Part shown: positions 1-54,246 of the stretch, in pieces
Layout: each line of letters begins with the position of its first letter
Numbering within the stretch: position 1 is the first letter of the stretch
Assembly (NCBI GenBank): GCA_016936555.1
Contig: JAFGXR010000099.1
Coordinates: 1 to 54,246, forward strand
DNA: 54,246 nucleotides
Origin: Spirochaetales bacterium
Lineage (GTDB): Bacteria; Spirochaetota; Spirochaetia; DSM-2461
Direction: 5' to 3'
Notes under the pieces: model-generated
Databases searched by the model: none
What the model was told of the DNA's origin: nothing
The model's input: the letters and a program-made list of their open reading frames with translations, nothing else
Position numbers and translations under genes: made by a program

Positions 1-912
1 ATACTTCTCCAGCATCCTCTCCGCTTCTCCCGCAAGAATATCAATTACCAGAGGCGGTTCCAGAACATCGAGATGCCACCCGTATCTCATGGACCACCGG
101 GCGAATTCCAGGGCATTGTGAACTTTCAGGGAAAAGACATGTCCTCCCTCTTTATTCTCATACTTCTGACTGGAATGAAGGGGGTTACGGACCAGGAGCT
201 CAAAAAGCGATTCATCCACTTCAAAAACGACGTCCGCCACATATTCATCATTGACGAAAGCCCCCCAGCGGCTTTCGATATAAGCCAGACTCTCTGCAAT
301 GAGTTTTCTGTCCTGACAAATATTGCCCGTTACGATTTTTTCTATTTTACTGACCGTGAAGTTGACCAGTTTTTCCTTTTTGTAGTTGTAGCACTGTAAA
401 TAATGAATCCCGTTACTTGAAACCAGTTTCAGAGGCAGAATTGTATAATGTCCTATTTCTCCGGTGTTTCGCGTATAGTCGATCTCGAGGATTCTGTTTT
501 TCAGAAAAGCTTCCAGCAGAACCTTCTGAACCTCCGGTTCTATGTAGTAGGGCTTTTGAAGATGGGGGAGAATCTTTTCCAGTACATCTTTTTTGATGAC
601 AGGCCTGATGTTCAGGGCTTTTCCGAAAGGGGAGAGATTGATAGCAGCTATAGTATACTGATCGTCGATCCCTTTCAGCTTGTCGAGAAAATTGGAATCT
701 GTCAGTTTATATCCATTCCGGGAACTTTCAATCAATTGGATTCCTGTCTCCTCGAATGGAATGTTTATATCATTAATATAGCGGATCACCGTTCGCTTAT
801 GGACTCCGAGCTCATCGGCCAGCTCTTCGGCGGACGTCCACCGGTATTCCGAGAGAATGCTGAGAATTCTCATCATCCGTTCGAATTTGTTGCCTTCTTT
901 TTCATGTTTCAT
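1..912 (-). CDS. WYL-domain transcriptional regulator, partial (3' end beyond left edge)
   Basis: Reading the minus strand from the ATG at 912 gives 304 open codons that run off the left edge. The N-terminus (residues ~8-50) is a DeoR/HTH_11-type helix-turn-helix (FERMMRILSILSEYRWTSAE, then ELADELGVHKRTVIRYI). The middle and C-terminal parts match the WYL-type ligand-sensing module (ILEIDYTRNTGEIGHYTILP, LVSSNGIHYLQCYNY). Such proteins are DNA-binding regulators that sense a nucleotide or other small ligand. The start is supported by GAGGAG six bases before the ATG. It is divergent from dnaE across a 306-base gap. The target genes are unknown; the C-terminus is outside the window. Confidence 0.88.
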   Translation of the reverse strand, partial: MKHEKEGNKFERMMRILSILSEYRWTSAEELADELGVHKRTVIRYINDINIPFEETGIQLIESSRNGYKLTDSNFLDKLKGIDDQYTIAAINLSPFGKALNIRPVIKKDVLEKILPHLQKPYYIEPEVQKVLLEAFLKNRILEIDYTRNTGEIGHYTILPLKLVSSNGIHYLQCYNYKKEKLVNFTVSKIEKIVTGNICQDRKLIAESLAYIESRWGAFVNDEYVADVVFEVDESLFELLVRNPLHSSQKYENKEGGHVFSLKVHNALEFARWSMRYGWHLDVLEPPLVIDILAGEAERMLEKY

Positions 913-1059
913 GAGAATCTCCTCTATATTGGTAATTTAAATCCAATAGTCCGCTCTCTTCAATTATCTTTCAGTCATTTTTTATTCTGCCATTACATCG
1001 GGCAATTCGCCTCCCGGCAAGTTCAAATACTCTGGCATTTAGAAAATATCAAATAAATA

Positions 1060-1074
1060 TGACAATTTTTGTCA
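1060..1074. promoter_or_regulatory. Perfect palindrome in the WYL regulator/dnaE divergent gap
   Basis: TGACAA-TTT-TTGTCA is a perfect 6-bp inverted repeat with a 3-base centre. It is followed by TATACT (1076-1081), a possible -10 element on the plus strand. It lies in the otherwise geneless, AT-rich 913-1218 interval between two divergent genes, so it could be an operator for the WYL regulator. Nothing else recognisable was seen in this gap. Confidence 0.4.
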
Positions 1075-1218
1075 CTATACTTTTTTTTGATCATAAACCG
1101 TGAATACCGGAAATCAGCCTCAAATATTTTCCTCGATTTTCCCGCCGACCCACTCCCCCAATCATCCGTTCCATGTTACTATCCTATGTAATTCCCCCAT
1201 AATGCCACGGAGGTTTTT

Positions 1219-4200
1219 TTGCCCGATTTCGTCCATCTTCACAATCATTCCGATTATTCGCTCCTCGACGGAGCCGTGCCCATTTCATGGTACGTGAAGA
1301 AGGCCAAAGAACTGGGAATGAAACATCTGGGACTGACCGACCACGGAAATCTCTTCGGAGCTCTGCGGTTCGAGCAGGCATGCAGGGCTGAAGGGATCAA
1401 CCCCATCGTGGGATGCGAAGTCTACGTGGCCGAAACCTCGCGTTTCAACAAAAGCTCTTCGGCGGGAAAAAACAACCACCTGGTCCTCTACTGTAAAAAC
1501 GAAACCGGTTATAAAAACCTCATGTACATCGTCTCCAAGGCCTATACGGAGGGCTTCTACTACCGCCCCAGGATCGACGAGGAACTTCTGAAAGATCACA
1601 CCGAGGGGCTGATCGCCTCCTCGGCCTGCCTCGCCGGCGTCATTCCCCGCCTCCTCCTCGCGGATAAATACGAAGCGGCGAAGGAAAAAGCCCTGTGGTT
1701 CGAAAATCTCTTCGGCAAAGGCAATTACTATCTCGAAGTGATGGACCACGGGATACCGGAAGAGCGGATCGTGAAAGAGCAGATCAAAAGGCTCTCGGCG
1801 GAAACGGGCATACCGGTCATCGCCACGAACGATATCCATTACCTGGAAAAGAGCCACCACAACGCCCAGGACATTCTGGTCTGTATCGGTACGGGAAAAA
1901 AGAAAGACGACGACAAGCGCTTTAAAATGGACAATCCCGAGCTCTACTTCAAGAGCCAGGATGAAATGGCGGAAATCTTCGCCGATATGCCCGAAGCTCT
2001 GGAGAACACGGTCAAGCTGGCTGAAAAATGCGATCTGACCATCCCTCAGCCGGGTCCCATACTTCCGGAATACGTAATTCCCGAAGAATTTGAAAACCCC
2101 GATGAATATCTGAAACACATAACCTGGGAAGGAATAAAGAAACGGTATGATGAGATAACCGATGAGATAAAAGAGCGTGTCGAATACGAGCTGGACATTC
2201 TCCTCGGTATGGGCTTTACCGGCTATTTCCTCATCGTCTGGGACTTTATAGACTGGGCGAAGCGGCACGATATTCCCGTCGGACCGGGACGGGGGTCCGG
2301 GGCGGGGTCCATCATCGCCTACGCCATGGAAATCACCGACATCGATCCTCTCAAGTACGATCTGCTCTTCGAGCGGTTCCTCAACCCCGAACGGGTTTCC
2401 ATGCCCGACTTCGATATCGACTTCTGCTTCGAACACCGGCAGGATGTCATCGATTACGTTACGAGAAAATACGGACATGACCAGGTGGGTGGCATCTGTA
2501 CATTCGGAACCCTGAAAACCAAAGCGGTCCTCAAAGACGTGGCCCGGGTACTGGATATCCCCTTCGGCGAGTCCAACGCCATCTCCAAACTCATCCCCGA
2601 GGGGAAAACGCCGGACGGACGGAAGATCAACACCATGGTGGCTCTGGAAGTGGAACCGGAGCTGCAGAAATTCTATGACCGCGGCGGCGCCTACAAGGAA
2701 CTCTTCGATACGGCGGCCATCCTCGAAGGAATGAACCGCCACGTCTCCACCCACGCCTGCGGAATGGTTATCGGAAAATCACGGCTGACCGACTACGTCC
2801 CCCTCTATAAAGACCAGAAGACCGGAGCCATCTCTTCGGAATTCACCATGGATATCATCGAGCCCTGCGGACTGGTAAAGATGGACTTTCTGGGACTGAA
2901 GACTCTGACGCTCCTGGCCAATACGGAAAAACTGGTCAGAAAGCGCATTCCCGATTTTAAAGTGGACGAAGTGCCCGATGATGATAAGAAAACCTTCAGA
3001 ATGCTCAGCGAAGGAAAGAGTACGGCGATTTTCCAGTTCGAAAGTTCGGGTATGCAGGATATTCTCAAGAGAGCCCAGCCCGGAAACATTGAAGACCTGA
3101 TCGCCCTGAACGCCCTCTACCGTCCCGGGCCGATGCAGTTCATCCCCCAGTACATCGAAGGGAAAAAGAATCCCGCATCGATCAAATTCCCCGACCCGAC
3201 GCTCAAGGAGCTGCTGACGCCGACATACGGTGTTATCGTCTATCAGGAGCAGGTCATGAAGGTCGCCCAGATAATCGGCGGCTTCTCCCTGGGAAAAGCG
3301 GACATTCTGCGCCGCGCCATGGGTAAAAAGAAAGTGAAGGACATGGAGAAGATGAAGGTGGAGTTCATCGCCGGAGCCAGAGAGCTGGGCCACGATGAGA
3401 AGCACGCCTCGGAAATCTTCGATATGCTCGAACCTTTTGCCGGATACGGATTCAACAAATCCCATGCCGCCGCCTATTCGGTCGTCGCGTACAAGACGGC
3501 TTACTGCAAAGCCAATTTCCCCGCCGAGTTCATGGCGGCCAACCTGACCAACGAAATCAACAACCCCACCGCTTTCGCCGACTATCTGGCGGAAACCGAG
3601 AATATGGGGATAGAGATGATGCCCCCGGACATCAACAAATCCGATAAGAACTTCAACGTGGAAGAGGGGAAGATCTTCTACGGTCTTATAGGGATCAAGG
3701 GAATGGGCGCCGCAGCAGTCGATGAAATCATCCGCGCACGGGAAGAAGGCGGGCCCTATCAGTCCTTCGTCGACTTCCTCGAAAGAGTCGAACTGAGGAG
3801 CATAAACAAGAAAGTCCTGGAAGTGATGATCCAGTCGGGTCTCTTCTCGAACTGCGAGGAGCACAACCGCCGCACCCTTCTGGAAAATCTGGAATACATG
3901 GTCGAGATGGTCGGCAAAAAGAAAGAGAGCTCCAAATACGGACAGGCCTCTCTTTTCGGCGAATGCGAAGAGGAAGTCTTTCCCGATATCGTTCTGGAAC
4001 CCCTCGATGAATATCCACAGAAAGAGCTTCTCCAGATGGAAAAGGAGAATATAGGATTTTACTTTTCGGGCCACCCGATGGACGCCTACCGAAAAGCCTG
4101 GGAGAACAGCACCAATCTGAATCTCAGCCAGGCGTCCAAGTGTTCGCCCGACAAGAAATACACCATTGTGGGCATGATCCGGAATGTGAAGTCCATAATG

Positions 4201-4647
4201 ACCAAAAAAGGGTCCCGCATGGCTTTCGCCCTGCTCGAGGACTTTAACGGTTCCATAGAGCTGACATTATTCAGCAAAGTATACGAAGAGTACGGTTATC
4301 TTCTTCAGGAGGATGCTGTTCTGGGCATAACCGGAACTGTGGAGCTTAACAGGGGAGATCCCAAACTCAAAGTTGAGGAAATTTCCAGCCCTGACGAATT
4401 GAAGGAGATAAAAGTGAGCGAAGTGCATGTAAAATTTGCCGAAAGAGAGTTCGACGAGGAGGAGCTGATCGATATGCGGGCCTTTATCCAGGATAACGGC
4501 GGACAGAGTCCCCTTTTCATTCATATGGACAGACCGAACGGCCATGCTATAATCAAAGTCTCGAGCCAGCTGACCGTCGAATCGACAGAGGAAGCGCTGG
4601 AGAAGATGAAAGACTACCCCGGAATAGAAGACGTCTGGGTCGAATAA
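1219..4647 (+). CDS. dnaE: DNA polymerase III alpha subunit
   Basis: This is the replicative C-family DNA polymerase, acting in the cytoplasm at the replication fork. At 1142 residues it is close to the ~1160 of E. coli DnaE. The N-terminal PHP domain starts at once (FVHLHNHSDYSLLDGA). The palm carries GPGRGSGAGS and the catalytic PDFDIDF motif at residues 396-402 with its aspartates intact. GYGFNKSHAAAYS follows in the fingers/thumb part, then helix-hairpin-helix and OB-fold regions near the C-terminus (YTIVGMIRNVKSIMTKKGSR). The start is a TTG, supported by GGAGG at 1209-1213 and by PHP motifs beginning four residues later. No PolC-type exonuclease insertion is present. Confidence 0.97.
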   Translation: MPDFVHLHNHSDYSLLDGAVPISWYVKKAKELGMKHLGLTDHGNLFGALRFEQACRAEGINPIVGCEVYVAETSRFNKSSSAGKNNHLVLYCKNETGYKNLMYIVSKAYTEGFYYRPRIDEELLKDHTEGLIASSACLAGVIPRLLLADKYEAAKEKALWFENLFGKGNYYLEVMDHGIPEERIVKEQIKRLSAETGIPVIATNDIHYLEKSHHNAQDILVCIGTGKKKDDDKRFKMDNPELYFKSQDEMAEIFADMPEALENTVKLAEKCDLTIPQPGPILPEYVIPEEFENPDEYLKHITWEGIKKRYDEITDEIKERVEYELDILLGMGFTGYFLIVWDFIDWAKRHDIPVGPGRGSGAGSIIAYAMEITDIDPLKYDLLFERFLNPERVSMPDFDIDFCFEHRQDVIDYVTRKYGHDQVGGICTFGTLKTKAVLKDVARVLDIPFGESNAISKLIPEGKTPDGRKINTMVALEVEPELQKFYDRGGAYKELFDTAAILEGMNRHVSTHACGMVIGKSRLTDYVPLYKDQKTGAISSEFTMDIIEPCGLVKMDFLGLKTLTLLANTEKLVRKRIPDFKVDEVPDDDKKTFRMLSEGKSTAIFQFESSGMQDILKRAQPGNIEDLIALNALYRPGPMQFIPQYIEGKKNPASIKFPDPTLKELLTPTYGVIVYQEQVMKVAQIIGGFSLGKADILRRAMGKKKVKDMEKMKVEFIAGARELGHDEKHASEIFDMLEPFAGYGFNKSHAAAYSVVAYKTAYCKANFPAEFMAANLTNEINNPTAFADYLAETENMGIEMMPPDINKSDKNFNVEEGKIFYGLIGIKGMGAAAVDEIIRAREEGGPYQSFVDFLERVELRSINKKVLEVMIQSGLFSNCEEHNRRTLLENLEYMVEMVGKKKESSKYGQASLFGECEEEVFPDIVLEPLDEYPQKELLQMEKENIGFYFSGHPMDAYRKAWENSTNLNLSQASKCSPDKKYTIVGMIRNVKSIMTKKGSRMAFALLEDFNGSIELTLFSKVYEEYGYLLQEDAVLGITGTVELNRGDPKLKVEEISSPDELKEIKVSEVHVKFAEREFDEEELIDMRAFIQDNGGQSPLFIHMDRPNGHAIIKVSSQLTVESTEEALEKMKDYPGIEDVWVE

Positions 4648-4669
4648 TAAAAGAATAGGAATACACATT

Positions 4670-5257
4670 ATGAATGTTTTTATGACTTTAATGAATGTCA
4701 TATCGGCGATTCTGTCGGTCTACATGATTCTCATCATCATCAGGATATTTCTCACCTGGTTTCATTCCAATCTGCACTCTTCAAAAGCGGTTGAAATTCT
4801 GACTCAGATAGTCGATCCCTATCTGAATCTGTTCCGACGCATCACCTGGCTTCAGGCCGGACGAATGGATTTTTCGCCCATCGTGGCCATGATGGTTCTG
4901 GGGCTGCTCGTGCAGATGACCAGCACGATCGCCCAGACCGGCAGTTTTTCTCTTTCCATGCTGATCGCCTATCTGATTTATGCCCTGTGGTCATTCGCCT
5001 CCTTTATTCTGAATATACTCATTCTGATGATGGTCGTACGGCTCGTTTCGCTTTTCTTCGTCAAAACAAGCCACTCTTTCTGGTTTACCATGGACAGCAT
5101 ACTCAATAAGGTCATGGCGAAAATCCTGGGGATATTCACATCCAAACCCATGCCTTTCAGGAAAGCGCTTATTGTCTGCGGCCTGATCCTTCTGGTCGTC
5201 CGCGTCGGCCTTCAGTTTGCCGTGGCCTATCTGATGATGTTTCTGCGCACACTTTAG
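4670..5257 (+). CDS. YggT family integral membrane protein
   Basis: A 195-residue protein with about five hydrophobic segments. It matches the YggT family in length and pattern: two related halves, each with a membrane helix followed by an amphipathic stretch (SVYMILIIIRIFLTWF, then VDPYLNLFRRITW in the first half). YggT proteins are inner-membrane proteins linked in other bacteria to osmotic tolerance and cell-envelope or division functions; the molecular role is not established. It sits 22 bases after dnaE and 21 bases before recG, so it probably shares their transcript. AGGAA upstream of the ATG is a modest ribosome binding site. Confidence 0.8.
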   Translation: MNVFMTLMNVISAILSVYMILIIIRIFLTWFHSNLHSSKAVEILTQIVDPYLNLFRRITWLQAGRMDFSPIVAMMVLGLLVQMTSTIAQTGSFSLSMLIAYLIYALWSFASFILNILILMMVVRLVSLFFVKTSHSFWFTMDSILNKVMAKILGIFTSKPMPFRKALIVCGLILLVVRVGLQFAVAYLMMFLRTL

Positions 5258-5278
5258 GGATCCACCAGTCCGGCAGCG

Positions 5279-7348
5279 ATGTTTATCAGGGAGTTGAAGC
5301 AGCCTGTATCGAGGCTGAAGGGAATCGGCGACGCAGCAGTCAAATCACTTTCATCGATGGAGATCTTTTCTGTTTCCGATCTGCTGCTCCACTACCCCTT
5401 CCGCTATGAGGACAGGCTCAATCCCGTTCCGCTCCTCTACGGGCGGAGCGATAAAACAGTCAATACGACTGCTGTCGTCACCGGTCATGAATATTTCGGA
5501 TGGGGCCATAAAAAAGCCCTGAAAGTCCATATTCAGGACGATACGGATTCAGCGGTGCTACTTTGTTTCGGCCGCAATTTTCTAAAAGATAAGCTTCCCG
5601 TCGGCCGGGAAATCAGAATCTACGGCCAGTTCCAGTATAAATTCAATGAACTACAGAGCGGGACCTTCGATTTCGAACCGGCCGGAGAGGGAGAATCGGA
5701 TCTCTTCGATAAAATTCTGCCGGTCTATCATCTCTCGGGATCTCTGACCCAGAAAAACCTCCGGAAAGCGGTTTCCCAGGCTCTGAGAGAATATGCCATC
5801 TCCCTCAATGACGAGATGAATATACCCCTGTACAACAAATATCACTTTCTCTCCAAAGAGGAAGCTCTGAAAGAAGTGCACTTCCCTTCGTCGGAGGAAA
5901 CACTGCAGAAAGCCAGAGCGACTCTCATTTACGAAGAACTGTTTCATCTCCAGCTCGTCATCGGCCGGAGAGCTCTGAAGCAGCACAGCTTTGAGCGCGA
6001 GAGCCGGACCATCCCGGAGAGACTTCAGGAAAGCCTCAGGGAAAAGCTCCCCTTCAAGCTGACTGATGATCAGGAAAAAGTCCTGAATGAGATCCGTGAG
6101 GATATGGAATCGTCCCGGGCCATGTGCCGTCTCGTACAGGGTGATGTGGGTTCGGGGAAAACCCTTGTGGCTTTTATGGCAGCCCTGCCGGTTATCGAAC
6201 AGGGACGTCAGGCCGCCTTTATGGCGCCGACGGAACTGCTGGCGCGGCAGCATGCGGAAAACGGTGCCCGGCTGCTCTCGGATCTCGGCGTCCGTATCGC
6301 TTTTCTCACAGGTAATATCAATGGGGAAAACCGGAAACATCTGCTCGAAGAGCTGGAGAAGGGGCATATCGATCTGATTGTGGGAACCCATGCTCTGTTT
6401 ACGGAGGATGTTGTTTTCAGGGATCTGGCTCTGGCCATAGTCGACGAACAGCACCGGTTCGGCGTGAAACAGCGCGTGGCCCTTCTTTCAAAAGGATCAC
6501 ATCCAGACCTGCTGCTAATGACTGCGACGCCGATCCCCCGAACTCTGGCGCTGACAGCTTTCGGAGATCTGGACGTATCGACGATTAAAACCATGCCCGC
6601 CGGCAGAAAAACGATAGAAACCCATCTGGCCAGGATCGGAAACGAAGGCAAAGTCTATGATTTTGTCAGGAACGAGCTGCAGTCGGGCCGTCAGGCCTAT
6701 TTCGTCTACCCTCTTATTCAGCAGTCTGAAAAAATAGATCTGAAAGATGCCGAATCCATGTTCCACCATCTGGAAAAGGATATCTTTCCGGACTTCAGAG
6801 TAGGAATGATCCATTCGAAAATCGATGAGGATACAAAGGAACACACCATGAAGGCTTTCGTGGCACGGCAGCTCGATATTCTGGTCGCCACCTCGGTTGT
6901 GGAAGTCGGCGTCGATGTGCCCAATGCCACGATCATGGTCATAGAACATGCCGAGCGTTTCGGCCTGTCGGCTCTTCACCAGCTGCGGGGCCGCGTGGGA
7001 CGGGGCGAGCATCAATCCTACAATTTCCTGTTATACAGTCCCGATCTGACCGAGGAAGGAAAAAAGCGCATCATGGTCATGAAGGAGAACAGCGACGGCT
7101 TCGTCATCTCCGAAGAGGATTTGAAACTACGAGGCCCGGGAGAACTGACGGGAGTGAGGCAGTCGGGATACTTGAAACTCCGCATTGCCGATTTCGGCCG
7201 AGACGGGGATATTCTGATCAGAGCCCGGGATGATGTGAAAGAGCTGATGAAAGACGATCCCGGTTTTCTGAAACCGGGGAACCGGAACCTGCGGGAGCTC
7301 TTTGCCAAAGCCCCCCCCTACACTGATGAACTGCTCGCTTCGGGCTGA
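5279..7348 (+). CDS. recG: ATP-dependent DNA helicase RecG
   Basis: RecG is a double-stranded DNA translocase that remodels stalled forks and branched recombination intermediates. The 689 residues match the usual ~690. The N-terminal wedge/OB region begins with KGIGDAAVKSLSSMEI and HYPFRYEDR. The motor contains Walker A GDVGSGKT (residues ~288-295), the family-specific DEQH box (389-392) with HRFG, TATPIPRTLALT, and motif VI QLRGRVGRG. The C-terminal wedge-contact region ends DFGRDGDILIRARDD. The ATG at 5279 has only a weak upstream GGCAG, so translation may depend partly on coupling to the preceding gene. Confidence 0.97.
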   Translation: MFIRELKQPVSRLKGIGDAAVKSLSSMEIFSVSDLLLHYPFRYEDRLNPVPLLYGRSDKTVNTTAVVTGHEYFGWGHKKALKVHIQDDTDSAVLLCFGRNFLKDKLPVGREIRIYGQFQYKFNELQSGTFDFEPAGEGESDLFDKILPVYHLSGSLTQKNLRKAVSQALREYAISLNDEMNIPLYNKYHFLSKEEALKEVHFPSSEETLQKARATLIYEELFHLQLVIGRRALKQHSFERESRTIPERLQESLREKLPFKLTDDQEKVLNEIREDMESSRAMCRLVQGDVGSGKTLVAFMAALPVIEQGRQAAFMAPTELLARQHAENGARLLSDLGVRIAFLTGNINGENRKHLLEELEKGHIDLIVGTHALFTEDVVFRDLALAIVDEQHRFGVKQRVALLSKGSHPDLLLMTATPIPRTLALTAFGDLDVSTIKTMPAGRKTIETHLARIGNEGKVYDFVRNELQSGRQAYFVYPLIQQSEKIDLKDAESMFHHLEKDIFPDFRVGMIHSKIDEDTKEHTMKAFVARQLDILVATSVVEVGVDVPNATIMVIEHAERFGLSALHQLRGRVGRGEHQSYNFLLYSPDLTEEGKKRIMVMKENSDGFVISEEDLKLRGPGELTGVRQSGYLKLRIADFGRDGDILIRARDDVKELMKDDPGFLKPGNRNLRELFAKAPPYTDELLASG

Positions 7349-7403
7349 GGCAATTTGCCTTTCCCCCTCTTTATGAGGATATTTTAAGAGGAGGGAATCA
7401 AAA

Positions 7404-7658
7404 ATGTCCTGTATCAATTTTCTCGAGGGCGAATATTTAGATGAGGCACCCTATATCGATACAACGTTCCATGGCTACCTCGCCGGCCTCTCCTTATCAG
7501 GGGGAAGAGTGACCCCTATCGGTTACTTCGCCCTGAGAGCCGGAGCCACCATATGGATAGAACACCGGGGAGATTCGGGATGGAAGGAACCGGAGATCAT
7601 GCCTGTGGTGAATATTTTCTACAGTTCGCGAAGGCAAGGCACAGGACCTGAGGAATAA
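7404..7658 (+). CDS. Small protein of unknown function (84 aa)
   Basis: No family was recognised. The gene is credible because a strong GAGGAGGG ribosome binding site (7388-7395) lies 8 bases before the ATG and it fills the space after recG without overlapping anything. The protein has no signal peptide or membrane helix. It is rich in glycine and aromatic residues (FHGYLAGLSLSGGRVTPIGY, ATIWIEHRGD), suggesting a small beta-rich fold. A weak hairpin (CCTC/GAGG, about 7367-7376) precedes it. Confidence 0.6.
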   Translation: MSCINFLEGEYLDEAPYIDTTFHGYLAGLSLSGGRVTPIGYFALRAGATIWIEHRGDSGWKEPEIMPVVNIFYSSRRQGTGPEE

Positions 7659-7846
7659 TCCCGTTGTAAATAAAAAAGTGAGTTTTTTCGACATTCTATC
7701 ATTCTACTTTTTTATATCATCAACAGATCTATTAAGATTGCTAAATACCTCATTTTAATGTAATATACTAAAAAAAATAAAAAGAAGATCTGATGGAAAA
7801 TAGAAATGAAGCTGAAAAATTTCCCCTAGTATCAGCAGAGCCTTAT

Positions 7847-7875
7847 CTGACCATCTCTTCCATTTTTGCTATAAT
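7847..7875 (+). promoter_or_regulatory. Probable sigma70-type promoter for rsmD
   Basis: CTGACC (7847-7852), 17 bp, then a consensus TATAAT (7870-7875). Transcription would begin about 20 nt before the TTG start of rsmD, leaving room for its AGGAG (7892-7896). The preceding 7659-7846 stretch is AT-rich. It holds a second promoter-like pair (TTGCTA at 7738, TAATAT at 7761) and a 35-codon ORF (7793-7900) of doubtful status. Confidence 0.6.
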
Positions 7876-7902
7876 GGAACCATATCGATTCAGGAGTTAA
7901 CG

Positions 7903-8433
7903 TTGAGAGTCACAGGCGGAATATACAGAGGAAGAACGGTAAAATGCCCGAAAGGAGTTATCCGTCCGGCTATGGACCGCATGCGCGAATCCATGTTTTC
8001 CATCCTCGGCGATCTGGAGGGACTCTCTTTCCTGGATGTCTTTTCCGGTTCGGGCATGATCGGCATCGAAGCGGCATCGCGCGGCGCCTCTCCTGTCGAA
8101 CTGGTTGAAAAAGACAAAATAAAAAAACAGACCATACTGGAAAACATCTCCTGGATAGATTCCCAGATCAAACTGAACCTGATGCCCGGCGAAGTCTACA
8201 TCAGAAACTGCGGCAGGGAATTCGACATTGTCCACTTCGACCCCCCCTTTCCCATGAAGGGAAAAGAGAAATTCCTTCAGCTTGCGGACAAACACGGACT
8301 CGTCAGACCGGGGGGAACTCTGATGATGCACTACCCCGACGAGGAGAGCTTCGATGAGAGAATAGGTTCTCTCAGGCAGTACGATCTGAGAAAATACGGG
8401 CGGTCCATGCTTATTTTCTATACCAGGGATTAA
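7903..8433 (+). CDS. rsmD: 16S rRNA (guanine(966)-N2)-methyltransferase
   Basis: RsmD transfers a methyl group from S-adenosylmethionine to N2 of G966 in 16S rRNA during 30S assembly. The 176 residues show the typical N-terminus MRVTGGIYRGRTVKCPKG, then PAMDRMRESMFSIL, the SAM-binding motif DVFSGSGMIGIEAASRGA and the catalytic DPPF (family consensus DPPY/F). The start is TTG, set by AGGAG six bases upstream and by alignment of the first residues with the family. It is transcribed from its own TATAAT promoter. Confidence 0.93.
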   Translation: MRVTGGIYRGRTVKCPKGVIRPAMDRMRESMFSILGDLEGLSFLDVFSGSGMIGIEAASRGASPVELVEKDKIKKQTILENISWIDSQIKLNLMPGEVYIRNCGREFDIVHFDPPFPMKGKEKFLQLADKHGLVRPGGTLMMHYPDEESFDERIGSLRQYDLRKYGRSMLIFYTRD

Positions 8434-8451
8434 AGGATTGAAACATATTCT

Positions 8452-8480
8452 TTGACTATTGGGGAACTCTCATTTATCCT
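8452..8480 (+). promoter_or_regulatory. Probable promoter for the REC-REC-GGDEF gene
   Basis: TTGACT (8452-8457), 17 bp, TATCCT (8475-8480), just after the rsmD stop. The predicted transcript would start very close to the GGGGAGA ribosome binding site (8487-8493) of the next gene. Confidence 0.45.
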
Positions 8481-8499
8481 GATTCCGGGGAGATTTTAA

Positions 8500-9774
8500 T
8501 TGACCATATTGCATTTGGACAGAAGCCGTTTTTTTCATAAAGTCGTCCAGAAAGCCGGTGAAGCCGAATCGATTCAATTTCTGGGGGCGGCCTCTCAGAA
8601 AGAAGCCATTGAACAGCTGCAGCAGCAGGAAATAGATCTGATACTTACAGCGAGAGAACTTGAAGACGGACCGGTGGACAGCCTGCTGAGAAAACTGCTC
8701 GATTCTCCTCACGGCCATATACCGGTCATTATGCTGACATCCTCCGACACTCTGGACATAAGAGAGCAGTATTTTAATCTTGGCGTCATAGATTTTGTTT
8801 CCAAGGAAGGGTTTTCCGGAGACAAACTGAGGGAGCAGCTCGATTACTTCAAGCAGCAGGACGATATGGTCATCGATATGCGCAAAATGCCCATAGCCAT
8901 ACTCGACGACAGCCGGCTCAGCCTGAATGTTATCTCCTCCATTCTGAAAATGTACGGAATAAACAACCTCTCTCTCTTTTCCGATCCTCATGAACTGATG
9001 GAAAGCAAAGATGAGTATGAAATTTACTTTATCGACCTGATCCTTCCCAAAATATCGGGAGAGCGTATCGTCAGGGAATTGAGAAAAGCTCATCCCCACA
9101 AAATAATCATCGCCATTTCATCTCTGGATAAGTACAATACCATTGTTCATGTTCTGGAATCGGGGGCTGATGACTATATTATAAAACCCTTCAACTCCAG
9201 GCTTCTCATGGCACGGCTGAAAAGCAATTTCAGAAGCTATCAGGCCATGGAGGAAGTCAAGAAACAGCGGGATATACTGAGCAGCATGGCTGTTACAGAC
9301 AGTTTGACCGGATGCAGCAATCACAGGTTCCTGATACAGCGGCTGATCGAGGAAATTGAAAAAGTTTCCCGTTACAAGAACTCCCTCAGCCTTTTACTGC
9401 TGGATATTGATAATTTTAAATCTGTCAATGATGAGTTCGGACACCCTGTAGGTGATATCGTTCTTAAAAAACTGGCTGATTTATTTATGAAGAATTCAAG
9501 AAAAAGCGATGTATTCGGACGCTATGGCGGTGAAGAGTTTTTATTGATTTTACCGGAGACGGATATAAATCAGGCTTTTATTATCTGCGAGCGCCTGCGC
9601 ATACTTTTCGCCAATCTGGAAATCGGTGAGGTAGGCCGTTCCGTGACCTTCAGCGGCGGTCTCGCTGAATGGAATGGTGAAACTGATGAAGCCTTTCTCA
9701 AATGCGCCGATGAGTTATTGTACCAGGCAAAAAATGCCGGCCGTAACCAGATAAAAACAGGTAATCCTAAATAA
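8500..9774 (+). CDS. PleD-like diguanylate cyclase (REC-REC-GGDEF)
   Basis: A cytoplasmic signalling protein of 424 residues that should make cyclic di-GMP from two GTP. The order is REC1 (~1-125), REC2 (~130-245), a helical linker, then GGDEF (~260-420). The GGDEF domain has an intact active site (RYGGEEF), and an RxxD inhibitory I-site (RKSD) five residues ahead of it, so product feedback inhibition is expected. REC2 keeps the acidic pair (ILDDSR), the phospho-acceptor (YFIDLILP) and the KPF lysine. REC1 keeps the fold and lysine but has LILTAREL where the acceptor aspartate belongs, so it is probably a non-phosphorylated adaptor. The start is TTG with GGGGAGA six bases upstream. Confidence 0.92.
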   Translation: MTILHLDRSRFFHKVVQKAGEAESIQFLGAASQKEAIEQLQQQEIDLILTARELEDGPVDSLLRKLLDSPHGHIPVIMLTSSDTLDIREQYFNLGVIDFVSKEGFSGDKLREQLDYFKQQDDMVIDMRKMPIAILDDSRLSLNVISSILKMYGINNLSLFSDPHELMESKDEYEIYFIDLILPKISGERIVRELRKAHPHKIIIAISSLDKYNTIVHVLESGADDYIIKPFNSRLLMARLKSNFRSYQAMEEVKKQRDILSSMAVTDSLTGCSNHRFLIQRLIEEIEKVSRYKNSLSLLLLDIDNFKSVNDEFGHPVGDIVLKKLADLFMKNSRKSDVFGRYGGEEFLLILPETDINQAFIICERLRILFANLEIGEVGRSVTFSGGLAEWNGETDEAFLKCADELLYQAKNAGRNQIKTGNPK

Positions 9775-9824
9775 TTTTTCAGCTCTTTCGATAATGGGAA
9801 TAGATTATCCGAAGGAGCTGCCTT

Positions 9825-11480
9825 ATTACTTTACAACGATTAATCCAGCTGTCAGTTCTTTGCTTTCTCTTTTCCGGAGGGACCATCCTTTCCGCCGATC
9901 AGATTATCCATAAAGTCGATGAAAGAGATACATTGTTCGGCCTGTCCCTTCTTTATAATACCTCAGTCGATGAAATTCGAAGAGCCAATGGTTTGGATTC
10001 TGAAATCATCAGAAAAGGGGAAAAGCTGATTATACCTCTTCCCGATAACGATAAATCCCTCAGAACTGCGGCCGGGGAAGCCGAACTTCACACCTACAAA
10101 GTCAAAAGCGGAGACACGCTTTCAGAAATAGCCGGGAGACTCGGCATTGAGCAAAAGCAGATTGTACAGCTCAACCATCTGTCAGATGATAATGTAAGAA
10201 CCGGCCAGGTTCTGAAAATACCGGGCAAAGCTTTGAGCGGAGGGACTTATACAGTACAGAGCGGCGATACACTTTCGCGCATTTCCCTGCTCTTCGATAT
10301 CTCCCTGGAACAACTGAGACAGATAAACAATCTCGATAACGAGACGCTCCGCACCGGACAGTCTCTTCTCGTCGCGCCGCTCCGCCCCCAGTTCCATATA
10401 GTCGAGAAAGGCGACAATCTCTGGGATATAGCCACCGCTTACGGACTTTCCCTGGAGGAACTGAACCTCTGGAACAACATCAACGGATCGGCGATTTATC
10501 CGGGACAGGAGCTAAGGCTCTATTCATCGACTATCGAGAATTTCGAATACGGCGCGGCCGCTCCGCCGGTCTTGATGGCCAGTTACAGAGAGAAAACACC
10601 CTCATTGCCACCCCTTGAAGAATACAGCAATTACCGCGAGGCAAAAACCGCCCAGCCGACAGGGGATTACTCGGAATCCCGCCTCGATGACCCCGAAATG
10701 AATTACAGGCAGGCCGCAGAAATCCTCGAATCCCTGAACCGGTCAATCGAAAAAGAACCGATGCTGGGTCATGAGCTGACCGGTTATACCATTGTGATCG
10801 ATCCGGGACACGGTGGACTCGACCCGGGAGCCATAGTCGCTTCCGTAAACGGGAACGGTGAAAACCTTTATGTTGTGGAGGATGAGTACGCCTACGATAT
10901 ATCTCTGAGAACCTACAGACTTCTCATGCTGCACGGAGCCGATGTGACCCTTACTATCATTAGTCCCAACCATCAGATCCGTTCATCGGAAAACCCCAGT
11001 GAAACTTTTGTCAATATGAAAAACGAAGTCTATAATATGGCTTCTCTGAACCGCAAAAACGACGATTCGTCCTGGCCGGTCGGAAGCTCCGAAGGCCTGA
11101 GAAAGCGGGTGGAAATTGCCGAAAGAGCTTTCCGCGGAGCCGATAGAAAGAAAACCCTCTACATCAGCATTCATGCGGATAACAGCCCCGATCTCGGTCA
11201 GGGAACCATCGTTCTCTACAGCGCTGAAGAAGAAGCCAATCTGAAGGAATCAAAAGAACTGGCCGAGACACTCGTTCCCTATCTCGGAGCTTCAAGTTCC
11301 ACGGGTAGACAGAGCCTGGCCGTTCTGAGAGACAATCCGGCCTATGCGGAAGTCCTGATCGAAATCCGGAATCTCTTTTATCCGGGAAACTCCTGGGCCA
11401 TCCGATATGACAAGCTGAGACAACAGGATGCCGAGTTTATCACAAGAGGTTTAATTCGCTACGCGCAGGAAAGAGAATAA
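9825..11480 (+). CDS. Secreted LysM N-acetylmuramoyl-L-alanine amidase, probable ATT start
   Basis: A cell-wall hydrolase that cuts the amide bond between muramic acid and the stem peptide in the periplasm. The only in-frame ATG/GTG/TTG near the 5' end is TTG at 9933, which would cut off both the signal peptide and half of the first LysM. Reading from ATT at 9825 gives 551 residues starting with a signal peptide (TLQRLIQLSVLCFLF, SGGTILSA). Four LysM repeats follow (~28-76, 89-133, 141-185, 190-234), then a low-complexity linker, then an Amidase_3 domain from ~321. That domain has zinc ligands in IDPGHGGLDPGA, VVEDE and SIHAD and the catalytic glutamate in VLIEIRN. GAAGGAG at 9811-9817 lies seven bases before the ATT, and an in-frame stop at 9801 bounds the frame. 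Confidence 0.9.
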   Translation: MTLQRLIQLSVLCFLFSGGTILSADQIIHKVDERDTLFGLSLLYNTSVDEIRRANGLDSEIIRKGEKLIIPLPDNDKSLRTAAGEAELHTYKVKSGDTLSEIAGRLGIEQKQIVQLNHLSDDNVRTGQVLKIPGKALSGGTYTVQSGDTLSRISLLFDISLEQLRQINNLDNETLRTGQSLLVAPLRPQFHIVEKGDNLWDIATAYGLSLEELNLWNNINGSAIYPGQELRLYSSTIENFEYGAAAPPVLMASYREKTPSLPPLEEYSNYREAKTAQPTGDYSESRLDDPEMNYRQAAEILESLNRSIEKEPMLGHELTGYTIVIDPGHGGLDPGAIVASVNGNGENLYVVEDEYAYDISLRTYRLLMLHGADVTLTIISPNHQIRSSENPSETFVNMKNEVYNMASLNRKNDDSSWPVGSSEGLRKRVEIAERAFRGADRKKTLYISIHADNSPDLGQGTIVLYSAEEEANLKESKELAETLVPYLGASSSTGRQSLAVLRDNPAYAEVLIEIRNLFYPGNSWAIRYDKLRQQDAEFITRGLIRYAQERE

Positions 11481-11624
11481 TCAGCGGTCGACAGACTCGA
11501 TCCAGGTAATCAGTCTATCGGAAAGCGGGGGGACAGGATCGATCTCCGGCAAAGGCTCAAAAATGACGTCGTCGTTCTGTTCTTCAGTCTGCAGATACAA
11601 TTCGGGATCGCTATCCTTGTACAT
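11481..11624 (-). CDS. Small acidic protein of unknown function (47 aa)
   Basis: A short minus-strand frame from ATG at 11624 to the stop at 11481-11483, abutting the amidase stop codon. It is supported by AAGGAAG about seven bases before the ATG and by a compositionally sensible product: acidic, with proline-rich PLPEIDPVPPLSDRLITW and no hydrophobic segment. No family was recognised. The rest of the 11625-11777 spacer up to hisZ is AT-rich with no clear further feature. Confidence 0.55.
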   Translation of the reverse strand: MYKDSDPELYLQTEEQNDDVIFEPLPEIDPVPPLSDRLITWIESVDR

Positions 11625-11777
11625 ATGTCACTTCCTTTTTTGAATTACTGATAAAAAATATAACACTCATTTCTGTTTTTTCTAAAAAAGCGCCAGGAAA
11701 AATATTCCATGTTTCTAGAAATAGTATCATAATTTAACGCCTATTGACTGATATTAACTTTTTACAGGATTGTATTT

Positions 11778-12881
11778 ATGACAGAGATTAAAAACGGACA
11801 CCTCCAGATCCCCCAGGGTACAGAAGGAATGTATCTAGAGGAAGCATTCAGACACAGGAAGATAACCAAACATATTGAAAATGTCTTCACGAACTGGGGC
11901 TATCTCCCGGTGGAAACGCCGGTTTTCGATTTTTTCGACACCTACAGTCACCTTATCGATAAAAACAGGGCTGAACAGACATACAGGCTGATAGACAGGG
12001 AGGGCGAACTGCTTATGCTGCGCTCCGATATCACTCTGTTCCTGGCTAAACAGATGAGTCTGGCTCTCGAGGAGCAGGATCTCCCTGTCCGGGTTTTTTA
12101 TGCCGACACGATTCTGCGATATGAATCCCATGAAGATATCTCCAGCAATGAGTTTTTTCAGAGTGGTTGCGAACTCATAGGAAAACCGGGACGGGACGGA
12201 GACCTGGAGATGATTCTGCTTCTTTTAAATCTCTTCAGGGAAATCGGACTGCCCGAAGTGAAAATACACATAGGATCCCGTTCTCTTCTCAACAGCCTCT
12301 GTACCGGATTTTCGAAAAAGCAATTGAAACGGCTGAAAGCGGGAATAGATACGCGAAGCCGCGATAAGATCCGGCAACTATTTATCGAGACCGGACATAC
12401 ACCCGAGTCGAGCGAGTTCATAGTTTCACTGCTTATGTTTATCGGTACAGCCGCTCAGTTCAAAACTTTCATCAGCGAACACATAGGGCGACTCAGCGGA
12501 GATACACCAGGAGAAATCAATTACCTTCTGGAAATTGCCGAAAAGGCCGGCCAGCTCGAAGGAGCGGAGAGTTTCAGAATCGATATTTCAGAAATAGGCG
12601 GCCAGGATTACTACACGGGAATTGTTTTCAGCGCTTATATCGAAAATCTGAGTAAAGCAGCCGCTTCGGGCGGTCGCTATGACAGCCTCTTCGACCAGTT
12701 CGGCTATAATGCATCATCCGTTGGCTTTTCCATTCTCCAGAGAAAAGTAGAGCCTTTGATCAGGGAATCATCGCTTTATGCACCGCCTGAAGCTTCACAG
12801 CGGGAAAAGGATGAAAATTTCGATGAAGCGTATATGAGAGGCCGAAGGCTTAGAAAAGAAGGCCGCTCATTTGTACTATAG
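11778..12881 (+). CDS. hisZ: ATP phosphoribosyltransferase regulatory subunit HisZ
   Basis: HisZ is a catalytically inactive relative of histidyl-tRNA synthetase that joins short-form HisG and is needed for its activity and histidine feedback. The 367 residues show the class II synthetase-like core (PVETPVFDFFDTY, LLMLRSDIT, FQSGCELIG, GQDYYTGIVFSAYI, SGGRYDSLFDQFG) without the anticodon-binding domain. Its call is strengthened by the next gene, which encodes a short HisG. The ATG follows AGGA by eight bases. A true HisS is encoded separately at 35372, so this copy is not the tRNA synthetase. Confidence 0.92.
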   Translation: MTEIKNGHLQIPQGTEGMYLEEAFRHRKITKHIENVFTNWGYLPVETPVFDFFDTYSHLIDKNRAEQTYRLIDREGELLMLRSDITLFLAKQMSLALEEQDLPVRVFYADTILRYESHEDISSNEFFQSGCELIGKPGRDGDLEMILLLLNLFREIGLPEVKIHIGSRSLLNSLCTGFSKKQLKRLKAGIDTRSRDKIRQLFIETGHTPESSEFIVSLLMFIGTAAQFKTFISEHIGRLSGDTPGEINYLLEIAEKAGQLEGAESFRIDISEIGGQDYYTGIVFSAYIENLSKAAASGGRYDSLFDQFGYNASSVGFSILQRKVEPLIRESSLYAPPEASQREKDENFDEAYMRGRRLRKEGRSFVL

Positions 12882-12891
12882 AGGAGAAATC

Positions 12892-13506
12892 ATGGAGAAA
12901 CCATTAACAATAGCCCTTCCAAAGGGCAGACTTTTCGATCAGGTGAAAGAGCACTTTCACAGCAAAGGAATCGATTTCGAATTCGAAAAGCGTAAACTAG
13001 TCGCTTATGACAACAAAGGACTTCTGAAAATCTTTCTTGTTAAAAACTCCGACCTTCCCGCTTATGTCGCCCACGGCATTGCCGGGCTTGGAATCTGCGG
13101 AGAAGATGTGGTCTACGAAACAGGCTACAGTTTCTATAACGTCCTCCCCTTCACTTTCGGCGGGACCAGACTCTGCATGGCCGCCCATAAGGATCATAAG
13201 GAAATGAAGGAAAGCCATCTGACCATAGCCACATCCTTTACCGATTATACCCGCGATTATTTCCACAAACAGGGAATCCCGGTAAAAATCATCAAACTCA
13301 ACGGAAGCGTCGAACTGGCTCCGGTTCTGGGACTGGCCCCTTATATTGTGGACCTGGTCGAAACAGGAAGCACTCTTAAAGCCAATAACCTTGAGGTAAT
13401 ACGAACCCTTACCGATATTAAGGTCAATATGATAGCCAACAGAGCCTATTATAAATTTCACTATGAAGCTATCAATAAACTGGCTGATATATTAAGAGAG
13501 GATTGA
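12892..13506 (+). CDS. hisG: ATP phosphoribosyltransferase, short form
   Basis: HisG catalyses the first step of histidine synthesis, joining ATP and PRPP. The 204-residue product is the short type that lacks the C-terminal regulatory domain and works with HisZ. Recognisable motifs are TIALPKGRLFD at the N-terminus, GIAGLGICGEDVVYE and the PRPP-binding region DLVETGSTLKANNL. The ATG at 12892 is chosen over an upstream TTG (12871) because GAGGAG at 12881-12886 sits six bases before it and the family starts near TIALPKGR. It lies 10 bases after hisZ and its stop lies just before the hisB start. Confidence 0.95.
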   Translation: MEKPLTIALPKGRLFDQVKEHFHSKGIDFEFEKRKLVAYDNKGLLKIFLVKNSDLPAYVAHGIAGLGICGEDVVYETGYSFYNVLPFTFGGTRLCMAAHKDHKEMKESHLTIATSFTDYTRDYFHKQGIPVKIIKLNGSVELAPVLGLAPYIVDLVETGSTLKANNLEVIRTLTDIKVNMIANRAYYKFHYEAINKLADILRED

Positions 13507-13508
13507 TT

Positions 13509-14093
13509 ATGGCAGTAGAAATAAATCGGGAAACAGCTGAAACTAAAATCTCACTCAGTCTAGACCTGGAGAAAAGGGAAAAACCTTCCATCTCAACAGG
13601 ACTTCCATTTTTTGATCATATGCTCTACGCCATGGCCTTTCATGGAAAATTCTTTCTGGATATAAAAGCCGAAGGCGATTTAGAGGTGGATCCCCATCAT
13701 CTGGTGGAGGATACAGGCCTTGTTCTGGGACAGGCTCTTCAGAAAAGTTTCAGGGAGAAAGGAGCCATTAACCGTTATGGACAGGCAAAAATCCCTATGG
13801 ATGACGCGTTAAGCGAAGCCGTAGTCGATGTGTGCAACAGACCCTATCTCGTCTATAAAGTTGATTTTCCTCAGGAGAAGTCGGGAAATTTTGCAAATTT
13901 TCTATTTAAGGAATTTTTTCAGGCACTTGCCTCTGAAGCGAAAATCAATCTTCATCTACTATCCCATTACGGAGAAAACAGCCATCACATATCAGAATCA
14001 CTTTTTAAGGCACTTGGAATAGCACTGGAGTACGCTTTTCGTAAAACCGGAGAGTCGGGAACAGAGAGTATGTCAACAAAAGGGGTTATTTAG
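13509..14093 (+). CDS. hisB: Imidazoleglycerol-phosphate dehydratase
   Basis: This monofunctional dehydratase removes water from imidazole glycerol phosphate in histidine synthesis. Its 194 residues are typical of HisB without the phosphatase domain. Metal-binding motifs are present: FFDHMLYAMAFHG, DPHHLVEDTG and SHHISESLFKALG. The ATG at 13509 follows GAGAGGA by six bases; an in-frame TTG at 13503 is too close to that site. The preceding hisG stop is at 13504-13506, so the two are probably translated together. No other his genes are in the window. Confidence 0.95.
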   Translation: MAVEINRETAETKISLSLDLEKREKPSISTGLPFFDHMLYAMAFHGKFFLDIKAEGDLEVDPHHLVEDTGLVLGQALQKSFREKGAINRYGQAKIPMDDALSEAVVDVCNRPYLVYKVDFPQEKSGNFANFLFKEFFQALASEAKINLHLLSHYGENSHHISESLFKALGIALEYAFRKTGESGTESMSTKGVI

Positions 14094-14099
14094 GTCCAA

Positions 14100-14124
14100 T
14101 TTTATATATTGATAATATATAAAA
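14100..14124. repeat. AT-only inverted repeat (11-bp arms) over a promoter
   Basis: TTTTATATATT-GAT-AATATATAAAA is a perfect 11-bp inverted repeat just after the hisB stop. Its centre overlaps the -35 element of the promoter at 14109-14137, so it may be an operator. It lacks the GC stem and T-run of a terminator. Confidence 0.5.
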
Positions 14125-14137
14125 TCCGCCATATTAT
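14109..14137 (+). promoter_or_regulatory. Promoter for the 110-aa/TPR gene pair
   Basis: TTGATA (14109-14114), 17 bp, TATTAT (14132-14137), each 5 of 6 to consensus. Expected transcription start is near 14144, about 27 nt before the ATG at 14171. Confidence 0.55.
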
Positions 14138-14170
14138 ACTTGTAAGAGTTTTTGACTCGGATATTTAATT

Positions 14171-14503
14171 ATGAAAAATTACAAAATACCTGAAGGAATC
14201 CCCCCTGAGGGATTTCTCAAAATCACCGATGTGAGAAATCACAGCCTGACAGATCATCAGAAAGTCGTATTGATGAGAAGAGGAAATGAGTTTTTCAACA
14301 GAGGCGATATCGAACAGGCAAAACGGATTTTTCTGACCATCGGCTACACCGATGGGATTATCCGGATAGGCGAATATTATTATTCCCGGAATAAACCTTT
14401 TGAGGCTTTCAAGATGTTCAAGCTTGCTCCCGCGCCCCGAAGGGTTGAAGAGATGATTGAACGGATGACGATGGTTATCAGAAACTGGATAGATGAGAAA
14501 TAG
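14171..14503 (+). CDS. Conserved-looking small helical protein, TPR-like (110 aa)
   Basis: Not assigned to a family. The middle (residues ~35-85) reads like two helical repeat units of the TPR/Sel1 kind (RRGNEFFNRGDIEQAKRIF, RIGEYYYSRNKPFEAFKMFK). There is no signal peptide or membrane segment, so it should be cytoplasmic. It is followed after 42 bases by a larger TPR protein and shares its promoter, suggesting the two act together. The ribosome binding site is weak (CGGA nine bases before the ATG). Confidence 0.65.
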   Translation: MKNYKIPEGIPPEGFLKITDVRNHSLTDHQKVVLMRRGNEFFNRGDIEQAKRIFLTIGYTDGIIRIGEYYYSRNKPFEAFKMFKLAPAPRRVEEMIERMTMVIRNWIDEK

Positions 14504-14545
14504 ATAAAATATTTTTTAAGATGTATATAAAAAAAGGATTTTAAA

Positions 14546-15688
14546 ATGATGGATGATTTGTTCGGCATCAAAGCTGAAACGGACCCGAATAGCGGAGACC
14601 TGACCCAGGACCAGCTTAACGAAATAAGCGAACTTTCAAAAAAAGGATATCAGCTTCTCAAGGAAGGTCTTCTCGATAGAGCTGAAGCCTGTTTTTCTGA
14701 AATCCTGAGCCTGGATCCTTCCAATAATTATGCTCTTGTCGGCATGGGCGATACTCTGAGAAAATCCCGTCATTTTCAGGATGCTATAAAATTCTACCAG
14801 AGATGCCTCTCCAACCACAGGGGAAACAATTACGCCCTGTTCGGCCTGGCTGATTGTTATAAAGCTCTTCATCAGTACAACAGAGCTATTGATATCTGGG
14901 AAGAATACCTCATCCATGATGATAAGAACATTACGGTTCTGACCAGAATCGCCGATGCTTACCGCAAAGTACGCAACTATGAGAAATCAAATGAAATATA
15001 CCAGCGCGTCCTGAAAATGGAAGCGAACAACTCCTATTGTCTTATAGGGCTTGGACACCTCAATTATGATTTCAGAGATTATGAAAAAGCCCTCTATTAC
15101 TGGGAGAAAATGCTTGAAATCAACCGCTCAAGAGTTGATATCCGTGTTCTCACATCGCTGGGGAACTGTCATAGAAAAATGAAGACCTTCGAAGAGGGTA
15201 TTCCCTACTTTGAAAAGGCTCTGAAAATGCAGCCCAACAACTTCTACGCCTTATTCGGTCTCGCCGACTGTTACCGAGGTCTTCATATCCCCGATCAGTC
15301 GGTTAATTACTGGAACCGCATCCTGGGACTCGATCCCCGCAACAAAGTCATCCTGACCAGAGCGGGAGATGCCTACCGCACTATGGGCGAGCAGGAACGG
15401 GCTCAGGAGTACTACACGAAAGCATTGGATATCGAATACGACATTTACGCCGTACTCGGCCTCAGCCTCATCAACAGAGACAAAGGGAATTATGAGGAAG
15501 CAGCCTCAACCATCCGGAATATTATTGAAAAAGACCCCAAAAACCCACGTTTCTACCTCGAACTGGCCGATGTCTACCACAAGTGGAATAAGGATAAGGA
15601 TGCGGTACAGGTCCTTTCCGATTTCCTGAAAACCGGCAACAAAAACCAGGCGATCCAGGACCTGTACACCGAACTGAAGGGCCGTTAA
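14546..15688 (+). CDS. Tetratricopeptide repeat protein
   Basis: A 380-residue cytoplasmic protein made almost wholly of about nine TPR units. Clear examples are YALVGMGDTLRKSRHFQDAI, YALFGLADCYKALHQYNRAI, YCLIGLGHLNYDFRDYEKAL and YALFGLADCYRGLHIPDQSV. TPR arrays are scaffolds for protein binding; the partner is not visible here. The near-identical YALFGLADCY blocks point to recent internal duplication. AAAGGA seven bases before the ATG sets the start. The gene ends three bases before a long hairpin terminator. Confidence 0.85.
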   Translation: MMDDLFGIKAETDPNSGDLTQDQLNEISELSKKGYQLLKEGLLDRAEACFSEILSLDPSNNYALVGMGDTLRKSRHFQDAIKFYQRCLSNHRGNNYALFGLADCYKALHQYNRAIDIWEEYLIHDDKNITVLTRIADAYRKVRNYEKSNEIYQRVLKMEANNSYCLIGLGHLNYDFRDYEKALYYWEKMLEINRSRVDIRVLTSLGNCHRKMKTFEEGIPYFEKALKMQPNNFYALFGLADCYRGLHIPDQSVNYWNRILGLDPRNKVILTRAGDAYRTMGEQERAQEYYTKALDIEYDIYAVLGLSLINRDKGNYEEAASTIRNIIEKDPKNPRFYLELADVYHKWNKDKDAVQVLSDFLKTGNKNQAIQDLYTELKGR

Positions 15689-15690
15689 CG

Positions 15691-15745
15691 AATCCGGACA
15701 AAAAATAAGGGACAGTCGCGACTGTCCCCTTTTTTTGTCCGGATT
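15691..15745. terminator. Long bidirectional intrinsic terminator
   Basis: Between the convergent TPR and alaS genes there is a two-part hairpin. The inner stem has 10 bp (GGGACAGTCG paired with CGACTGTCCC, 15709-15728). The outer stem has 15 bp (AATCCGGACAAAAAA at 15691-15705 with its complement at 15731-15745). A small internal loop separates them. The A and T tracts flank the GC stem symmetrically, so it should stop transcription from both sides. Confidence 0.9.
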
Positions 15746-15752
15746 TTCTTAT

Positions 15753-17540
15753 CTATTCCAGAACGGCCTTGATCCTGCGGACGCCGCGGGAACTGGACTG
15801 CTCCTTCTGAATCACGAACTTGCCGAGCTCTGCCGTATTCTCCACGTGGGGACCGCCGCAGACTTCCGTGGAAAAATCGCCGATGAAATAGACTTTCACC
15901 TGCTCGTCGTATTTTCCAGAGAAAAGGGCTCTGGCTCCGATGGCCTTGGCTTCCTCGACGGTCATTGTCTTCATGGTAACGGGCATTTTTGCCTGGATAA
16001 CCTCATTGACCATATCCTCGACTTTCCTGATTTCCTCATCGGACATCTTATCGTGATGGGAGAAGTCAAAGCGCAGACGGTCCGCATTGATATTGCTGCC
16101 CTTCTGGGCAACATGGTCTCCCAGAACGGTTTTTAGTGCTTCGTGAAGAAGATGCGTCGCCGTATGGTACCGCGTGGACATGACGGAGTTGTCGGCCAGT
16201 CCGCCTTTGAAGGCCTGTTCGGCACCTTTCTTGGATAACTCCTGATGTTTCTTGTAGGCTTCGTCAAAGCCCTCTCTGTCGACGGTCATGCCGTGTTCGG
16301 CGGCCAGTTCCTCGGTCAGCTCAAAGGGAAAACCGTACGTATCGTAGAGCTTGAAGGCCGTCCGTCCCGGTATGATCTTCTTCGGGTTCTTCATGAAGTT
16401 GGGAAGAAGCTTTTCAAACTCGTGCTCCCCTTTTTTCAGCGTGCTGTTGAACTGGGCTTCCTCGATGGCGAACTCGCTGATGATCAGATCGCGGTTGCCT
16501 TTCAGCTCGGGGTAGACGTCCCTGTACATATCGATGATGACGTCGGCCAGTTTCCCGAGGAACTGCCCGTCAATATTCAATTTCTTGCCGTGTCTCACGG
16601 CTCGGCGGATCAGCCTTCTCAGGATATACCCCTGGCCGAGATTGGATGGTTTTACACCCTGAGGATCCCCCATGATCATGGTGGACGCTTTGGCGTGATC
16701 AGCTATGATTCTGAATGAGTTGTCCAGAGAAGGATCATCTTTGTATTTAACACCGGCCAGTTCCCCGATTTTATCGAGAATGGGTGTAAAGAGTTCCGTA
16801 TCATAGGAAGAGGATTTCCCCTGGAGCATCGCAATCGTTCTTTCGACTCCCATGCCCGTATCGACGCACTTGCGGCTCATCAGCTCGTAACGTCCGTCCT
16901 CTTTCTTGTTGTACTGCATGAAGACATCGTTCCAGATTTCGAAATACTTTCCGCAGGAACAGCCGGGCCGGCAGTCGGAACCGCAGGCCTCCTTGCCCGT
17001 ATCGATGAACATTTCGCTGTCGGGACCGCAGGGACCGGTCGTTCCGGCAGGGCCCCACCAGTTGTCCTCTTTCGGCAGGCGGTAGATTCTCTCTTCGGGA
17101 ATACCGAGGCCTTTCCAGATTTCATAAGCTTCATCGTCAGCCGGAGCATCATCGTCGCCGGCAAAAACAGTTACGGAGAGCTTGTTTACATCGAGTCCGA
17201 GATAGTCGGGAGATGTAATAAACTCGTAGCTCATTTTCAGAGCTTCCTCTTTAAAATAATCTCCGAGCGACCAGTTACCCAGCATCTCGAAAAATGTATT
17301 GTGGGTAGGGTCTCCGACCGATTCGATGTCCTGGGTACGGATGCACTTCTGAACATCGGTCAGCCTGGTTCCGGCGGGATGGGGTTCACCCATGATGTAG
17401 GGGACCAGGGGATGCATACCTGCAGTAGTGAACAGGACAGTCGGATCGTTCTCGGGGATAAGAGATTTTCCGGAAATCTCCTTATGTCCCCGGGACACAA
17501 AAAAGTCTATATATTTTTTTCTCAATTCGTTGGCTTTCAT
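15753..17540 (-). CDS. alaS: Alanyl-tRNA synthetase, short form lacking the C-terminal domain
   Basis: Charges tRNA-Ala. The class II catalytic core (~1-250) shows FTTAGMHPLVPYIMG, FFEMLGNWSLGDYFK, NWWGPAGTTGPCGPDSEMF and DTGMGVERTIAMLQG. The tRNA-recognition domain and the editing domain follow, with zinc ligands in HTATHLLHEAL and CGGPHV. The protein stops 30 residues after that, at ~595 residues against ~875 in E. coli, so the linker and DHHA1/C-Ala domain are absent. Short AlaRS forms are known from spirochaetes. The ATG at 17540 is preferred to that at 17552 because the latter lies inside the -10 hexamer and MKANELRKKY is the usual family start. There is no Shine-Dalgarno sequence. Confidence 0.94.
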   Translation of the reverse strand: MKANELRKKYIDFFVSRGHKEISGKSLIPENDPTVLFTTAGMHPLVPYIMGEPHPAGTRLTDVQKCIRTQDIESVGDPTHNTFFEMLGNWSLGDYFKEEALKMSYEFITSPDYLGLDVNKLSVTVFAGDDDAPADDEAYEIWKGLGIPEERIYRLPKEDNWWGPAGTTGPCGPDSEMFIDTGKEACGSDCRPGCSCGKYFEIWNDVFMQYNKKEDGRYELMSRKCVDTGMGVERTIAMLQGKSSSYDTELFTPILDKIGELAGVKYKDDPSLDNSFRIIADHAKASTMIMGDPQGVKPSNLGQGYILRRLIRRAVRHGKKLNIDGQFLGKLADVIIDMYRDVYPELKGNRDLIISEFAIEEAQFNSTLKKGEHEFEKLLPNFMKNPKKIIPGRTAFKLYDTYGFPFELTEELAAEHGMTVDREGFDEAYKKHQELSKKGAEQAFKGGLADNSVMSTRYHTATHLLHEALKTVLGDHVAQKGSNINADRLRFDFSHHDKMSDEEIRKVEDMVNEVIQAKMPVTMKTMTVEEAKAIGARALFSGKYDEQVKVYFIGDFSTEVCGGPHVENTAELGKFVIQKEQSSSRGVRRIKAVLE

Positions 17541-17576
17541 AGACCAGATCATACAACGAAAGCCTTAATTGTTCAA
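17538..17576 (-). promoter_or_regulatory. Leaderless promoter of alaS
   Basis: On the minus strand: TTGAAC (17576-17571), 17 bp, TATGAT (17553-17548), 7 nt, then ATG at 17540. Transcription would begin at or next to the start codon. Confidence 0.6.
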
Positions 17577-17591
17577 TTGAGAAGTCCCGCT

Positions 17592-18728
17592 CTAAATGAT
17601 GTAATCCTCTTCTTCCCGGAGCACGATAAAAGCACCCTCTTCCTCCCTCTTTCGCAAAAGCCCGAGAAACTCGCGGACTTTTCTGTCGGCATCGCTCTTT
17701 TTTACATGTCCGAGGATTTCATTCTCCTCGTCGATAAGCACAAGCTGACCCGTCGAAAGTGACTGACGTATTTTTGTCCTCACCTCATCATCAACGACAC
17801 GAAGCAGAATGGCGATATCCCTGTCCTTAAGTTCGATCAGGACCTTCTGTAGATCATTTCTGTCTATATGGAGAACCGTATCGATAGTGAAAAGCTTTTC
17901 CTTAATTGCCCGGGAGATCTCTTCGCTCTCTTCCGCGAGTGTTCCGAGGATTTTCTGCTCGTCTTCGATATTCATGTATTTGAGAATGCTGGCCAGTGCA
18001 GAAGTTCCGTCGATTTCCCGACTCTCCACGTCTCCCTGGGCTCTGATTTTTTCCTTGAGAGAGGTTTCCATTCCGGAAATGACTTCCATCGAAACCGAAC
18101 CGCCTTTGGCGATCCGCCTGATGACCGAAGCACCGGCTTTCCTGTCGAGATGGGCGATAACGCGGGAAGAGAGAGCCGGATCGAGATAGCGGAGAACGAG
18201 CGCCACGACCTGGGGTGACTCATTTTTAAGCAGGAGAAGGAGCTGATCGAAACTCAGATCATTGAGAAAAGAAAAAGGTCCCCCGATAATATCCGGCACG
18301 GCCTTTCTCATAAACCGCTCCGCTTCCTCTTTTCCGAACGCCCTGGTCAGGATTTCCGATGCCGCTTCAGCCCCGCCCCGGACGCGGACAGCTTCTTTTT
18401 CCCGGTCGAAGCCGAATTCCCTGAGGAGATTTTCCGCTTCGATTTTATCGACCCTGCCGGTCCGGCTGATCTCTCCCGAAATCGTTTCAACTTCTTCCGG
18501 TGCCAGGTGCTTGAGAACTTTGACCGCTTCATCCTTCCCCAGCAGCAATAGAAATCTGGCAATTTTGCTGTAATCGGGCTTCTCTTCAGTCAGTTTCAGA
18601 AAACCGGTTTTTTTTCCCGATAGGTTCTCTGAAGTCTCCGCGGAAAGTGGATCCTTGCCGGCAGGAGCTCTCCGGCCTTTGACCGTTTCAGTTCTGTAAG
18701 CATCTATGGCCCGTCTTTGCTTGTCCAT
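17592..18728 (-). CDS. FliG-like flagellar motor switch protein (FliG paralogue)
   Basis: FliG forms the rotor ring that meets the stator. The 378 residues cover the N-terminal (KIARFLLLLGKDEAVKVLKHL), middle (LKNESPQVVALVLRYL, aligning with the EHPQ motif of classical FliG) and C-terminal torque-generating regions (KLFTIDTVLHIDRNDLQKVL). The first 55 residues are a basic, low-complexity extension. EHPQ is changed to ESPQ and the final helices are longer and acidic, ending REEEDYII. Spirochaetes are known to carry two fliG genes; one that stands alone, like this, fits the FliG1 type. There is no Shine-Dalgarno sequence; ATG at 18728 is chosen because a -10 lies seven bases upstream. A GTG at 18767 is the alternative start. 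Confidence 0.85.
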   Translation of the reverse strand: MDKQRRAIDAYRTETVKGRRAPAGKDPLSAETSENLSGKKTGFLKLTEEKPDYSKIARFLLLLGKDEAVKVLKHLAPEEVETISGEISRTGRVDKIEAENLLREFGFDREKEAVRVRGGAEAASEILTRAFGKEEAERFMRKAVPDIIGGPFSFLNDLSFDQLLLLLKNESPQVVALVLRYLDPALSSRVIAHLDRKAGASVIRRIAKGGSVSMEVISGMETSLKEKIRAQGDVESREIDGTSALASILKYMNIEDEQKILGTLAEESEEISRAIKEKLFTIDTVLHIDRNDLQKVLIELKDRDIAILLRVVDDEVRTKIRQSLSTGQLVLIDEENEILGHVKKSDADRKVREFLGLLRKREEEGAFIVLREEEDYII

Positions 18729-18764
18729 AATTGTTATTATACAGGGAAACAGATATATTGACAC
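18726..18764 (-). promoter_or_regulatory. Leaderless promoter of the fliG-like gene
   Basis: Minus strand: GTGTCA (18764-18759), 17 bp, TATAAT (18741-18736), 7 nt, ATG at 18728. It overlaps the oppositely directed promoter of the next gene almost completely. Confidence 0.6.
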
Positions 18765-18768
18765 CATG
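18731..18768 (+). promoter_or_regulatory. Leaderless promoter of the aldolase-like gene
   Basis: Plus strand: TTGTTA (18731-18736), 17 bp, TATATT (18754-18759), 6 nt, ATG at 18766. Its -35 touches the minus-strand -10 and its -10 touches the minus-strand -35, so the two promoters should compete for polymerase. Confidence 0.6.
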
Positions 18769-19662
18769 AACAGACTCTTAAAAAAGATCCGGGAATTCGG
18801 CCTGATACTCTCGTTCCCTGATGGGGCAACCCGGGCAATCCTGCCACTGACCCATGCGCTAAATAAATCTCATCTCCCCCTTGTACTCATCCCGTTCTCA
18901 GGAGAGGAGGAAAAAGACATCGTCAAAGAGGCCAATGAGAAGGAAGACCTGTTCATCGGTTCCGACTGCCCGGCATCTCCTGCTGCAATAGAAAAATCCT
19001 TTGGTTCGGGAGCTCATTTCGCCCTCTGTTCCGCTTTCGAAGATGACAGGCTACCCCGGTTGAAAGAGAGCGGACTCGATATATTTATGCGGGTCACCAG
19101 CAGAGATGAGATTGATCTGGCCGTCAGAAACGGAGCGGGGGCTCTGGTAATCAATTCGGAGACAGAAAACATCTGCGAACTGATAAACTATGCTTCTTCA
19201 CAAATAAAATACCCATTTTTTCTGGAAGGTCCATTCAAGAGTGAAATAAGCAGAAAATGGCAATTGATTCCCGATTTCATAGCCTGGATATGTCCATTCC
19301 CCTTAATTTCGCTCAGATCGGGAATCGATGAAAGAGGGACAGTCGAACGTCAGGCCTATTCCATGATCCGCAGCCTCCTCGGTATCCGTTACCGGGCCCT
19401 GATACTAAAGAGAGATTCACCGGAACGGGAACGGGCCGAATGCTTCTGCGCACTCTCGGCCATCCCCCTTCTGGACGAGGGTGAGCGGGTGTGTCTGGAA
19501 ATTGAAGTATTCGATATGGACAGAACCATTGCCCATCTGAAATGGCGCAATATCTATATGGATCCGCTGTCAGCTGAGATGAACGGCGCAACCGTCGTCT
19601 CCACGGATTTATACGAAAACTTTATGGGGTGGCCGGTCAGGCTGCTGAGCGGCCGAAATTAG
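18766..19662 (+). CDS. Degenerate KDPG-aldolase-like protein with VOC-like C-terminal domain
   Basis: A 298-residue cytoplasmic protein. Residues ~25-185 follow the TIM-barrel pattern of 2-keto-3-deoxy-6-phosphogluconate aldolase (Eda): DLFIGSDCPASPAAIEKSFG then SGAHFALCSAFEDDRLPRLK align with the [20 protein letters not shown] region of E. coli Eda. Positions of the Eda Schiff-base lysine and catalytic glutamate appear to be leucines here (about L127 and L41), so aldolase activity is doubtful. Residues ~205-298 look like a glyoxalase/VOC half (LEIEVFDMDRTIAHLKWRNI), and aldolase-VOC fusions are known in other bacteria. The ATG at 18766 has no Shine-Dalgarno but lies six bases after a -10. 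The fold call is an inference from sequence pattern. Confidence 0.55.
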   Translation: MNRLLKKIREFGLILSFPDGATRAILPLTHALNKSHLPLVLIPFSGEEEKDIVKEANEKEDLFIGSDCPASPAAIEKSFGSGAHFALCSAFEDDRLPRLKESGLDIFMRVTSRDEIDLAVRNGAGALVINSETENICELINYASSQIKYPFFLEGPFKSEISRKWQLIPDFIAWICPFPLISLRSGIDERGTVERQAYSMIRSLLGIRYRALILKRDSPERERAECFCALSAIPLLDEGERVCLEIEVFDMDRTIAHLKWRNIYMDPLSAEMNGATVVSTDLYENFMGWPVRLLSGRN

Positions 19663-19703
19663 TACCGGACTTTTTCCTGCAGGATAAGAGCTCCGCTGTC
19701 GAT

Positions 19704-19718
19704 TATAATAGTTATATG
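19704..19718 (+). promoter_or_regulatory. -10 element placed for a leaderless transcript
   Basis: A consensus TATAAT (19704-19709) lies six bases before the ATG at 19716. No convincing -35 was found, so this case is weaker than the others of its kind in the window. Confidence 0.4.
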
Positions 19719-20903
19719 AAGATTCGATTTCTCATCACGGCATTCTGTCTGGCTCTTTTTCCTCTCTATTCTCAGGAGATGAAACTTTACGCCCCTTTCC
19801 CGTCCCGTCTGGAAGCCCTTACGTCCGGCTCGGAGATCCTGCTGACCTGGAAGGATGCCCCTGATGTCGCTGAGGGAACCTATGAAATTTACAGAGGAGA
19901 CCTGCCGCTCACTGCGGACAACCTCTATCTGGCTGAAAAGATCGGTGACGTACCGGACGGAACCCAGCTATTCAGGGATCAGCCCCCGAAAGGCAAGTCC
20001 GTCTACTATGCCGTTTTCGTCAGAGATCCTTCTCAGGTTTACAAGATCTGCATCCCTTACAGGAATGTCACGACATCTCCCGTAAGCATAGAGGAGTCGG
20101 ATATTGAGGAGACGAAGAGCACGGTTATTTCCAATCTGACGGCTCAGGTCTTTGACAGCGATGTCGCCCTCTCCTACGAATCAACTCTGGCTGACAGAAA
20201 CATCATACTTTTCAGGAGCACGTCCCGGATCGATTCTTACGAGAAACTGATTAAATCGATTCTTGTCGGAGAGAAATCGGGGTCTCAGACATCGATTATC
20301 GATAACCCCATAGCCGGTCTCAATTACTACTATGCCGCCGTTGACGGGGCGCTTTACCGGTCGGGAAGCCGAAATCTTCTCTACAGCGGCAATTATACGG
20401 TCAGTCCTGTCCATATAAAATTTTCCCATGAAATAAATGAAGACAACCGCTTTATCAAATCAGCTATGCCTCTGCCTCTTCTCAAGGTTTCATCGGATCT
20501 AAAATCCGGGGAAAAACTGGAAGAACGCAAAGACCCCGAATACGATGCTGTTATCGAACCCGCAACTCTGAACAACGTCCGCAGAATGATAGAACGGGAC
20601 AGAACCATCGGGGAAAAACCGGAAAAAGCCTTTCTCGCTTACAATAAAAATATCAATTCCCTGGTAACCTCTCTGTTCGCCGGAGGGTTATGGGAGAGAT
20701 GCACCGAAGCTCTCGAACCCTACATATCCAGCCTGAATGACAGAGAAACCCGGGAACAGAGCCATTTCTACAGGGGGCAGTGCTACTATTATCTCGGCCG
20801 ATACAATGAAGCCCTTATCGAGTTGATTATGGTGGAAAAGACTTATTATCAGGAAACTGAACCATTTTTCAAAGCTATTTTCGAAGAACTGAAAAGAGAC
20901 TAA
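19716..20903 (+). CDS. Exported FN3/TPR-type protein of unknown function
   Basis: The product (395 residues) begins with a clear signal peptide (MKIRFLITAFCLALFPLYSQ) and should be periplasmic. Residues ~30-110 form a fibronectin-III-like strand pattern (EILLTWKDAPDVAEGTYEIY, SVYYAVFVRD), and a second similar unit lies at ~140-220 (NIILFRSTSRIDSYEKLIKS, LNYYYAAVDGALY). The C-terminus (~345-395) carries a TPR-like pair (HFYRGQCYYYLGRYNEALIE). It may bind another envelope protein, but no function is recognised. The ATG at 19716 is chosen over an upstream in-frame ATG/GTG because the signal peptide starts there. It has no Shine-Dalgarno sequence. Its stop abuts the convergent NlpC/MORN gene. Confidence 0.7.
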   Translation: MKIRFLITAFCLALFPLYSQEMKLYAPFPSRLEALTSGSEILLTWKDAPDVAEGTYEIYRGDLPLTADNLYLAEKIGDVPDGTQLFRDQPPKGKSVYYAVFVRDPSQVYKICIPYRNVTTSPVSIEESDIEETKSTVISNLTAQVFDSDVALSYESTLADRNIILFRSTSRIDSYEKLIKSILVGEKSGSQTSIIDNPIAGLNYYYAAVDGALYRSGSRNLLYSGNYTVSPVHIKFSHEINEDNRFIKSAMPLPLLKVSSDLKSGEKLEERKDPEYDAVIEPATLNNVRRMIERDRTIGEKPEKAFLAYNKNINSLVTSLFAGGLWERCTEALEPYISSLNDRETREQSHFYRGQCYYYLGRYNEALIELIMVEKTYYQETEPFFKAIFEELKRD

Positions 20904-21824
20904 TTAATTTCCGGAATTTTTCTTCCACTCTTCGAATCGCCTTAGTTCATCATCAGCCGCATTTCTGTCGGCATCGAGAGATTCCCGGAATAATTTCTGC
21001 TCGTTTGCAAGCCAATCATCCCATTCAGTCGGTGTTTCCAGCAGGTAATTGATGCGAGCGGAGCTTCTGTCCGTTCTTCTGTCGATTACAAAAGTACCCG
21101 ATTCATTTCTCGAAGCGCTGTAACGGCTCCCGTCGGAACGGATCAATTCACCACCCGATTCACGTCCATTGAAGAAGCTGCCCACATAAATATCACCATT
21201 ACTGTAGTGGTATTCACCTTTTCCATGAAAAAGTCCGTCTTTAAAATCCCCGATATAAAAATCGCCGTTCTTCAAGTCCATTCTCCCTTTGCCCCCGGGC
21301 TCCAGGTTCTGAAGGGCTCCGCTGTAGCTGCCTTTGCTGTATGAAAGGCCATCGGCACGGTTCTCAACCTGTCCGGTTCGGGGAAAAAGCCTTTTTACCC
21401 ATTTAAACCGTTCTTTCCAGTATTTTTCATCGAGATCCGTAAGAATGACACCCCGAGAGGGACCGGCGGAAACAGACTGGATCAGAGTATTCTGGCCGAT
21501 ATAGATTCCCACATGGGTAATTTCAGATCGGTTACTCCCCGTGGCATAAAAGACGAGATCCCCCGGAGATATGCTGTCAAGTGAGACAGTCGAACCATAC
21601 TGGGCTATAGCAGATGCACTACGGGGGAGATCGGGCAGAAAAGGTTTATAAAGATAATTTACCAGACCGCTGCAGTCGAATCCCGACGGATTGGTACCGC
21701 CATACCGATAGGGAGAACCGACAAGAGCCGAACCTCTCGCCACAATATCCCGGGCAATATCGACAGAAAAACATAAAGAGCTCCCTAAGAATACAAACAC
21801 CAGAAGGAACACTTTTTTAATCAA
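20904..21824 (-). CDS. Secreted NlpC/P60 peptidase with MORN repeats
   Basis: A 306-residue exported protein. A signal peptide (MIKKVFLLVFVFLGSSLCFS) is followed by an NlpC/P60 cysteine peptidase domain (~22-145), with the nucleophile C51 in GFDCSGLVNYLY and H104 in THVGIYIG. The third catalytic position reads Q116 rather than the more common histidine. Such enzymes cut peptidoglycan stem peptides. Residues ~165-235 are MORN-type repeats (NGDFYIGDFKDGLFHGKGEY, NGDIYVGSFFNG), then a charged helical tail. The start is TTG at 21824, 10 bases after AGGAG. It lies two bases downstream of the GH57-like gene, so the two are likely co-transcribed. Confidence 0.85.
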   Translation of the reverse strand: MIKKVFLLVFVFLGSSLCFSVDIARDIVARGSALVGSPYRYGGTNPSGFDCSGLVNYLYKPFLPDLPRSASAIAQYGSTVSLDSISPGDLVFYATGSNRSEITHVGIYIGQNTLIQSVSAGPSRGVILTDLDEKYWKERFKWVKRLFPRTGQVENRADGLSYSKGSYSGALQNLEPGGKGRMDLKNGDFYIGDFKDGLFHGKGEYHYSNGDIYVGSFFNGRESGGELIRSDGSRYSASRNESGTFVIDRRTDRSSARINYLLETPTEWDDWLANEQKLFRESLDADRNAADDELRRFEEWKKNSGN

Positions 21825-21826
21825 AT

Positions 21827-23851
21827 TCAGTTGCTCCTGTCTATCCTCAGAGAAAGGGAAACGGTCCAGACTTCATCTTTCTGAAGCGAGAACTCCCAAC
21901 GGGGCACATAGCAGGAACTCTGATAATTCTTTTCAATTTTTCCCCCTTCCCTGGAATAAGTAAAGAGCGGGAAGGTCCACATTTCAGCTGGAACGGAAAC
22001 AGTAAGGGAAATATCCGTATTATTGCCTCCGTCAAATGTCATCAGATGCTGAACAGATTCGTGGCTGAAACTGCTCTCGGGAATCTCATCTTTGAATTCA
22101 TCATGAATCCTGTACAGTTTCGGTTCTAGAGCTCCTGTTTTTCTGAAGGCAAGATTGACTTCGCTCCCGAAACAGAGCTCAGCCTTGTGGAGACTCAGAT
22201 TCTTTATAAGGTAATCGACATCGACAGAAGAACGTTTGAAGGTGAAGCGTTTCTGCACCTCTATGTTGTACTCATAACCATTCTGAACGACTGTACCCGT
22301 ATTGATATAGGTAACTTTTCGCTGTTCCCTGTTATAATCAACAGCATCATAGAGAGTATTTGTAAAAGAACCGAGCTCCGAATAATTCATCTGCCGGAAA
22401 CCTTCGACATTATCCCTCTTGTCGAAGAAATGATCGACAAAGGCATGACGGCCGTACTTATCATACCCCTCGGCTCTGATAGATTCATTATGATATGGTT
22501 CGGGATAGCGCGACATGGTATTGAGATAATTCCAGCCCGATGCAATATGATCGAACTCAAAGAGAACCGCCCCTCTGCTGTGAACGTAGGCATTGGTTAC
22601 ATGCCCCTGATAGAGAAATTCTCTTTCGCCATCCATATCGTAGTCGATTGAACTGAGCGAAGTTTTGAAAATACCCCTCTCTCGGGTTATCTTTTCCCCT
22701 TCGATAAGCGAGCTGTAAGCTTTATGACGCACATCGGCATTGTAAATGCCGCCCTGATTCCCATGCCAGAAAGCCAGATTGTTCTGACCTTTCCAGAGTT
22801 CCTCCTTGGCGGCCTTTTTCCTGTATTTATCCCCTCTTACCTGATTAGCCAGAACGCTGACATGCATCATCTTCGAATAGAGGAAATTGCTCTCTCTGTA
22901 CTTACTCAGGAACTGACGGAAAAAACCGCCGTAAATCCAGCCCGGTTCAATACCCGATTCAATAAGCTCATTTGTCAGGGTATCATATTCGATCTGCCTG
23001 TCCGCCGGTAAAACCCACTTCATAATCTCACCGTAGGAAGTACAGGGAAAATAGGCTTTATTGAAGGAGTTTCTCGTCTGGCGGACGTAACGTCCCGGGT
23101 GGACAAGCTCTATGTTTTTACGGTTATTTCTCAACTCATTGAGAAAACTTTCCAACCACTGATGATTGATAGACAGATTATGACCGCTCTCGTATCCTAT
23201 CTGCCTGCCGTTGGGAAAAATGACGACGACTTTGCCGTCGCCGCTGTTATCGCTGCAGATATCCTCGATGATCTTCCGGGGAACGATTTTTCCGAAACCG
23301 GCCATGGTACGGCGGGAAATGGGAAAAACGGTGATGGTTTTCCCCTGATCCTCTGTTATAGCCGGCATGTAGAGTTCTTCATCGCGGAACCCCGCCGCTT
23401 CGAAATGGGTATCGTCGAGAAAAGTATAATCGATTCCGCTGGAGCGGAGGACCGAGGCCAGCTGGGGTTCCCAGATCCTTCCAGGAAGCCAGCATCCCCG
23501 GGTTCTTTTGCCGAAGGATTTTCGAAGATAGGTGGTCATCATCTCTATCTGTCCCACCCTGTCCTGAGCGGGTATCATGGAGAGTACCGGCTCGTAATAC
23601 CCGCCGCCCAGCAGTTCGATCTGCCTTTTATCGATCATTTCTCCCAGAACCGTATTGAATTCCGGGTGATTTTTCTCAAACCATTCGAGCAGCGGCCCCG
23701 AGTAATAGAGGACCGCCGAGATTTCGGGAAAATTGTACAGAAGTGTCAGAAAAGGTTTATAGGCCTTCTGATAGATTTCTTCGATCTGCTCATTATCGGA
23801 GCCAGGAGAAATACTGTTATGTGTTCCGAAAATCAGTCGTACTTTTTTCAT
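21827..23851 (-). CDS. GH57-family glucanotransferase-like protein, probable pseudoenzyme
   Basis: The 674 residues align end to end with the GH57 4-alpha-glucanotransferase type: LIFGTHNSISPG, YYSGPLLEWFEKNHPEF, GGGYYEPVLSMIPAQDR, then the DUF1926-like beta-sandwich C-terminus. In the Thermococcus litoralis enzyme the nucleophile is Glu123 in WLTERVW and the acid/base is Asp214 in FHDDGEKFG (recalled from the literature). Here these motifs read CWLPGRIWEP (glycine at 124) and IFPNGRQIG (asparagine at 214), and the conserved HNHQP reads HNSIS. The fold should be intact but the family chemistry lost. No signal peptide, so cytoplasmic. A role as an alpha-glucan-binding protein is a guess. Start ATG at 23851 with only GGGG close upstream. 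Confidence 0.82.
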   Translation of the reverse strand: MKKVRLIFGTHNSISPGSDNEQIEEIYQKAYKPFLTLLYNFPEISAVLYYSGPLLEWFEKNHPEFNTVLGEMIDKRQIELLGGGYYEPVLSMIPAQDRVGQIEMMTTYLRKSFGKRTRGCWLPGRIWEPQLASVLRSSGIDYTFLDDTHFEAAGFRDEELYMPAITEDQGKTITVFPISRRTMAGFGKIVPRKIIEDICSDNSGDGKVVVIFPNGRQIGYESGHNLSINHQWLESFLNELRNNRKNIELVHPGRYVRQTRNSFNKAYFPCTSYGEIMKWVLPADRQIEYDTLTNELIESGIEPGWIYGGFFRQFLSKYRESNFLYSKMMHVSVLANQVRGDKYRKKAAKEELWKGQNNLAFWHGNQGGIYNADVRHKAYSSLIEGEKITRERGIFKTSLSSIDYDMDGEREFLYQGHVTNAYVHSRGAVLFEFDHIASGWNYLNTMSRYPEPYHNESIRAEGYDKYGRHAFVDHFFDKRDNVEGFRQMNYSELGSFTNTLYDAVDYNREQRKVTYINTGTVVQNGYEYNIEVQKRFTFKRSSVDVDYLIKNLSLHKAELCFGSEVNLAFRKTGALEPKLYRIHDEFKDEIPESSFSHESVQHLMTFDGGNNTDISLTVSVPAEMWTFPLFTYSREGGKIEKNYQSSCYVPRWEFSLQKDEVWTVSLSLRIDRSN

Positions 23852-23864
23852 TACCCCGAAATTT

Positions 23865-23897
23865 ACAAAAATGCCGGAACGGCTGGTTACCGCTCCG
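23865..23897 (-). terminator. Intrinsic terminator of the rnf operon
   Basis: Reading the minus strand, CGGAGCGG - 7-base loop - CCGTTCCG (one G-T wobble) is followed by GCATTTTTG. It lies 31 bases after the rnfB stop. Confidence 0.7.
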
Positions 23898-23928
23898 ACA
23901 TGAGAATTATACAGTTATAAACAACGTC

Positions 23929-24750
23929 CTACTTTTCATCGAGAACGATGATGCTTCCTGTCGGACACTTCTCAGCCGCATCAGCGCGACCCGGTCCCCT
24001 GTCATTATAACCTACTATCGAAAGATTATCCGTAATTTTATATCCCGCATCGGGAAATTTCTTTGCACAGATCTGACATCCGATACAGCCGACACTGCAG
24101 TTTGCCTTCGTGTCCTTGCCCTTGTCCTTCGAATTACAGGCGACAATGACATCGGCATCTTCGGGAATCATTTTTATGACACCGGTCGGACAGACGGCTA
24201 TACATTTTTCACAACCTATACATTTGTTCTTATCGACCCAGACCAGCCCCTGCTCATCGTAATCGATGGCGTCGGCGGGACAGACCTGCATACATGATCC
24301 CAGTCCGAGACAGCCGTACTGGCAGCTCTTGTCTCCACCGAAAAGTATGGACGCGGCGTTACAGTCTTTCAAACCTTTGTATCTGTAACGGGTTTCGGCC
24401 GTGCCTTCCCCCCCGCGGCAGTGAACCTGCGCCACCATTCTCGGACCGGATGTATCGACTTCCCTTTCCAGAACCTGCCCGATTCCCTCTAGGCAGGCGG
24501 CTCCGCCGGGCTTACATTTTGTTATGTCTGAATCGCTGCCGGAGGAAAGGGCTTCCGCATAGGGTTCACAGCCCGCATATCCGCAGGAACCGCAGTTCAG
24601 ACCCGGCAAATGCCCCATCAGAGCTTCGACGGTTTTATCTTTTTCCACTCTCAGTTTCTTCGCGGCAATAGCGAGCCCGAATCCGAGGGCGCTCCCTAAA
24701 AATGCCACGGAGATGAAACCGTAGAGGGTTCTCAGTATTAAATCAAGCAT
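23929..24750 (-). CDS. rnfB: Rnf electron transport complex subunit B
   Basis: RnfB is the iron-sulfur subunit that passes electrons between ferredoxin and the rest of the membrane complex. The 273-residue protein has an N-terminal membrane anchor, then the 4Fe-4S domain with GLNCGSCGYAGCEPYAEAL. Two ferredoxin-type clusters follow (CLGLGSCMQVCPADAI and CIGCEKCIAVCPTGVI). A C-terminal cysteine-rich segment, CIGCQICAKKFPDAG, suggests a further cluster. AAGGA lies just before the ATG. It is the last gene of the operon, eight bases after rnfA and followed by a terminator. Confidence 0.95.
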   Translation of the reverse strand: MLDLILRTLYGFISVAFLGSALGFGLAIAAKKLRVEKDKTVEALMGHLPGLNCGSCGYAGCEPYAEALSSGSDSDITKCKPGGAACLEGIGQVLEREVDTSGPRMVAQVHCRGGEGTAETRYRYKGLKDCNAASILFGGDKSCQYGCLGLGSCMQVCPADAIDYDEQGLVWVDKNKCIGCEKCIAVCPTGVIKMIPEDADVIVACNSKDKGKDTKANCSVGCIGCQICAKKFPDAGYKITDNLSIVGYNDRGPGRADAAEKCPTGSIIVLDEK

Positions 24751-24757
24751 ATTTTCC

Positions 24758-25348
24758 TTATCCTATGAGGTTCGCGAGCAGGGCTCTGTCAAAGGCCATG
24801 AAGGCAAGTGCCATCAGACCACCGGAAACAAAGGCGATGGGAGTCCCTTTGAGAAAGCGGGGAACATTTTCCTTGTCGAGTTTCACGCGGATGGCCGACA
24901 TCAGGAAAATGGCCAGGAGAAACCCGATTCCGCCGGCGAAGCCGGCCGTGAAGCTCTCAAGGATATTGTACTCCTCTCTTACATTAATCAGGGCGATACC
25001 CATAACGGCACAGTTTGTCGTGATGAGGGGCAGATAGATACCCAGAGCTTTGTAAAGCGCCGGTGAAAATTTCTGAACAGCCATTTCAACCAGCTGGACA
25101 AGAGACGCGATAACCAGGATAAAGGCAATCGTCTGAAGAAATTCCAGATTAAGCGGCACGAGAATCCCGTGATAGATGATCCATGTAACCAGAGAGGCCA
25201 TGGACATGACAAATGTTACAGCAAAACCCATCCCGACGGCGGAATCCGAATCCTTGGAAACACCGATAAAGGGACACAGTCCGAGGAACTGGCTCAGAAT
25301 CATATTGCTGATAAATACGTAAGTGATGATTATTCCTATATAACTCAT
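24758..25348 (-). CDS. rnfA: Rnf complex subunit A
   Basis: An integral membrane subunit of 196 residues with six hydrophobic helices. It carries the family signatures ISNMILSQFLGLCPFIGVS near the N-terminus and ITTNCAVMG mid-protein, whose cysteines hold an intramembrane iron-sulfur cluster between RnfA and RnfE in studied complexes. Ends two bases apart from rnfE upstream and eight bases before rnfB. Confidence 0.95.
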   Translation of the reverse strand: MSYIGIIITYVFISNMILSQFLGLCPFIGVSKDSDSAVGMGFAVTFVMSMASLVTWIIYHGILVPLNLEFLQTIAFILVIASLVQLVEMAVQKFSPALYKALGIYLPLITTNCAVMGIALINVREEYNILESFTAGFAGGIGFLLAIFLMSAIRVKLDKENVPRFLKGTPIAFVSGGLMALAFMAFDRALLANLIG

Positions 25349-25350
25349 AA

Positions 25351-25968
25351 TCAGTCCTCCTTCTTCTTACTTTTCAACCAGTTGAAACCGGCCATGAGAA
25401 ATCCCATGGCAAGCAGAGCTCCGGGGGACAGGCTGAAGATTCTCACCGGCGCGTCAACCAGTCCGGGGATCTCGATAACGCCGTCGAAATTGCCCATGGG
25501 GAAAAGTGTGATCGTTCCGGAGCCCAGGACCTCTCTGACCAGAGAAATGACCAGAAGACCGATCGTAAATCCGATCCCCATTCCGAGCGCGTCTACAATA
25601 GAATCCTTGACGCTGTTTTTCGAAGCATAAGCTTCGGCTCTGCCGAGGATAATACAGTTAACAACGATAAGCTTGACGAAAACTCCCAGAGAGGCGGACA
25701 GTGCCGGCACGAAAGCCTGCATAAGCATGTCGACGATGGTTACGAAGGAGGCGATGATAACGATATAGGCGGGAATATGCACTTCATCGGGAATAAAATT
25801 CTTCAGAAGCGAAACCATGATGTTTGAACCGATCAGAACGAATATAACTCCGGCACCCATACCGATGGCGTTCACCACCTGGGTGGAAACGGCCAGGGTC
25901 GGACAAAGACCGAGAGCCAGAACGAAAATAGGGTTCTCTTTGAACAAACCTTTAAGGAAATTGAACAT
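25351..25968 (-). CDS. rnfE: Rnf complex subunit E
   Basis: Membrane subunit homologous to RnfA and NqrD, 205 residues with six helices. Signature segments are FVLALGLCPTLAVSTQVVNA and KLIVVNCIILGRAEAYASKN, each with one of the cysteines expected for the shared intramembrane cluster. The start ATG shares one base with the rnfG stop codon (TGATG), indicating coupled translation. Confidence 0.95.
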   Translation of the reverse strand: MFNFLKGLFKENPIFVLALGLCPTLAVSTQVVNAIGMGAGVIFVLIGSNIMVSLLKNFIPDEVHIPAYIVIIASFVTIVDMLMQAFVPALSASLGVFVKLIVVNCIILGRAEAYASKNSVKDSIVDALGMGIGFTIGLLVISLVREVLGSGTITLFPMGNFDGVIEIPGLVDAPVRIFSLSPGALLAMGFLMAGFNWLKSKKKED

Positions 25969-26609
25969 CAGTTTTTCCCTCCCAGTAATTTGACATAATC
26001 GGAACCGAGAGCCAGAGCCCGGGAGATTCCGTTGAATGTAATGGTGCTTCCCGAAACGGCTTCCCCGTCAGCAGGGGACAGGGCCCGTTTACTGACCGGA
26101 AGAGGAGCGGCGTCGGAACCGGTGTTCAAAAACATATTGTAATAGGCCGCTTCCTCCGCTTTTTTTCCGAGTCCGGGAGTTTCATTGTTCTCCATCAGTT
26201 TGGCTTTGACAAAAGTCCCGTCCTTGAGAAATACGGCGAGAATGACCATTGTACCGCCGTATCCGCTTCCATCGAGCTGTAGAATGTATTTGAAAACTTC
26301 TCCGTTCCTGTCAACAGGATAGATAGAGGTAATAAGTTCTTTCTCGTTGAAATCCTCACCGGGGGCGATCACACCGTGAGCCGCAAGCGCAGCCGAAAGT
26401 TTTCCGTGAAGTTCATCGCTGTTGGCAGGCAGCTGAAGCTCCCCCACATGATCGCCATCAGAAAGTTCTTTGAGAGCGACTTCTTTCTCGGCACGCTTTC
26501 TTTCGACAATAACCGGCTCGGTTACGATGTTGACAACACCGAGAACGAGAGAGGCGACGGCGCAGATAATAGCGAGCCGCAGTGTCATTTGCATAAGTTT
26601 GTTATTCAC
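25968..26609 (-). CDS. rnfG: Rnf complex subunit G (covalent flavin subunit)
   Basis: RnfG has one N-terminal membrane anchor (LRLAIICAVASLVLGVVNIV) and an extracytoplasmic FMN-binding domain, 213 residues in all. The covalent flavin motif appears as SGSTIT in VSGSTITFNG (family S/T-G-A-T-x-S/T), with the last threonine expected to carry FMN; ETPGLGKKAEE upstream is also typical. The start is GTG at 26609 inside the end of rnfD (8-base overlap), with GGAG seven bases before it. Confidence 0.93.
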   Translation of the reverse strand: MNNKLMQMTLRLAIICAVASLVLGVVNIVTEPVIVERKRAEKEVALKELSDGDHVGELQLPANSDELHGKLSAALAAHGVIAPGEDFNEKELITSIYPVDRNGEVFKYILQLDGSGYGGTMVILAVFLKDGTFVKAKLMENNETPGLGKKAEEAAYYNMFLNTGSDAAPLPVSKRALSPADGEAVSGSTITFNGISRALALGSDYVKLLGGKN

Positions 26610-27636
26610 CGCTCTTCTCCTTTACCTCTCCGTATCCGAAGCGTTTGATTTTGGTGTATCTGTCGATAACGGGGACGAAAATATTCATGACAATAATGGA
26701 AAGGGATACCGCTTCGGGGAGCGAACCGAAAATCCTGATAAGGAAGGAAAGGAATCCGCACCCGATTCCGAAGATGATATTGCCCTTTGCCGTAAGCGGC
26801 GTCGTGGCCATATCGGTCGCCATGTACAGAGCTCCGAGCATCAGTCCGCCGCTCAGGATATGGAACAGAACATCTCCGGAAAAGAGTCCCGTACCCATCC
26901 GGACTCCTCCGAACATCCAGATCAGGAAAGCGAATGATCCTATATAGGCGACAGGAACATGCCAGGTAAGAATTTTCCGGGCCACAAGAACCAGAGCGCC
27001 TAAGAGAAGCAGCAGAGCCGAAACCTCGCCGATGGAACCGGGAATGTTACCGATAAAAAGGTCTTTATAAGTTACGGGAAGCCCCTCGGACTGGAGATAT
27101 TCGATCGGGCCGCTCACATTGAGAGACGTGGCGAAATATGCCGATTTCAGAGATCCCAGAGGAGTCGGTCCCGTTACCGCGTCGGCTCCTCCTGTTATGG
27201 GAAGAAGCCATTTGGTCATGGGTCCCGTCCAGGAGAAGAAGACGAAAACACGTCCCGCCAGAGCCGGGTTCATCCAGTTGGCACCCAGACCGCCGAAACT
27301 CCATTTCACGACAACGATGGCGAACAAAGAGGCGACCACGGGAATGAACAGGGGAACCTGGGGAGGCATGTTATAACCGACCAGCAGCCCCGTCAGAAAA
27401 GCCGATCCGTCATTGACTGTCACTTCCTTATTGATAAGCCCCAGCAGAGCTTCGGCGGCGACGGCGGCAATGATGGAAACGAGGATGACCACCAGGGCGG
27501 ACATTCCGAATATATAAACGCCCCAGATACCGGCGGGCACCAGGGACAATACGACAGTCCACATGATTTTGGCCGTGGAATCGGCGCTGTGGATCTGGGG
27601 ACTGCTGCTGACTGTCAGTTTTTTTGTATCAATCAT
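26602..27636 (-). CDS. rnfD: Rnf complex subunit D
   Basis: Polytopic membrane subunit of 344 residues related to NqrB, holding a covalent FMN. The flavin motif is TGPTPL (family S/T-G-A-T-P-L), with alanine replaced by proline. Other signatures are YNMPPQVPLFIPVVASLFAI and NWMNPALAGRVFVFFSW. In studied bacteria RnfD is central to coupling electron flow to ion movement. Its ATG overlaps the rnfC stop by one base. Confidence 0.94.
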   Translation of the reverse strand: MIDTKKLTVSSSPQIHSADSTAKIMWTVVLSLVPAGIWGVYIFGMSALVVILVSIIAAVAAEALLGLINKEVTVNDGSAFLTGLLVGYNMPPQVPLFIPVVASLFAIVVVKWSFGGLGANWMNPALAGRVFVFFSWTGPMTKWLLPITGGADAVTGPTPLGSLKSAYFATSLNVSGPIEYLQSEGLPVTYKDLFIGNIPGSIGEVSALLLLLGALVLVARKILTWHVPVAYIGSFAFLIWMFGGVRMGTGLFSGDVLFHILSGGLMLGALYMATDMATTPLTAKGNIIFGIGCGFLSFLIRIFGSLPEAVSLSIIVMNIFVPVIDRYTKIKRFGYGEVKEKSGE

Positions 27637-28979
27637 TATTTAGCCCCTTTTTTCTGCATCATGATGGCGCGCAGCTGGTTTTTTCCCATTCTGAATGACT
27701 GTACCAGCGGAATATGGGCCGGACAGACATAAGCGCAGGAACCGCATTCGACGCAGTCGAGAAGTCCCATGTCCTGAGCTTCCTCGAAAAGGAAATTAAG
27801 GGAGTGCTTGTTGATATCGGAAGGATTGAGTCCCATGGGACAGGCCTGAATACAGCGGCCGCAGGAAATGCAGGACGTCTGTTTTGCCGCTTTCACCTCT
27901 TTCTTCGTGAGGAAAAGGATTCCGCTGGTCCCCTTGGTAACAGGCGTATCGAGATCGAATACGCCGAATCCCATCATGGGACCGCCGGAGATCACTTTGG
28001 CAGGCTCTTCAATCAGGCCTTCGCACTCTTCCAGAAGCTGGCGGTATGTCGTTCCGATTTTAACCCGGAAGGTCTCGGGGGCTTTAACAGCTCCGCCGCT
28101 TACTGTGACGACTCTCTCGACAAGAGGTTTTTCAAAAACAAGCGCTTCGTAGACGGAATAAACTGTTTCCACGTTGAGAACCACCATTCCTATATCCAGA
28201 GGAAGTTTGCCCGAGGGAACTTCCTTTCCAGTACAGGATTTAATGATATTCTTCTCGGCTCCCTGGGGATATTTGGTTTTCAGGATATCGATCCGCACAT
28301 CGAGATCACTTTTTTCCACCGCGGCCGCCATGACTCCGGCTGCTTCGGGCTTATTGCTCTCGATAGCGAATATAATCTCTCTGGGTGAAAGGAGTTTTTT
28401 CAGAATTTTCAGACCTTCGAGAATCTCTTCAGCTTTTTCGAGGATCATGTTCTGGTCCGATGTGAGATAGGGCTCGCATTCCGCCGCGTTCACCAGGAGG
28501 TAATCGCATTTTTTCCCTTCGGGAAGTACCAGTTTGACATGAGTGGGGAATGTCGCCCCGCCCTGTCCGGCCAGTCCCATGGAGGAAATCCGTTCAATGA
28601 TCTCTTTTTCGCTGAGTCCGGTCCAGTCGCTCTGCTTCTGGGGTTTGCCCATCCGCTTGAACTCGCCGCCCAGTTCGATAACGACAGCCTGGGATTTTTT
28701 TCCATGGGGAAGATAGATCTCTTTAATCTCAACGACTTTTCCCGGTATGGAAGAATGGACAGGGACGGAGACATAACCGGTCGATTTACCGATCAGCTGC
28801 TCCTCTTCGATCGTGTCGCCGACATTTACGATACATTCAGCCGGAGCTCCGATGTGCTGAGACATGGGAATAACGGCGTGAGTGGGAAGGGAGGCGTTTC
28901 GGATAGGCCTGTTTCCCGTACCGGAAATGTTATCAGGCGGATGAACACCGCCTTTGGGAAATGTTTTAAACTTACTCAT
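27636..28979 (-). CDS. rnfC: Rnf complex subunit C (NADH dehydrogenase subunit)
   Basis: The peripheral subunit that exchanges electrons with NAD, binding FMN and two 4Fe-4S clusters. The 447 residues begin with the family start FKTFPKGGVHPPDNI and have the nucleotide/flavin region GLAGQGGATFPTHVKL and VNAAECEPYLTSD. An SLBB-like part follows, then cluster motifs CISCGRCIQACPMGLNP and CVECGSCAYVCPAHIPLV. With the other subunits it should couple ferredoxin:NAD+ electron transfer to Na+ or H+ transport, as expected in an anaerobe. Its ATG overlaps the stop of the upstream membrane-protein gene by four bases (ATGA). Confidence 0.96.
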   Translation of the reverse strand: MSKFKTFPKGGVHPPDNISGTGNRPIRNASLPTHAVIPMSQHIGAPAECIVNVGDTIEEEQLIGKSTGYVSVPVHSSIPGKVVEIKEIYLPHGKKSQAVVIELGGEFKRMGKPQKQSDWTGLSEKEIIERISSMGLAGQGGATFPTHVKLVLPEGKKCDYLLVNAAECEPYLTSDQNMILEKAEEILEGLKILKKLLSPREIIFAIESNKPEAAGVMAAAVEKSDLDVRIDILKTKYPQGAEKNIIKSCTGKEVPSGKLPLDIGMVVLNVETVYSVYEALVFEKPLVERVVTVSGGAVKAPETFRVKIGTTYRQLLEECEGLIEEPAKVISGGPMMGFGVFDLDTPVTKGTSGILFLTKKEVKAAKQTSCISCGRCIQACPMGLNPSDINKHSLNFLFEEAQDMGLLDCVECGSCAYVCPAHIPLVQSFRMGKNQLRAIMMQKKGAK

Positions 28980-30484
28980 GCTACCTGTTCATTTCTCCTT
29001 AATAACTTTTTTCGTACGCTGAACGATGTATTTAGGGTATTGTTTCTATTGCTGAAATACAACAGCAATAATATTAACATGAAATGGGAAAAATTAAGAA
29101 GTGAAAAACCACCGGAAATAGGCTGATCTGATTTTTTTTCGACAACTACAGGCCCTTCTGTAGAAAAAAGAAGGCTTGCCGGATTATCGTTTTTCAGTAG
29201 AGAAATCTGATTCCTGAACCATGTTTCGTTATAATCGGCAATAATTTCATATGTTTTCGAAACCGATACCCCCTCGGTTGTATAGACAGGATATAAGAGA
29301 GGATCCGATGGGGATGGATAGACCCAGGAGCTCCTGTAGAGAAAACCTTCCTGATAGGCTCTGTGTGTCAGATAATCAGCCGGAGAAATGACGCCGTCCT
29401 TTCCGAAAGTCTCCTGAATTCCCGAAAGCGTCCACCGCCGATCAGCCCGGGATCCCGGCACCGGCAGAAGCGCCGTCGGGGTGCCCGAATCGAAGAGGGA
29501 CAGTATGTATGTCGAGAGGATAAACAGGAAGAGCGCAACCAGACCGGGCACAGTTCTCGCAGGGGAATTTCTCTGAACCTGTGGTTTGTCCATGATTCTG
29601 ACAGGCTCAAAGAGCCGGTGCTCCGGTTTGGAAAACCGCATTTTCCGCTTATTTGACGTCTGAATCCCCTGATACTCTCTCTTTTCCTCTTTTCCGATGT
29701 ACGGAAGAAGAGAACCTGAAATTCCGAGAACAAGAAGTAGAATATACAGAAGGAATTCCCCGATGCCGGAACCCGGTTCAACAAGAAAAGCAGCAAAACC
29801 GGCGATGAAAAAAGGAAGAGTCCGCCGATGATCGAGCGAAAAGAGAGAATGAACCGCGAGAGCCGTTATAATCCCTGTGTAACCGTATAAAAAGACAAAG
29901 GGTAGCCATGCTGCCGCGCCGGTAAAAGAAAGAAACCGCCCTTCCCTGTTCAGCAGGAATAGAATGGCCGATGAGAAAATATAGAAAAGTAAGGGTAGCA
30001 AAAAACGAAAGGGTGAAAATCCGCCGATCGCCCATTTCTCCTCAGACTCACTGAAGAGTTCCCGCAAATAAAAAAACAGCAGAAAAGGGGAGAGCCCTTC
30101 TTTTTCCACATACAGGAGTTCCAGGAGCTCATCATTTAAAACTCCTTCAAAAAGACCGGACACTTTCCGGAGATAGGGATCGAATCTGGGATCATCGTCA
30201 TCGAAACGGCTGCTCACATCTCTGAGAGGAAGAGAGGCTATCTCGGGAATGTCATTATAAATGACTCTGGACTTGCTTAAAGAGATGTAGGAAAGCCCTC
30301 TGTCCTCGAGCATCTTCTCCACAGGTCCGGATTGCCCGGTTATGATCGTGTAATAGCAGTCCCAGTACTCACCTGTCCGGAGATCCCTGCCCGCTATATA
30401 AATAAAGGAAGCAACCAGACTGGCCGCCACCACAATCAATGCTCCCCGGGGCATGAAATGCCTCACTCTTCCTGTACTTACCAT
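28976..30484 (-). CDS. Polytopic membrane protein of unknown function, first gene of the rnf operon
   Basis: No family was recognised. The 502 residues show an N-terminal helix (ALIVVAASLVASFIYIAG), a ~130-residue probably extracytoplasmic domain, a cluster of four to five helices at ~155-265, and a basic cytoplasmic-looking loop. One more helix follows near 315, then a second ~120-residue domain (KTYEIIADYNETWFRNQISL) and a final helix (FMLILLLLYFSN) before a basic tail. The stop overlaps the rnfC start (ATGA), so the two should be translated together. This makes a role in Rnf assembly, insertion or regulation possible, but that is inference from position. ATG at 30484 has AAAGGA 12 bases upstream; a later in-frame ATG (MPRGAL) is possible. 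Confidence 0.75.
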   Translation of the reverse strand: MVSTGRVRHFMPRGALIVVAASLVASFIYIAGRDLRTGEYWDCYYTIITGQSGPVEKMLEDRGLSYISLSKSRVIYNDIPEIASLPLRDVSSRFDDDDPRFDPYLRKVSGLFEGVLNDELLELLYVEKEGLSPFLLFFYLRELFSESEEKWAIGGFSPFRFLLPLLFYIFSSAILFLLNREGRFLSFTGAAAWLPFVFLYGYTGIITALAVHSLFSLDHRRTLPFFIAGFAAFLVEPGSGIGEFLLYILLLVLGISGSLLPYIGKEEKREYQGIQTSNKRKMRFSKPEHRLFEPVRIMDKPQVQRNSPARTVPGLVALFLFILSTYILSLFDSGTPTALLPVPGSRADRRWTLSGIQETFGKDGVISPADYLTHRAYQEGFLYRSSWVYPSPSDPLLYPVYTTEGVSVSKTYEIIADYNETWFRNQISLLKNDNPASLLFSTEGPVVVEKKSDQPISGGFSLLNFSHFMLILLLLYFSNRNNTLNTSFSVRKKLLRRNEQVA

Positions 30485-30522
30485 CAGAACGGAATTGTCC
30501 TTTAGGGCGGGCTCTTTGTCAA
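30482..30522 (-). promoter_or_regulatory. Promoter of the membrane protein-rnf operon
   Basis: Minus strand: consensus TTGACA (30522-30517), 17 bp, GACAAT (30499-30494), 9 nt, ATG at 30484. The 5' leader would be only a few bases. The -35 lies 14 bp from that of the divergent pseudouridine synthase promoter. Confidence 0.55.
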
Positions 30523-30536
30523 GAGAAGGAGCCCGA

Positions 30537-30566
30537 TTGACAGGGCACCCTCTGAGGTAATAAAAT
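30537..30566 (+). promoter_or_regulatory. Promoter of the pseudouridine synthase operon
   Basis: Consensus TTGACA (30537-30542), 18 bp, TAAAAT (30561-30566; 5 of 6). The GTG start is 10 bases after the -10, so the leader is very short. Confidence 0.6.
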
Positions 30567-30576
30567 TCAAAGTAGA

Positions 30577-31542
30577 GTGAATAGTGAAAAATACGCCTCT
30601 TTTACAGCGGGCAGCAATGACAATGGACGGAGAGCCGACAGAATAATCCGGCAATTTATCCCCGAAAGGTCTCTGGGAGGGGTCTATAAAGCTTTCCGGA
30701 AAGGCCTTATAAGGATCAACGGAAAAAAAGTATCTCCCGACAGCAAACTGATGGAAGGGGATTCCCTCGAAATTTACAGGACCCTTCTGGAGGAACGCCC
30801 TTCTCCCGACGAACCGCTTGAACCGCATCGGGCAGAGAAACTGGACATTCTTTATGAAGACGATGATCTCCTGGCTCTTTCCAAATCCCGGGGGACCCTG
30901 GTTCACGGAGGAGAAGACTCGCTGGAAAAAGAAGTGAGTCTATATCTGAAAGACAAACTCCCCCCTTCCCTGGTTTTTAAACCGGGTCCGCTTCACAGAC
31001 TGGACAGAAATACGTCGGGACTGATCTACTTCTCGAAATCCCTTTCCGGGGCCAGAGACTTCTCGGAAAACCTGCGCGGAGGCAAATTCAGAAAATACTA
31101 TGCCGCTCTTTTAGACGGAACGCTTAAAAGAAAGGCCGTCTGGGTCGATAATCTTCAAAGAGACGGAGACAGGAAGGTCAGCTTTGCCGGAAAAAACGGA
31201 GAGACGGCCCGTTCAACCTGTTTTCCCCTCAGATCTGAAGGGAACAGAACTCTGGCTGTAATCCTCATCGAAACAGGGCGGACCCATCAGATACGGGTTC
31301 AGGCATCCCATCACGGGCATCCTCTATCGGGAGACCGGAAGTACGGAGGAAGCCCTCTCGAGGAGGGATATCTTCTCCACAGCCTGAAAATAGAGACCGA
31401 AGCGGGTTCTGCCCTTTATGGAAAGGAGCTCCCGGAGGCGCCGCTGCCGCAGCAATGGAAAAAAACACTGGGTAAACTCTTTACCTCAGTGACGCTGGAA
31501 CAGCTTATGAATGAAATACACGGTTTTTTGGAGGACCAGTGA
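30577..31542 (+). CDS. RluA/RluD-family pseudouridine synthase
   Basis: Converts uridine to pseudouridine in rRNA or tRNA. The 321 residues consist of an N-terminal S4 RNA-binding domain (~15-65: YKAFRKGLIRINGKKVSPDS) and the synthase domain with the catalytic aspartate in LHRLDRNTSGLIYFSK. ETGRTHQIRVQ and HGHPLSGDRKYGG follow. These motifs place it in the RluA/C/D group; which uridines it modifies cannot be told from sequence. The start is GTG at 30577, with no Shine-Dalgarno sequence and a promoter just upstream. Its stop overlaps the GTG of the next gene. Confidence 0.9.
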   Translation: MNSEKYASFTAGSNDNGRRADRIIRQFIPERSLGGVYKAFRKGLIRINGKKVSPDSKLMEGDSLEIYRTLLEERPSPDEPLEPHRAEKLDILYEDDDLLALSKSRGTLVHGGEDSLEKEVSLYLKDKLPPSLVFKPGPLHRLDRNTSGLIYFSKSLSGARDFSENLRGGKFRKYYAALLDGTLKRKAVWVDNLQRDGDRKVSFAGKNGETARSTCFPLRSEGNRTLAVILIETGRTHQIRVQASHHGHPLSGDRKYGGSPLEEGYLLHSLKIETEAGSALYGKELPEAPLPQQWKKTLGKLFTSVTLEQLMNEIHGFLEDQ

Positions 31543-32450
31543 GCGCGAACCAGGAAGAGAAAGGCAAGGTAACCCGTCTACTCAATCAGGCGAAATGGAT
31601 GATTATGGGAGTCAAGGTTTTTGCGCTGGTCGGCAAGAGCGGCACGGGCAAAAGCTTCCGTGCCAGACTGGTTGCCGAGAAATTCAACATTCCCTATATC
31701 ATTGACGACGGCCTTCTGATTCACGATAAAAAAATCATTGCCGGACGGTCCGCCAAAAAAGAAAAAGAATATGTAAGCGCCATTAAGACGGCTCTTTACG
31801 ATGATCCGCATCACCGTGCCGATATGATCAAAGCACTGGAGAAAATTAAACTGAAGCAGATTCTTCTTGTCGGAACTTCGGAAAAGATGGTGGTGAAAAT
31901 TACAGAAAGGTTGAATCTCCCCCCCGTAACGAGATTCATCCATATCGAGGACATCGCCTCCCAGGAGGAAATTGAAAAGGCGATTCATTCGCGGCACTCC
32001 GAAGGGAAACATGTCATTCCCGTGCCCAGCATCGAAGTTCATCGGGATTACGCCCACATTCTGTCCGATTCCATCCGGGTGTTCTTCCGGCGGAACTGGC
32101 GGTTCGGCGTAAAAAAGAAGAACCAGGCTCAGATTTTTGAGAAATCGGTGGTCCAGCCCGACTTTCAGAAAGAAGACCGGGGCAGGATTCAGATTTCGGA
32201 AGCCGCTCTCAGCCAGATGATTCTCCACTGCGTCGATGAATTCGACGCGGCGATCCTCGTTAAAAAGATTACTGTTAAAAAAGACCGGGCCGGGTATAGA
32301 ATAAGAATATCCGTCGAGGCGGCATATGGAGAACAGCTGAGCGGGAAGATTCATGATCTGCAGGCCTACATACTGGACCGTATCGAGAGATTCACCGGTG
32401 TGATGATAGACCGTGTGGAAATTCGCATAGATAAAATCCGAAAGGAATAG
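31539..32450 (+). CDS. P-loop protein with Asp23/Gls24-like C-terminal domain
   Basis: The 303-residue product joins two modules. Residues ~24-200 form a P-loop NTPase with Walker A GKSGTGKS near the start (VFALVGKSGTGKSFRARLVA); a second beta strand reads KQILLVGTSEKMV. Residues ~215-300 resemble the Asp23/Gls24 domain (ALSQMILHCVDEFDAAILVK, GYRIRISVEAAYG, VMIDRVEIRIDKI). No transmembrane segment. Function unknown; a nucleotide-binding regulator or kinase-like role is possible. The GTG start overlaps the upstream stop by three bases (GTGA) and is preceded by GGAGG, supporting co-translation. Confidence 0.75.
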   Translation: MSANQEEKGKVTRLLNQAKWMIMGVKVFALVGKSGTGKSFRARLVAEKFNIPYIIDDGLLIHDKKIIAGRSAKKEKEYVSAIKTALYDDPHHRADMIKALEKIKLKQILLVGTSEKMVVKITERLNLPPVTRFIHIEDIASQEEIEKAIHSRHSEGKHVIPVPSIEVHRDYAHILSDSIRVFFRRNWRFGVKKKNQAQIFEKSVVQPDFQKEDRGRIQISEAALSQMILHCVDEFDAAILVKKITVKKDRAGYRIRISVEAAYGEQLSGKIHDLQAYILDRIERFTGVMIDRVEIRIDKIRKE

Positions 32451-32464
32451 ACCGAGGAGACATC

Positions 32465-33592
32465 ATGAAAAAAACACTGATATTTTTAATGCTGATGACA
32501 GCGGTTCTGGTTTACGGTCAGGAGACAACCTATACTGTTGAAACAGAGCACTATTTTGTGGAATCCCATATAAGCAGCAGCAATGCCGAACTGATGGGGG
32601 TCCAGCTGGAGAGTTTTTACAGCATTTTCAATGATGTATTCCGGTTCGGCAGTCTGGAAAACAAACTCAATGTCCAGATACTCCCCAATTTGAGCACCTA
32701 TCAGAGCTTTACAAGAACCCTGACCGGAAAAGCTTACGAAAGCTATGTTTATATCCATCACAGCAAACCGTCGGAACGGGAACTTCTTATATACGACGGA
32801 GCTGAAAAGGATCTTATTTTCGCACTGGCATATCAGGCAAGCATCCAGTTTATTATGAATCATGTGGAGAATCCGCCCCTGTGGATAAGAGAAGGTTTTT
32901 CCGTATATTTTTCCAAGAGCTCCGGCCCGGAACTCGAAAGGAAATTCGCAGCGCTGAAGGACAGCGGAACCAGGATCCCGGCCTCGCGGCTGATAGACAT
33001 GACCGCCGCCGAAGCCGCGGACAATTTTACGGACTTCCGGACAGAAGCCTGGGCTTTTGTTTCTTTCCTTATGAATACGGAAAACAAGGAATACACCCGC
33101 TTTCTCTACGACACCATTTCGGCGCTGAAAAATCCCGCTCTCAAACAGGTCGAGGTCAGCGACGATGTTCAGGAAGGTTTTGACAATTATATCTCGGGAT
33201 TCCTGAACGGACAGGAACTGCTCGACCTGGGCATATCCTACTACAACAAAGGGGATACGGACCTGTCGGAACAGACTTTTACAAAACTGATATCCATCAG
33301 TCCCGAAAGCTGGCAGCCCCTCTACTTCCTGGGACTGTTGTCCTACGACGGGGCCGATTACGGCGCCGCCGACCGATGGTATGAAAAAGCCTCGGAGAAA
33401 AAAGCTCCCGAATCGCTCATAGCTTATGTAATGGGGCTGTCGGCCTGGAAAGACGAAAGAATCGATGAGGCAAAGGGTCTTCTGGCCAAAGCGGCCCGGC
33501 TCGATGGAGAGAAATACGGTGAGAAAACAAAACCGATTCTGGATTACCTCCAGGGGAACTACCCCGATACGGATCCTGTAACGATCCCCTGA
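32465..33592 (+). CDS. Exported peptidase-MA-like protein with TPR tail, lacking HExxH
   Basis: A signal peptide (MKKTLIFLMLMTAVLVYGQ) indicates export. Residues ~25-240 resemble the gluzincin-like 'peptidase MA' group: LNVQILPNLSTYQSF, then PPLWIREGFSVYFS, which matches the family W-x-x-E-G-x-x-x-Y-x segment. The zinc-binding HExxH that should come just before is replaced by AYQASIQFIMNH, so the protein is probably not an active metalloprotease. Residues ~250-350 hold TPR-like repeats (DLGISYYNKGDTDLSEQTFT, YFLGLLSYDGADYGAADRWY). GAGGAG sits about seven bases before the ATG. It is the last gene of a three-gene operon and is followed by a terminator. Confidence 0.75.
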   Translation: MKKTLIFLMLMTAVLVYGQETTYTVETEHYFVESHISSSNAELMGVQLESFYSIFNDVFRFGSLENKLNVQILPNLSTYQSFTRTLTGKAYESYVYIHHSKPSERELLIYDGAEKDLIFALAYQASIQFIMNHVENPPLWIREGFSVYFSKSSGPELERKFAALKDSGTRIPASRLIDMTAAEAADNFTDFRTEAWAFVSFLMNTENKEYTRFLYDTISALKNPALKQVEVSDDVQEGFDNYISGFLNGQELLDLGISYYNKGDTDLSEQTFTKLISISPESWQPLYFLGLLSYDGADYGAADRWYEKASEKKAPESLIAYVMGLSAWKDERIDEAKGLLAKAARLDGEKYGEKTKPILDYLQGNYPDTDPVTIP

Positions 33593-33598
33593 TTCGAT

Positions 33599-33624
33599 AA
33601 AAGCCGCTTCATGCGGCTTTTTTT
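33599..33624. terminator. Intrinsic terminator, likely bidirectional
   Basis: AAAAGCCGC - TTCAT - GCGGCTTTTTTTT hairpin between the stops of two convergent genes (33592 and 33638). The A-tract on the left gives a T-tract for minus-strand transcripts too. Confidence 0.9.
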
Positions 33625-33637
33625 GGGGCTTATTTTA

Positions 33638-34054
33638 CTACAGCGAAACAGCAAGAGATAGCATATAGTTCCAGGGTTTGTCCGTCACCAGATTGTCCGG
33701 CCAGTCTCCCCCGGAGAGAACATCGTACTTTCTGGTCGCTTCAAATGACAGACCGGTTTCCACAGTCAGCTTAACAGACCTGTCAGGAATGAGATGAAAT
33801 AGATATCCGCTGTGAAAAGAGAGCCGGTCAATGCGCGATGACCCGGCCTCGCTTGAATCGCGGTCTGTGAGAATTCCGTATTCCACTCCTGCGGACCAGT
33901 TGCTGCGGTCGATATCGAAGCGAAAGGAATTGGTTTCCCAGTCATCCCACTCGGGAACAAAACCCCAGGTCAGGACATCGTTATAGAAACTGAAAGTCTG
34001 AGCGGATAGAGCTGAAGTTACAATCAGAAGGAGAAAAATAAAGCAACGGTTCAT
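33638..34054 (-). CDS. Small exported, possibly outer-membrane protein (138 aa)
   Basis: Starts with a signal peptide (MNRCFIFLLLIVTSALSAQ). The remainder alternates polar and hydrophobic residues in short strands (NSFRFDIDRSNWSAGVEYGI, LSFHSGYLFHLIP, VKLTVETGLSFEATRKYDVL) and ends in SLAVSL, as in small beta-barrel proteins. The length is short for a complete barrel: six to eight strands at most. No family recognised. The start has no Shine-Dalgarno sequence, but TATAAT lies six bases before the ATG. Confidence 0.65.
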   Translation of the reverse strand: MNRCFIFLLLIVTSALSAQTFSFYNDVLTWGFVPEWDDWETNSFRFDIDRSNWSAGVEYGILTDRDSSEAGSSRIDRLSFHSGYLFHLIPDRSVKLTVETGLSFEATRKYDVLSGGDWPDNLVTDKPWNYMLSLAVSL

Positions 34055-34088
34055 ACTTCCATTATATTGGAGTATGCCCGTCTTTCAA
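34052..34088 (-). promoter_or_regulatory. Leaderless promoter of the small exported protein
   Basis: Minus strand: TTGAAA (34088-34083), 16 bp, consensus TATAAT (34066-34061), 6 nt, ATG at 34054. The -35 overlaps the stop codon of the upstream pcnB gene. Confidence 0.65.
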
Positions 34089-35245
34089 GATTGCGGAGAT
34101 TCGGTTCGGGATCTCGCTACAGCCGGTTTATCTCTTTTCACGCGGGTCCGCGTTCTCTTGGACCGCCTCCGGTCGGGATGTTTTACATAATTCCTTTTAG
34201 GCATGGAGATGTTTTTGACCTTGAAGATAAGGCGGACCGCTTCTTCGATCTCTCTGTTGGGAGCGATCATGGGTAGTATGACTTCCTTGGCGGCCTTGAC
34301 GACATCCATATAATCCAGATCGGGATTTTCAAAAACCCGTTCAGCATCGAGAGAGGGTTGTATGAGCCGCCGGATCATCCTGGACCGACGCCTTTCCCCT
34401 TTCCTGTTTACATTCTCATCGAGGCGTCGGAGAGACTTGAAAAATGTTTTATAAAACTCCCGGCCGCCTTTTCCGTGAAATTTTTCTTCAATTTCCGGCA
34501 GAAGATAGTGAAACATATCCATTTCGACTGCTTTCTGCATAATGCTCCAGCTGTGTCCCGATTGAAGTATTTTAAATACTTCCTCGCTGAGCCTGGAGAT
34601 GGAACAGGACATGAGGAGGGGCGCCGATTTCTTTATGGCCCGCTTCAGCCTGAAGGATATCCTGGAACCCGTTGTAACCGAGTACTTCAGCGCTCTGACC
34701 ATCCTGACCGGATCATCGACGAATGTCGTTTTCAGAGGGATGATACTGACGATTCTCCCCTTCCTGATATCTTTGACACCCCCGACATAGTCAATAACCT
34801 GCTCTTCCTGGGGTGAATAAAAAAGGGCGTTGAACGTGAAATCCCTTCTCAGGACATCTTCTTCTATGGTGCCGTATATGTTCTTTCTGTCAGAAGCTTC
34901 GACAGACCGGAAAGTCGCCAGCTCCAGGATTTTTTTTTCTGAATAGTAGAGATGAACGAGCTTGAATCGTTTCCCGATTATCCGTGAATTCCTGAAAATT
35001 CTGCGCACTTTCGCCGGTTCGGCATCGGTAACAAGGTCGAAATCTTTCGGCTCCCGTCCCAGGAGAAGATCCCGGACAGCTCCGCCGACGATATAGCCCT
35101 GATACCCCTCTCTTCTGAGGCGGTCACATGCTCTTATGGCATCGGGATCAACCTTGGACAAGGGAATTTTATGTTCATCTTTTGTGTATATTTCCGCTTG
35201 CTTGACAAGCTTGCCGTTCTCATTCTTTGTGTACCTGATTAGCAT
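34085..35245 (-). CDS. pcnB: PcnB-type poly(A) polymerase / CCA-adding family nucleotidyltransferase
   Basis: A class II nucleotidyltransferase of 386 residues. The catalytic head has GYIVGGAVRDLLLGREPKDF with the metal-binding DFDLVTDA, then DVLRRDFTFNALFY and DPVRMVRALKYS. A basic C-terminal tail (DRRRSKRTRTRVKRDKPA) is the feature that separates PcnB-type poly(A) polymerases from CCA-adding enzymes, so poly(A) polymerase is favoured. No HD domain was seen. The start at 35245 has only AGGGTG close upstream, with promoter elements immediately before it. Confidence 0.83.
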   Translation of the reverse strand: MLIRYTKNENGKLVKQAEIYTKDEHKIPLSKVDPDAIRACDRLRREGYQGYIVGGAVRDLLLGREPKDFDLVTDAEPAKVRRIFRNSRIIGKRFKLVHLYYSEKKILELATFRSVEASDRKNIYGTIEEDVLRRDFTFNALFYSPQEEQVIDYVGGVKDIRKGRIVSIIPLKTTFVDDPVRMVRALKYSVTTGSRISFRLKRAIKKSAPLLMSCSISRLSEEVFKILQSGHSWSIMQKAVEMDMFHYLLPEIEEKFHGKGGREFYKTFFKSLRRLDENVNRKGERRRSRMIRRLIQPSLDAERVFENPDLDYMDVVKAAKEVILPMIAPNREIEEAVRLIFKVKNISMPKRNYVKHPDRRRSKRTRTRVKRDKPAVARSRTESPQS

Positions 35246-35253
35246 GACACCCT

Positions 35254-35282
35254 ATCATCCGATTTATCCCCTTTTAAGTCAA
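35254..35282 (-). promoter_or_regulatory. Promoter of pcnB, near-leaderless
   Basis: Minus strand: TTGACT (35282-35277), 17 bp, GATGAT (35259-35254), 8 nt, ATG at 35245. The leader would be about one to two bases. Confidence 0.45.
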
Positions 35283-35304
35283 TGGAAAGCTGCGGGGAAG
35301 CGTC

Positions 35305-35333
35305 TTGAATCTGTTCCGAAAAAAAGGCATGAT
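35305..35333 (+). promoter_or_regulatory. Possible promoter of hisS
   Basis: TTGAAT (35305-35310), 17 bp, CATGAT (35328-35333), leaving a ~30-nt leader with GAGGA at 35360-35364 before the ATG. Confidence 0.4.
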
Positions 35334-35371
35334 AAGGTTTTGACCTTAAACCGTTGAATGAGGATTACGAT

Positions 35372-36679
35372 ATGGCAAACAAAATCGAACCGAAAATTCT
35401 GAAGGGATTCAGAGATTTTCTCCCTTCCAAGGAAATCGAAAGAAAGAGAATCATCGGCATCCTGGAAAAGAACTTCGAAAGCTTCGGATATGTTCCGATA
35501 GACACTCCGGTGCTGGAATATACGGAAGTTCTCCTGGGAAAAGGCGGAGGCGAGACGGACAAACAGGTCTACCGCTTTGAAGACAACGGAGGCAGAGATG
35601 TTTCCATGCGCTTCGATTTGACAGTCCCCTTCGCCCGCTATATGGCTAAAAACAGAAATGACCTCCACCTCCCCTTCAAACGGTATCATATAAACAAGGT
35701 CTGGCGGGGAGAAAACACCCAGAGGGGACGGTACCGGGAGTTCATGCAGTGCGACTTCGATATCGTCGGCATCGATTCTGCTTCAGCCGACTTTGAGATC
35801 CTGATGATGATGCGCGATTCCATGAAGGCCATAGAAGTCAACGACGTAACCGTTCGCTTCAGCCACAGGGGGGTCTTTAACCGGCTTCTCGGGCGGTTAA
35901 GGATTTCAGAGAGTTCGGTTGAAATCCTGCGGATCGTCGACAAACTCGGCAAAATCGGCGAGGAGGAAGTCATTTCTCTTCTGAAAGGACTCACAACAGA
36001 AGAAAATGCCAGAGAGATTCTCGATTTTATCAAACCGGCCGACAGCAATGAGACCACTCTCGATAAAATGGAAAAAGCCGCCGGCGGAGCAGATGAGGAT
36101 ACGGAGAGACTGAGGACTATATTCGGCTATATTGAAGAATGCGGCATGGAGGATTTTTTCAAACTGGACCCGTCCATAACCAGAGGCCTCGATTATTATA
36201 CGGGAATCGTCTATGAAACATTTCTCAACGAGCTTCCCGGTATCGGCTCGGTCTGTTCCGGCGGACGGTACAACAATCTGGCCAGCCTTTATACAAAGGA
36301 GGAGTTGCCCGGTGTCGGCGCGGCTATCGGACTTGACAGGCTGCTGGCGGCTCTGGAAGAGCTGGGCAGAGCTTCGGAAAAACAGAGTGTCACCGATCTT
36401 CTGATTCTGGCACAGGACGACAAACTCTTCGGTCACTATCACAATCTGTCCCGTCGCTTCAGAGAAGCGGGTATTAATTGCGAAGTCTATCACGCAAAAA
36501 AGAAAATCAATACCCAGTTCAAATACGCCGAAGCCAAGAGCATTCCCTTTGCTCTGATCTGCGGGGCTGATGAGTTCGCGAGCGGAACCGTCAATATCAG
36601 AGATCTGCGAAACAGAGAGAGCTGGGACGGCATAACAGTAAACGACGCTGTTACCAGGTTGTCGGGATTTAACAAATAA
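35372..36679 (+). CDS. hisS: Histidyl-tRNA synthetase
   Basis: Charges tRNA-His. The 435 residues include motif 1 (PIDTPVLEYTEVLLGK), motif 2 (MRFDLTVPFARYMA; YHINKVWRGENTQRGRYREF), the histidine-specific GLDYYTGIVYE, SGGRYNNLASLY and motif 3 (GVGAAIGLDRLLAALE). A C-terminal anticodon-binding domain follows (VTDLLILAQDDKL to the end). This complete synthetase contrasts with HisZ at 11778. The ATG at 35372 follows GAGGA by seven bases; an in-frame TTG at 35354 is less likely. Confidence 0.95.
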   Translation: MANKIEPKILKGFRDFLPSKEIERKRIIGILEKNFESFGYVPIDTPVLEYTEVLLGKGGGETDKQVYRFEDNGGRDVSMRFDLTVPFARYMAKNRNDLHLPFKRYHINKVWRGENTQRGRYREFMQCDFDIVGIDSASADFEILMMMRDSMKAIEVNDVTVRFSHRGVFNRLLGRLRISESSVEILRIVDKLGKIGEEEVISLLKGLTTEENAREILDFIKPADSNETTLDKMEKAAGGADEDTERLRTIFGYIEECGMEDFFKLDPSITRGLDYYTGIVYETFLNELPGIGSVCSGGRYNNLASLYTKEELPGVGAAIGLDRLLAALEELGRASEKQSVTDLLILAQDDKLFGHYHNLSRRFREAGINCEVYHAKKKINTQFKYAEAKSIPFALICGADEFASGTVNIRDLRNRESWDGITVNDAVTRLSGFNK

Positions 36680-36692
36680 ATAATTATCTGAT

Positions 36693-36742
36693 TATAATCT
36701 CATCGGGAGTTACCTTGTAAACTACTCCTGATTGAGATTATA
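36693..36742. repeat. Long inverted repeat upstream of the MMPL exporter gene
   Basis: TATAATCTCATCGGGAGT (36693-36710) pairs with ACTCCTGATTGAGATTATA (36724-36742), with one bulged base and one G-T pair across a 13-base loop. It could terminate hisS transcripts, though no good T-run follows, or act as an RNA structure or operator for the exporter gene. Confidence 0.6.
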
Positions 36743-36784
36743 TTTAAAGATGCCACTATATATATCTTCAGGAGTTTTCATTCG

Positions 36785-39079
36785 ATGAGAAAAATTCTCG
36801 AATTCTCTCTACGTCATTCGTCATTCGTTATCTCGATCAATATTTTATTAACAGTTATTATGGTTTTCGCCGCTTCGAAGATTCAGATGAATTCGGAAGT
36901 CAGCGCCCTGATGCCCGATACAAATCCGGCGAGCGAACTGCTAAAAAAATACGATCCTGAGGAAAAAGACAAAAACGCCTTCTACATGGCTCTGGAATTC
37001 AAAGATGAGATCTCCATGGAAGCGCTGCAGGTTTATGAGAAAGTCATCGGTGAAATACTCGATCTGGTCGGGGGTTACAGCGATAATATATTTACAGCCA
37101 CCACCTTCTTGAAGGAGGGGGGAAGACTCGCCCCCAAACCGCTAGTCCCCAAGCAGACAGCCCCCAGGACGGAGGAGGACTTCCGGTTATTTCTCAGCCA
37201 CCTGGAAGATGATATTTTTTCCAGAAAGATATTTTTCAGCGACAGCGGGAAAGTACTGAACACATTCTTCTATCATCCCCTTATCGTCGACACCAAAAGA
37301 GTTACCACAGAATACTATAAGATTACCGAACAACTGGAACCTTATTTTACAACCTATACGACCGGGAATCTCTTCTTTATGGAAAATACGAGTAAGTATC
37401 TTTCCAAGGACCTTGTTATTCTGCTGACCTTTTCCATAATTGTCATTCTCGTCTTCTTTTTTCTGGGATTCCGGGCGAAACGGGCCATATTTCTCCCCAT
37501 GGCAATCGTTATTATGGGTACGATATGGTCTCTGGGAATTATGGGTCTACTAGGTTACGAACTAACTGTTATCAGCGTGGTTATTCCCACTCTGGTTCTG
37601 ACCATCGGCACCTCCTATACGATTCATATCCTGAATCAGTACTACCACGATGCAGAACTGGAGCATGAAGACAACAAATGGATAATCGATGCCTCCCTCC
37701 ATGTCAATAAAACCGTATTAATGGCATCTCTGACCACAATCGTCGGTTTTTTGAGCCTGCTTTTCACCTCCATAGCCGCATCAAGGGAATTCGCTATTTC
37801 CACAAGTGTCGGTATCGCTATGAGCGCCGTTCTGTCTCTCACATTTCTGCCTGCGGCTCTCTCCCGTTTCAAGAGTCCGGAACACCATCAGAAACACAGG
37901 GTTCAGAACGGACGTTTTACCCGGGCGATGAGCTCTGTAAGTCTCGTTGTAAGCCGGTTCAGAATTGTCTTTACGATCGTATTTCTTATAATTATCGCAC
38001 TTTTCTTCAATACATATCCCCGTGTTACCCATCAATCCGATTATGTCAGCTATTATCCTCAGGATGACCCTATCGTTGTAGGCCTGAAATTCATGATGGA
38101 AAACTTCGAAGGGGGGCAGCGGCTCAATTTGACGATACAGGCACCGGAAGATGAGCTGAACTATTTCCTCGATTACGAAAATCTTGAAAAGATTTCCAAT
38201 CTGGAGGAAACACTGAAGGGGTATGACAATATTATGAACATATCCTCCTTTTCAAGTGTCATAAAAGATCTCAATCATATGATGAACGGCTCCTATACCA
38301 TTCCGGAAAAAAGAGGATTGATTCTTCTCCTGTCAAAGTATTTCAGAGTCCTGAATCAGGCCACGGAAACCGGTGTCAGCAGCAATATGGTCAATAATGA
38401 TTTCACGAGGATCAATCTGACCATTATGATCTATAATCACGAGAATCAGAGATTTCTGTCGGAAAGCGGACTGCGGAGTCTGGTGAACTCCATTCTGGCT
38501 GAATCGGAGAAGGAGCTGGGCGACGATCTGTCTTTCGATCTCTGGGGGTCCGATCTCGAGTATCTCCACCTGGCGGAAACTGTCTCGAAAGACCAGATGA
38601 AATCCACGGTCATTTCGATCGTTATGGTGCTTCTCATTGCCTCATTCTTTTTCAAATCCATCCTTTACGGTATTCTCACACTCATTCCCCTGCTTTCGGG
38701 AATCATGCTTAACTTTACATTTATGGTTCTTACGGGAATTCCTCTCGATGTGACAACGATGATGGTAACCAGCGTTGCAATCGGTGTCGGCGTCGACGAT
38801 GCAATCCACTATCTGCTTCAATTCAGAAAACAGCTTCTAGTGGGAGGTACAATCGACGAAATCCTTGTCCGCTGCGGAAAGATATCGGGCCGCCCCATAG
38901 CCCTGACCACCATATCCATTGTGGGAGGCCTGATGGTCCTGGCGCTGGCTTCCTTCAAAGGCATTCTCTATTTCGGAGTCCTGGTTTCCTTTACCCTGAC
39001 CTGCGCCATGATCGGTACGCTGATTATTCTGCCGGCAATTCTCTCACTGCTCTACAGTCTGAAAGTCATTAAAAACTGA
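36785..39079 (+). CDS. MMPL/RND-superfamily exporter
   Basis: A 764-residue inner-membrane transporter with two related halves of six helices each and two large extracytoplasmic loops. It begins with a short basic N-terminus and helix 1 (FVISINILLTVIMVFAASKI). The second half contains the sterol-sensing/RND signature GVGVDDAIHYLLQFRKQL, with the aspartate pair expected for proton coupling; the first half has SYTIHILNQYYHD in the equivalent position. Relatives move lipids, hopanoids or other hydrophobic molecules; the cargo here is unknown and no adaptor or outer-membrane channel gene is adjacent. CAGGAG lies 10 bases before the ATG. Confidence 0.85.
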   Translation: MRKILEFSLRHSSFVISINILLTVIMVFAASKIQMNSEVSALMPDTNPASELLKKYDPEEKDKNAFYMALEFKDEISMEALQVYEKVIGEILDLVGGYSDNIFTATTFLKEGGRLAPKPLVPKQTAPRTEEDFRLFLSHLEDDIFSRKIFFSDSGKVLNTFFYHPLIVDTKRVTTEYYKITEQLEPYFTTYTTGNLFFMENTSKYLSKDLVILLTFSIIVILVFFFLGFRAKRAIFLPMAIVIMGTIWSLGIMGLLGYELTVISVVIPTLVLTIGTSYTIHILNQYYHDAELEHEDNKWIIDASLHVNKTVLMASLTTIVGFLSLLFTSIAASREFAISTSVGIAMSAVLSLTFLPAALSRFKSPEHHQKHRVQNGRFTRAMSSVSLVVSRFRIVFTIVFLIIIALFFNTYPRVTHQSDYVSYYPQDDPIVVGLKFMMENFEGGQRLNLTIQAPEDELNYFLDYENLEKISNLEETLKGYDNIMNISSFSSVIKDLNHMMNGSYTIPEKRGLILLLSKYFRVLNQATETGVSSNMVNNDFTRINLTIMIYNHENQRFLSESGLRSLVNSILAESEKELGDDLSFDLWGSDLEYLHLAETVSKDQMKSTVISIVMVLLIASFFFKSILYGILTLIPLLSGIMLNFTFMVLTGIPLDVTTMMVTSVAIGVGVDDAIHYLLQFRKQLLVGGTIDEILVRCGKISGRPIALTTISIVGGLMVLALASFKGILYFGVLVSFTLTCAMIGTLIILPAILSLLYSLKVIKN

Positions 39080-39088
39080 AGAACAGCC

Positions 39089-40072
39089 TTAAAGCCATTT
39101 ATTATCGCGGTACCACTGGAGTGTGGATTTTACACCTTCATCAAGAGGGATCGAAGCTGAAAAGCCGAAATCCCTTTTTGCTTTTTCAGAAGAACAGACA
39201 ATGAATGGTTCTCTCAATTCGAGGAGCTTCTGATGATTGAAGATCGGTTTGCTCCCGCTTATCTTTGAGTAGATCTCGCTTAATGAAGAGGCGATTTTCA
39301 GGATGAAGTAGGGAATAACGATATCAATAGACGTCTTCCCCATCGCTTTGATAACAGTCTCGCCGAATTCCTCCTGTCTCATAGGCTTTTCATGGGCCAT
39401 GAAATACACTTCCCCGATTGCATTGTCAGAGAGAGCCGCCGCCGCGATACCCGATGCAAGATCGTGGACATGAATAACACTGCCCATTTTATTCCTCTCT
39501 CCCAGTATGATATTTATTCCGGTACGGCTCAGCTTGAAACTGGCGAACATGGCATAGTCTCTCGGTCCGTACACAGCGCCGGGACGAATAACCGTTACGG
39601 GGAGCTGATCTCTGAATCCCAGGATATATCGCTCCGCTTCATATTTGCTTTTCCCGTACCAGGAAAAGGGATCGCAGGGATCGGTCTCCCTCATGGGGAT
39701 CCCTGTAGAAGAAGCTCCGGCGGCGATTATTGTCGAAACGTAGACAAAACGCTTTATAGATTCTTTATATCGGAGAGAGGCTTCAATCATATATCCGGCG
39801 GATTGGATATTTCCCTCAATGTATTCCTTTTCCGAACCGGCAAAAAGCGTACCGGCCAGATGAAACACATAGTGACAGCCTTCCATGGCCCGGGCGATAT
39901 CGTCGGGATTCATAAGGTCGACAATATCGGTTTCCACATCCTTCCCTTCGAGCCACCGCAGATTTGATGTCTTTCTGACAGCGCATTTGACTTTCAGCCC
40001 TTTCTTCAGCAAATCATCGACCAGAGTGCTTCCCACAAATCCCGTGGCTCCGGTTACAAAAGCGCAATCCAT
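39089..40072 (-). CDS. NAD(P)-dependent epimerase/dehydratase (extended SDR)
   Basis: An extended short-chain dehydrogenase of 327 residues. The Rossmann motif VTGATGFVGSTLVDDLLKKG is at the N-terminus, HLAG follows, and the catalytic Y-x-x-x-K is in SWYGKSKYEAERY, with RPGAVYGPRD after it. The pattern resembles 3-beta-hydroxysteroid dehydrogenase or dihydroflavonol-reductase-like enzymes; the substrate is unknown. The ATG at 40072 follows GAGG by seven bases and is preferred to 40099, which would add a nine-residue extension before the Rossmann strand. Convergent with the exporter. Confidence 0.85.
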   Translation of the reverse strand: MDCAFVTGATGFVGSTLVDDLLKKGLKVKCAVRKTSNLRWLEGKDVETDIVDLMNPDDIARAMEGCHYVFHLAGTLFAGSEKEYIEGNIQSAGYMIEASLRYKESIKRFVYVSTIIAAGASSTGIPMRETDPCDPFSWYGKSKYEAERYILGFRDQLPVTVIRPGAVYGPRDYAMFASFKLSRTGINIILGERNKMGSVIHVHDLASGIAAAALSDNAIGEVYFMAHEKPMRQEEFGETVIKAMGKTSIDIVIPYFILKIASSLSEIYSKISGSKPIFNHQKLLELREPFIVCSSEKAKRDFGFSASIPLDEGVKSTLQWYRDNKWL

Positions 40073-40145
40073 ATAATACCTCATACATTTTGATTTCAAC
40101 AGATCCTAGCACAGCGCGGGATTTTTTGCCAACAGGCGAAGTCTT

Positions 40146-40183
40146 TTGCTTATTCCCGCGCAAACTGCTAGAATTAAAGTATG
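40146..40183 (+). promoter_or_regulatory. Leaderless promoter of the HrpA-like helicase
   Basis: TTGCTT (40146-40151), 17 bp, TAGAAT (40169-40174), 6 nt, ATG at 40181. No Shine-Dalgarno sequence is present. Confidence 0.62.
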
Positions 40184-42667
40184 AAACCAAAAGATTTACC
40201 GGTATACAAACAGAAAGACAAAATACTCGAAGCTCTTGAGCGGAATCAGGTCATAGTTGTCGAAAGTCCGACGGGATCGGGAAAAACAACCCAGCTTCCC
40301 CTGATCCTCCACGAAGCGGGATATACGAACTACGGTGTCGTCGGCGTCACCCAGCCGAGGCGGATCGCCGCCGTTTCGGTAAGCGAATACATCGCTGGAC
40401 AGCTCGGAACAAAAGTCCCCGGTCTGGTAGGCTATAAAATGCGGTTCGAAGATGAAACCGTTTTCGAAACGAAGCTTAAGATCATGACTGACGGGATTCT
40501 TCTTCAGGAGATGAAGACCGATCCCATGCTGAACAAATACTCGGTCATGATGGTCGATGAAGCCCACGAGAGAAGCCTCAACATAGACTTTATTCTCGGG
40601 CTCCTGAAAAACGTCATAGCCTGCCGGCCCGAATTCAAAGTCATCATTTCATCGGCGACCCTGAACACGTCGGTGTTCTCCGAATACTTCGACGGCTGCC
40701 CCATTGTACGGATAGAAACGCATCCCTATCCCGTTACGGTTCTCTACGATCCTCCCGGTTCCGACGATCCGGAGGAGATGATAGGAAAGATCGTATCCAT
40801 CGTGGAGCGAAACGTTCAGGAAAAAGGCGATATTCTCATATTTCTCCAGGGCGAGAAGATGATAAAGGATACGACAGCCGCCCTGATGGCTTCGGCGGTC
40901 AAACGAAAGCTTCATATCCAGCAGCTCTACGGGCGGCTCGGGAAAGAGGAACAGGAAAAAGTCTTCCTCAAAGCGCCGATGGGTAAAACAAAAGTTGTCG
41001 TATCCACCAATATAGCGGAGACCAGCGTTACCATAGACGGGATAACTGTGGTTATCGACTCCGGTCTCTCGAAGCTGAATTTCTACAATCCCTCGACATT
41101 CACCTCATCGCTTGTGGAAACGGAAATATCCCAGGCATCGGCCAATCAGCGCCGGGGCCGGGCGGGCCGGACCCAGCCGGGAATGTGCTTCCGCCTTTAC
41201 GACAAAGAGAGCTTCAAGCAGCGGCCCCTATACACGAGGGAGGAGATTTACAGGACAGACCTCGCGGAAGTTGTCCTCAGAATGTCGGAGATCGGCATAA
41301 GAGACTTCCACTCTTTCGATTTTATCAATCCCCCGGGACGAAAAGGGATTATCGGCGCCGTCGAAACCCTGAAACTCCTCGATGCCCTGAACGATGACAA
41401 CAGTCTCTCGCCGATCGGCGAAATGATGGTCAAATTTCCTCTTATGCCCCGTCATGCCCGCATGATCGTTGAAGCCATTATGGTCCGTCCCGCTGTGCTC
41501 CGGGAAGTGATCATAGCCGCCACATTCCTTTCGACCAACTCCCCTTTTCTCCTGCCCCAGGGGGAAGAGCTGGAGGCCAGAAAAGCTCACCACCGTTTCC
41601 GTCGTGACGGCGGGGATTTCACCACCTATCTCAATCTCTTTGAAAAATATCAGGAGAGCGACAGGAGAGAGAAATTCTGCGAGCGCAATTATCTGGATTT
41701 AAGGTCTATGAATGATCTTCTCAACATTGAAAATCAGCTTGAGGAGATTATCAGCGACATGGGGATCCCCATTACGGGGGGAGGTTCCGTAGAGGACTTT
41801 CTCACCACCTGCGCCAAGGGTCTGATACAGTTCGTCTGTATACGATCGGGAAGCGGAGTTTATAAGAGCCTGACGGCGGAAAAGATCATTATTCACCCCG
41901 GCTCGGTCATGTTCCGCGAAAATCCCCGCTATATCGTCGCGGGGGAAATAGTCAAAACATCCCGGACCTATGCCCGTTCCGTATCTCCTCTCGAAAAGAA
42001 CTGGATCCGCAATATCAGCCCGGATCTGGCCGAGAGTATGCAGATTCAGGAAAAAGGCGGCAGCCGGGCCCGGAAGGAACAGGCGAAGGGAAAAGGGGAT
42101 ACGACCTGGGAAATCAATATCGGTTCGACCCTATTCAAACTGGTTCCCGATAAGAGCAAAAGCAAAAAAGTCGCCATGATGGACTGGGAAAAGCTTCACA
42201 AAGCCCTTAAGCCCTACACGCCGGATCAGCTGCCCGATTTCGGAGCCCTCAAGGGCCGGCTCTTCTACAAAGGGACGGAACTGATGACCGTGACAAGGAT
42301 CAGCACGATTCTCAAAGCGGCCAAAATGATAGATCCCGCCAGAGATATCATCAGCGGATTCCCCCGGAAAAATTACCACATAGACAACAATCAGCATCTG
42401 GAGGAACTCTCCGACCAGATAACCGATATCCTGAAAGCCGTGGAAGGCGGTAAGCGCAAGAAGAAGACTCTGGGCTTTGTCACGTTGAAGACCGACGGCC
42501 AGGGAACCTACTGGTTCGAAAGCGGGAGACAGCTCAATATGGCTCTGAATGAGAGTCTCGCCTCGCTGGAACTACTCGCCGACGAAGTGTCAGAGGAAAC
42601 AGACGAAGCAATCTGGAAGAGAATCAATAAAGCCTATCGCTGGCTCGATCAATGGTTTATGGACTAA
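40181..42667 (+). CDS. hrpA: HrpA-type ATP-dependent RNA helicase (DEAH/RHA box)
   Basis: An RNA helicase of 828 residues. Motif I is ESPTGSGKTTQLPL, motif Ia TQPRRIAAVSVSEYI, motif II DEAHERSLNIDF, motif III SATLN, motif V STNIAETSVTIDG and motif VI QRRGRAGRT. The winged-helix, ratchet and OB-fold regions typical of DEAH/RHA proteins follow. The C-terminal DUF3418 extension of the ~1300-residue E. coli HrpA is absent; the C-terminal 200 residues are instead lysine-rich and of unclear type. HrpA relatives act on mRNA processing or rescue of stalled ribosomes. The start ATG lies six bases after a -10 element. Confidence 0.88.
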   Translation: MKPKDLPVYKQKDKILEALERNQVIVVESPTGSGKTTQLPLILHEAGYTNYGVVGVTQPRRIAAVSVSEYIAGQLGTKVPGLVGYKMRFEDETVFETKLKIMTDGILLQEMKTDPMLNKYSVMMVDEAHERSLNIDFILGLLKNVIACRPEFKVIISSATLNTSVFSEYFDGCPIVRIETHPYPVTVLYDPPGSDDPEEMIGKIVSIVERNVQEKGDILIFLQGEKMIKDTTAALMASAVKRKLHIQQLYGRLGKEEQEKVFLKAPMGKTKVVVSTNIAETSVTIDGITVVIDSGLSKLNFYNPSTFTSSLVETEISQASANQRRGRAGRTQPGMCFRLYDKESFKQRPLYTREEIYRTDLAEVVLRMSEIGIRDFHSFDFINPPGRKGIIGAVETLKLLDALNDDNSLSPIGEMMVKFPLMPRHARMIVEAIMVRPAVLREVIIAATFLSTNSPFLLPQGEELEARKAHHRFRRDGGDFTTYLNLFEKYQESDRREKFCERNYLDLRSMNDLLNIENQLEEIISDMGIPITGGGSVEDFLTTCAKGLIQFVCIRSGSGVYKSLTAEKIIIHPGSVMFRENPRYIVAGEIVKTSRTYARSVSPLEKNWIRNISPDLAESMQIQEKGGSRARKEQAKGKGDTTWEINIGSTLFKLVPDKSKSKKVAMMDWEKLHKALKPYTPDQLPDFGALKGRLFYKGTELMTVTRISTILKAAKMIDPARDIISGFPRKNYHIDNNQHLEELSDQITDILKAVEGGKRKKKTLGFVTLKTDGQGTYWFESGRQLNMALNESLASLELLADEVSEETDEAIWKRINKAYRWLDQWFMD

Positions 42668-42702
42668 TTTAAATTTGACAGGCAGGGAAAACCGTGTAAT
42701 TC

Positions 42703-42741
42703 TTGTTTATGTAACTAAACGTCATTTAGTAATATAAACAA
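42703..42741. promoter_or_regulatory. Inverted repeat, candidate TetR operator
   Basis: Two 17-base arms (42703-42719 and 42725-42741) match at 15 of 17 positions as an inverted repeat with the centre CGTCA; outer ends are TTGTTTAT/ATAAACAA, inner ends ACTAAA/TTTAGT. TTGACA lies at 42675-42680, and the repeat lies between it and AGGAGG of the first operon gene. The operon ends in a TetR gene, so autoregulation is likely. Confidence 0.6.
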
Positions 42742-42760
42742 GGTTCACAAAGGAGGGTTT

Positions 42761-43534
42761 ATGCCTGCTGTCAAGGAAAATGAAATCAATAAAGCCGCGC
42801 AACCGCGCTTTCTGACTGGCTCCCGGAACCATGCCGTTCTCATCATCCACGGTTTCACCGGTTATCCCGGTGAGTATTATGAGCTTGCCGAAGAGCTGAA
42901 CAGGGAAGGCTACACCGTATCCCTCCCTCTCCTGCCGGGTCACGGAAGAACAGGGAAAGCCTTTACCCGGACGAATTGGCCTGACTGGCTGGGCCATGTA
43001 ACCGCCGAGTACGAAGCTCTGGAATCGGAATACGAAAAAGTATCCATCGTCGGCCTCTCCATGGGCGGGGTGCTCACGCTGCTCCTCTCATCGCGTTTTT
43101 CCCCCGACAGGATTGCTCTCCTGGCTCCTGCCATGGCCATTAAAGGCAATATGTTTTACCTGACCCCCTTTCTCCGTTTTTTTCTGAAGAAAACCGCCAA
43201 GAACTGGCAGCCCGAAGAAGGCGACAGTGAAGATGTCCGCCGTCTCGGCCGGGAGTACTGGTCGACCAATTACATCAGTCAGATTGCCGGCTTGCGGAAA
43301 CTTCAGATTATGGCGGGTCGCCGGCTGAAATATGTCAAAGCCCCTGCTCTGATCATGGTTTCCGAAATCGACGATACGGTACCGCTCAAAGCGGCTGACA
43401 TGATAGGTAAAGGCCTGAAAAATGCGGAAACGCAGATGATACAGTTAAGGAACAGCCCCCACGTACTGGTTTCCGGACCGGAAAAGGAATATGTGAAACG
43501 GGAAGTTATCAAATGGATAAAAGGAGAAAAATAA
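42761..43534 (+). CDS. Alpha/beta hydrolase (carboxylesterase/lipase type)
   Basis: A cytoplasmic serine hydrolase of 257 residues. The oxyanion region is IIHGFTGYPGEYYELAEEL, the nucleophile is S100 in GLSMGG, the acid is in SEIDDTVPL and the histidine in NSPHVLVSG. The pattern matches the Est30/monoacylglycerol-lipase group that cuts short acyl esters. AGGAGG lies seven bases before the ATG. It is the first gene of an operon with a sugar-type symporter and a TetR regulator, which suggests that an acylated or lipid-like compound is imported and de-esterified. Confidence 0.88.
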   Translation: MPAVKENEINKAAQPRFLTGSRNHAVLIIHGFTGYPGEYYELAEELNREGYTVSLPLLPGHGRTGKAFTRTNWPDWLGHVTAEYEALESEYEKVSIVGLSMGGVLTLLLSSRFSPDRIALLAPAMAIKGNMFYLTPFLRFFLKKTAKNWQPEEGDSEDVRRLGREYWSTNYISQIAGLRKLQIMAGRRLKYVKAPALIMVSEIDDTVPLKAADMIGKGLKNAETQMIQLRNSPHVLVSGPEKEYVKREVIKWIKGEK

Positions 43535-43535
43535 A

Positions 43536-44909
43536 ATGAAAAATCAGGTGGAAACTCTCCCCATTGGGAAAAAAATCATCTATGCGCTGGGCCAGCTCGG
43601 CTGGTCACTCGGTTCATTCGGAGTTATGAATCTTCTCTATTACTTTTATGATTCAAACAGCCAGGCGGACGGGACCAGGATGTTCCCCATTTATATCGGA
43701 TCGGCTGCTATTCTGGGGATTATAGCCTCACTCAGCCGCGTTTTTGACGGTATAACAGACCCGCTCATTGCCGGTTTATCAGACCGGAACGGTTCAAAAT
43801 TCGGAAGACGGCGGATCTATATGGCTCTGGGAGCTTTCCCTTTCGCCCTGATATCCATCCTTATCTTCCTGCCGCCCTCCACATCGGCTCTATTCAATAC
43901 GGCTTGGCTCTTTGTGTTCACCTTCCTGTTCTACCTCTTTATGACCATGTACGTCACTCCCTTCTTCGCTCTCCTGAGCGAACTGGGGCACACTCCCGAC
44001 GAAAGGCTTCAGCTCAGCACAATGATATCCGTCACATGGGCCCTCGGTTTCATGTTCGGAAACGGGACATATGCCCTACAGGGTCTGCTGGAGGGAACGG
44101 GTATGGCTCCGGTCAGAGCCTTCCAGACCGTTCTGGTAATCTTCGCTGTCATCTCGGCCGTTCTTATGTACCTTCCGGTCATTTTCATTGATGAAAACAG
44201 ATACTGCGAGAGGCGCAGCTCCAAGGAAGGATCCTTCAAAGCCGTTATCAGCGCTTTCAAAAACAGAGATTTTCTCTTCTTCACTCTTTCCGATCTGACC
44301 TACTTTCTGGCTCTGACCTTTATTCAGACCGGTATCAGCTTCTATATCATTCAGCTTCTCGAACTGCCCAAGGAAATGGCTTCGACGCTCATGTCGGTCC
44401 TGTTTCTGATGAGTTTCGTTTTTTACCTGCCCGTCAGTATGGTAGCCAGGAGAATCGGCAAGAAGAATCTTCTGATCATTGCCTTCTACCTCTTTATTTT
44501 CAGCTGGCTCTTCCTCTCCTTCTGGGGGCTGCTGCCTCTCTCCACAACAGCACAGGCTTTCATAGCTGTTGTTTTCGCCGCGCTTCCCATGGCCATTTTC
44601 GGGATTCTTCCCAATGCCATCGTGGCGGATATCGCCGAGGCTGACGGAAAGCGCACGGGGAATTACAAAGCGGCCGTTTATTTCGGGGCGCGGACTTTTA
44701 TGAGCAAGATGGGCGCCTCGGTCACCCTTCTCATCTTTCCCCTCATCAGCCATATGGGGGGAACGATGGACGGAGCACCGACGATCACGGGAATCCGGGC
44801 CACGACCTATGCGGCCATGGGCTTTCTGATCCTTGGATTGATTCTCTTTTTGAAATATGATGAGAAATCGACTTTAGACTTACTGGAACCGGAAGGCGAA
44901 CCGGCCTGA
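43536..44909 (+). CDS. GPH-family (MelB-like) cation symporter, MFS
   Basis: A 457-residue inner-membrane transporter with about 12 helices. The diagnostic GPH loop between helices 2 and 3 is present: GITDPLIAGLSDRNGSKFGR then RRIYMALGAFPF. The pseudo-repeat in the second half has MVARRIGKKNLL. This family brings in glycosides, pentosides or hexuronides with Na+ or H+; the substrate is not known. The start is one base after the hydrolase stop, with GGAG upstream. Confidence 0.88.
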   Translation: MKNQVETLPIGKKIIYALGQLGWSLGSFGVMNLLYYFYDSNSQADGTRMFPIYIGSAAILGIIASLSRVFDGITDPLIAGLSDRNGSKFGRRRIYMALGAFPFALISILIFLPPSTSALFNTAWLFVFTFLFYLFMTMYVTPFFALLSELGHTPDERLQLSTMISVTWALGFMFGNGTYALQGLLEGTGMAPVRAFQTVLVIFAVISAVLMYLPVIFIDENRYCERRSSKEGSFKAVISAFKNRDFLFFTLSDLTYFLALTFIQTGISFYIIQLLELPKEMASTLMSVLFLMSFVFYLPVSMVARRIGKKNLLIIAFYLFIFSWLFLSFWGLLPLSTTAQAFIAVVFAALPMAIFGILPNAIVADIAEADGKRTGNYKAAVYFGARTFMSKMGASVTLLIFPLISHMGGTMDGAPTITGIRATTYAAMGFLILGLILFLKYDEKSTLDLLEPEGEPA

Positions 44910-44932
44910 AGGATAAGAGAGGGAGCGTACCA

Positions 44933-45595
44933 TTGGCCAGCAGAGAGAGAATCGAACGGGAAAAGGCACAGTTGAAAGAGATGCGGGAGAGAGATATTCT
45001 CGAAGCCTCGGAGCAGCTTTTCCTGGAAAAGGGATTCGCCCGAACGACAATCGGCGACATAGCCCGGGCCTGCGAGCTGACCAATGGGGCCATCTATCTC
45101 TATTTTAAGAACAAAAGCGAAATCATATTGATTATCATGACCAGGATAAGCCGGAGCTTCGGAGATCTGCTGGAGCAGAATGACGATACTTCGGCTTCCG
45201 GTATCGCCCGGGCCGAAAAGCTGCTAAGCGTGTACAAGAAATCCTACAGGGAATATCACAACTACCATGTTCTGGACGGACAGTTCAATGTGCTTTTCGA
45301 CAAAGAGTACCCCGATTCACCCTACCTGGCTGAGTTCTTCAGAGCGAATGACCGGGTTCTTGAAATTTTTACGGATATGTTCAGAATGGGATTCTCAGAC
45401 GGAACGATCCGTTTCCCCGGAAAAGACAAAGATCCCGATCCAGAACAGTCGGCCCATATGTTTCTCAATGTTCTGAACAGTTATGTTGAAAAGCTGAGCC
45501 TCAGGAAAGAGCTGATGGAAAAAGAACAGAATATTTCCATGGATGAGGAACTGGACCGGTTTATCGACTACCTGGCGGCATCGCTCCGGTCCTGA
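44933..45595 (+). CDS. TetR-family transcriptional regulator
   Basis: The 220-residue protein has an N-terminal DNA-binding domain (~15-65: ILEASEQLFLEKGFARTTIG, DIARACELTNGAIYLYFKNK) and a helical ligand-binding domain. It follows the hydrolase and symporter genes in the same direction and most likely represses this operon through the inverted repeat at 42703-42741. The start is TTG at 44933 with GGGAG about seven bases upstream; a basic N-terminal arm (MASRERIEREKAQLKEMRER) precedes the first helix. Confidence 0.92.
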   Translation: MASRERIEREKAQLKEMRERDILEASEQLFLEKGFARTTIGDIARACELTNGAIYLYFKNKSEIILIIMTRISRSFGDLLEQNDDTSASGIARAEKLLSVYKKSYREYHNYHVLDGQFNVLFDKEYPDSPYLAEFFRANDRVLEIFTDMFRMGFSDGTIRFPGKDKDPDPEQSAHMFLNVLNSYVEKLSLRKELMEKEQNISMDEELDRFIDYLAASLRS

Positions 45596-45601
45596 TTTTT
45601 T

Positions 45602-45967
45602 TCAGAACTGCTTTGTCGTCAGCAGAACAAGCGTGCAGGCTTCCTGGACCTGAATCCCCTTGTCCAGAAAGATCTGTTTGGCCGCTTCCGATTCCGTACC
45701 GGGATTGAAAATAACACGTTTCGGATTAACAGCGACGATTTTATCGGCCATCTGCTCCACCATCATGCCGTTGACATAGAGCGTTACCGTATGGATGTCA
45801 TCCTTGATCTCCGAGAGATCCGCCGTCACGGCTATACCGTTCACTTCTTTTATCGCAGGATGGACAGGGATAACATTATATCCATTATCGCGAAGCATAT
45901 TGACCGCTTTATTGGAATATCTATCAGCCTTGGGACTGGCGCCGAGAACCACGACGTTTTCAGACAT
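45602..45967 (-). CDS. CoA-binding domain protein (YccU-like)
   Basis: A 121-residue single-domain Rossmann-type CoA_binding_2 protein. Key segments are VVVLGASPKADRYSNKAV, GYNVIPVHPAIKEVNGI and FNPGTESEAA. Proteins of this kind bind CoA or related nucleotides in the cytoplasm; the physiological role is unclear. AAGGAG lies seven bases before the ATG. It is convergent with tetR, with six bases between the stops. Confidence 0.88.
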   Translation of the reverse strand: MSENVVVLGASPKADRYSNKAVNMLRDNGYNVIPVHPAIKEVNGIAVTADLSEIKDDIHTVTLYVNGMMVEQMADKIVAVNPKRVIFNPGTESEAAKQIFLDKGIQVQEACTLVLLTTKQF

Positions 45968-46075
45968 ATTAAACTCCTTCGATGCCGAATCACAGGGGTC
46001 TCCCTATATATGGCATTTTCTATACTAATATATAAACATTTCCCCAATGAAAGTAAAGCGCTATAACCGGAGTAC

Positions 46076-48217
46076 TCAGTCCTGAAGGAGTTCCTGCTCC
46101 GCGCCGGCTTCATCGAGCTGGAACCGGCTGACCATATAGCGGAGCCTTTCGGCCATTTGCGCCAGCTCCTCCGCTGCCGCTGCCGTTTCTTCGGTGAAAG
46201 AGGAACTGTCATGGGTCAGCTTGTCGATTTCATGGACTTTCACATTGACTGCACCGATACCTTCAGTCTGATGCAGGCTGACCCGGGATATTTCCTTAAG
46301 GACTTCCGAAACGGTCCGGACCTGATCGACGATCTGATTGAACTGCTCGGAGGTGACCCGGGCCAGATCATTCCCTATTTTGATCTCCTTCAAGGTCTGC
46401 TCGATTATATCCGATGTTTCCTTTGCCGCTTCGGCGCTTTTTACTGCAAGATTCCTCACCTCATCGGCCACAACGGAAAACCCCTTACCGTATTTTCCCG
46501 CCCGCGCGGCCTCCACATTGGCGTTGAGCGCCAGAAGATTGATCTGGAAAGCAATATCATCTATCACTTTGATAACTTTTGACACCCGGGAGGAGGATTC
46601 GGAAATGGAGAGGAGAGCGTCAAGAAGTCTGTTCATTTTGACATTTCCCTCTTCGGCATCGACAACCGACTGCTCTGCCATTTCATTGGCCTTCTGTGCC
46701 TGCTCTCCGTTTTCCGATGTCTGTTCATTTATTTTGTCCAGGGACATGGTGACATCTTCCAGGGACCGGACCTGATCGATGACGCCCGCCGAGAGGTTCT
46801 GACTGGCTTCGGCAATCTGCTGGGATCCCTGGGATACTTCCCGGACGATAACCGCTACATCGTTGATCATGGTATTGAGCGATGTCTTCATTTCCAGGAG
46901 AGAATGCCCCAGATGATCCTCATCCGATGCCAGATCGATCGTAACAGTCAGATCTCCCGATGCGACTTTCGCAATGGCTTCCACTTTTGCTTTCAATCTG
47001 GCGATCATATGGGAAAAGGATTCCTGAAGCAGAGCGATCTCATCATCGACATGGCGCTTGCGGACAGTGACGTTGAAATTTCCTCCCGCTATGACGGCGG
47101 ACTGGTTGGCCATATGGCCCAGAAAGGAAATGATGCCGCGCATAAAGAAGATAAACAGAAGAATCCCGAGAGAAATAAGACCCGTCGCCATAAGGACAAT
47201 GATAAACCGCGTTCTGTACAGACCTCTTAAAAACTCCTCGTGATAGGCGCTGGCGCCGATATACCAGTCCAGCCCGGGAACATAGACCGAACCGGCGATC
47301 TTGGTCCGCGCTACAGACTCGCCCTGATTCTTCCAATCGTAGTAATGGATATAATACTGACCTTCGCCCAGTGGTCTGGTCCGGTTCAGAATATCCTGGA
47401 TAAAGAGATTGCCGTCGGAATCTTTCGCATCGTGAATATCCAGCCCGTCGGAAGCCCGTCCTTTGGAAACGACATATTCTCCCCGGCTGTTGAGAACCCA
47501 GATGTAACCGGTTTCGCCGATAACTTCCCCGGCGATCATAGTTTTTATTCTTTCCAGCAGTTCCGATTTCGTATCGGAACTGAGAAAATCGCTGTAATAA
47601 GAACCGGCTCCGATGATCAGGTCGAGCGCCGGAAAGTAGGAGATGGCGGCCACCTTCATCCGGGCGACCGTTTCCCCGGTGTTCAGCCAGGGGTACTCAG
47701 TCAGGTAAATCTCCCCTTCATTGAGTTTAATCCCCTCGCGGATCATATCCTGAATAAAGAACCGGCCGGAGGAATCCCGTGCTTCCAGGAGATTTTCGCC
47801 GTCGCGGCTTCTTCCCCTGGAAACCACATAATTTCCCTCCCGGTCCAGAACGAAGACATATCCGGTTTTCCCAACGGAGATCCGGCTGATTCTGTCATAG
47901 GCATCTTCCAGATATTCCTGACCGCCCATAGCGAAAGCCTGTCGGAGCAGCATCCCCGCCCCCAGCGAAATGGCGGAAACATGATCCTCTATCAGTTCTC
48001 TTTCGCGGGTCAGCGTGTTTTCAACCTGTTCGAGATTGGAAGTGATATAGTTTTTCCAGATCAGGGCGTCCTTACCCAGATTTTCTTCTATCTGGTCGAG
48101 TGTTTCTTTCTGAAAGGATGAGAAACTGAAAAAGCTGATCGCTCCCAAAGACAAAGCGAGTAAAATAAAGTAGAGAAGCGAGATCTGCCACAGGAGAGAA
48201 AATCTTATTTTCCTCAT
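46076..48217 (-). CDS. Methyl-accepting chemotaxis protein with two Cache domains
   Basis: A 713-residue chemoreceptor. Helix 1 is near residues 8-30; a periplasmic part follows with two related Cache units (VGKTGYVFVLDREGNYVVSR and IGETGYIWVLNSRGEYVVSK). Helix 2 is at ~338-362 (FIIVLMATGLISLGILLFIF), then HAMP, and a signalling region whose hairpin tip is intact (DIAFQINLLALNANVEAARA). Methylation regions lie on both sides. It binds a small ligand, possibly an organic acid or amino acid, and controls CheA/CheY. GGAGG seven bases before the ATG sets the start. It ends in ELLQD with no CheR-docking pentapeptide. Confidence 0.95.
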   Translation of the reverse strand: MRKIRFSLLWQISLLYFILLALSLGAISFFSFSSFQKETLDQIEENLGKDALIWKNYITSNLEQVENTLTRERELIEDHVSAISLGAGMLLRQAFAMGGQEYLEDAYDRISRISVGKTGYVFVLDREGNYVVSRGRSRDGENLLEARDSSGRFFIQDMIREGIKLNEGEIYLTEYPWLNTGETVARMKVAAISYFPALDLIIGAGSYYSDFLSSDTKSELLERIKTMIAGEVIGETGYIWVLNSRGEYVVSKGRASDGLDIHDAKDSDGNLFIQDILNRTRPLGEGQYYIHYYDWKNQGESVARTKIAGSVYVPGLDWYIGASAYHEEFLRGLYRTRFIIVLMATGLISLGILLFIFFMRGIISFLGHMANQSAVIAGGNFNVTVRKRHVDDEIALLQESFSHMIARLKAKVEAIAKVASGDLTVTIDLASDEDHLGHSLLEMKTSLNTMINDVAVIVREVSQGSQQIAEASQNLSAGVIDQVRSLEDVTMSLDKINEQTSENGEQAQKANEMAEQSVVDAEEGNVKMNRLLDALLSISESSSRVSKVIKVIDDIAFQINLLALNANVEAARAGKYGKGFSVVADEVRNLAVKSAEAAKETSDIIEQTLKEIKIGNDLARVTSEQFNQIVDQVRTVSEVLKEISRVSLHQTEGIGAVNVKVHEIDKLTHDSSSFTEETAAAAEELAQMAERLRYMVSRFQLDEAGAEQELLQD

Positions 48218-48312
48218 TCGGGGCCTCCGCCGGAATAGTCAATTTATTAATTATTATCAATCGGGACGTTTTTTCCCAACCTTTTCCACCTTTTTGCGAA
48301 TAATAGAGATAT

Positions 48313-48867
48313 ATGAGTGATGATTCCGTTAAAGAACTGTACCGCAAATGGCAGAGGGAGAAGAGCGAAAGAGCCCGTCAGGATTTTTTTTCCGCCGCCT
48401 GGACACGCTATCATTCCCGCCTTCAGGTCTTTCTGACCCCTTGGCTGGGAAGAGGAGCCGAATGCGAGGACAGGGTATCGGAGATCCTTCTCGGTGCTTT
48501 TGAGCGGATAGAGACCTACAACAGCCGCTACGCCTTTTCAACCTGGATTTACAATCTGGCACGAAAACGATGCATCGACGGATTGAGGAAGAAGAGATTC
48601 GTCACCGAAGAGCTGGCGGCTGATCACGGCGGGACCGGGGAAACGCCCGAATCGCTATATATGAGAAATGAAGATAAGCGCCTTGTCGGAGAAGCGATAA
48701 ACCGTCTGTCGGCTGAAGACAGGGAACTGGTATTCCTCTATTTCTACGAAGAGATGAAATACAGGGAAATCGCCGGAATCACGGGTAAGCCCCTCGGGAC
48801 TGTGAAATTCCGCATGTCGGAGATAAGAAAGCAGATGAAAAGCGAATTATCAGGGAGTTTTGTCTGA
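48313..48867 (+). CDS. ECF-type RNA polymerase sigma factor
   Basis: A 184-residue sigma70-family factor with region 2 (RIETYNSRYAFSTWIYNLAR then KRCIDGLRKKR) and region 4 (INRLSAEDRELVFLYFYEEM, KYREIAGITGKPLGTVKFRM). The gap between them is short, as in extracytoplasmic-function sigmas without region 3. The next gene overlaps it (TGATG) and encodes a small membrane protein in the usual anti-sigma position. Only AGAGA precedes the ATG. No clear sigma70 promoter was found, so it may be autoregulated. Confidence 0.9.
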   Translation: MSDDSVKELYRKWQREKSERARQDFFSAAWTRYHSRLQVFLTPWLGRGAECEDRVSEILLGAFERIETYNSRYAFSTWIYNLARKRCIDGLRKKRFVTEELAADHGGTGETPESLYMRNEDKRLVGEAINRLSAEDRELVFLYFYEEMKYREIAGITGKPLGTVKFRMSEIRKQMKSELSGSFV

Positions 48868-49175
48868 TGGATGATATAAAAAAAGAGTTCAAAGCGTATT
48901 TTGAGGATGAAGTGGCGTCGAAACATACACCGCCAATGCAAATGCCGGAACCAGTTTCGGGAAAAAAAAGAGGAAAAGTATGGGAAAACCTGTTTCTGGC
49001 GGCTTGTATACTCGGAAGCCTGGCACTATTTACTCAGCCTTCCATTTATGACACCCAACTGCGTCGTATGCATCTTCCCATGAACAAGTATGAAGCCTTT
49101 AAGGAAGAAGTCCCGCGGGTTCTTTTTGAAGGGATTCAATATATGAAAAACAGAAAAGGAGTCATGAATGACTAA
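48867..49175 (+). CDS. Small single-pass membrane protein, candidate anti-sigma factor
   Basis: A 102-residue protein: a cytoplasmic ~38-residue segment (MDDIKKEFKAYFEDEVASKH), a basic stretch, one membrane helix (~41-60, NLFLAACILGSLALFTQPSI) and a ~40-residue extracytoplasmic tail. The ATG shares one base with the sigma factor stop, which implies coupled translation. Position and topology suggest an anti-sigma or membrane tether, but no zinc-binding ASD motif (HxxxCxxC) is present. Confidence 0.7.
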   Translation: MDDIKKEFKAYFEDEVASKHTPPMQMPEPVSGKKRGKVWENLFLAACILGSLALFTQPSIYDTQLRRMHLPMNKYEAFKEEVPRVLFEGIQYMKNRKGVMND

Positions 49176-49626
49176 GTTAAAATTTATTATCGGAATAGTA
49201 TTTATTCTATTCTTAATCGCCCTGGGATTTTTTATGTCAGGAAACAGTCTGGCGCTGATTGTCGATCTCATATCCTTTGTTGTAGCAGTCGTCGCACCGT
49301 ATATCCTAATAACTTTTACATATTCTCCAGCGGAACAAATCAGAATGACCGGAGAGATTCTCTCAAATGATGGATCAGCTGATAAAAAGATACTCAATCA
49401 GGGATTGGCATACCTGGCGTCCTTAAAGAGCATGATTATTATCAGCGGTATACTCTGGACTCTACTAGGAGGAATCGCTATTCTCGCCAATATGACAGAT
49501 CCCGACTCCATCGGTCCGAATTTCTCCGTTGCTCTGATCACATTCATTTATTCTCTAGTCTATATTCTTGCTGTCATCGAGCCCCTGAAAGCATCAGCTG
49601 AAAAGAAGCTGGTCTCGGAGGAGTAA
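49168..49626 (+). CDS. Mini MotA/TolQ/ExbB-like membrane protein
   Basis: A 152-residue protein with four membrane helices (~4-24, 28-52, 86-108, 118-140). Its first half resembles the MotA N-terminus (VDLISFVVAVVAPYILITFT). The second half resembles the channel helices: LGGIAILANMTDPDSIGPNF and SVALITFIYSLVYILAVIEP align with MotA ANLDDPSSIGPGMAVALLTT. The prolines of IGP and EPL match those flanking the MotA channel. The ~100-residue cytoplasmic loop that touches FliG in MotA is reduced to about 30 residues. The start overlaps the preceding gene by eight bases with GGAG upstream. No MotB or ExbD partner is adjacent. Confidence 0.65.
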   Translation: MTKLKFIIGIVFILFLIALGFFMSGNSLALIVDLISFVVAVVAPYILITFTYSPAEQIRMTGEILSNDGSADKKILNQGLAYLASLKSMIIISGILWTLLGGIAILANMTDPDSIGPNFSVALITFIYSLVYILAVIEPLKASAEKKLVSEE

Positions 49627-49648
49627 CAAAAGTTTTTACAAAGAGATT

Positions 49649-49686
49649 CTGGCATTTTTCCTGTTGTGCCTTACAATAACATCATG
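49649..49686 (+). promoter_or_regulatory. Leaderless promoter of the MalY-like aminotransferase
   Basis: CTGGCA (49649-49654), 17 bp, TACAAT (49672-49677), 6 nt, ATG at 49684. No Shine-Dalgarno sequence precedes the ATG. Confidence 0.58.
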
Positions 49687-50868
49687 AGTAATTTTGACGA
49701 GCTTCACGACAGGAAAAACAGCCGTTCCGTAAAATGGAATGCGGAGTTTTTAGATAAAATGTTCGGAAAGGGGGATGTTCTCCCCTTCTGGGTAGCCGAT
49801 ATGGACTTCCGGGCACCGGAAAAGCTCATATCGAATCTGAAGGAAAGGGCGGAACACGGCTTTTACGGCTATGAGTTCCGTCCCGACCATATCAAGGAAA
49901 AAATAATCGAGTGGTGTTACCGCCGCCACGAATGGGAAATTGATCCGGAAAACCTGAGCTTTGCCCCCAGCGTCCTGAATGCCATTTCGGTACTGCTCGA
50001 ACTGGAAAGCTCTGAGGGGGACGGCGTTATTATCCAGCCGCCGGTCTACTACCCCTTCGAAGAGACCATCATCAATTCAAAACGGAAGCCCGTATACAAC
50101 AGGCTGGTCGAGGAGAAAGGCTTCTACCGTATGGATTTTGATAATCTGAGGGAGTGCGCCGCCCGTGACGATGTGAAGATCATGATCATAAGCAGCCCCC
50201 ACAATCCGGTCGGACGGGTCTGGAGCGAATCGGAGCTGGTTCAGACCGCGACGATCTGCGTAGAGAACGGAGTCCTGCTTATAAGCGATGAGATCCATAT
50301 GGAGTTTGTCTTCGACAACCTGTTTTTTCTGACCACAGCCCAGCTCGAGGAAAAGCTCCGGCGCAATACGGTGCAGCTCTTCTCGGCGGGAAAGACTTTC
50401 AATCTTTCGGGAAATACCATAGGAATCGCCCATTTCAACGATGGGGACCTTCAAAGCCGGTTCAACGCCTTTCTGACCCGGTTCCACCTGAACGGCGTCA
50501 ACGTCTTTACAACCACGGCGCTGGAAACCGTCTTCAGCGAAGGCGAACCGTGGTTTGATGAGCTGCTGAGCTATATTGAAGACAATCTGGATTATGTGGA
50601 AAACAGACTGAAGGAGGAACTGCCGGAAGTGAAGCTTTTCCGTCCCGAAGGGACCTACCTTCTCTGGCTGAGCTTCAGCGAATTCGGGTTCAAAGGGCGG
50701 GAACTGGAAAAAATCCTTCTGGAACAGGCCTCTCTGGCTCTCGATCCGGGGCGTTGGTTCGGCGAAGATTATTCTTCCTATACCAGACTCAATATCGGGT
50801 GCAGCCGGAAACTGCTGGAAGAAGCTCTGGACAGAATAATCGCCGTTTTCAGCAGGATACGATCCTAA
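49684..50868 (+). CDS. MalY/PatB-type PLP-dependent aminotransferase (C-S lyase)
   Basis: A fold-type I PLP enzyme of 394 residues in the MalY/PatB subgroup, which typically cuts cystathionine and cysteine conjugates (beta C-S lyase) rather than transaminating. Motifs: LPFWVADMDF near the N-terminus, SSPHNPVGRVW (171-180), SDEIHMEF with D202 contacting the cofactor, and SAGKTFNLSG with the PLP lysine K237. The ATG at 49684 is chosen because WVADMDF lies at the family distance and a -10 is six bases upstream. Its stop overlaps the stop of the convergent response regulator by three bases. Confidence 0.88.
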   Translation: MSNFDELHDRKNSRSVKWNAEFLDKMFGKGDVLPFWVADMDFRAPEKLISNLKERAEHGFYGYEFRPDHIKEKIIEWCYRRHEWEIDPENLSFAPSVLNAISVLLELESSEGDGVIIQPPVYYPFEETIINSKRKPVYNRLVEEKGFYRMDFDNLRECAARDDVKIMIISSPHNPVGRVWSESELVQTATICVENGVLLISDEIHMEFVFDNLFFLTTAQLEEKLRRNTVQLFSAGKTFNLSGNTIGIAHFNDGDLQSRFNAFLTRFHLNGVNVFTTTALETVFSEGEPWFDELLSYIEDNLDYVENRLKEELPEVKLFRPEGTYLLWLSFSEFGFKGRELEKILLEQASLALDPGRWFGEDYSSYTRLNIGCSRKLLEEALDRIIAVFSRIRS

Positions 50869-51503
50869 TAGGCTTCCAGAAGCCCTTTCCGGTAAACATA
50901 GCTGGTCAGCTGGGCGCTGTTGGCCAGGCCCATCTTCCTTAATAGACGGGTTCTGTATGTACTGACGGTTTTTACGCTGAGGTTCAGCTGCTCCGATATT
51001 TCGGAAACGGCCAGCCCCCGGCCGATCATCAGCAGAACCTGAAACTCCCTCTCCGACAGGGCTTCATGGGGATTTTCCCCCACATCCCTGTTGAGATTCT
51101 CCAGCATGAGACGGCTGACCGTATCGTTGATATAGGTGCTGCCTCCGGCGACCCTTTTGACAGCTTCCACGAGATTTTCCGGAGCCACGGCCTTGTTGAG
51201 ACAGCCCGAAGCGCCCAGTTTCAGAGCCCTGAGTGCATACTGTTCCTCCGGCTGAATGCTCAGCATGAGCACGGGCAGTTTCTCATAGCGCTTTTTCACA
51301 TCGATAAGGATATCCATCCCGTCGCGGTTGGGAAGCGATATGTCGAGGATCAGCACATCGTATTTTTCCTTTTCCAGAGCGGTCAGCACGGCGGCGCCGT
51401 CATCCACCTCGTCGAGAACTCTCACAGGAAGGTTGTCGCGGAGGATCTGGCTCAGCCCCCTGCGGATCAGGGGATGATCATCGGCGATCAGAATTTTAAG
51501 CAT
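50865..51503 (-). CDS. NarL/FixJ-type response regulator
   Basis: A 212-residue transcription factor. The receiver domain (1-~120) has the acidic pair IADDHPLIRRGL, the phospho-acceptor in LILDISLPNRDG and the conserved lysine in CLNKAVAPENL. The LuxR-type HTH (~145-205) has LSEREFQVLLMIGRGL and EISEQLNLSVKTVSTYRTRL. Its ATG overlaps the end of the kinase gene by eight bases, so it is the partner of that kinase. Target genes are unknown. Confidence 0.95.
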   Translation of the reverse strand: MLKILIADDHPLIRRGLSQILRDNLPVRVLDEVDDGAAVLTALEKEKYDVLILDISLPNRDGMDILIDVKKRYEKLPVLMLSIQPEEQYALRALKLGASGCLNKAVAPENLVEAVKRVAGGSTYINDTVSRLMLENLNRDVGENPHEALSEREFQVLLMIGRGLAVSEISEQLNLSVKTVSTYRTRLLRKMGLANSAQLTSYVYRKGLLEAY

Positions 51504-54246
51504 GACTGATTTTCTCTCCTCTGCGCTTTAAAGGGATGGAAACCCTGACGGTCGTCCCCCCCTCCTCATTGACGGTGATGCGGCACTGGCCGTTCAGATA
51601 GCGGCACCGCTCTTTTATGCCGCGGATTCCGAAGGATCTGGTCTTTTCCAGCGCTTCTTCTGCAATGCCGCAGCCGTTATCTGCAATTTTCAGAACCGCC
51701 GAGTCGCCCCGGACGGCGAGAAAGACATCGACGCTGTCGGCACCGGAATGGCGGATGACATTGGTCAGCACCTCCTGGCAGATCCGGAAGAGGGCAGTTT
51801 TGATCTCCTCATTCTCCACCACCATTTTCTCGTCGATATCGCTGTTTATAGTAATGCCCGTATGGGAAGAGAAATCCCTGACGAGCCACGAGAGAGCCTC
51901 ACCGGTGCAGAGGTTATCGAGGACCTTCGGCCGCAATCTGGTCGACAGATCCTTAACCGATTCCAGACTCATATTGACAAGGTCCAGCATGGAGTCTCTC
52001 TGTTCGGATCCGTTGCGGTAGATCTCCATCTTCAGAGCCGAGAGAGTCTGGCCGAGCTGATCGTGCACTTCCCGGGCGACCCAGGTCCTCTCCTCCTCCC
52101 TTACATCCTGTATGTGTATGGAATATTCCCTCAATTCCCTGTTTTTTTCTTCCAGTCTTCTCAGTCTCAATCGGACGATGAGATAAATCATCATGGCGGC
52201 GGCCGACAGGAGAATGATGAAAAAAAACGGCGTTTTCCACCAGGGCGGAAGGATTCTGACGGGAACGGCTGCTCCCGATTCATTCCAGATCCCGTTGTTA
52301 TCGGCTCCCTTGACCCGGAAGATGTAATCTCCCGGCGGAAGATTGTTGTAAACCATGCTGTTCTGATTTTCAAGGCTGGTCCACTCTTTCTGAAGCCCCT
52401 CCATCAGGACGGAATAGCGGTTTCGCTCGGGGGCGGCAAAATCCAGTACGGCAAAGTGAAAAGCCAGAATGGAATCTCCATAGGGAAGAACCAGAGGCTG
52501 ATCCTGTGCCATGCCGACAGACTGATTCATCACCTGAATTCCGGTGATAACGACAGGAGGGACCGAGCGGTTGACTTCCACATTTCCGGGAAAGAAGCGG
52601 TTGATCCCCCGGGGACCTCCGAAAACCATTTCGCCGGAGCGGAGAGCGACAGAGGCATTTATGGAAAACTCATTGCCGGGCAACCCGTCGGATTCACCGA
52701 AATTGAGAATATCGCCGCTGTCGGGATTGAAGCGGGAGAGACCTCTGTCCGTACTGATCCAGAGATTGCCGTATCCGTCTTCGAGTATGGAAAAGATGTT
52801 GTCGCCTGCCAGTCCCTCATCGCTTGTATAATGGGTAAACGTCTCCCCGCCGCGGTCCATCAGGTTGAGTCCGCCGGCCGCCGTTCCGATCCAGAGGCGT
52901 CTCTTCGAATCTTCAAAAATGGTATTGACGCTGCTGTCGCTGAGGCTGAGAGCTTGTCGGGGATCCCGGGAATAGCGGATGAAGGTCCCCGATTCGCGGT
53001 TGTAGCGATTCAGTCCTCCGTCCCAGGTTCCCACCCAGAGAACCCGGTCCCTGTCCTCGTAGATGCAGCGGATCGAATTGCCGTTCAGAGTGCTGCTTTC
53101 CTCGGGAATGCTGATGTAACGGGAAAATGTTCCCGTCCGGGTATTCAAGGCATTGAGACCGCCTCCTTCCGTTCCGATCCACAATGTCCCGGTGCTGTCC
53201 TCCAGAAGAGACCAGACTGTATTGCTCCCCAGGGAAGCGGAGTTTTCCGGCTCATAGAGATAGGTATCGACGGCTCCCGTATCGCCGTCGATTCTGTTAA
53301 GGCCGCCCCCGTCTGTGCCGACCCAGAGATGGCCCGATCTGTCCTCCAGAAGCGCATAGACCTGATCACTTGAAAGAGAAGCCCCGCCCGGCTCGATAAC
53401 GCCCGCTTCAGAAAGGCTGAAGAGCCCGCCCCCGTCGGACCCGATCCAGATCCTGTTTTCAGAGTCTTCGTAGAGCGCCCGGACATTTTCAATGTCGCGG
53501 CTGGAGGAACCGATTGTCCGCGGATTGAAGCGGTTGACGCCCCCGTCCCGTGTTCCGATCCAGACAAGTCCGTTGTGATCGATAAATATATGGCGGATTT
53601 TATCCTTGCTCAGACTTTCAGTATTGCCTCTATTGTGGCGTATAGAAGTAAGAATAGAACCTTTTGCATCTATGATAAAAATCCCCTGCCCTTCCGTACC
53701 GATCCAGAGATGACCGTCCCGGTCTTCCTTTATGGAGCGGACCGAGTAGCGGACAGGGTCTTCGAGATCGGGATTCTTCACGATTCTGAAAGTTCCGCTC
53801 TCCCTGTCGAAGAGATTCAGTCCTCCGCCTTCCGTCCCGATCCACAGGGCTCCCCGCGAATCCTCCAGGATGGTGCGCACATTGTCGGAACTGATGGAAT
53901 CATCGGTTCCGTCGCTTCTGAAGTTGACGAAACGCCCCTCCTCCTTCATCAGAGCCAGACCGCCGCCCTGAGTCCCGACCCAGAGCCTTCCGGCGGAATC
54001 GCAGAATAGAGCGCGGATAACATCGCTGTCCAGCGTTCCGGCTCCCCCGGTCGCCCTGAAGACCCGGAAGTCATGATTGTCCTCATCGTAGAGATTCAAT
54101 CCGGCCCCCCCCGTCCCGAACCAGAGTCTCCCGGAGCTGTCCTCGCAAATGGCATAGACGTTATTGCTGCTGATGCTCTTCCTGTCCATCGCATCGTGGC
54201 TGAAAAGGGTGAAATCATCGCTGTCCCGATTGTAGAGATTCAGTCC
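51496..54246 (-). CDS. Beta-propeller sensor histidine kinase, partial (5' end beyond right edge)
   Basis: The open frame continues through the right edge; 916 residues are visible. It starts inside a run of 11 complete propeller repeats (consensus LWIGTEGGGLNLFDRESGTF), plus a partial one at the edge. A Y_Y_Y beta domain follows (VVITGIQVMNQSV, NLPPGDYIFRVKG), then one membrane helix (TPFFFIILLSAAAMMIYLIV). A HisKA_3 dimerisation helix carries the phospho-histidine in WVAREVHDQLGQTL, and a HATPase domain has N-box HSGADSVDVFLAV context, DNGCGI and GIRGIKERC. The sensing part is extracytoplasmic. It resembles the ligand-binding half of Bacteroides polysaccharide sensors, suggesting glycan sensing, but the ligand is not known. 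Confidence 0.93.
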   Translation of the reverse strand, partial: GLNLYNRDSDDFTLFSHDAMDRKSISSNNVYAICEDSSGRLWFGTGGAGLNLYDEDNHDFRVFRATGGAGTLDSDVIRALFCDSAGRLWVGTQGGGLALMKEEGRFVNFRSDGTDDSISSDNVRTILEDSRGALWIGTEGGGLNLFDRESGTFRIVKNPDLEDPVRYSVRSIKEDRDGHLWIGTEGQGIFIIDAKGSILTSIRHNRGNTESLSKDKIRHIFIDHNGLVWIGTRDGGVNRFNPRTIGSSSRDIENVRALYEDSENRIWIGSDGGGLFSLSEAGVIEPGGASLSSDQVYALLEDRSGHLWVGTDGGGLNRIDGDTGAVDTYLYEPENSASLGSNTVWSLLEDSTGTLWIGTEGGGLNALNTRTGTFSRYISIPEESSTLNGNSIRCIYEDRDRVLWVGTWDGGLNRYNRESGTFIRYSRDPRQALSLSDSSVNTIFEDSKRRLWIGTAAGGLNLMDRGGETFTHYTSDEGLAGDNIFSILEDGYGNLWISTDRGLSRFNPDSGDILNFGESDGLPGNEFSINASVALRSGEMVFGGPRGINRFFPGNVEVNRSVPPVVITGIQVMNQSVGMAQDQPLVLPYGDSILAFHFAVLDFAAPERNRYSVLMEGLQKEWTSLENQNSMVYNNLPPGDYIFRVKGADNNGIWNESGAAVPVRILPPWWKTPFFFIILLSAAAMMIYLIVRLRLRRLEEKNRELREYSIHIQDVREEERTWVAREVHDQLGQTLSALKMEIYRNGSEQRDSMLDLVNMSLESVKDLSTRLRPKVLDNLCTGEALSWLVRDFSSHTGITINSDIDEKMVVENEEIKTALFRICQEVLTNVIRHSGADSVDVFLAVRGDSAVLKIADNGCGIAEEALEKTRSFGIRGIKERCRYLNGQCRITVNEEGGTTVRVSIPLKRRGEKISHA

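What the first reader, a model, noticed from the sequence alone, without database searches (positions are those of the whole stretch)
21827..23851. GH57 protein with all key catalytic residues replaced
The protein keeps the full GH57 glucanotransferase architecture, but nucleophile Glu is Gly124, acid/base Asp is Asn214 and the second His of HNHQP is Ser13. Three independent motif losses with the rest well kept suggest selection for a non-enzymatic role, such as glycogen binding or regulation. It is next to a secreted peptidoglycan peptidase with MORN repeats, an unusual partner.
Basis: partly seen in the sequence, partly recalled or inferred. Interest (0 to 1): 0.6.

Follow-up and report, generated by a model that had tools for sequence, protein, structure and literature searches.

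The report
Dead starch-enzyme relative beside Rnf pump
Across one class of spirochaete bacteria a protein built like a starch-remodelling enzyme has lost its catalytic residues and active-site lining yet is strictly preserved directly behind the genes for the Rnf energy-conserving pump, which suggests that it was recruited as a non-enzymatic helper of that pump.

Summary
The minus-strand ORF 21827-23851 (674 aa) matches T. litoralis 4-alpha-glucanotransferase over its full length (Z 42.3, 1.9 A over 624 residues), with E123->G124, D214->N214 and H13->S13. No shifted Glu/Asp pair was found. The loss is family-wide: none of 97 homologues from the same class (Spirochaetia) keeps all of H11/H13/E123/D214; all aligned same-phylum homologues from other classes keep them. 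Of 83 positions invariant in the intact homologues, 48 fall below 50% in the Spirochaetia set. Thirteen new positions became fixed, mostly on one barrel helix and the helical bundle. dN/dS is 0.035, so this is a maintained protein. The best clue lay outside the given coordinates: the gene sits directly 3' of the rnf operon in 82 of 91 Spirochaetia loci (30 of 33 families), versus 0 of 18 intact homologues. The NlpC/MORN neighbour was seen only in this genus. The host keeps intact GH77 and GH57 enzymes elsewhere. Best reading: an Rnf-linked GH57 pseudoenzyme acting as an assembly or regulatory factor (role inferred). Inactive '4AGT-like' GH57 proteins were described in 2018; I found no report of the rnf linkage.

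The parts
21827..23851 (-). GH57-like pseudoenzyme (674 aa): barrel about 1-310, helical bundle about 311-395, C-terminal beta-sandwich about 396-674; catalytic positions S13, G124, N214
23929..24750 (-). rnfB (FeS plus ferredoxin-type clusters), directly upstream of the GH57-like gene (77-bp gap)
24758..25348 (-). rnfA (identified by its place in the operon and by conservation)
25351..25968 (-). rnfE (identified by its place in the operon and by conservation)
25968..26609 (-). rnfG (FMN_bind domain)
26602..27636 (-). rnfD (identified by its place in the operon and by conservation)
27636..28979 (-). rnfC (TIGR01945 E 3.7e-157; all eight cluster cysteines kept)
28976..30484 (-). ORF502: membrane protein without Pfam match, conserved upstream of rnfC across Spirochaetia; lies directly next to the GH57-like gene where rnf is missing (L157, L043)
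23871..23901 (-). terminator-like hairpin (13-bp stem) between rnfB and the GH57-like gene; a stem-loop at this place, with a different sequence, is seen in the same-genus relatives
20904..21824 (-). NlpC/P60 peptidase with MORN repeat, start 2 bp after the GH57-like stop; adjacency seen only in this genus
19629..20903 (+). ORF424 (weak TPR match), convergent neighbour conserved in many Spirochaetia loci

Best explanation
The protein is a GH57 4-alpha-glucanotransferase-derived pseudoenzyme. SHOWN BY SEQUENCE: from the base of the class Spirochaetia the gene is found directly behind the rnf operon; it kept its whole three-domain scaffold, lost the acid/base, nucleophile and cleft residues stepwise in different lineages, and fixed a new set of residues on the barrel helix 95-113 and the helical bundle 313-395. 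INFERRED: it works as a cytoplasmic accessory factor of the Rnf complex (assembly, stability or regulation), docking through the newly fixed helical face, possibly together with the membrane protein ORF502, rather than acting on glucan. The glucan chemistry of the cell is done by the intact GH77, GH57 branching-type and phosphorylase enzymes encoded elsewhere in the genome.
For: Catalytic loss: 0 of 97 Spirochaetia homologues keep H11+H13+E123+D214, and only 14 keep both E and D. All aligned same-phylum other-class homologues (L099-L118), the Nitrospira protein L035 and TLGT keep all four. The Spirochaetia proteins form one clade (SH-aLRT 100) with the E+D-keeping L027 branching first, and L027 is already rnf-linked (L153). 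Cleft decay and new constraint: 48 of 83 invariant positions fall below 50%, and 13 new positions are fixed although the Spirochaetia set is more divergent (mean identity 0.30 against 0.41). Maintained protein: dN/dS 0.035 overall, 0.018 in the barrel, 0.009 in the bundle. Fold kept: pLDDT 92.5, Z 42.3 to 1k1x. Linkage: at least 2 rnf genes upstream on the same strand in 82 of 91 loci (30 of 33 families; median gap 9 nt), against 0 of 18 outside the class. It persists where the adjacent rnf operon is divergent, including a 1.14-Mb reduced genome (L165). ORF502 and the GH57-like gene stay together where rnf is lost, with an rnfC remnant in L043. The genome encodes two GH77, a glycogen phosphorylase and a second GH57 with intact motifs WLPECGY and YDAELFGHWW.
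Against: No direct evidence of interaction with any Rnf subunit. Nine of 91 loci are unlinked yet the gene survives there. In this window a terminator-like hairpin lies between rnfB and the gene, so co-transcription may be partial in this genus. At least one sampled genome with a strong rnfC lacks a detectable homologue (G387, one search compared), and intact homologues also live in rnf-bearing genomes without being linked. The new-constraint patch was located by secondary structure only; coordinates could not be analysed, so its surface exposure is unproven.
Confidence: 0.5

Rival explanations
1. Glucan sensor: the dead barrel or the mutarotase-like C-terminal sandwich still binds maltodextrin or glycogen and tells the Rnf pump (or another target) about energy reserves.
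For: The scaffold, the C-terminal beta-sandwich (mutarotase-like fold) and E79/W127 are kept. The host has glycogen metabolism genes.
Against: Most cleft-lining residues are lost (H11 0.24, R182 0.10, W221 0.06, W278 0.35, N353 0.16 retention in the thinned set; TLGT numbers) and the loop after position 214 has the lowest model confidence. The gene is kept in a genome as small as 1.14 Mb (L165) with the site fully gone.
Confidence: 0.15
2. It is still an enzyme with altered chemistry, for example using E79 or another acid, or acting on a different substrate.
For: E79, W127, D403 and K534 are invariant or nearly so. Some members keep E123 and/or D214. PMC6037648 cites Pyrococcus alpha-galactosidase as a GH57 enzyme whose proton donor is unresolved.
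Against: No alternative acidic residue replaces E123/D214 consistently. The active-site neighbourhood diverges between lineages, with D214 changing state at least 21 times on the tree, unlike a new conserved active site.
Confidence: 0.08
3. Passenger gene: it is conserved for an Rnf-independent cytoplasmic function, and the gene order is merely frozen.
For: It survives in 9 loci without rnf. A terminator-like hairpin separates it from rnfB here.
Against: Linkage holds across 30 of 33 families, with overlapping or 3-nt gaps in many loci, while the genes on the far side differ between lineages. It also stays beside strongly diverged rnf operons.
Confidence: 0.22
4. Decaying pseudogene or assembly artefact.
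For: One relative has an in-frame TAG (L025) and one is broken (L074).
Against: Open reading frame in nearly all genomes; dN/dS 0.035; the same substitutions G124/N214/S13 in all four genomes of the genus.
Confidence: 0.02

Closest known systems
GH57 4-alpha-glucanotransferase (Thermococcus litoralis TLGT, PDB 1K1W/1K1X)
   Same: Full-length sequence match and fold: three domains, Z 42.3, 1.9 A over 624 residues
   Different: Nucleophile E123, acid/base D214, H13 and most cleft residues are replaced; the gene sits in an rnf locus
'4AGT-like' GH57 proteins (Martinovicova and Janecek 2018, PMC6037648: 63 bacterial sequences, length 623 in their table)
   [quoted passage not shown] bacterial only; similar length
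   Different: That paper gives no function or genomic context; its member list was not readable here, so identity of the groups is likely but unverified. The rnf linkage, cleft-wide decay and new constraint are additional
Mutarotase-fold chains of the chloroplast NDH-PSI supercomplex (9grx chain 2, 7wff chain b)
   Same: The C-terminal sandwich aligns (Z about 18): a sugar-enzyme fold inside a redox pump supercomplex
   Different: A fold shared by many mutarotases; 10-12% identity; only this domain; a precedent by analogy, not evidence of kinship

Membership tests
GH57 sequence/structure family | GH57 catalytic-domain profile and seven-stranded barrel fold | tested here: met
   PF03065 1.6e-34; Z 42.3 to 1k1x
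Active GH57 4-alpha-glucanotransferase | Catalytic nucleophile Glu (TLGT E123) | tested here: not met
   Gly124
Active GH57 4-alpha-glucanotransferase | Proton donor Asp (TLGT D214) | tested here: not met
   Asn214
Active GH57 4-alpha-glucanotransferase | First conserved region HNHQP | tested here: not met
   HNSIS
Active GH57 4-alpha-glucanotransferase | Transglycosylase activity | not testable with these tools
   Needs purified protein
[quoted passage not shown]
   Both replaced; nearest solved relative is TLGT
4AGT-like proteins (PMC6037648) | Falls in the published 4AGT-like cluster | not testable with these tools
Rnf complex subunit or accessory factor | Encoded in the rnf operon | tested here: inconclusive
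   Directly behind rnf in 82 of 91 Spirochaetia loci, often with 3-nt gaps; but in this window separated from rnfB by a terminator-like hairpin and no transcript data
Rnf complex subunit or accessory factor | Physical or functional association with Rnf | not testable with these tools

The most novel reading that the evidence does not exclude
A glycoside hydrolase was captured by the rnf operon in the ancestor of the Spirochaetia and converted into a dedicated, non-catalytic component or assembly/regulatory factor of an ion-pumping redox complex, working with a previously undescribed membrane protein (ORF502); it is part of the machinery even in reduced genomes with a non-canonical Rnf.
Probability: 0.4. 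Interest if true: 0.75.

Novelty: new variant of a known kind. Interest (0 to 1): 0.55.

Why it matters
The Rnf pump is central to energy conservation in anaerobes, and the treponemal Rnf has been proposed to be non-canonical (PMC7512555). A class-wide, rnf-linked pseudoenzyme would be a missing part of that machinery. It would also be a clear case of a carbohydrate enzyme losing its chemistry while being kept for another job, with intact relatives, intermediates (L027, L019) and fully eroded members all available for comparison.

Tried and rejected
Shifted catalytic pair: not found in 117 aligned sequences. NlpC/MORN partnership: seen only in the same genus. Pseudogene: rejected by dN/dS. Loss of the RnfC Fe-S ligands in the divergent rnf operons: rejected, all eight cysteines kept. 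Identity of ORF502: no Pfam match, no PDB sequence relative, no significant Foldseek match from a moderate model (pLDDT 72). The genome-contig scan gave only 3 loci. Literature: no paper found on rnf-linked GH57; the papers read on the NDH complex do not comment on the mutarotase-like fold. Dependence on rnf by phylogenetic profile: suggestive only, because the class genomes without the gene are mainly the about 1-Mb family f20, whose reduction confounds it.

Full report
OBSERVATION. The ORF is on the minus strand, 21827-23851, 674 aa. It carries the three Pfam domains of GH57 4-alpha-glucanotransferases and aligns with T. litoralis TLGT (1K1W) at E = 2e-78. TLGT E123, D214 and H13 are Gly124, Asn214 and Ser13. 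The motif columns align without displacement in a 117-sequence alignment, so there is no hidden Glu/Asp pair. The AlphaFold2 model (79-sequence alignment) has pLDDT 92.5 and pTM 0.92 and superposes on 1k1x with Z 42.3 and 1.9 A over 624 residues (Foldseek TM 0.87/0.93). The stretch with the lowest confidence (residues 221-230, mean pLDDT 59) lies just after Asn214.

A CLASS-WIDE PSEUDOENZYME. Homologues occur in 87 of 98 sampled relatives and in 225 of 393 genomes sampled over the phylum at E <= 1e-10. All other-class homologues in the alignment keep HNH (or HCH), E123 and D214, as do TLGT and a Nitrospira protein. None of 97 Spirochaetia homologues keeps H11, H13, E123 and D214 together; 37 lack both E and D, 46 lack one of them, and 14 keep both, always without H13. 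On the tree the Spirochaetia proteins form one clade (SH-aLRT 100); the fewest state changes are 12 (H11), 7 (H13), 10 (E123) and 21 (D214), with long branches and many open forks, so the counts are approximate. The erosion is therefore gradual and repeated, not one event.

WHAT WAS LOST AND WHAT WAS GAINED. In sets thinned for near-copies, 83 positions are invariant in the intact homologues; 48 of them are below 50% in the Spirochaetia set and only 15 remain at 80% or more. The losses include the catalytic motifs and cleft residues (D213, E216, K217, W221, R182, Y183, W278, N353). Thirteen positions became fixed anew (E103, T106, T107, R110, R116, G170, Y325, L334, D341, R344, R390, F395, N420), although the Spirochaetia set is more divergent (mean identity 0.30 against 0.41). 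By the model's secondary structure most lie on helix 95-113 or in the helical bundle and its edges. Selection is strongly purifying: dN/dS 0.035 against the nearest relative, lowest in the bundle (0.009) and barrel (0.018) (dS is 1.38, so the ratio is approximate).

GENOMIC CONTEXT. Upstream on the same strand lie rnfB, A, E, G, D, C and ORF502. In 82 of 91 Spirochaetia loci with enough upstream sequence at least two rnf genes lie upstream on the same strand, with a median ORF gap of 9 nt; in other classes this is 0 of 18. Linked loci cover 30 of 33 family-level groups. The gene stays beside strongly diverged rnf operons, including that of a 1.14-Mb genome (L165), and all RnfC proteins checked keep their eight cluster cysteines. 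In L157 and L043 the rnf genes are missing but ORF502 and the GH57-like gene remain adjacent; L043 keeps a short rnfC remnant between them. The earliest-branching member, L027, is already linked while keeping E123 and D214, so linkage probably came before the loss of catalysis. The NlpC/MORN gene is adjacent only in the same genus.

CAVEATS. In this window a 13-bp terminator-like hairpin lies in the 77-bp gap after rnfB, and a stem-loop of different sequence sits there in the same-genus relatives, so the gene may be partly uncoupled in expression here. Nine loci are unlinked. At least one sampled genome has a strong rnfC but no detected homologue (G387). Annotation of rnfA, rnfE and rnfD in the window rests on operon position and conservation.

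METABOLIC CONTEXT. The genome encodes two GH77 4-alpha-glucanotransferases, a glycogen phosphorylase and a second GH57 with intact catalytic motifs (L002), so glucan remodelling does not need this protein.

MECHANISM. Shown: fold kept (predicted), catalytic site lost, new residues fixed, gene maintained and rnf-linked. Inferred: a cytoplasmic accessory (assembly, stability or regulatory) factor of Rnf, possibly with ORF502, docking through the newly fixed helical face. The C-terminal sandwich has the mutarotase-like fold, also seen in chains of the chloroplast NDH-PSI supercomplex (9grx chain 2, 7wff chain b); this is only an analogy.

KNOWN OR NEW. GH57 'like' proteins without catalytic residues, including 63 bacterial 4AGT-like sequences, were defined by Martinovicova and Janecek 2018 (PMC6037648), and the authors left their detailed analysis for elsewhere. 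A non-canonical Rnf has been proposed for Treponema pallidum (PMC7512555). No paper in the held library was found that links the two; most subscription papers are not held.

Noticed in passing
window 28976-30484 (-); L157, L043, alignment A2: ORF502: membrane protein family of about 500 aa with no Pfam, PDB or fold match, conserved upstream of rnfC across Spirochaetia (invariant D98, P99, F112, H289).
   Followed up: partly
L043 2066-2209 (G064:C278): Short rnfC remnant between ORF502 and the GH57-like gene: the rnf operon seems to have been deleted in place while its two outer neighbours stayed.
   Followed up: partly
window 23871-23901 (-); L139, L033, L034: Stem-loop between rnfB and the GH57-like gene in all four same-genus genomes, with differing stem sequences; a clear T tract only in two of them.
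   Followed up: partly
L165, L121, L125, L137, L166-L173: Several Spirochaetia lineages have a diverged rnf operon next to the GH57-like gene, and several of these genomes also carry a high-scoring rnfC elsewhere, suggesting two Rnf systems.
   Followed up: no
window 19629-20903 (+): ORF424 (weak TPR match) is a convergent neighbour conserved in many Spirochaetia loci, also in loci without rnf.
   Followed up: no
family f20 genomes: About 1-Mb genomes with no GH57-like gene keep only a weak RnfC-profile match (E about 1e-20 to 1e-29); its nature was not examined.
   Followed up: no
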